Origin: a virus
Virus record (IMG/VR): IMGVR_UViG_3300030101_000096
Location: 4,524-30,325 of that record
Length of the DNA: 25,802 bases
Strand: one strand, 5' to 3'
Under the pieces are notes generated by a model. The model was not told the DNA's origin, did not search any database, and worked only from the letters and a program-made list of their open reading frames with translations. Of this stretch, positions 1-25,802 are shown in pieces. A program made the translations under genes and the position numbers. The number at the start of each line of letters is the position of its first letter. Position 1 is the stretch's first letter.

Positions 1-1
1 A

Positions 2-34
2 AATTCTTCGGATGCTGACGCTACTGCATCTTAA
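2..34 (+). CDS. C-terminal tail of the gene upstream of the capsid gene (partial)
   Basis: Reading from base 2 gives ten codons (NSSDADATAS) followed by TAA at 32-34. That is a plausible C-terminus of a protein that begins outside the window. The stop codon is built into the ribosome-binding site of the capsid gene, an economical junction of the same kind seen elsewhere in this operon. In tailed phages the gene just before the capsid gene is usually a scaffold or maturation protease, and an acidic, Ser/Ala-rich tail would suit a scaffold, but ten residues cannot decide this. The reading is an inference from frame and context only. Confidence 0.4.
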   Translation, partial: NSSDADATAS

Positions 35-40
35 GGAGGG
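32..40 (+). promoter_or_regulatory. Very strong ribosome-binding site of the capsid gene
   Basis: TAAGGAGGG lies six bases before the ATG at 47. It matches eight of nine bases of the perfect anti-16S sequence TAAGGAGGT. It is among the best Shine-Dalgarno elements in the window, as expected for the most abundant virion protein, and it fixes the capsid start. Confidence 0.85.
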
Positions 41-46
41 TCTAAT

Positions 47-958
47 ATGGCTATTTCAAGAGCACAACTCGCCAAAGAGTTAGAGCCTGGCTTGAACGCT
101 CTCTTTGGTATGGAGTATAATAGGTATGAAGGTCAACATGCAGAAATCTTCGACACAGAGTCATCTGACCGAGCGTTTGAGGAAGAAGTGATGTTGAGTG
201 GCTTCGGTGCAGCACCTACTAAGCAAGAGGGTTCTGGTGTCACATTTGATGATGCAAATGAAGCTTACACTTCAAGATATAACCATGAAACTGTCGCAAT
301 GGCGTTCTCAATAACAGAAGAAGCTGTAGAAGATAATCTCTACGACAAGCTTTCTGCTCGTTATACAAGAGCACTTGCCAGATCTATGGCACATACAAAG
401 CAAGTAAAAGCTGCGAACATTTTAAATAATGCATTTACAGCTGGTGCGAGTGCTGGTGGTGATGGTAAAGCATTGTTAGCAACAGATCACCCATTAACAA
501 ATGGTGGAACTTTCGCTAACGAGCCAACTGTCGCAGCCGATCTTAATGAGACATCTTTAGAAGATGCTTTGATTAAAATTGCAGGTTTTGTGGATGAAAG
601 AGGATTAATAATCGCTCTAAGAGGCATGAAGTTAATTGTTCCAAGACAATTACAATTTGTCGCAGAGAGAATATTAAACTCTAATCTAAGAGTTGGAACA
701 TCAGATAATGATGCTAATGCCATGAGACAAATGGGAATGTTGCCTCAAGGATATATCATCAATGATTATCTGACTGATACTGACGCTTTTTTCATTAAAA
801 CAGACGCACCAAATGGTCTAAAGCATTTCGAGAGAATGGCTATGGCTACTGCCATGGACCCAGATTTCGACACTGGAAATATGAGATATAAAGCAAGAGA
901 GAGATATTCTTTTGGCTTCTCTGATCCTCGTGCATTATTTGGATCACCTGGAGCGTAA
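47..958 (+). CDS. Major capsid protein
   Basis: A protein of 303 residues that should form the icosahedral head shell. It looks like the roughly 300-residue capsid family that is often labelled Mu gpT-like and is common in marine phages. Typical elements are the start AISRAQLAKELEPGLNALFG, a helical segment around residues 85-130 (NHETVAMAFSITEEAVEDNL), the capsid-type motif LLATDHPL near residue 145 followed by NETSLEDALIKI, and a C-terminal ARERYSFGFSDPRALFGS. An HK97-type fold is expected from family knowledge but is not provable here. It has the strong ribosome-binding site at 32-40, and is followed by a terminator, so it can be expressed to a higher level than the genes downstream. No truncation or unusual residue is seen. 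Confidence 0.88.
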   Translation: MAISRAQLAKELEPGLNALFGMEYNRYEGQHAEIFDTESSDRAFEEEVMLSGFGAAPTKQEGSGVTFDDANEAYTSRYNHETVAMAFSITEEAVEDNLYDKLSARYTRALARSMAHTKQVKAANILNNAFTAGASAGGDGKALLATDHPLTNGGTFANEPTVAADLNETSLEDALIKIAGFVDERGLIIALRGMKLIVPRQLQFVAERILNSNLRVGTSDNDANAMRQMGMLPQGYIINDYLTDTDAFFIKTDAPNGLKHFERMAMATAMDPDFDTGNMRYKARERYSFGFSDPRALFGSPGA

Positions 959-976
959 TAAAAAATTACGTTTTAT

Positions 977-1007
977 AAGGGCGACTATTTGCAGTCGCCC
1001 TTTTTTT
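977..1007 (+). terminator. Intrinsic transcription terminator after the capsid gene
   Basis: A perfect ten-base-pair stem (977-986 pairs with 993-1002) with a six-base loop, ATTTGC, has the GC-rich core GGGCGACT/AGTCGCCC and runs into T1001-T1007. This is the textbook Rho-independent form and the only strong one I found in the window. It sits 19 bases after the capsid stop and would reduce read-through into the tail genes, as Tphi does after gene 10 in T7. Confidence 0.92.
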
Positions 1008-1016
1008 ATGTATAAT
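988..1016 (+). promoter_or_regulatory. Candidate sigma-70 promoter overlapping the terminator
   Basis: TATAAT at 1011-1016 is a perfect -10 box. TTTGCA at 988-993 matches four of six bases of a -35 box, with a 17-base spacer. The -35 box lies in the loop and first 3'-arm base of the terminator, so termination and re-initiation share the same bases. The start point would be near 1022-1024, leaving a leader of about 50 bases before the gene at 1073. In AT-rich DNA a TATAAT can occur by chance, but its spacing and location in the one long gap of this region support it. Confidence 0.55.
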
Positions 1017-1030
1017 GAAAATAACCTTGA

Positions 1031-1046
1031 CGAAGAATTAACTTCG
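1031..1046 (+). other. Small leader hairpin
   Basis: CGAAG (1031-1035) pairs perfectly with CTTCG (1042-1046) across the six-base loop AATTAA. If transcription begins near 1023 the hairpin lies close to the 5' end of the message, where such stems can protect phage transcripts from decay. Role inferred from position only; the stem is only five base pairs. Confidence 0.3.
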
Positions 1047-1060
1047 ACAACAGCCAAGAC

Positions 1061-1072
1061 AAGGAGATATAC
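1061..1072 (+). promoter_or_regulatory. Strong ribosome-binding site, T7 gene 10-like leader
   Basis: AAGGAGATATAC precedes the ATG at 1073. Apart from two missing bases it is the same as the ribosome-binding site of T7 gene 10, AAGGAGATATACAT before ATGGCTA; even the following GGCTA is shared. The likeness may be chance or convergence for high expression, but it clearly sets the start of the gene at 1073 rather than an out-of-frame start earlier in the gap. Confidence 0.75.
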
Positions 1073-1579
1073 ATGGCTAATTCAACTTTCTCAGGTCCTA
1101 TTAGATCTGAAAGCACACTTAAAACAATCAGTAAAGATGCAACTAGCGGAACCATTACAGAGGTAACAACTCTTGGTGGAGCACCAGTTAGCTTATCTGA
1201 TGGAGATCAAACTTTAGATAACGCTACTCATAGTGGTAGAATTCTACTTGTACCAGATGGAACTCAAGACAATACATACACATTACCAGCACCAATAGCT
1301 GGATCTGTATTTAGATTTGTTTATGCTGGTGGAGCGGCTGATGCAACAGATGCTCTTATAATCACACCCGGTAACACAAACTTTTATATTGGTGGGATCA
1401 CTCATTTAGATACAAATGCAGATAATGTGACTGTATTTTCAAATGGTAGCTCAAACAGTAGTGTACAATTAAATGTGCCACAAGCATTTGATATTACGAT
1501 TGTAGGAAAAGACACAACTAATTATCAAATTTTTGGCACTGTTACATCGACTACAGTTCCAGCTTTTGCCGACCAATAA
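1073..1579 (+). CDS. Beta-rich virion protein, possible head decoration or fibre-like protein
   Basis: A protein of 168 residues, rich in Gly, Thr, Asn and Ser, low in charge, with no membrane segment. It starts ANSTFSGPIRSESTLKTISK, a beginning I recognise from structural proteins encoded after the capsid gene in many marine phages, and continues with alternating beta-type sequence (TYTLPAPIAGSVFRFVY at about 67-83, DALIITPGNTNFYIGG). A decoration role on the head is suggested by the position directly after the capsid gene, the strong ribosome-binding site and the candidate promoter just upstream. A short fibre is the main alternative. No catalytic motif is visible. Confidence 0.6.
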   Translation: MANSTFSGPIRSESTLKTISKDATSGTITEVTTLGGAPVSLSDGDQTLDNATHSGRILLVPDGTQDNTYTLPAPIAGSVFRFVYAGGAADATDALIITPGNTNFYIGGITHLDTNADNVTVFSNGSSNSSVQLNVPQAFDITIVGKDTTNYQIFGTVTSTTVPAFADQ

Positions 1580-1591
1580 TAGGAGGTCCTA

Positions 1592-1996
1592 ATGGCTGAT
1601 GCAGTAACATCACAAACCATAATAGATGGTGTGAAAACTGTCGTACAAAAATTTACCAATATATCCGATGGAAGTGGTGAGTCAGCAGTTGCAAAAGTAG
1701 ATGTAAGTGCTCTTGCCGCAGGTCCAGATGGACAAACTTGTACTGGCGTATCGATTGAAAAGATTTGGTGGCAGTGCATAGGTATGAAAACTAGACTGTT
1801 TTTTGATGCCACATCTGATGCTTTTATAATCGAGTTAGGTGAAAATCAAAGTGGCTATCATGATTATAGTGGCTTTGGTGGCGTAACTAATAATGCTGGT
1901 AGTGGTAAAACTGGTGACATAGTTTTTACAACTGTCGGTCATAGTTCTGGAGATACATATACTGTAACTCTTCAGATGAGAAAGAACTATGACTAG
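1592..1996 (+). CDS. Hypothetical virion protein following the decoration-like gene
   Basis: A 134-residue protein with AGGAGGT 7 bases before its ATG. It opens with ADAVTSQTIIDGVKTVVQKF and has an aromatic patch SIEKIWWQCIGMKTRLFF around 53-70, then Gly/Thr-rich beta-type sequence to the end (GDTYTVTLQMRKNYD). I recognise this pattern as a conserved unknown protein found after capsid genes of marine phages, but know no proven function. A small head or neck component is the most reasonable guess. Its last eight bases overlap the next gene, which suggests translational coupling. Confidence 0.6.
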   Translation: MADAVTSQTIIDGVKTVVQKFTNISDGSGESAVAKVDVSALAAGPDGQTCTGVSIEKIWWQCIGMKTRLFFDATSDAFIIELGENQSGYHDYSGFGGVTNNAGSGKTGDIVFTTVGHSSGDTYTVTLQMRKNYD

Positions 1997-2273
1997 AAAG
2001 GCAGACAAACAACCGCCTAAAACTAAAAAATATTTCCGCTCCACTAAATCTGGGGCGGGAATGACAAAGGCGGGTGTTGCTCGTTATAGAAGAGATAATC
2101 CAGGCAGTAAATTAAAAACTGCTGTTACTGGTAAAGTTAAACCTGGGAGTAAGGCAGCTAAGAGACGTAAATCATTCTGTGCCAGAAGTGCTGGTCAGAT
2201 GAAGAAGTTCCCAAAAGCAGCTAAAAATCCTAACAGTCGTTTAAGACAAGCTAGAAGAAGGTGGAAGTGCTAA
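1989..2273 (+). CDS. Small, highly basic Cys-motif protein 1
   Basis: A 94-residue protein in which about one third of residues are Lys or Arg and only two are acidic. The conserved part is the C-terminal third: KRRKSFCARSAGQMKKFPK at about 58-76, then NPNSRLRQARRRWKC, ending in Cys. I recall this KSFCAR...RRWKC block from many marine phages, also as a separate small protein. The charge suggests binding to nucleic acid, for example to packaged DNA, or a ribosome-associated role; no function is known to me. It overlaps the gene before it by eight bases and shares TAATG with the gene after it. Confidence 0.65.
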   Translation: MTRKADKQPPKTKKYFRSTKSGAGMTKAGVARYRRDNPGSKLKTAVTGKVKPGSKAAKRRKSFCARSAGQMKKFPKAAKNPNSRLRQARRRWKC

Positions 2274-2479
2274 TGCCAAGAGGTAGACCAAAAAAATTAA
2301 CCGCTGAACAAGTCATGGCTGAATTAGCAAGACATGAAAAGGAATGTGGTTTTAGGTACACAAGATTAGAAGAGAAACTAGAAGACAATAAAGTTAGTCT
2401 TAAGAGTCTTGATGTAAGACTTTGGGGACTAGGTGTGTTGATAATAGGTGCAGCAGTAGCAGAAAACTTTTTACCATGA
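2273..2479 (+). CDS. Small coiled-coil protein with one C-terminal membrane segment (holin/XhlA-like candidate)
   Basis: A 68-residue protein. The start is taken at 2273 (TAATG junction, PRGRPKKLTAEQV) and not at an in-frame ATG four codons upstream, because the internal start has the usual coupled junction. Residues 1-20 are basic, 20-50 are a charged heptad-like helix (RHEKECGFRYTRLEEKLED), and 51-66 is one hydrophobic segment (WGLGVLIIGAAVAENF). This soluble-helix plus single-anchor layout resembles small haemolysin XhlA-type or accessory holin proteins encoded among phage structural genes. A lysis helper or membrane-bound virion factor is possible; the layout is seen, the function inferred. 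Confidence 0.55.
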   Translation: MPRGRPKKLTAEQVMAELARHEKECGFRYTRLEEKLEDNKVSLKSLDVRLWGLGVLIIGAAVAENFLP

Positions 2480-2637
2480 CAATATCTCGTGGTAGCATAA
2501 GTAAACAAATTACTAAAGCACCAGGAAAAAGGAAGTGGAGTAATGCTAGGAAGAGGAAAATCAATTGCAGAAGACCTAAAGGATTTTCTGAAAAAGCACA
2601 TTGTGCCTCTAAAAAAAGGAGAGGTAATAAGAGGTGA
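2476..2637 (+). CDS. Small, highly basic Cys-motif protein 2
   Basis: Fifty-three residues, starting at the ATG of an ATGA overlap with the gene before it. No Shine-Dalgarno is present, so re-initiation is likely. Nearly 40 per cent of residues are Lys or Arg. The recognisable motif is INCRRPKGFSEKAHCASKKR (residues about 29-48), with two Cys 13 residues apart; the same GFSEKAHC pattern occurs in small proteins of other marine phages. I know no function. An earlier in-frame TTG at 2422 lies inside the upstream gene and has no support. The last 95 bases also encode, in another frame, the start of the zinc-ribbon gene at 2543. Confidence 0.55.
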   Translation: MTISRGSISKQITKAPGKRKWSNARKRKINCRRPKGFSEKAHCASKKRRGNKR

Positions 2638-2722
2638 ACCAATTAAAGATTGTCCAAAATGTATGAAGAGAGTTTATTGGTGTACATGTTGGAAAGTATT
2701 GAAAGGAAAATATTATGCCTAA
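2543..2722 (+). CDS. Overlapping 59-residue protein with a zinc-ribbon-like Cys cluster
   Basis: This reading frame is short and easily missed. ATG at 2543 is preceded by AAGGAAGTGGAG and the frame ends with TAA at 2720-2722. The N-terminal half is a charged helix (IAEDLKDFLKKHIVPLKK); the C-terminal half has Cys37, Cys40, Cys47 and Cys49 in the arrangement CPKC-x6-CTC, followed by WKVLKGKYYA. Four such Cys fit a small zinc ribbon. It overlaps the preceding gene out of frame by 95 bases and the next gene by eight, and it fills what would otherwise be the only empty gap (2638-2714) in the cassette. Function unknown; reality supported by ribosome-binding site, Cys spacing and tiling. Confidence 0.6.
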   Translation: MLGRGKSIAEDLKDFLKKHIVPLKKGEVIRGEPIKDCPKCMKRVYWCTCWKVLKGKYYA

Positions 2723-3014
2723 AGACGCTTGTTATCATAAAGTAAAAGCTAAATTTAAAGTTTTTCCATCCGCGTATGCCTCAGGGCATATAGCAAAATG
2801 CCGTAAGGTTGGCGCTGCTAACTATGGAAAAAGCAAAAAGAAAGCCATGGGTGGTGGACTAAATGCAGCTATAGAAAGAGTCAAAAATCAAACAATGACT
2901 GCCAAAGAAGGTAAAGTTGTTAAAATGACAAAAAGAAAGTCAAAAAATAAAAATATAGCTAGAGGTTGTGGTGCTATAATGGCAGGCAGAAGAAAAAAGA
3001 CAAAGTACGCATAA
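2715..3014 (+). CDS. Small, highly basic Cys-motif protein 3
   Basis: Ninety-nine residues with AGGAAA before the ATG. Two conserved blocks are visible: at the N-terminus KDACYHKVKAKFKVFPSAY then ASGHIAKCRKVGAANYG (residues 3-38, two Cys), and at the C-terminus ARGCGAIMAGRRKKTKYA (about 82-99). Between them is a Lys-rich linker. I recognise both blocks from marine phages and some large DNA viruses, sometimes as separate genes, so this could be a fusion of two small families. Strong positive charge suggests nucleic-acid contact. No enzyme motif is seen. It shares TAATG with the next gene. Confidence 0.65.
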   Translation: MPKDACYHKVKAKFKVFPSAYASGHIAKCRKVGAANYGKSKKKAMGGGLNAAIERVKNQTMTAKEGKVVKMTKRKSKNKNIARGCGAIMAGRRKKTKYA

Positions 3015-3292
3015 TGGCAGTTAGAAAGACAAAAGCTGGTCTTGCACTTAAGAGATGGTTCAAAGAAGATTGGAAAGATCAAAGAACTGGTAAAAAGTGT
3101 GGAAGACAAAAAGGAGAAAAAAGAGGCACACCTTATTGTAGACCAACAAAACGTATTTCTAGTAAAACACCAAAGACAGCATCAGAGATGACAGCGACTG
3201 AAAAACGTAGTAGAATATCACAGAAGAAAAGATTAGGTCAACCAGCAGGCGCACCTAAAAGAGTTAAAGCAGTAAGAAGAAAGAAGAAATAA
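3014..3292 (+). CDS. Small, highly basic KRWF-type protein
   Basis: Ninety-two residues from the ATG at 3014, chosen over an upstream in-frame ATG at 2966 because 3014 forms the usual TAATG junction and gives the expected N-terminus AVRKTKAGLALKRWFKEDW. Conserved points are LKRWFKEDWKDQRTGKKCG, a CRPTKRISSKTPKTASEM segment with a Cys at its start, and a Lys/Arg-rich tail (RVKAVRRKKK). This KRWF...CRP...SKTP pattern is a known small phage/viral family of unknown function. It closes the basic cassette and is followed without any gap by the first adaptor gene. Confidence 0.62.
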   Translation: MAVRKTKAGLALKRWFKEDWKDQRTGKKCGRQKGEKRGTPYCRPTKRISSKTPKTASEMTATEKRSRISQKKRLGQPAGAPKRVKAVRRKKK

Positions 3293-3958
3293 ATGGCAAC
3301 ATCAAACTCAAGAGATTTTGATTTAGATGTAGGAGAACTCATCGAAGAATCATACGAGAGATGTGGTTTAGAGATGAGAACTGGCTACGATGCTAAAACT
3401 GCCAGACGTTCTTTAAATCTTATGTTTGCTGATTGGGCAAACCGTGGTTTAAATTTATGGACTGTAACTCAAGAAACAAAAGCAGTAACCTCTGGAACAG
3501 CAACTTACACATTGTCTAGTGAGTTTGTTGATTTATTAGAAGTAGTATTGAGAAATAGTTCTGGAACAGATTTTACTCTCACACAAATGAGTCGTGGTGA
3601 ATATTTAAGAATACCTAATAAAGGTAACACTGGACAACCAAGTCAATATTTTTTTGATAGACAAACAACACCCACAATAACCCTTTGGTCTACACCAGAT
3701 ACTTCGTACACCTTAGTTTATTATTATGTAAGACGTATTCAAGATGCAGATGCACTAGTAAATACAACAGATGCACCTTTTAGGTTTTTACCGTGTATGG
3801 CAGCAGGTTTAGCATATTATTTAGCAATAAAGAAAGCACCAGATAGAATACAGATATTAAAAGCTGTGTATGAAGAAGAATTTCAAAGAGCCATGTCAGA
3901 GGATGCGAACAGCACACCATTAAAGTTGACTCCTAATATTTCATACTTGAGGTACTAA
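3293..3958 (+). CDS. Head-tail adaptor-like protein (P22 gp4/SU10 adaptor type)
   Basis: A 221-residue protein that probably attaches under the portal ring and starts the short tail. The helical N-terminus (VGELIEESYERCGLEMRTGYDAKTARRSLN) followed by MFADWANRGLNLWTVTQETKAV, TSGTATYTLSSEFVDLLEVVL and a late STPDTSYTLVYYYVRR strand pair is the pattern of phage adaptor/tail accessory factors. The C-terminal helix (APDRIQILKAVYEEEFQRAM) fits the same fold. The gene at 4462 shares the PDxxYT strand motif and looks like a distant paralog. There is no strong ribosome-binding site; the ATG follows directly on the preceding stop, so coupling is likely. Confidence 0.72.
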   Translation: MATSNSRDFDLDVGELIEESYERCGLEMRTGYDAKTARRSLNLMFADWANRGLNLWTVTQETKAVTSGTATYTLSSEFVDLLEVVLRNSSGTDFTLTQMSRGEYLRIPNKGNTGQPSQYFFDRQTTPTITLWSTPDTSYTLVYYYVRRIQDADALVNTTDAPFRFLPCMAAGLAYYLAIKKAPDRIQILKAVYEEEFQRAMSEDANSTPLKLTPNISYLRY

Positions 3959-4461
3959 TGGCTAGGTACGCAAGTGGTAAAAGAGCATACGGATACTCAG
4001 ATCGGTCTGGCTTTCGTTATCGTTTGCGAGATATGATAAAAGAGTGGAATGGATTAAAAGTGGGTCCAGACGAGTATGAGGCTAAACACCCACAGTTAGA
4101 GCCTAATTATCCAGGCCCAGATCCAACAGCATTATATGAGCCAAGACCAGATTCAAGAGCTGAAGTTTCTGTAGAAAATTTACTTGTTTTAAATCCATTT
4201 TTGTCTACAGCTAGTAGTGCATCTATTACAGTTATAGAACCATCACATGGTAGATCAACAAGTGATACTGTTAGATTTAGAGATGCAATAGGTTTTGATG
4301 GATTTACAGCAACTGTTTTGAATAATTCATCTGGTTATGCTATAACAAAAGTAGATGATAATACATATACGTTTACAGCAAGTAGTGGTACTGCCACAAC
4401 TGGAGGATTAAGAGGTGGTGGAGGATCTGTCACTGCGGGACCTGTAACATTGGGGACATAA
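3958..4461 (+). CDS. Neck/tail-associated protein with a degenerate zinc-ribbon N-terminus
   Basis: A 167-residue protein whose start shares TAATG with the adaptor gene and has GAGGT upstream. The N-terminal region (ASGKRAYGYSDRSGFRYRLRD, then EWNGLKVGPDEYEAKHPQLEP) corresponds to a widespread phage protein that usually reads CDRCGF and VCxEC at these places. Here the four expected Cys are replaced by Ser, Ser, Gly and Glu-like positions, so zinc binding is improbable. From about residue 84 a Gly/Thr-rich beta domain follows (DNTYTFTASSGTATTGGLRG) that resembles a segment of the large protein at 15110. Position between two adaptor-like genes suggests a neck or tail role. Confidence 0.6.
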   Translation: MARYASGKRAYGYSDRSGFRYRLRDMIKEWNGLKVGPDEYEAKHPQLEPNYPGPDPTALYEPRPDSRAEVSVENLLVLNPFLSTASSASITVIEPSHGRSTSDTVRFRDAIGFDGFTATVLNNSSGYAITKVDDNTYTFTASSGTATTGGLRGGGGSVTAGPVTLGT

Positions 4462-5109
4462 ATGAGTTTTACAAAAGCAACATTAACAACAGCAATACAA
4501 GATTATACTGATAATTCAGAAACAATTTTTGTTAATAACATACCTAATTTTATAAAAGCTTCTGAAGAAAAGATATTAAAAAGTGTAGATCTAGATTATT
4601 TCAGAAAAAATGTTACAAGTGCGTTAACATCCTCAGACGAGTTTCTTACAGTGCCTTCTGATTATCTAGCATCATTTTCTTTGCAGATAACAACATCTGG
4701 ATCTGAAAGTTTTTTGTTACAAAAGGATGTAAACTTTTTGAGAGAATACACACCAGCTTCAACAACAACTGGACTTCCTAAATACTACGCTAGATTTGAT
4801 GAGGACAATTTTATTCTAGCACCTACACCAGATAGTAACTACACAATACAATTAAATTATTTTTATAGACCAGCTAGTCTAACTGCTGGTGCAGACAGTG
4901 GTACAACATGGGTTAGCACTAATGCACCTTTTGCCTTACTTTACGGATCTCTTATTGAGGCTTATACTTTTATGAAAGGTGAGCCAGATGTGATACAAAA
5001 CTATAATGGACTGTTCACACAATATTTAGAAAGAGTAAAAGATCTTGGAGAGGCAAGAGAAAACACAGATGGTTATAGAGTTGGTCTGCCATCGAGACCG
5101 AGAACATAG
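4462..5109 (+). CDS. Second adaptor-like tail protein
   Basis: A 215-residue protein with helices at the N-terminus (KATLTTAIQDYTDNSETIF, IPNFIKASEEKILKSVDLDY), a beta part (FLTVPSDYLASFSLQI, FILAPTPDSNYTIQLNYFYR) and a C-terminal helix (YNGLFTQYLERVKDLGEARE) ending in an Arg-rich tail. This is the SU10/gp4-like adaptor arrangement. It shares the PDSNYT strand and the NAPF element (NAPFALLYGSLIEAYTF) with the protein at 3293 (DAPFRFLPCMAAGLAYYL), so two related adaptors flank a third neck protein. They may form stacked rings or one may be a tail tubular component. No strong ribosome-binding site; the ATG abuts the previous stop. Confidence 0.68.
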   Translation: MSFTKATLTTAIQDYTDNSETIFVNNIPNFIKASEEKILKSVDLDYFRKNVTSALTSSDEFLTVPSDYLASFSLQITTSGSESFLLQKDVNFLREYTPASTTTGLPKYYARFDEDNFILAPTPDSNYTIQLNYFYRPASLTAGADSGTTWVSTNAPFALLYGSLIEAYTFMKGEPDVIQNYNGLFTQYLERVKDLGEARENTDGYRVGLPSRPRT

Positions 5110-5118
5110 GAGTAGAAA

Positions 5119-5568
5119 ATGGCAACATCAAATGCAGCAACCAATTATCTAGAGAGAAGACTATTACACTTTATTTTTAAAAATAACTCACTTAGTTTCT
5201 CATCGCCTGGTGATAGTATTTATGTAGGATTAGCCACAGCTGTTTCAGATGCAGAAGCCGCAACTGGATCAAGTGGATATACAGAAGCAACTTTTGGTTC
5301 TTATGCAAGACAACAAGTTACAGCATCGAACTGGACTACAATAGGAGCAGATTCAACAGATACTCAAACTGCAACAAATGCAGCTAACATAGAGTTTCCC
5401 GCCTCTACGGGGACATCTAATACAATAACACATGTTATCATAACAGATAACGCTTCAACTGGTGGTGGTAATGTACTGTTTATAGGGGCATTAGATGCAA
5501 GTAAAGCGATAGCGACTGGTGATATATTTAGAATTAATGCAGGTAACCTAACAATAGAGTTGAAGTAA
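5119..5568 (+). CDS. Tail-fibre-associated beta protein (gp80-like family)
   Basis: A 149-residue protein with AGGAG before the ATG. The order of elements, SNAATNYLERRLLHFIF, a strand with YVGLATA, FGSYARQQVTASNW, NIEFPASTG, ITHVIITDNASTGGGNVLF and finally IGALDASKAIATGDIFRIN then NLTIEL, is that of a family found in many phages next to tail-fibre genes (mycobacteriophage gp80-like in my memory). A trimeric or ring-forming adhesin base is a reasonable role. It is the first gene of the fibre locus and shares one base with the next gene. Confidence 0.65.
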   Translation: MATSNAATNYLERRLLHFIFKNNSLSFSSPGDSIYVGLATAVSDAEAATGSSGYTEATFGSYARQQVTASNWTTIGADSTDTQTATNAANIEFPASTGTSNTITHVIITDNASTGGGNVLFIGALDASKAIATGDIFRINAGNLTIELK

Positions 5569-6731
5569 TGGCGTTAGTAATAAACGACAGAGTAAAAGAA
5601 ACAACAACCACAACTGGTACTGGCACATTAAATTTAGCTGGTGCTGTAACTGGTTTTGAAACATTTGTTGCAGGAGTAGGTGATGGTAATACTACATACT
5701 ATGCAATCACATTGCCTGGCACAGCGGAGTTCGAAGTTGGTCTTGGTACTATTACTGATGCTAGTCCAGATACTTTAGCTAGAACTACAATAATAAGTAG
5801 CTCAAATAGTGATAGTGCAGTGAACTTTAGTGCAGGGACAAAAACTATTTTTTGTACACTACCAGCATCAAAGACAGTGTTTTTAGATGCAAGTGGGAAT
5901 ATAGTTGCAGCAAATGGTAGTAATTTAACTGCATTAAATGCCTCCAACCTATCAAGTGGCACTGTGCCAAATGCAAGATTAGACGCACAACTACAAGATG
6001 TTGCTGGATTAGCAGTAACAGATAGTGGCTTTATTGTAGGCGATGGATCTAATTTTGTTTTAGAAACTGGTGCAACAGTTAGAACATCTTTAGGGTTAGG
6101 CACATCTGCAACATTAGATACTGGTATTTCTAATACCAACGTAGCAAAATTCACATCTGGTGTTGCTGACAATGACTTTTTGCGTGTAGACGGAACATCA
6201 ATAGAGGGAAGATCAGCAAGTGAGGTGTTATCTGACATAGGTGGTCAAGCTAGTTTAACTTTTGGAATATCAAATACAAACGCAGTTAAGATAGACAGTT
6301 CAAGTGTTGCTGATGACGAGTTCGCTAGATTTACTGCTAATGGATTGGAAAGCAGAAGTACATCTGAAGTACTGTCCGACATAGGTGGTCAAGCGGCACT
6401 CACTTTTGGAATATCTGATACTAACATACCTATATTTACTAGTGGTGTAGCAGATGATGATTTTCTTAGAGTTGCAGGAACTTCTATTGAAGGTAGGTCA
6501 GCAAGTGAGGTGCTATCAGATATTGGTGGTCAGGCATCGTTAACCTTTGGCATAGCTAATACAAATGCTGTAAAGATAGATCATGCAAGTGTTGCTGATG
6601 ATGACTTTGCAAGATTTACAGCAAATGGATTAGAGGGTAGAAGTGCAGCAGAAACAAGAAGTGACATATCTGCAATAACATTAACAGAGGCATCAGATGA
6701 GGCAACGGCTTTAGCAATAGCGTTAGGATAA
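5568..6731 (+). CDS. Tail fibre protein with an alternating A-B-A-B shaft repeat
   Basis: A 387-residue fibre. The N-terminus (VINDRVKETTTTTGTGTLNL, then AGAVTGFETFVAGVGDGNTT and CTLPASKTVFLDASGN) is a common marine-phage fibre head that probably attaches to the tail. A linker (NASNLSSGTVPNARL) leads to about 190 residues made of four 47/48-residue units of two alternating types, each usually ending LSDIGGQA. The short C-terminus (EASDEATALAIALG) is weakly defined and no obvious receptor tip is present, so tip function may lie in neighbouring genes. ATG overlaps the preceding TAA (TAATG). The repeat is listed separately. Confidence 0.75.
   Translation: MALVINDRVKETTTTTGTGTLNLAGAVTGFETFVAGVGDGNTTYYAITLPGTAEFEVGLGTITDASPDTLARTTIISSSNSDSAVNFSAGTKTIFCTLPASKTVFLDASGNIVAANGSNLTALNASNLSSGTVPNARLDAQLQDVAGLAVTDSGFIVGDGSNFVLETGATVRTSLGLGTSATLDTGISNTNVAKFTSGVADNDFLRVDGTSIEGRSASEVLSDIGGQASLTFGISNTNAVKIDSSSVADDEFARFTANGLESRSTSEVLSDIGGQAALTFGISDTNIPIFTSGVADDDFLRVAGTSIEGRSASEVLSDIGGQASLTFGIANTNAVKIDHASVADDDFARFTANGLEGRSAAETRSDISAITLTEASDEATALAIALG
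6123..6692 (+). repeat. Four tandem fibre-shaft units of alternating types A-B-A-B
   Basis: Units begin at 6123 (A, 47 codons), 6264 (B, 48), 6408 (A, 47) and 6549 (B, about 48, with a diverged end). Type A carries FTSGVADxDFLRVxGTSIEG, type B carries SVADDxFARFTANGLExRS; the first three units end SEVLSDIGGQA and the fourth diverges to ETRSDISAI. The two A units agree at 35 of 37 residues from the FTSG threonine to the end of the unit, yet only 12 of those 37 codons are the same; thus the protein repeat is strong but the DNA repeat is weak. Confidence 0.9.
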
Positions 6732-6735
6732 TATT

Positions 6736-7092
6736 ATGGCGAATACATTTAAGGTTATAACAAGAGATGTTATGTCAGCGACTGCAAACACTGATGAAAC
6801 ACTTTACACAACACAATCTGGAAGCACTGTTGTTATTATAGGAATGACATTAGCTAATGTGCATACGGCACAAGTTACTGCAACAGTAAAACTTACATCT
6901 ACTACAACACAAACCAATCAAACACAAAATACCACTGCACATATAGTAAAAGATATTCCTTTGCCAGTAGGTTCTACAGTTGAGATAATGGCTGGTAATA
7001 AAATAATACTTAACGCAGGAGATATAATAAAAGTGGCTTGTTCAGTGGCAGATAAAGTATCTGTTATAATGAGTTACATGGAGATAACATAA
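6736..7092 (+). CDS. Small beta-rich tail protein
   Basis: A 118-residue protein with low charge and alternating polar/hydrophobic strands: SATANTDETLYTTQSGSTVV, IIGMTLANVHTAQVTATVKL, PLPVGSTVEIMAGNKIILN, AGDIIKVACSVADKVSVIMS. The layout, with one sheet of strands ending in a turn AGDIIKV and a final strand, looks like the small protein at 17323, and both resemble compact tail-collar or fibre-attachment domains of marine phages. No Cys-based or enzymatic motif. It lies between a long fibre and a short anchor gene, so it may cap or connect fibres. Function inferred from context. Confidence 0.55.
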   Translation: MANTFKVITRDVMSATANTDETLYTTQSGSTVVIIGMTLANVHTAQVTATVKLTSTTTQTNQTQNTTAHIVKDIPLPVGSTVEIMAGNKIILNAGDIIKVACSVADKVSVIMSYMEIT

Positions 7093-7093
7093 T

Positions 7094-7549
7094 ATGCCTT
7101 ATATCGGTAATCCTACAGTTGATAGATTTGTTACACCAAGAGCAGCTTCAGTTTTTTCTGGTGACGGATCAACAACTGCATTTACATTAGATGAAGCAGT
7201 TGGTACTGATGAAGATATTCTTGTATCTGTAGATGGCGTTATACAAGAGCCATCAGTCGCTTATGCAGTATCAAGTGGTACAACCTTAACATTCACTGCT
7301 GCACCATCTAGTAATTCTGGTAATAATATTTTTGTTTATTATCTTCATAGAACTATAGGCACAGTAACACCACCTCTTGAAATAAGTGGCACATACAAAG
7401 CCAGTGGTATATTTAGAACTAATGTGCAAACCCTATCAGATGATATTACAATAACTGCAACAGAAAATGCTAATGTTACAGGTCCGTTAACTGTAGCAAG
7501 TAATAAAACCATCACTGTTAATGATGGTGGAAGGCTAGTGATTTTATGA
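7094..7549 (+). CDS. Short tail-fibre anchor protein (MPYIG type)
   Basis: A 151-residue protein with GGAGA before the start. After PYIGNPTVDRFV it has a beta domain known from many marine fibres (ASVFSGDGSTTAFTLDEAVG, DEDILVSVDGVIQEPSVAYA, NIFVYYLHRT), followed by a small segment of shaft-like sequence (NVTGPLTVASNKTITVNDGG) and a stop. A full-length fibre would usually continue, so this gene looks like an anchor whose tip is supplied by the separately encoded proteins that follow. The gene at 10699 has a comparable MPYIG-type head. The last four bases (ATGA) overlap the next gene. Confidence 0.68.
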   Translation: MPYIGNPTVDRFVTPRAASVFSGDGSTTAFTLDEAVGTDEDILVSVDGVIQEPSVAYAVSSGTTLTFTAAPSSNSGNNIFVYYLHRTIGTVTPPLEISGTYKASGIFRTNVQTLSDDITITATENANVTGPLTVASNKTITVNDGGRLVIL

Positions 7550-7983
7550 GTAGTATATTTGTAGATACAATACGAAAAACTGGTGGCACTCTTGGCACTG
7601 ATATAAGAGTAGGAGCTACTTCAGTTTATGAGTCAGACAATAGCACAGGAACTACACAAAATTTAGTTCAAGGATTAGCAAAATGTTGGTTTCAAATAAC
7701 AGGTGTTTCGACTGCTTCCTTAAATGACAGTTTGAATGTTAGTAGTTTTAATGATGAAGGAACAGCTAATTATAAAATAACTTATTCAAACAATATGAAC
7801 AACACTACTTATTCATACTCAAATGGATCAGGTTGGGATGTGGGTGGAACAAACTCTACATATAATGGCACAGATAAAGATGAAATATTAACATCAACAC
7901 TAGAAATATATCATGTTAACGCTAGTGACGCAGCTACAGACGCTAATCTATCAATGGGTTCAATACATGGAGACTTAGCATGA
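7546..7983 (+). CDS. Tail-fibre tip paralog 1 (ends GDLA)
   Basis: A 145-residue protein. A short head (SSIFVDTIRKTGGTLGTDIR) leads to a tip domain with LAKCWFQIT, SLNDSLNVSSFNDEGTANYK, and ITYSNNMNNTTYSYS. This K-W ... NDS-N-SS ... D-G-Y-I-t-NNM signature occurs at the ends of many marine tail fibres and is shared with the next two genes. The C-terminus is SIHGDLA; its GGAGAC codons also serve as ribosome-binding site for the next gene. The gene overlaps both neighbours by four bases. A receptor-binding or fibre-tip role is inferred. Confidence 0.66.
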   Translation: MSSIFVDTIRKTGGTLGTDIRVGATSVYESDNSTGTTQNLVQGLAKCWFQITGVSTASLNDSLNVSSFNDEGTANYKITYSNNMNNTTYSYSNGSGWDVGGTNSTYNGTDKDEILTSTLEIYHVNASDAATDANLSMGSIHGDLA

Positions 7984-8423
7984 GTACAATCGTAACAGAC
8001 ACAATCACAGGCAAGTCCACTGCAACAACCATAACCATTGGCTCAACACCTGTAGTTAGTGCAAGTGCAAACTCTTTAACTATTAGAGGTGAGGGTTCAG
8101 CACAGACAAGTATTCAACAAGGTTTACTTAAAGCATGGTGTAACTACGATCAAGCAAGTGTAAACGATAGTTTTAATGTTGGATCTGTTACTGATAACGG
8201 AACTGGAGATTATGCAATAGTTTTTACTAATAATATGGCTAATATTAATTTTTCTGGTGGTGGACTTGGAGTTCACGATGCTGGTTCATATACTGCTTTT
8301 CAAACTTATGACCATGATGATCCAGCACAAACTATAAGATTGACTATTAATATGCAAAATGTAGAACAAAATAAACAAGATGCAGAACCAACTTGCACAT
8401 TAATAGCTGGAGACTTGGCATAA
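7980..8423 (+). CDS. Tail-fibre tip paralog 2 (ends GDLA)
   Basis: A 147-residue protein with the same plan as its neighbours. The head is STIVTDTITGKSTATTITIG, followed by LLKAWCNYDQASVNDSFNVG, SVTDNGTGDYAIVFTNNM, a variable part with GGGLGVHDAGSY and DHDDPAQTIRLTINM, and the C-terminus LIAGDLA. The conserved core is closest to the consensus I know for this tip domain; the middle and C-terminal parts differ from paralogs 1 and 3, as expected for receptor contact. It overlaps the preceding gene by four bases (ATGA) and the next by one (TAATG). Confidence 0.68.
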   Translation: MSTIVTDTITGKSTATTITIGSTPVVSASANSLTIRGEGSAQTSIQQGLLKAWCNYDQASVNDSFNVGSVTDNGTGDYAIVFTNNMANINFSGGGLGVHDAGSYTAFQTYDHDDPAQTIRLTINMQNVEQNKQDAEPTCTLIAGDLA

Positions 8424-8821
8424 TGGCAAACGGAACAATAGCATTTGATACATTAACAACAAGTGGGCAGATACAAGGAACTGCTAAATCAGTTGATACT
8501 GACTTTATTGTGAGTGGCTCTCCAAAGCATTGGGTAAATATTGACGGAGACACTCCCTCAGCAAGAAACTCTGTAAATAATGCTTCACTAACAGACAATG
8601 GAAACGGAGATTATACAATAACTAGAACAACAAACTTTGATGCAGTTGATTATTGTTGTCAAGGTGGTGGTAACAGTAGTGGTTCTGGAGATGGTAGAAT
8701 AACAGCATTAGCAGAAGGCACTCTATCAACATCTGCAAATCAAGTAAAAAATAGGAGTGATGCAAATGGAGTTCAAGATGATGCTCATGTAAATATATCA
8801 TTTATAGGAGATCTTGCATGA
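8423..8821 (+). CDS. Tail-fibre tip paralog 3 (ends GDLA)
   Basis: A 132-residue protein. The start is set at 8423 (TAATG, GGAGA upstream), not at an in-frame ATG ten codons earlier that lies inside the preceding gene. The head ANGTIAFDTLTTSGQIQGTA is fibre-like; then SPKHWVNIDGDTPSARNSVN and NASLTDNGNGDYTITRTTNF give the shared tip signature. A Cys pair (DYCC) and a Gly/Ser run (GGGNSSGSGDG) follow, and it ends SFIGDLA. It is the most diverged of the three. Four-base overlap with the next gene. Confidence 0.64.
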   Translation: MANGTIAFDTLTTSGQIQGTAKSVDTDFIVSGSPKHWVNIDGDTPSARNSVNNASLTDNGNGDYTITRTTNFDAVDYCCQGGGNSSGSGDGRITALAEGTLSTSANQVKNRSDANGVQDDAHVNISFIGDLA

Positions 8822-9306
8822 CAATAATTACACCAGAATTTCAAGGCACACATCTTTGGGATAGATTGTGTTGGGCAAAAGAAAAGCTAGAGCCAGTAAG
8901 AACAGAGTATTGTGTTGTATGGGAAGACCCTAAGAAACCTGATGAACCTGCAAAGGTTACACATCCTGATCCAAATTGGATGGCTTGTGCATTACAGGGT
9001 GGAATATTACCACCAGTTGAGGTATACTGGGAGTTAGCAAAGGATGAAGCAAAGATAGATTTTAAAAAACATACAAGAGGATATTTGTTACATAACACAA
9101 AACCAATAGAAGCTATGACAGAGAAAGAATGTGTCGAGTACTTGATTATGAAGGATTTACCTCGTCATGTTTGGATGAATTGGGATAAAGGCAACAAGCC
9201 TAGATTAGTTATATGTAGAAAAGAACAACTTCCTAGCACTAGAGTATGGCGAAATGCTTGGAAGATTAATGAAGAATTAACCATACAGAAAGATGAGGTG
9301 GCTTAA
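8818..9306 (+). CDS. Hypothetical accessory protein of the fibre locus, RNAW motif
   Basis: A 162-residue protein, not beta-repetitive and richer in charged and aromatic residues than its neighbours: HLWDRLCWAKEKLEPVRTEY, VWEDPKKPDEPAKVTHPDPN, then a central WELAKDEAKIDFKKHTRGYL, and late LPSTRVWRNAWKINEELTIQ. The PSxRxxRNAW ending corresponds to PSDRHFRNAWTL in the next protein, a motif I know from small proteins beside marine tail-fibre genes. A fibre assembly chaperone or adaptor is a reasonable guess, not established. Its start overlaps paralog 3 by four bases with GGAG seven bases upstream. Confidence 0.55.
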   Translation: MTIITPEFQGTHLWDRLCWAKEKLEPVRTEYCVVWEDPKKPDEPAKVTHPDPNWMACALQGGILPPVEVYWELAKDEAKIDFKKHTRGYLLHNTKPIEAMTEKECVEYLIMKDLPRHVWMNWDKGNKPRLVICRKEQLPSTRVWRNAWKINEELTIQKDEVA

Positions 9307-9678
9307 ATGGCAACAATAAACATAGTAGATAAAGATGGTAATACTATTGCAGCATCAGATGCAACTGTGCCATCAGACAGGCATTTCAGAAATGCCTGGA
9401 CATTATCTGGTAAAACCATAACAGAAGATCTAGCTGAATCTAAAAAGATTTTTCAAGATAAAATTAGAGAGGTTAGAACTCCGTTATTAGCAGCAGAAGA
9501 TGTTGTGTATATGAAAGCATTAGAGGCTGGAGATAGTTCTGCACAAACTGCAAGTGCAGCAACTAAGAAAAAGTTAAGAGATGCACCAGCAGCAAGTGCT
9601 ATATCAAGTGCAGATACAATAGCTAAGTTGAAAGCTGCATGGGATAAAGATTTGTTAGGCGATAGTCCTTACGCATAG
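9307..9678 (+). CDS. Hypothetical fibre-locus protein with FRNAW motif (chaperone-like)
   Basis: A 123-residue protein with GAGGT upstream; its ATG follows the previous TAA directly. The N-terminal part (INIVDKDGNTIAASDATVPS, DRHFRNAWTLSGKTITEDL) contains the motif shared with the protein before it; the rest is mainly helical (AESKKIFQDKIREVRTPLLA, VVYMKALEAGDSS, KKKLRDAPAASAISSADTIA) and ends LLGDSPYA. This combination is a recurrent unknown family of marine phages. Small helical proteins in this location often help fold or attach fibres, but nothing here proves that. Confidence 0.58.
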   Translation: MATINIVDKDGNTIAASDATVPSDRHFRNAWTLSGKTITEDLAESKKIFQDKIREVRTPLLAAEDVVYMKALEAGDSSAQTASAATKKKLRDAPAASAISSADTIAKLKAAWDKDLLGDSPYA

Positions 9679-9687
9679 GAGAGCTAA

Positions 9688-10398
9688 ATGGCATTAACAA
9701 AAATAGGTAAAGAGGGTGTAGCTGGTATATCTAATTCTAGTGATGCCACTGCCATAACCATATCTAGTGGTGAAGTTGTTACACTTGCAGATGACTTAAT
9801 AATAAAAGATTCTGGAACTATTGGCTCTGCATCTAAAACAGATGCAATAACAATAGCTAGTAGTGGTCTAGTTCAATTGACAAGCACAGGCATTGGTGCA
9901 GGAAGTCAAGTCTTTCAAGTCATAGATGACGGTGCAACATTATTTCAATTAAGAGCAGAAGATGGTAATGTTAGTTTTCCTCAATCAGGTGCAGGAATAT
10001 ATCTTGGTGTAACAGCAGGAAACTCAGCTAATTTACTAGACGATTTTGAAGAGGGTACTTGGACACCTGATATTAGAAATGCAGACAATGCAAATAGTTT
10101 TTCTACAGAGGATGGAACATATACAAAAATAGGTAATAGGGTATGTGTTACATTTCGTAATGATAGTGGCAATACTGGTGGTGGTGGCTCTGTACAAATT
10201 AGGAATTTACCTTTTAGCCATGATGGTCATTTTAGTGCAGTAGGTTTGGCTGCGGTAAATGGTGGTTCTTTAACTAATAGACAATATAATGTTACTGCTA
10301 ATAGTGGCACAACATTTCATTTATATAATGGTGGAAGTATAGATTCATCAACATTTTCATATGTTAGTGGGTTTGCTGTTTATATAACTAACTCATAA
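9688..10398 (+). CDS. Tail fibre with EEGTWTP-type C-terminal domain
   Basis: A 236-residue fibre with AGGAG before the ATG. Residues 1-100 form a head and short shaft (ALTKIGKEGVAGISNSSDAT, VVTLADDLIIKDSGTIG, VFQVIDDGATLFQLRAEDG). From about 110 the sequence LLDDFEEGTWTPDIRNADNA then GTYTKIGNRVCVTFRNDSG is a well-known fibre-tip module in marine phages. The remainder (QIRNLPFSHDGHFSAVGLAA, FHLYNGGSIDSSTFSY, GFAVYITNS) is variable beta structure that should form the exposed end. Likely a host-recognition fibre. Confidence 0.72.
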   Translation: MALTKIGKEGVAGISNSSDATAITISSGEVVTLADDLIIKDSGTIGSASKTDAITIASSGLVQLTSTGIGAGSQVFQVIDDGATLFQLRAEDGNVSFPQSGAGIYLGVTAGNSANLLDDFEEGTWTPDIRNADNANSFSTEDGTYTKIGNRVCVTFRNDSGNTGGGGSVQIRNLPFSHDGHFSAVGLAAVNGGSLTNRQYNVTANSGTTFHLYNGGSIDSSTFSYVSGFAVYITNS

Positions 10399-10407
10399 GG
10401 ATTTAAA

Positions 10408-10698
10408 ATGTCGTTAACAAAAACAATAGAAGTTCCAAAAATAGAAGTTGTAAATAATTGGACAATACAGGTGGCAACAGACACTGTAATAAAAGAAGAT
10501 GGTGTTGAGTTGAGTCGCTCTAGACATAGACATTCTCTTGAGCCATTTTTTTCACGAAAAAAAAGTGATGGTAAATGGGAACATACTGCGACAGATATTA
10601 GTAAAGAGACAGCAGCAGTTCAAGCGATTGCTACAGCAGCGTGGACTGAAGATATTAAAACAGCTTACAAAGCATATAGAGAGAGCCAAGAGAATTAA
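10408..10698 (+). CDS. Small conserved fibre-locus protein
   Basis: A 96-residue protein with AAGGAT before the start. It reads TKTIEVPKIEVVNNWTIQVA, TDTVIKEDGVELSRSRHRHS, a Lys-rich loop, and a helical C-terminus SKETAAVQAIATAAWTEDIK with AYKAYRESQEN. I recognise TKTIEV..KIEVV...VIxEDGxELSRSxHRH followed by TAxVQAI as a recurring small family between marine tail-fibre genes. No function is known to me; an assembly factor or fibre cap is possible. It abuts the next fibre gene without a gap. Confidence 0.6.
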   Translation: MSLTKTIEVPKIEVVNNWTIQVATDTVIKEDGVELSRSRHRHSLEPFFSRKKSDGKWEHTATDISKETAAVQAIATAAWTEDIKTAYKAYRESQEN

Positions 10699-11817
10699 AT
10701 GCCGTACATAGGAGTCAGCCCTTTTAATGGGGTCAGAAAAAAACATACATACACTGCCACGGCAAGTCAGACTAGTTTTAGTGGCGTTGGTGCAGAGGGT
10801 ATAACTTTAAGCTATAAAGATAGCACATTTGTTGATGTGTTTCAAAATGGCGTAAAGTTAGGTGAAGCAGATTATACGTCTACAAGTGGCACAGCTATTG
10901 TCTTAGCTCAAGGTGCATCATTAAATGATTTAATAGAAGTTGTTGTTTATGATGTGTTTAGTGTAGCAGATACTGTAAGTAAGGCAGATGGTGGTACGTT
11001 TGATGGTAATGTTACTATGGGCGGTACACTTGCAGTAACTAGTACGACAGCATTAACTGGAAATGCTACAATGGCAGGTACTCTTAATGTTACAGGTGAA
11101 ACTACTTTAGCTACACATCTTAATCTTGGTGATGGAGATATAATTAAACTTGGTGCTAGTGCAGATTTACAAATCCAACACGATGGTAGTGATTCTAAAA
11201 TTACTGATGGAGGCACTGGTAATCTAGTTCTAGACTCTGATGGCACAGAAGTGCGTATTATGAATGGTGCTGAATTTATGGGAAGATTTCAGAATAATGA
11301 TGCAGTAAAATTATTTTTTGACAATAGCAAAAAGTTTGAAACGACTTCTGCTGGTGCAACTGTTACTGGTTATTTACATCAAACTGCACCAGTCGTTTCA
11401 ATAATGTCGCATACAAGTCAAATAACTGTACCAGATAACTCTGTAACTGTCATACCTTTTCAAACAAGTGATGTTGACACACATAGTTTATATGATGCAA
11501 CAAATGACAGATTACTAATTACATCAGCATTTAATGGTCATTATTTTCAGATTACTTGGGCAGTAGCTGTAACTGGTGGAACAAATGGTGATAATATGTT
11601 TGGCTCTTTAAGAAAAAATGGCTCAGTAATACAAAATGATAATGTTTTTTTAACTGGAGATGAGGGCGAACAAATTACATTTCAAGGAACTTGGATTGGA
11701 ACTGTAGCAACTAATGACTACTTCGATTGTACTGCATTTTCAGATCAATCAAGTGGCACTAAAAATAGTTTACCTGGTTCAGCCAATAGTTTTTTAACAG
11801 CAATAAAAATATTTTAG
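10699..11817 (+). CDS. Tail fibre with a C1q-like C-terminal domain
   Basis: A 372-residue fibre. The head (PYIGVSPFNGVRKKHTYTAT, FVDVFQNGVKLGEADYTSTS, LNDLIEVVVYDVFSVADT) is a common anchor domain. The shaft contains typical alternating strands (FDGNVTMGGTLAVTSTTALT, GNATMAGTLNVTGETTLATH, IKLGASADLQIQHDGSDSKI, KKFETTSAGATVTG). Residues about 235-372 form a globular beta end (VTVIPFQTSDVDTHSLYDAT, ITSAFNGHYFQITWAVAV, GSLRKNGSVIQNDNVFLTGD, SFLTAIKIF) with the strand order of C1q/TNF-like trimeric tips. It is the most complete head-shaft-tip fibre of the locus and a strong adhesin candidate. Confidence 0.76.
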   Translation: MPYIGVSPFNGVRKKHTYTATASQTSFSGVGAEGITLSYKDSTFVDVFQNGVKLGEADYTSTSGTAIVLAQGASLNDLIEVVVYDVFSVADTVSKADGGTFDGNVTMGGTLAVTSTTALTGNATMAGTLNVTGETTLATHLNLGDGDIIKLGASADLQIQHDGSDSKITDGGTGNLVLDSDGTEVRIMNGAEFMGRFQNNDAVKLFFDNSKKFETTSAGATVTGYLHQTAPVVSIMSHTSQITVPDNSVTVIPFQTSDVDTHSLYDATNDRLLITSAFNGHYFQITWAVAVTGGTNGDNMFGSLRKNGSVIQNDNVFLTGDEGEQITFQGTWIGTVATNDYFDCTAFSDQSSGTKNSLPGSANSFLTAIKIF

Positions 11818-11827
11818 GAAATAGAAT

Positions 11828-12832
11828 ATGACCAAAGCAGCAGAATTAGCAAAGATGGGTGAAGTCCTAACCAATAGTCAGATTGGTGGTAGACGTAATG
11901 TTGTAATTAATGGTGGATTTCAATGTTGGCAAAGAGAAACCTCAATAACAGCTAGTGGTTTTAGTGCTGACAGGTGGAGGTCAACAACTGGGCTTAATGG
12001 TGCTATGACAATTAGCAGACAAGAATTTACAGCAGGACAAACAGATGTGCCAAGTAATCCTAAATATTTTTTTCGTCATGCACAAACTACTGCTTTTACA
12101 AATACTGGTTACAACAGTGACAGAACTCGTATTGAAGATGTAAGAACTTTAGCAGGTCAATTATGCACATTAACTTGGTACATGAAAGCAGATGCAAGTA
12201 GAACTGTAAGAGTTAATATTACACAAGACTTTGGTACAGGTGGTTCACCAAGTTCTGATGTGGAAACTGCTATTGTTTCAAGTCAAGCAATAACAACTTC
12301 TTTTGTGGAATACACTGTAACTTTTACTATGCCATCTATTAATGGAAAAACTATAGGCTCTAATGAGGACAGTTTTATTGAGTTAGGTTTTGATTATAGA
12401 GCAGAAGTTAATAATACTTTTACTATTGATATAGCGAATGTTCAACTAGAGGCAGGACAAGCCACACCATTTGAGCATAGGTCATTTGGGGAAGAACTAA
12501 TGTTGTGTAAAAGATATTGCAATGTTATAGCACCAATAAATGATGAGGCATTTACATTTGGTCATGCCAGATCTTCAACTACAGCGGTAGGTACAATTAG
12601 ATTACACCCAGTTATGAGAGGAACACCTACACTTGCTTTTTCTGGTGTTACTGAATTTCAAGTTCAACATGCTAATTCTGCTACTCAAACATCAGGTATG
12701 GCAGCAGGTGAATTAAGCACAGAAGGTGTTACACTTAATGCGACTGTAGGAAGTGGATTAACAACAGGGCAAGGTATAGAGATACGAGAACACACTACTG
12801 GTGCTACAGTTACAATAGATGCAGAACTATAG
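11828..12832 (+). CDS. Tail-fibre/receptor-binding protein with a carbohydrate-binding-like beta sandwich
   Basis: A 334-residue protein with AGGA upstream. A short helix (KAAELAKMGEVLTNSQIGGR) leads to NVVINGGFQCWQRETS (about 24-38) and SADRWR, then strands TLTWYMKADASRTVRVNITQ, ITTSFVEYTVTFTMPS and ANVQLEAGQATPFEHRSFGE near 202-220, followed by ELMLCKRYCNV. This N-GGF-W-R ... ADRW ... QLE-G..TPFE.RS..EEL..C.RY series is a familiar phage structural module resembling carbohydrate-binding modules and ends of tail fibres. The last hundred residues are beta-type and probably form an additional tip. It may bind surface sugar; no glycosidase residues are recognisable. Confidence 0.72.
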   Translation: MTKAAELAKMGEVLTNSQIGGRRNVVINGGFQCWQRETSITASGFSADRWRSTTGLNGAMTISRQEFTAGQTDVPSNPKYFFRHAQTTAFTNTGYNSDRTRIEDVRTLAGQLCTLTWYMKADASRTVRVNITQDFGTGGSPSSDVETAIVSSQAITTSFVEYTVTFTMPSINGKTIGSNEDSFIELGFDYRAEVNNTFTIDIANVQLEAGQATPFEHRSFGEELMLCKRYCNVIAPINDEAFTFGHARSSTTAVGTIRLHPVMRGTPTLAFSGVTEFQVQHANSATQTSGMAAGELSTEGVTLNATVGSGLTTGQGIEIREHTTGATVTIDAEL

Positions 12833-12840
12833 GAGTCTCA

Positions 12841-13014
12841 ATGAATATAACATCAGCAAAATATGTTCAGGGTTTAAGTAAAACTAACATAAATGTTAAA
12901 GCTACAATAGATGGTAAAGAAATGTTTGTACCAATAGACGAGAACAATAGACATTACGCAGAAATAAAAGCACAAGTAGACGCAGGAACTTTAACTATAG
13001 AGGATGCAGATTAA
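12841..13014 (+). CDS. Small conserved fibre-locus protein, 57 residues
   Basis: ATG at 12841 has AGGAG (within the preceding gene's TATAGGAG stop region) seven bases upstream; TAA at 13012-13014. The sequence has NITSAKYVQGLSKTNINVKA, then TIDGKEMFVPIDENNRHYAE and a helix IKAQVDAGTLTIEDAD. The pattern DGKxMFVPIDxxNRHYxxI...AGTLTIxDAD is one I know from small proteins beside fibre genes in marine phages; it could be a fibre chaperone. It is shorter than common gene-calling limits but the ribosome-binding site, tiling and motif make it convincing. It shares TAATG with the next gene. Confidence 0.7.
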   Translation: MNITSAKYVQGLSKTNINVKATIDGKEMFVPIDENNRHYAEIKAQVDAGTLTIEDAD

Positions 13015-13247
13015 TGAGAAGTGGACAACCAATACTCGTAACAGATAACGAGGACAATAAACCAAGTATAACAATGCACAATTCAAAACTAACTCACATA
13101 ATTGCTCTTATGGATGAAGTTGAGTGTTTAAAAGGTGAGATACGACCAAGTGGCACTGGACATATTTATACTACAATTAGCACTTTAGAAAATAGAATAC
13201 AAAGACTAAGAAAAGAAGTAGAAAAAGAAAACGAGGATTATAATTGA
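13014..13247 (+). CDS. Small coiled-coil protein of the fibre locus
   Basis: A 77-residue protein with GAGGA 10 bases before the ATG. The first third is polar (RSGQPILVTDNEDNKPSITM); the rest is helical with two charged, heptad-like segments (SKLTHIIALMDEVECLKGEI; TISTLENRIQRLRKEVEKEN). There is one Cys. I do not recognise the family. A small coiled coil between fibre genes may be an oligomerisation or assembly factor. Its TGA overlaps the ATG of the next gene. Confidence 0.6.
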   Translation: MRSGQPILVTDNEDNKPSITMHNSKLTHIIALMDEVECLKGEIRPSGTGHIYTTISTLENRIQRLRKEVEKENEDYN

Positions 13248-13729
13248 TGTCTGGAGCCACTGCTTTTTGTGAAAACGCCATAGCTGAACAAGGAGTTCTG
13301 CAAGTTGGTGTAGCAGAAATGAGTGGCATTGCATCTAGTTCTAACGCAGGGGTGGGCATATTAGCAGGAGTTGCAGAGTTAAGTTTTAACAACACACAGA
13401 CAACTGCTGGAATATTTATTAGTGGTAGTGTAAATGCAGAGGTAAGTAGTAACTTTACCCAAACTACAGAAAACATACGCCTAGTGAATGAGGGACAAGC
13501 TGAAGTTAACAGTATTTTTACACAAACATCAACGGGTGCAGGAACTTTTGTTGGAACATCATCACAAGATTTGAATTTTACAAAAACTAGTTCTGGGGAT
13601 ATAATGTTTGTAGATGTTGTAACTGATGCTACAACAGAGACATATACAGAGATTACACCAAGTGGCACAGAGACATATACAGAGGTGACTCCTAGTGGCA
13701 CAGAGACATACACGGAAATAGTGAGGTAA
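13247..13729 (+). CDS. Repeat-rich tail protein with FTQT and ETYTE repeats
   Basis: A 160-residue protein. The ATG at 13247, overlapping the previous TGA, is chosen; a TTG one codon earlier is less likely. The N-terminal 45 residues (SGATAFCENAIAEQGVLQVG and following) are Ala/Gly-rich. Four degenerate units of about 20-25 residues follow, marked NTQTTAG, FTQTTEN, FTQTSTG and FTKTSSG, each preceded by AE or a related pair. The C-terminus is nearly three copies of an 11-residue unit TETYTE[I/V]TPSG. Such repeats are known in marine fibre genes and suggest an extended beta-type shaft or surface loop; function inferred. Three bases separate it from the next gene. Confidence 0.64.
   Translation: MSGATAFCENAIAEQGVLQVGVAEMSGIASSSNAGVGILAGVAELSFNNTQTTAGIFISGSVNAEVSSNFTQTTENIRLVNEGQAEVNSIFTQTSTGAGTFVGTSSQDLNFTKTSSGDIMFVDVVTDATTETYTEITPSGTETYTEVTPSGTETYTEIVR
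13634..13726 (+). repeat. Tandem 33-base repeat, two full copies and one partial
   Basis: Units start at 13634, 13667 and 13700 (27 bases). All start ACAGAGACATA and the full copies end AGTGGC; they encode TETYTE[I/V]TPSG. Unlike the alternating repeat at 6123, these copies remain similar in DNA, especially over the first 18 bases, so copy number might change by slippage or recombination without loss of frame. Confidence 0.88.
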
Positions 13730-13731
13730 AC

Positions 13732-15099
13732 ATGGCTAGTACATATACAAATAGTGGTATAGAAAAAATAGGCTCTGGTGAACAAGCTGGAACTTGGGGA
13801 AATACCACCAATAATAATTTAGATATTATAGATAAAGCTATCAATGGGGTTCAAGCTCTTACTTTGTCTGGAACTACAGATACCTTCACAGTTACTGATG
13901 GAACCGTGTCAGATGCTGGTGCTAGAGTTTTAGTATTAGGTGGTTCTCCTTCTGGAGAACATACTTTAACACTTGCTCCAAATGATGCAGACAAAGTACA
14001 TCTAGTAAAAAATGGAACAAGTCAAACAGTTAATATAACTCAAGGTAGTGGAGGCAATGCCGTTCTAACGGCAGGAGAAGTGTCTTGGATCTTTTGTGAT
14101 GGTGCAGGTTCTGGTGCTGCTGTTACAAAACAAGATTTTTCCTCTACACCTGGAGATTTTTCCGTAGGAGATGATTTATCTCTTGCCTCCGATTCGGCTG
14201 TTATAAATTTTGGTGCAGACTCGGAGATAAAAATTACACATGTTGCAGACACTGGATTAAATATCAAACACACTGCAACAGGTGACGATAAGCCAATAGT
14301 TCTTACCTTGCAGACAGGTGAAACCGATATACAAGGTAATGATGTAATTGGTGCAATTAATTTTCAAGCACCAGATGAGGGAACTGGAACTGACGCTATA
14401 CTAGTGGCGGCTGGTATTGAAGCAGTATCAGAGGGTAATTTTGCAGCAGATAATAACGCAACAAAACTATCTTTTAAAACAGGTTCATCAGAAGAAGCAG
14501 CAGAAAAAATGTCGTTAAGTTCTGCTGGTAATTTAAGTGTTTCTGGTGGTGTTACAATCACTGGAGATTTGACTGTATCTGGTGATGATATAACTATGGG
14601 AACAAATACGTCTGGACATATTATGGTTGCAGATGGAACAAATTTCAATCCAGTAGCAGTTAGTGGAGATGTCACAATAGCAGCTAACGGTGCAGTTACA
14701 ATCGCAAACAATGCAGTAGAAACTGCAATGATAGCTGACGGACAAGTAAGTGCAGCTAAATTAACAAGTGGCACGGGTGTTTGTAATGCGTCTTGCACAG
14801 TAAATAATGGTGGAGGAACTGTATCTGCATCATCAAATAATACAAATATAGCAGGCACTGTAGACAACGGCGTAGGTGATGTAAGTGTTACTTTTACAAG
14901 TGCCATGTCAGGGACAGACTATGCAGCAATAGTATCAGCAATTGATGATGATGGAACAAATAGAAATATTGGGGAAACCATTGTCCATGCTAGATCCACG
15001 ACTGCATCTCAATTAAAAACATTCAGACCCAGTGCTTCAGAAAACTCTGCTAGAGCAGCATTTGATAATGACGCTATTGGGTTCGCTGCTTTTGACTAA
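13732..15099 (+). CDS. Long tail fibre protein
   Basis: A 455-residue fibre. The head ASTYTNSGIEKIGSGEQAGT then WGNTTNNNLDIIDKAINGVQ is a highly characteristic start of marine phage fibres. A beta domain follows (GEHTLTLAPNDADKVHLVKN, AGEVSWIFCDGAGSGAAV), then shaft sequence (DLSLASDSAVINFGADSEIK, MSLSSAGNLSVSGGVTITGD, GAVTIANNAVETAMIADGQV). The C-terminus begins near residue 345 with VCNASCTVNNGGGTVSASSN, then TVDNGVGDVSVTFTSAMSGT, a relative of the small tip paralogs at 7546-8821. It ends with an AFD motif. There is no obvious Shine-Dalgarno before the ATG; coupling to the gene ending at 13729 is likely. Confidence 0.75.
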   Translation: MASTYTNSGIEKIGSGEQAGTWGNTTNNNLDIIDKAINGVQALTLSGTTDTFTVTDGTVSDAGARVLVLGGSPSGEHTLTLAPNDADKVHLVKNGTSQTVNITQGSGGNAVLTAGEVSWIFCDGAGSGAAVTKQDFSSTPGDFSVGDDLSLASDSAVINFGADSEIKITHVADTGLNIKHTATGDDKPIVLTLQTGETDIQGNDVIGAINFQAPDEGTGTDAILVAAGIEAVSEGNFAADNNATKLSFKTGSSEEAAEKMSLSSAGNLSVSGGVTITGDLTVSGDDITMGTNTSGHIMVADGTNFNPVAVSGDVTIAANGAVTIANNAVETAMIADGQVSAAKLTSGTGVCNASCTVNNGGGTVSASSNNTNIAGTVDNGVGDVSVTFTSAMSGTDYAAIVSAIDDDGTNRNIGETIVHARSTTASQLKTFRPSASENSARAAFDNDAIGFAAFD

Positions 15100-15109
15100 G
15101 GGATAATCA

Positions 15110-17323
15110 ATGCCGTTTACTAAACTACAATTTAAACCTGGTATAGTATCTGATATTACTGCTTATACAAATGAAGGTGGTTTTGTTGATGGCGATTTAG
15201 TTAGATTTAGATTAGGCTTTCCAGAAAAGTTTGGTGGTTGGGCAAAAAGATCATCAAGCACTTATCAAGGATCTGCTAGACGATTACACAATTGGGTTGC
15301 TTTAGACGGATCTGATTTTCTTGGTGTAGGCACTCACTTAAAATACTATATTGAAGAGGGTAATACATTTAATGATATCACTCCTATTAGATCAACAATA
15401 ACTTCTGGAGTTACATTTACAACAAACACAACGTCTGGTGAAGAATCAGAAGTAATTGTAAATGTTAGTGCACATGGTGCAAATCTTAATGATTTTATTA
15501 CAATATCTAATGCTGATACTGCTTTAGGTGGGTTAGCCGCAAGTTTATTTAATCAAGAACATCAAATAATAGAAATTGTTAGTTCTAATGCTTTTAAAAT
15601 TGATCTTGGTAGTAATGCTAGTTCAGTAGCAACAGGTGCTGCAAAAAGCTCTGGTAGTGTAACAGTTGCTTTTCAAATAAATACTGGAACAGATACTACA
15701 GTAGGTGGTAGAGGTTGGGGTGCAGGACAGTGGAGTGGTACAACTGACGGAGCGTTAGCTACGACAATAAATGAGGGTGGCACATTCAGTAAAACAGATG
15801 GCACATTAACAGTAGCAAGTGGCACAGGTATTGCCGTTGGTGATGTTATATTAATAGAAAAAGAATTACTTTTTGTTACTGGTGTTTCTACTAATGATTT
15901 AACGGTTACTCATGGTCACACTGGTTTAAATGCAGATACTGATCCAACTGGAACTTCAAGTTCTACACAAGATACAAGTTCTTTTTCTGTTGCAGCAGAT
16001 CATGCAGATGGAACGCTTGTTCGTTTAGCCAAAGGTAATACTCCAGCAACAAATGACTTTGTAGGGTGGGGTAGATCAGCCTCTGTTACAACAACTGGTA
16101 ATCAAATAAGATTATACTCACATGACAACTTTGGTGAAGACTTAATTATAAATCCCAGAGATGGTGGCATATTTTATTGGGATAGAACAAACGGATTAAG
16201 CACTAGAGCCGTAGAACTTAGTGCAACAAGCACATATTCTGGAGAAACAAGTGTTCCTACTATTGCAAAACAAGTTCTTGTTTCTGATCAAGATAGACAT
16301 GTCATAGCTTTTGGATGTGATGGTTTTGGAGCTAATTCATCTGCAACACAAGGTGATGGTGTACAAGATCCTTTGTTAGTTAGATTTAGCAGTCAAGAAA
16401 ATCCAGTTCAATGGTTTCCAACTGCCACAAACACAGCAGGTGATTTAAGATTAGGTGGTGGATCTACCTTCGTACAAGCTGTTGAAACAAAGCAACAGAT
16501 ACTCGTCTTCACTAATAAAACACTACATGCTATGAAGTTCATAGGTCCACCATTTACATTTGGTCTACAAGAACTTTCTAAGAATATAACAATTATGTCT
16601 CCATTTTCTGCCATACCAGTTGAGGATGCAGTTTATTGGATGGGTTCAGACACTTTTTATGTTTATGCAGGTGGTCAAACTGTTCAACTACCTTGTACAG
16701 TTAAAGATAAAGTTTTTTTAGATTTTAACACAGAAGAAAAAGATAAAGTTCATGTAGGATTAAATTCAGAGTTTGGAGAAATTATTTGGTTTTATCCAAA
16801 ATCAGGTCAGACAACAGTTAACGCTTATGTAATTTTTAACTATATAGAAAAAGTTTGGTACTATGGGAACTTATCAAGAGACGCATGGTTAGATAGAGGT
16901 ATTAGAAGTTTACCTATGGCAACAGGTTCGTCATTGTTATACAACCATGAAGTGGGTTTTGATGATGATGGAAGTGCCATGACATCATTTATAGAATCTG
17001 GATCTATTGATATAGGAGATGGCGATAAGTTTTTATTTTTAAAACAAGTTATTCCAGACATTACATTTAATGGATCAACGGCAACCAACCCAGAAGTTTC
17101 TTTTACGATGAAAGCAAGAAATAATCCTGGTGCAAACTTTAATCAAACAACACAAGCTACCACAACGAGAGAGGCCCCTAGCACTGTTGAACAGTACACC
17201 GAAAAATTAAATTATAGATTACGAGGACGATCTTTTGCATTAAGAATTGATTCTACGGCATTAGGAACAAAATATAAATTAGGGTCACCAAGAGTAGACA
17301 TAAGACAGGATGGTAGACGCTAA
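15110..17323 (+). CDS. Tail nozzle/DNA stabilisation protein (P22 gp10 or T7 gp12-like)
   Basis: A 737-residue protein, probably the main tube or nozzle of a short tail that closes the portal channel. The N-terminus FTKLQFKPGIVSDITAYTNE and then GGFVDGDLVRFRLGFPEKFG is the signature I associate with the phage stabilisation family. Later parts are beta-propeller-like (LIINPRDGGIFYWDRTNGLS, VLVSDQDRHVIAFGCDG, MSPFSAIPVEDAVYWMGSDT) and end with RLRGRSFALRIDSTALGTKY, a typical closing strand. Residues about 105-300 contain Gly/Thr-rich inserts, one resembling the C-terminal domain of the protein at 3958. The size is somewhat large for the family because of these inserts. Confidence 0.7.
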   Translation: MPFTKLQFKPGIVSDITAYTNEGGFVDGDLVRFRLGFPEKFGGWAKRSSSTYQGSARRLHNWVALDGSDFLGVGTHLKYYIEEGNTFNDITPIRSTITSGVTFTTNTTSGEESEVIVNVSAHGANLNDFITISNADTALGGLAASLFNQEHQIIEIVSSNAFKIDLGSNASSVATGAAKSSGSVTVAFQINTGTDTTVGGRGWGAGQWSGTTDGALATTINEGGTFSKTDGTLTVASGTGIAVGDVILIEKELLFVTGVSTNDLTVTHGHTGLNADTDPTGTSSSTQDTSSFSVAADHADGTLVRLAKGNTPATNDFVGWGRSASVTTTGNQIRLYSHDNFGEDLIINPRDGGIFYWDRTNGLSTRAVELSATSTYSGETSVPTIAKQVLVSDQDRHVIAFGCDGFGANSSATQGDGVQDPLLVRFSSQENPVQWFPTATNTAGDLRLGGGSTFVQAVETKQQILVFTNKTLHAMKFIGPPFTFGLQELSKNITIMSPFSAIPVEDAVYWMGSDTFYVYAGGQTVQLPCTVKDKVFLDFNTEEKDKVHVGLNSEFGEIIWFYPKSGQTTVNAYVIFNYIEKVWYYGNLSRDAWLDRGIRSLPMATGSSLLYNHEVGFDDDGSAMTSFIESGSIDIGDGDKFLFLKQVIPDITFNGSTATNPEVSFTMKARNNPGANFNQTTQATTTREAPSTVEQYTEKLNYRLRGRSFALRIDSTALGTKYKLGSPRVDIRQDGRR

Positions 17324-17712
17324 TGTTAATTACTAGTATTCCTCAATATATTCAAGGTGTAACAAATGCAAAGTTAGATTTAACTACAACTGATGCAACC
17401 ACTTTGTTTACTGTTCCTAGTGATGCCGATTTCAATGCGGCTGTTGTAAACTCTATATTAGTATCAGAAGATAGTGGTAATGCTGATACAATCACAGTGA
17501 CATTAACAAATGGTAGTGATGTGTTTAGTTTATTCAAAGTTAAGGCAGTGGGAGCGAACACTACAGTAGAGTTACTTACGAGAGATTTAATATTACAGAG
17601 TGGAGAAATACTAAAAGTACAAGCTGCAACCGCAAATAGACTGCATGTTGTAGCAAGTATTCAAGAATTATCTAAAACAAGAGTATCGACAAGTGCGTTA
17701 GCAAGAATATAA
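17323..17712 (+). CDS. Small beta-rich tail protein, relative of the one at 6736
   Basis: A 129-residue protein starting at a TAATG junction. It has ITSIPQYIQGVTNAKLDLTT, then TTLFTVPSDADFNAAVVNSI, LVSEDSGNADTITVTLTNGS, LILQSGEILKVQAATANRLH and a final helical tail QELSKTRVSTSALARI. The strand order, especially SGEILKVQAATANRLHVVAS, parallels AGDIIKVACSVADKVSVIMS of the protein at 6736. Placed next to the nozzle gene, it may be a tail-tip or collar piece; I do not know a proven function. Confidence 0.55.
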   Translation: MLITSIPQYIQGVTNAKLDLTTTDATTLFTVPSDADFNAAVVNSILVSEDSGNADTITVTLTNGSDVFSLFKVKAVGANTTVELLTRDLILQSGEILKVQAATANRLHVVASIQELSKTRVSTSALARI

Positions 17713-17751
17713 GATTGAACAAAAGTATAATTATTGATAGAATATTGAACC
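17713..17751 (+). promoter_or_regulatory. Intergenic gap with possible weak promoter and ATTGA repeats
   Basis: This 39-base gap is among the few true gaps. It contains TATAAT at 17726-17731 but no convincing -35 box at 16-18 bases. ATTGAAC occurs at 17714-17720 and 17744-17750, with ATTGATA between them. No Shine-Dalgarno is present before the ATG at 17752. It may hold a weak promoter or a processing site in front of the ejection-protein genes; the support is thin. Confidence 0.25.
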
Positions 17752-18528
17752 ATGGGAATTTTTAAAAATATCACTAAAACATTAAAAAGAGCAGCGCCAA
17801 TAATTGGTAGTGCTATCGGTATGTATATTGGTGGTCCAGCAGGATATGCTGCACTTGGTGGAGCACTTGGTGGTGGTATAGGATCACTAGTCGGTGGTGG
17901 AGATACAGATGATGCACTAAAAGCGGCTGCACTTGGAGGTATTGGTGGATACTTAGCACAAGGCAGTTTTGCAAATACAGCTATACCTCCAGGAAAACAA
18001 GTAGTTGGAAGTTCCGTAAGTCAAAACACTGGTGCTTCTGATTTTGCTGTTACTAAAAGTATACCAAAGTTTACCCCACCAAAAGATCCTAGTGTATTTA
18101 GCAAGATAGGAACTTTCGCTAAAGAAAATCCATTGACCACTGCTGGTATAGCGGGTCTTGGTCTAGCCGCTTTAGGTGGTGAAGAAAAACCAACAATGGG
18201 TCAAAGAAGACCAGACCCAGTTGGTAAATCAAGACTAGGAGTAGGTCTGATAGGAGATAAAGCTTACGATTTAGATGATGATGAAGACAGAAAGAGATAT
18301 TTTGAAGATCTTAGAAAACAACAAGGCGTTACACCAACTACATTCGCTGCAAGTGGTGGAGAAGTAGAAGGACCTGGAACAGGAACAAGTGACTCTGTAC
18401 CAGCAAGACTTTCTGATGGAGAGTTTGTATTAACTGCCAAAGCCGTAAGAGGTGCTGGTGGTGGTGATAGGGACTTGGGTGCAGCAAGAATGTATGATAT
18501 GATGTCTAAACTAGAGAGGGTTGCTTAA
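17752..18528 (+). CDS. Internal virion protein with Gly-rich membrane-like segment and SDSVPARLSDGEF motif
   Basis: A 258-residue protein. Residues 15-52 are a Gly/Ala-rich hydrophobic stretch (APIIGSAIGMYIGGPAGYAA, LGGALGGGIGSLVGGG) like a glycine zipper, and a second lies near 127-142 (LTTAGIAGLGLAALGG). The C-terminus from about 200 reads GGEVEGPGTGTSDSVPAR, LSDGEFVLTAKAVRGAG and AARMYDMMSKLERVA, a motif widespread in phage internal virion and tape-measure proteins. A membrane-interacting ejection protein, leaving the capsid at infection, is the best reading. It is the first of four such genes. No Shine-Dalgarno is visible; the start is the first ATG after the gap. Confidence 0.68.
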   Translation: MGIFKNITKTLKRAAPIIGSAIGMYIGGPAGYAALGGALGGGIGSLVGGGDTDDALKAAALGGIGGYLAQGSFANTAIPPGKQVVGSSVSQNTGASDFAVTKSIPKFTPPKDPSVFSKIGTFAKENPLTTAGIAGLGLAALGGEEKPTMGQRRPDPVGKSRLGVGLIGDKAYDLDDDEDRKRYFEDLRKQQGVTPTTFAASGGEVEGPGTGTSDSVPARLSDGEFVLTAKAVRGAGGGDRDLGAARMYDMMSKLERVA

Positions 18529-19427
18529 TGGCTACACAAACACAAGAACAAATAGTAAGACTTGCTCCCTTTCAAGAGCAATTTTTAGCCGATATTTTTA
18601 AAAGTGCAGAAAATTTAACGGGTGCTGGTACACAGATGCCTTTTTCTGCTCAACAATTGGCAGAACTTTCAGAAGGACAGAAACAAGCTATTTCTAGTGC
18701 CTTAACTGGAGTTGGAGCTTTTCAACCTTTTTTACAACAAGGTAGGGCTGCTGTTACTCAAGGAATAGCTGGAGTACAAGGTGCAGATTTTACTCCTACC
18801 TCTTATCAAGATTTTATGAGTCCTTTTACAGAAGAGGTGATAGACACTACTTTAGCTGATATTGCAGAACAAGGAGCAAAACAACAAGCACAATTAGGTG
18901 CTGCTTCTGTGAATCAAGGAGCATTTGGTGGATCAAGACAAGGTATTGCACAAGGTGAAATTGCAGCTAATGTTGCAGATCAACAAGCTAGAACTGCTGG
19001 TCAATTAAGATCACAAGGATTTGCACAAGCACAAAATCTAGCACAACAAGCTGCACGGCAACAGTTGGCACAAGCACAACTTGGTGGACAGTTGGGTGTT
19101 TCTCAAGCTGGTCTTGGGCAACTAGGACAACAAATGGGTGTTCAAGATATTAATACATTATTAGGTATTGGTGGATTGCAACAACAACAAGCACAAAGAC
19201 AGTTTGATGTCACAAGAGCAAATGAGTTAGCAAGACAAGCACTACCTTTTCAGAGAATAGGATTTATGTCTGATATATTCAGAGGTGTACCAGCATTGCA
19301 ACAGACATATTCAACTACCACTACACCACCACCAAGCAGAACATCACAATTATTAGGACTTGGTATCGCAGGTCTAGGTGCAGCGGGACAAGCAGGCAGT
19401 TTTCAAAAACTAATGGGAATGGGATAA
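18528..19427 (+). CDS. Internal virion/DNA ejection protein, Gln/Ala-rich
   Basis: A 299-residue protein starting at TAATG with GAGAGGG upstream. It has an N-terminal helix (TQEQIVRLAPFQEQFLADIF), then SYQDFMSPFTEEVIDTTLAD at about 88-107, a motif known from marine phage ejection-like proteins, and AGGS-type hinge GAFGGSRQGIAQGEIAANVA. Residues 140-235 are a Gln/Ala-rich amphipathic helix region (AQNLAQQAARQQLAQAQLGG). The end is Pro/Thr-rich (TTTTPPPSRT) and then hydrophobic (LLGLGIAGLGAAGQAG). This shape fits a rod-like protein ejected with DNA. Confidence 0.66.
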   Translation: MATQTQEQIVRLAPFQEQFLADIFKSAENLTGAGTQMPFSAQQLAELSEGQKQAISSALTGVGAFQPFLQQGRAAVTQGIAGVQGADFTPTSYQDFMSPFTEEVIDTTLADIAEQGAKQQAQLGAASVNQGAFGGSRQGIAQGEIAANVADQQARTAGQLRSQGFAQAQNLAQQAARQQLAQAQLGGQLGVSQAGLGQLGQQMGVQDINTLLGIGGLQQQQAQRQFDVTRANELARQALPFQRIGFMSDIFRGVPALQQTYSTTTTPPPSRTSQLLGLGIAGLGAAGQAGSFQKLMGMG

Positions 19428-19428
19428 T

Positions 19429-21240
19429 ATGACCGTATATAATAGAAAAATGTTTCGTAAAAAAGGTGGTGGAGTTAATGGCATCATGGCTAGTGGCCCA
19501 GAATTAATTAAAGCTAATCTTGGTTTTTATAATGCTCCAGGTGGTGGAGCTAGTGCATTAAGAGGTGGGTTTCCAAATATATCAGCTTTTTCTGCATTTG
19601 AACCACCAAAACCAATAACAAAAATAAATAATGCAATTAGTTTATCTCCAACTGGTGCAGATTTTCAGAGTGGAAAAATAGATATATTTGGTAAAGATAG
19701 AACTCGTTTTGGTAAAACTGCATTAGAGCAGTTGGCACAAACAGAAAGCACTGTCGGTAGACAAGTGGGACCTTTTCCTAAAAACTTAAGTGCTTCTGAA
19801 AAATTTGATGAAAAAGATGATAAACCAACAAGATCAGATGCTTATGGATCTGGTTTTAGAGAGTTAGGGCCTGGAATAAATCAATCAATTGTTAATATAA
19901 ATGAGATGACTGGTGTGGATCAGTATGATGATTTAAACACAGATTTTGATATACAAAAAAAGACAGATGAAAATGAAAACAAAACTGTTTATGAACAATC
20001 TTCTGACACAAACGTAGATAACACAGCGGCAACAGTTGATTTATCTGGTGAATCTGTTCAAAAAGGTTCTGGCAAGGAAGAAAAAGGTGGAGGTAAAGCT
20101 AACACAACTCCTAATTCTGAAATGGGAACAAAATATAAAAGTTTAGCTCAATCAATGTTAAAACAAATGCAGTCTGGCAAAATAGATAACGCTACAGATA
20201 ATTCTTTAATTACTCATGGATACGATAAAGACACTGTAAAAGAAATGACTGAAGAAGAAAAAATAATTGAGATGAAAGCTATGTTAAGTAAGTTTGGTCA
20301 AAATACAGAAGAAACAGAAGATTTAAGTGGGTTGAATATTATGATGCTTGGTTTGAGCATAGCAGCAGGTGACAGTCCAGATGCTTTAACTAACATAGCA
20401 AAAGGTGCAAAAGAATTTGTCGGGCAACGAGCAAAAGAAATAAAACAAAAAATAAAAGATAGAAAAGATAAAGAAGATGCGATGGATCTGTTAGCCATAA
20501 AAACTGTTCTTGGACGCACAGATAAAAAGGAAGACAGAGAATTTCAGTCAAAAGAGGCAGATAAAAGTAGAGCACATGATATGAAGAAAATATCAACCAT
20601 GAATGCTAACGACATGGTTAAACTTGGAATGACTTTTGACTTTAAAAAAATGATTGCAGATAACGCAAACAATCTTCAGATCTTTTTAAAAGATAAAGAT
20701 ATAGCCTCTAGATATGATTTAAAAAAACTTGATGTAGAGATGTTCAATGCTAGTGCTAAAAATAGTTTTAAGCAACTAACGATGAAATTGAATAGTGCAG
20801 AAATGATAGCTAGAAACACTCAACTTGGAAACGATAAAAGAGCAGAAGCTGCTTTGGAGGCACAAAATCTTAGAGCAGTAATCTCAAACTTTGATAAAGG
20901 ATATGGATTTGCTTTTTATCAAGGAGCAAAAGATGAACTTGAAGGAGAGGATTTAGCAAAATATGTTGAGGAGAATGGTAAAAGATTCGCAAGTAACAGT
21001 TTATTGACTGGTCCAGATAGTATTAGAAGAATGATAATAAAAAATGCTGGTACAGTTATGAAAGAACAAAATGTTGATTTTGATGAAGCAGCAGATATTA
21101 TTTTGAAAACAATCACTACAAATCCAGAATTAAGGGTGTTTTTCAAAAAAGATTTAACGCAACTTGGACTAAACGTAGATATCAAAGACGAAAACAAAAA
21201 CACAAACACCTCTGGTATAACTGTTAAAAAAATTAATTAA
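19429..21240 (+). CDS. Internal virion protein, charged helical (about 600 residues)
   Basis: A 603-residue protein. It starts TVYNRKMFRKKGGGVNGIMA, a beginning shared by unknown marine phage proteins in this place. The first 270 residues are low in order, with acidic and Gly-rich runs (FDEKDDKPTRSDAYGSG, GSGKEEKGGGKANTT). A hydrophobic patch LNIMMLGLSIAAG near 302-314 is followed by a very charged helix (EFVGQRAKEIKQKIKDRKDK), and the last 200 residues are mixed helical (SFKQLTMKLNSAEMIARNTQ, EQNVDFDEAADIILKTITTN). No enzyme motif is seen. Its position between two ejection-like genes suggests it is carried inside the capsid. The TAA stop forms part of the next gene's ribosome-binding site. 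Confidence 0.62.
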   Translation: MTVYNRKMFRKKGGGVNGIMASGPELIKANLGFYNAPGGGASALRGGFPNISAFSAFEPPKPITKINNAISLSPTGADFQSGKIDIFGKDRTRFGKTALEQLAQTESTVGRQVGPFPKNLSASEKFDEKDDKPTRSDAYGSGFRELGPGINQSIVNINEMTGVDQYDDLNTDFDIQKKTDENENKTVYEQSSDTNVDNTAATVDLSGESVQKGSGKEEKGGGKANTTPNSEMGTKYKSLAQSMLKQMQSGKIDNATDNSLITHGYDKDTVKEMTEEEKIIEMKAMLSKFGQNTEETEDLSGLNIMMLGLSIAAGDSPDALTNIAKGAKEFVGQRAKEIKQKIKDRKDKEDAMDLLAIKTVLGRTDKKEDREFQSKEADKSRAHDMKKISTMNANDMVKLGMTFDFKKMIADNANNLQIFLKDKDIASRYDLKKLDVEMFNASAKNSFKQLTMKLNSAEMIARNTQLGNDKRAEAALEAQNLRAVISNFDKGYGFAFYQGAKDELEGEDLAKYVEENGKRFASNSLLTGPDSIRRMIIKNAGTVMKEQNVDFDEAADIILKTITTNPELRVFFKKDLTQLGLNVDIKDENKNTNTSGITVKKIN

Positions 21241-21246
21241 GGAGGT
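21238..21246 (+). promoter_or_regulatory. Perfect ribosome-binding site of the giant ejection-protein gene
   Basis: TAAGGAGGT matches the 16S anti-Shine-Dalgarno completely and includes the TAA stop of the preceding gene. The gap from GGAGG to the ATG at 21250 is only four bases, slightly short. It sets the start of the large gene and implies that this protein is needed in quantity or must be made independently of coupling. Confidence 0.85.
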
Positions 21247-21249
21247 AGA

Positions 21250-24200
21250 ATGGCTAAATTTGAAGTCCAACTACCAGATGGCTCTAAGTTTGAAGTTGAA
21301 GCACCAGATGGCACTTCTAACGAACAGATTATAGCGGCAGTTCAAAATCAAACAACTCAAAAACCAGAAGAAAAACCAGAAGAAGAAACTGTTTCTCCGA
21401 CTTATGAAGGTGGACTTCAAGAGTTTGGAGAGGGTGTTGTCTCTGGTCTCATTGCCATTCCACAAGGTATAGCAGAATTAGGTGCAAGTGTTATTGATTT
21501 AGCTGCCGATACTAATTTATCACAATCTGTAACTCAAACTGCCGATGAAATAAGAACACAACTTGGTATTGATCCAGAGGGTTTAGCAGGTAAACTTACA
21601 GAAACTGTAACACAGTTTGTCGTTCCAGGTTTAGGAGCTGCAAGTGCAGTTAGTAAAATATCTAAGCTTGGTAAATTAGCTAGAACTGGCACTAATTTAT
21701 CTAAATCACAAAAAGTAGGATTGTTAGGTCAACAAGTGGCTGCCGCGGGACTTGCCGATGCAGCAGTGTCCACTGACGGTATCACTACAATAGGAGACTT
21801 CTTTGAGGGTGGTTTTACAGAAACAGATAGAACAGTTGGTCTTGATGGACGAGACGAGGCACTTAGAAGGATAGGTAATAAATTTAAGGTTGGTGCAGAA
21901 ACAAGTCTTATTGTAGGTAGTTTACCAACAGTTTTTAAAGGAGTAAGAGAGGGTCTAAAAGGTACAACTGCTCTTACAAGAACAGTAGGAGAGGCAACTG
22001 GGCTAGATCGACCAGCCAGTGCTGTTGTTTCTGCTGTTGCAAAACAATTAAAAAAGCCTATAGAAGCAGGTCAGAAAATTATTAAAGATGCAGAAGAAAG
22101 AGTTGTATTTAGAGCAGACGAGGCTTCTTTGGCAGATAATATGATTGTTGGTATAAACAGAGCAGTGGGATACAGAGGAGTGTTACCTCAAGATGTTGCA
22201 GATTTTAGAGCAAATATACCTTTGCAAACTGGAGAAGAATTAAGAAGTGCGACACTGAATTTTAACAGAATAGAAAAAGACTTGGATAAAGTTATAAAAG
22301 AATTTAACGAGCAACTAGGAGATCAAGCATCTGGTCTTACAAGACAAAGTTTTTATGACAATATTTTTGACTTTATGACATCTGGTAAAAACATAGAAGA
22401 TTACGCATCTATACCAGTTTCAAAAAGAGCAGATGTAGTAGCAGCTAGAGAACATTTAACAAAGTTAAGTAAAGATGTTTTAAAAAGTGACATACTTACT
22501 AATTTAAAAAAGATGGATGCTATTACGGCAGGTAGATTCAAAGGTAAGACAGGTGAGGAGGCTTATCAAGTAATTTCAAAAGAATTTGAAAATAATTTCA
22601 ACAAATATTTAAGAAGAAGATATAGAATTTTTGAGGCAAAAAAAGGAACATTCAAACCTGGAGATCAAGAAGTAGAGGAAGCCATAACTGGATATTTAAA
22701 CGATAAAAATATGTTAGGGTCAGAACTAAAAGAGTTTGTTAACAATCCTCAAGTAAACACAACTGGTAAAACTATTGCAGATTTGGGAATAGATGATGCA
22801 GGAAATTTACTCGGAGCACCAACCAGAGAACAAGCAGAAATAGCAGTTAAAGGTTTCTTAGGAAGATATGGATATGGTGTTAGAAAATTAGGAGAAGGAA
22901 AGGGACCTGGAAGAATTCAAGATCAAGCTATTGATCACACTCTTTTTACTGAAAGAGTTCAACTAACAGATTATCAGAAAAAACTAATAGGAGAGATTAA
23001 AGACCCAGTAGAAGCCTACTTTGGAACAGTATCAGATTTGTCTTCTTTTATGGCTACCGATAGGTATTTTCGTAACATACGCAACATGGTTGAAAAAAAC
23101 CCAAATGGTAGTATTGCTAAGTTTTTTACTCCTTCGTCAAGTGAAGTACCAACTGGATATAAAACATTAAGAGGAAGAAGTGGAGAAAAGGGAGATGTAC
23201 TTACAAGTTATGGCTCTCTTGAAGGATTTCATGTTCCACCAAAAGTTAAGGATGATTTAGATCGTTTTATAATAGGTGACATAGGAACGATAGGTAATGC
23301 AGCCAGACAGTTTTATGGTAATTATTTTCTAAGAGCCAAAGGTGCAACTCAATATGCTAAAACTGTTTTGTCTCCCGTTACACAAATTAGAAATTTTACA
23401 ACTGCAACTCTGTTTGCAACTATGCAAGGTAACATAGGCAAAGGTGCAAATCTTCTTGAATCTGTAAAGATAGCTTTTTCAGATTTAAAAAGTTTACCAT
23501 CTGAAGAGGCTGTGACTAGATTAAAAGAATATGATCGACTAGGATTATTAGGAACACAACCAGAAATACAAGAGATAAAAAAACTTATTGACGAGGGTTT
23601 TGGTTTTCAAGGTAGTAATGAAGTTATTAACGGACAACGAGTAGGAAGAGAATTTGGAAGTAGATTTACTGATAATACTTTTGGAAACTTCTTAAATAAA
23701 AAAGTTTTGAAAAAATTAGAAAAAGCTTATCAAGCTAGTGATAACTCTTTTAAAATATATAACTTTGAGTTTGAAAAAACTAAGTTAAACAATGTGCTTA
23801 CAGAAGCCTCTACTGAAGACAAGTTAAATTATTTTACAAGAGTTTTAGGTCAAGACAAAGTTAATGCTTTAAGAGTAGGAGACGATGGTGTTAACTTAAC
23901 AAACGATCAACTTGTCGGTAGATTGTTGAATGAAAGATCAGCAGACATTGTAAAAAATACAGTGCCAAATTATAACCTCACACCAGAATTTATCAAAGGT
24001 TTAAGAAAACTACCTTTTGGTAACTTTGTGTCTTTTCCATACGAAATAATTAGAACAAGCGGTAATACCATAAAGTTAGCATTAGATGAGATGGCAGATC
24101 CTCTAACTCAAAACATAGGATTGAGACGAATGAGTGGTACTTTGTTTACATTAGGTGCAGTACCATACGCAACAACACAACTAGCCTATAAATTAAGTGG

Positions 24201-25449
24201 TGTATCTCCAGAAGAAATGGAAGCTTATCAAAGATCTTTTGCACCACCATGGGAAAAGAATGCACGATTAATACCAGTAGGAAGAACAGAAGATGGTAAG
24301 ATTCTTTATAATAATTTTAGTTATTTCACTCCTTATGGTGACCTAGAAAAAATAGCCATGGGTGCTTTCAATAAGTTTGATGAAGTTAGAAATGAAGGCG
24401 GAGGATTTGACAAAGCTATTTTTCAAGGCTTCTTTGAATCATTTGGTGAGTTACTAAAACCATACACAGAAGAAGCTATTATATTTGCTAAGTTAAGAGA
24501 TGTTGCTGATCCAGAATCAGAAAATATTTTAACTAAAGTATTTGGAAGAGTTGTTGGAGGTAGAGGTGGATCAACAGAACTTGGAGCCAGAGTTTATAAC
24601 GAACAAGACTCTATTGGCGATAAGATGGCAAAAAGTTTTAAACATGTTTTAGATGGTTTTATGCCAGGCGCAGTGCCATTTAATGTAAGAGGTGGAGAGT
24701 TTGTATCTGGTGATTTTACAAGAAGTATCTTTGGAGGTCATTTAGGAATAACAGAAAAAGACAGATTAGGAAGACAACCTAAATTGTACAGAGAGTTTTA
24801 TGGTGCTTTACTTGGAGGCACAAATGAGATGGATCCAGAACTAGCTTTGAAATTCAAAGGATACGAGTTCTCTGAAGCTAGGAAAAATGCATCAAGTATT
24901 TTTAACAGCGTTGCAAGACGAGCTAACGTATCAAAAGATGAATTACTTGAAGCGTATGAAAATGGTAATGAAGCTAGATTTAGAGTGTTTAATGAGTTTT
25001 ATGCCATTGTTCAAGACCTAAAAAGACTTGGTAAAAGTGAAAGAGAAATAATAAAATTATTTAAACAAAATGGAGTCACTGGGATAAAAGATTTAGTTCG
25101 AGGAAGATATGAGCCACTTCCAAATGCAGCTATAACAATAAGAAGAGCAATGAGACGAGAGGGTACAATCGGTGAATATCCGAGAGATGAAATAAATCAA
25201 ATATTAAAAGAACAAAACAACAGACAATTCACTGCAACATCTGTTGATAAACAAGATCAAACACCAGTAGAAGAAAAATCAAAACCTATTCCTTTCACAA
25301 GAACTAAACTTCCAGTGACCACTGCCCCTGTTCAAACTGGTAATATAAATACTGGACAACAAATAAACACATCTTTAGCTTCTTTATTAGGCAGTAACCC
25401 AATAGAAGCTGCCAAGAATATGGAAATATTACAAAGGAGAACCCAGTGA
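21250..25449 (+). CDS. Giant internal virion/ejection channel protein
   Basis: A 1399-residue protein, by far the longest here, comparable in size and order to T7 gp16, the last and largest ejection protein. The N-terminus (AKFEVQLPDGSKFEVEAPDG, TSNEQIIAAVQNQ) is a short beta-helix unit typical of large podovirus internal proteins. Residues about 60-82 (EGVVSGLIAIPQGIAELGAS) and 105-130 are hydrophobic. The middle is mostly helical and charged; the later part has YAKTVLSPVTQIRNFTTATL near 700-720, PFGNFVSFPYEIIRTSGNTI near 920, and SGTLFTLGAVPYATTQL. The last 80 residues are polar. I see no lytic transglycosylase or peptidase motif, so any cell-wall cutting would fall to the neighbouring M15 gene. 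Homology is inferred from layout. Confidence 0.66.
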   Translation: MAKFEVQLPDGSKFEVEAPDGTSNEQIIAAVQNQTTQKPEEKPEEETVSPTYEGGLQEFGEGVVSGLIAIPQGIAELGASVIDLAADTNLSQSVTQTADEIRTQLGIDPEGLAGKLTETVTQFVVPGLGAASAVSKISKLGKLARTGTNLSKSQKVGLLGQQVAAAGLADAAVSTDGITTIGDFFEGGFTETDRTVGLDGRDEALRRIGNKFKVGAETSLIVGSLPTVFKGVREGLKGTTALTRTVGEATGLDRPASAVVSAVAKQLKKPIEAGQKIIKDAEERVVFRADEASLADNMIVGINRAVGYRGVLPQDVADFRANIPLQTGEELRSATLNFNRIEKDLDKVIKEFNEQLGDQASGLTRQSFYDNIFDFMTSGKNIEDYASIPVSKRADVVAAREHLTKLSKDVLKSDILTNLKKMDAITAGRFKGKTGEEAYQVISKEFENNFNKYLRRRYRIFEAKKGTFKPGDQEVEEAITGYLNDKNMLGSELKEFVNNPQVNTTGKTIADLGIDDAGNLLGAPTREQAEIAVKGFLGRYGYGVRKLGEGKGPGRIQDQAIDHTLFTERVQLTDYQKKLIGEIKDPVEAYFGTVSDLSSFMATDRYFRNIRNMVEKNPNGSIAKFFTPSSSEVPTGYKTLRGRSGEKGDVLTSYGSLEGFHVPPKVKDDLDRFIIGDIGTIGNAARQFYGNYFLRAKGATQYAKTVLSPVTQIRNFTTATLFATMQGNIGKGANLLESVKIAFSDLKSLPSEEAVTRLKEYDRLGLLGTQPEIQEIKKLIDEGFGFQGSNEVINGQRVGREFGSRFTDNTFGNFLNKKVLKKLEKAYQASDNSFKIYNFEFEKTKLNNVLTEASTEDKLNYFTRVLGQDKVNALRVGDDGVNLTNDQLVGRLLNERSADIVKNTVPNYNLTPEFIKGLRKLPFGNFVSFPYEIIRTSGNTIKLALDEMADPLTQNIGLRRMSGTLFTLGAVPYATTQLAYKLSGVSPEEMEAYQRSFAPPWEKNARLIPVGRTEDGKILYNNFSYFTPYGDLEKIAMGAFNKFDEVRNEGGGFDKAIFQGFFESFGELLKPYTEEAIIFAKLRDVADPESENILTKVFGRVVGGRGGSTELGARVYNEQDSIGDKMAKSFKHVLDGFMPGAVPFNVRGGEFVSGDFTRSIFGGHLGITEKDRLGRQPKLYREFYGALLGGTNEMDPELALKFKGYEFSEARKNASSIFNSVARRANVSKDELLEAYENGNEARFRVFNEFYAIVQDLKRLGKSEREIIKLFKQNGVTGIKDLVRGRYEPLPNAAITIRRAMRREGTIGEYPRDEINQILKEQNNRQFTATSVDKQDQTPVEEKSKPIPFTRTKLPVTTAPVQTGNINTGQQINTSLASLLGSNPIEAAKNMEILQRRTQ

Positions 25450-25802
25450 AACTATCAGACAATTTTTCACTAATTGAGTTTACAAAGTCACAAACAGCAG
25501 AAAGAAAAGGCATAGAAAACAATCCAAATGAAGTGCATATCATAGCCATGGAATCTTTGTGTTTTAATATATTAGAAAGAGTTAGGTCTGCTTTTGGTAA
25601 GCCAGTCATGATCAACTCTGGGTATCGTAGTCCAGCCTTGTGTGAAGCGATTGGCTCAAAACCTACCTCACAACATTGTGATGGTGAGGCGGCGGATATA
25701 GAAATATTTGGTGTTAGTAATTATGACCTTGCCAAATACATTGAGAAGAACTTAAATTTTGACCAGTTGATATTAGAGTGCTGGGATGGTAAAGAGCCAA
25801 AT
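25446..25802 (+). CDS. M15-type D,D-carboxypeptidase/endolysin (3' end outside window)
   Basis: The GTG at 25446 overlaps the preceding TGA and has AAAGGAGA upstream; 119 codons are visible without a stop. KLSDNFSLIEFTKSQTAERK (residues 2-21) is the usual start of phage M15A peptidases. MINSGYRSPALCEAIG (55-70) and SQHCDGEAADIE (75-86) give the zinc-site residues His77 and Asp84. The visible end FDQLILECWDGKEPN is just before the place where the family has its second catalytic His (W-V/I-H). The enzyme should cut the peptide stems of peptidoglycan with zinc, acting at lysis or as a virion-borne entry enzyme. There are three Cys in the first 80 residues. Confidence 0.88.
   Translation, partial: MKLSDNFSLIEFTKSQTAERKGIENNPNEVHIIAMESLCFNILERVRSAFGKPVMINSGYRSPALCEAIGSKPTSQHCDGEAADIEIFGVSNYDLAKYIEKNLNFDQLILECWDGKEPN

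Follow-up and report, generated by a model that had tools for sequence, protein, structure and literature searches.

BACON-domain arrays in the tail proteins of crAss-like phages evolve by domain transfer and duplication (PMC6949934), and the fibres of marine pelagiphages and metaviromic islands carry variable repeat regions (PMC3909814). The viral DNA analysed here (25,802 nucleotides, hereafter the window) encodes, on its plus strand, a 387-residue fibre protein (5568..6731, delimited from the ORF list, homologues and an alignment) that can be compared with both. As in the BACON arrays, tandem domains lie in a tail-associated phage protein, the number of units depends on the lineage, and single domains appear to be transferred horizontally; the window unit differs, however, in being a 47-residue hairpin-helix of two related types, in a turnover that can be followed among arrays of over 90% identity, and in showing almost no recent duplication. 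The BACON domain itself (PF13004) was rejected as an identity for the unit, no such Pfam match being obtained with 49 unit pairs. With the fibres of PMC3909814 the window protein shares the plan of a marine phage fibre in which a conserved N-terminal domain precedes a stretch of repeats that varies from phage to phage. Those fibres are T7-like, with the T7 tail fibre N-terminal domain, and their repeats are protein-specific and without sequence similarity, whereas the window fibre has a different N-terminal domain and a unit family common to many phages and to several fibre gene families. The T7-like tail fibre domain (PF03906) has no match in the 387-residue protein and a weak, sub-threshold match in a separate ORF (7094-7549).

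The N-terminal 115 residues of the fibre share 67% identity with Pelagibacter phage HTVC023P gp58 (MN698239), and the major capsid protein of the window is 70% identical to that of HTVC023P. In both proteins the window phage resembles the HTVC023P-type phages, which PMC9599517 describes as SAR11-infecting podoviruses. HTVC023P gp58 itself is 151 residues long and has no A/B units; the neighbouring ORF (5119-5568) has no match to HTVC023P gp57.

The fibre gene has the organisation of a modular fibre, a conserved N-terminal domain followed by tandem units and a conserved end, with a unit number that varies among relatives. The N-terminal domain (residues 1-115, 5568..5912) is common to isolated phages (HTVC023P gp58, roseophages) and is followed by a linker, one P module (LQDVAGLAVTDSGFIVGDGSNFVLETGATVRTSLGLGTSATLDT, 5988..6122), the four A/B units and a C-terminal tail (SDEATALAIALG, ending ATALAIALG, 6693..6731), which in the alignment is kept regardless of unit number. 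The units are A1 (6123..6263, 47 codons), B1 (6264..6407, 48 codons), A2 (6408..6548, 47 codons, of an IPIF...VAGTS sub-type) and B2 (6549..6692, 48 codons), the last with a degenerate C-terminal end that is already the C-terminal tail of the gene; all lie on the plus strand. A direct repeat of 61 nt marks the unit boundaries (6221..6281), with copies 77% identical at 6365-6425 and 6506-6566 and perfectly matching stretches of 14 and 17 nt; within it lie the short sequences GACATAGGTGGTCAAGC and ACTTTTGGAATATC, which recur exactly at the A1/B1 and B1/A2 boundaries. Inter-block sequences place the P module immediately before A in many relatives, and it is predicted to form a hairpin resembling the A/B units (strands 154-158 and 163-166 in a low-confidence full-length model). 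Its pattern, LQDVAGL..FIVGDGSNFV.E.GATARTSLGLGTAA.LDT, recurs between the A/B blocks of long fibres (L019, L034, L006), giving P-A-B(n) super-blocks.

No A/B unit was found in any other ORF of the window. The neighbours of the fibre gene match Gp80 fibre I (PF23140), the T7 tail fibre N-domain (weakly) and PHROG tail fibre families, and the gene therefore sits in a structural or tail region beside other fibre genes. ORFs 7094-7549 and 10699-11817 both begin MPYIG and match tail fibre families (the former weakly the T7-type N-domain), so that several fibre genes stand side by side. Between 7546 and 8821 there are three consecutive, apparently paralogous ORFs (7546, 7980, 8393) of 142-147 residues, with the N-termini VDTI, TDTI and FDTL and all ending in GDLA; they may encode small fibre or receptor-binding proteins arranged in tandem. 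The protein of ORF 13244-13729 ends in a short repeat of its own (TETYTEITPSG TETYTEVTPSG TETYTEIVR), and three small, very basic (Lys/Arg-rich) ORFs (1989-2273, 2715-3014 and 2966-3292) lie between the capsid and tail genes.

Units were found at 343 loci in five scans of viral contigs, and these loci reduce to 190 distinct arrays with a total of 688 units; all 190 arrays come from metagenome assemblies, in which perfectly identical copies of 141-144 nt could have collapsed. The units fall into two types, with the consensus GISNTNVPKFTSGVADDDFLRVDGTSIEGRSASEVLSDIGGQASLT for A and GISNTNAVKISSSVADDEYARFTANGLESRSTSEVLSDIGGQAALT for B over 46 matched columns (one inserted B residue omitted). A gene holds between 1 and 15 units, A is the first unit in 179 of 184 tandem runs, and the adjacency counts are 212 for AB, 136 for BB, 78 for BA and 13 for AA. 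The commonest orders are ABB (31 arrays), ABA (27), AB (18), ABBAB (15), ABBB (13), ABAB (9), ABBA (9) and AAB (6), and strict A-B alternation is thus one arrangement among many. No record of the collection of isolated (cultured) phages contains the units, a search of bacterial genomes produced two weak loci, and no Pfam or PHROG family describing the unit was found (Pfam being tested with the 49 unit pairs). A Pfam match to ASC over 20 residues and weak matches to Mur ligase, T7_gp14 and others were judged to be chance similarity of the GRSA.EVLSDIG segment.

The full-length monomer was modelled poorly by AlphaFold (pLDDT 53), and we therefore folded an A-B pair with 49 homologues. The pair model (pLDDT 83) predicts a hairpin-helix twice, with strands 19-23 and 26-30 and helix 32-40 in A, and strands 67-71 and 74-78 and helix 80-87 in B; the full-length model repeats this motif in each of the four units. 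The first-pass annotation had proposed a two-unit structural period of about 95 residues and had suggested prediction of the trimer structure to see whether A and B form distinct segments. Our monomer models give both types the same fold, and since that fold is shared the structural period would be one unit; the ABB, ABBB, AAB and ABBA orders of the relatives likewise do not fit a two-unit period. No solved structure matching the unit was found by sequence, and Foldseek against the PDB gave nothing significant. The top fold matches were the BFVD entries A0A516LQM0 and A0A516ML13, which are 87-88% identical over the A-B pair and are uncharacterised viral proteins with no name or function on record.

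At the DNA level the array is a direct repeat of 247 nt with 74% identity at a spacing of 285, which is not due to chance. The original description of the A pair proved exact: from TSG to the end of the unit, 35 of 37 residues are the same in A1 and A2, with 12 of 37 codons identical and 23 synonymous differences, among them CGT/AGA, AGT/TCG and TCT/AGT. The B units were said to behave similarly; the repeat is indeed present, but B1 and B2 agree at just 31 of 48 residues, and their 18 identical codons (with 13 synonymous differences) are slightly above random codon choice (15.6±2.7). For the A stretch, random draws from the phage's own codon usage give 15.8±2.8 identical codons against the 12 observed (P(<=obs)=0.12), and for the full A unit 18.7±3.0 against 14 (P=0.08). 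Because this low codon identity matches random codon choice, A1 and A2 look as if one protein had been encoded twice with codons chosen at random. The protein itself is under strong purifying selection, as the suggested dN/dS-type comparison between units indicates (A1-A2 pN 0.13 against pS 0.79). The codon scrambling thus appears to be ordinary saturation of synonymous sites in copies that parted long ago.

The units are indeed old or imported, as first supposed. A2 is identical at 46 of 46 residues, with a DNA identity of 79-82%, to units in the ABBAB and ABAB arrays of fibre genes that have a different N-terminus (L031, L053, L085, L133), and the nearest outside relatives of A1 are other units than those of A2. 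Since A2 matches units in another fibre gene family, A1 and A2 are separate old sub-types, whose presence in other genes may reflect either an ancient common origin or an older transfer.

Whole-unit change is visible among the closest relatives of the window fibre. The ABAB order is found in the window and in L002, L151, L153 and L248, and AAB in six relatives that lack B1 (L008, L253 and L256-L259), with junctions located at the A1/B1 and B1/A2 boundary repeats. In L256 exactly 144 nt are missing and the junction lies inside ACTTTTGGAATATC. L257 retains the B1-type tail GCTGCACTC (GCACTC), while the other five carry the A1-type tail GCTAGTTTA (AGTTTA), so there are at least two different B1-less junctions. 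The B1 remnant in L257 points to a loss; the other five could represent loss, or gains or transfers, and in a tree of the N-domain AAB and ABAB are interleaved with weak support. More widely, a comparison of arrays with flanking units of 90% identity or more gives 34 flanking-allele pairs that enclose alternative fillings, with a change of length in 26. These counts overlap, and not every one is a separate event. In 25 of 27 cases the extra allele is no more than 0.81 identical to any same-type unit of its own gene, the exception being the atypical array L273, and extra units are on this ground not recent in-gene duplicates; many have relatives at 0.93-1.00 in other arrays. Comparison of these sequences indicates that the arrays evolve by loss, exchange and import of whole units.

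Recent duplicates are scarce throughout. Two units clustering at 90% DNA identity occur together in one array of the 190 (L273), where random dealing of alleles predicts 4.4±1.9, and within-gene pairs above 0.89 identity are nearly absent; we regard the scarcity as suggestive, not strong. Most of the closest same-gene copies (0.87-0.91 DNA identity) belong to L272 and L273 (ABBBBBBABa and AaAAAA~a), which have atypical or near-tandem units. It is possible, if on balance doubtful, that fresh tandem duplicates do arise and are quickly deleted by recombination while diverged copies persist, a mechanical filter that would involve no selection on codons. The near-absence of same-gene pairs above 0.89 and the clean in-frame losses at unit boundaries are what such a filter would leave; however, losses occur also between units that are just 70-77% or so identical, and duplicates may simply be rare or have been collapsed by short-read assembly. 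We consider it unlikely that the last point is the whole explanation, with real duplicates hidden by short-read assemblers that mask a normal process of tandem duplication. The unit length of 141-144 nt is near that of a short read and the data are all metagenome contigs, but contig ends are no commoner inside the arrays than beside them (0.12 against 0.16 per kb), and copies 90-98% identical should be resolvable, yet are nearly missing too. Collapse of this kind would leave the codon-identity result unaffected.

The first-pass annotation had interpreted the scrambled codons as the product of selection against DNA identity, synonymous changes being favoured because they block the loss of units by recombination. 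Codon identity between A1 and A2 does fall short of the mean expected from codon usage (13-14 against 17.6-18.7, P 0.08), and the single array with units clustering at 90% identity could be read in the same direction. We nevertheless find this explanation very improbable. In 73 non-redundant genes, assessed with a position-specific null, an own-codon-usage null and a comparison of adjacent with non-adjacent pairs, codon identity at residue-identical sites within genes is 0.446 in A pairs (non-adjacent) and, in B pairs, 0.415 when the units are adjacent and 0.427 when they are not, whereas pairs from unrelated genes give 0.385 and 0.386 against a position-specific expectation of 0.385-0.39. There is thus no deficit of shared codons in same-gene pairs under any null, including each phage's own codon usage, but a slight excess. 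Median pS for A is 0.74 within genes and 0.79 between phages, and for B 0.81 and 0.84, respectively; by both measures the divergence of copies is no higher than that between random homologues, the very outcome that had been named beforehand as speaking against such selection. Genes of different phages are scrambled to the same degree at identical protein, where recombination within a gene is irrelevant. Nor does scrambling protect the array, as units are lost anyway and B1 is missing from six close relatives, among which there are two different junctions. Since synonymous sites are saturated and same-gene pairs share no fewer codons than unrelated pairs, saturation suffices and no special selection for codon divergence is needed. 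The further proposal that the unchanged 15-base block encoding SASEV (TCAGCAAGTGAGGTG), five identical codons in a row between A1 and A2, is a DNA or RNA site under constraint, or else a remnant of gene conversion, can be set aside with near certainty, as such a run has P=0.20 under random codon choice, the block is altered in both A units of the relative L256, and its columns resemble the rest of the unit (codon identity 0.40 within and 0.35 between genes) and are not unusually conserved between copies.

We therefore hold with considerable confidence that the array forms the modular shaft of a phage fibre, built from units of about 47 residues of two related types, A and B, with A1 and A2 belonging to old sub-types, a constrained protein, saturated synonymous sites and turnover of whole units, and that selection for codon divergence need not be invoked. 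Each unit would add one segment to a putative, probably trimeric, shaft between the N-domain, which presumably attaches to the virion, and the tip, and the number of units may set the length or spacing of the fibre. Units could be lost by recombination through the short 61-nt boundary repeats, and new ones may be imported from other phages during co-infection. A broader generalisation, which we offer tentatively and with more doubt than conviction, is that marine phages share interchangeable A/B shaft cassettes that move as whole units between fibre genes and between phages under an ordering rule (A first, A-A rare, IPIF...VAG-like sub-types later), that losing and importing cassettes tunes the length of the fibre, and that near-identical neighbours do not persist.

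For claims of the type "same protein, different codons", the comparison of same-gene pairs with pairs from unrelated phages provides a control. The A/B unit is an uncatalogued but widespread fibre repeat, with no Pfam or PHROG family and no representative in the cultured phage collection, and its evolution is of a known kind. Arrays that change by whole units between close relatives make it a usable system for the study of how phage fibres change in length.
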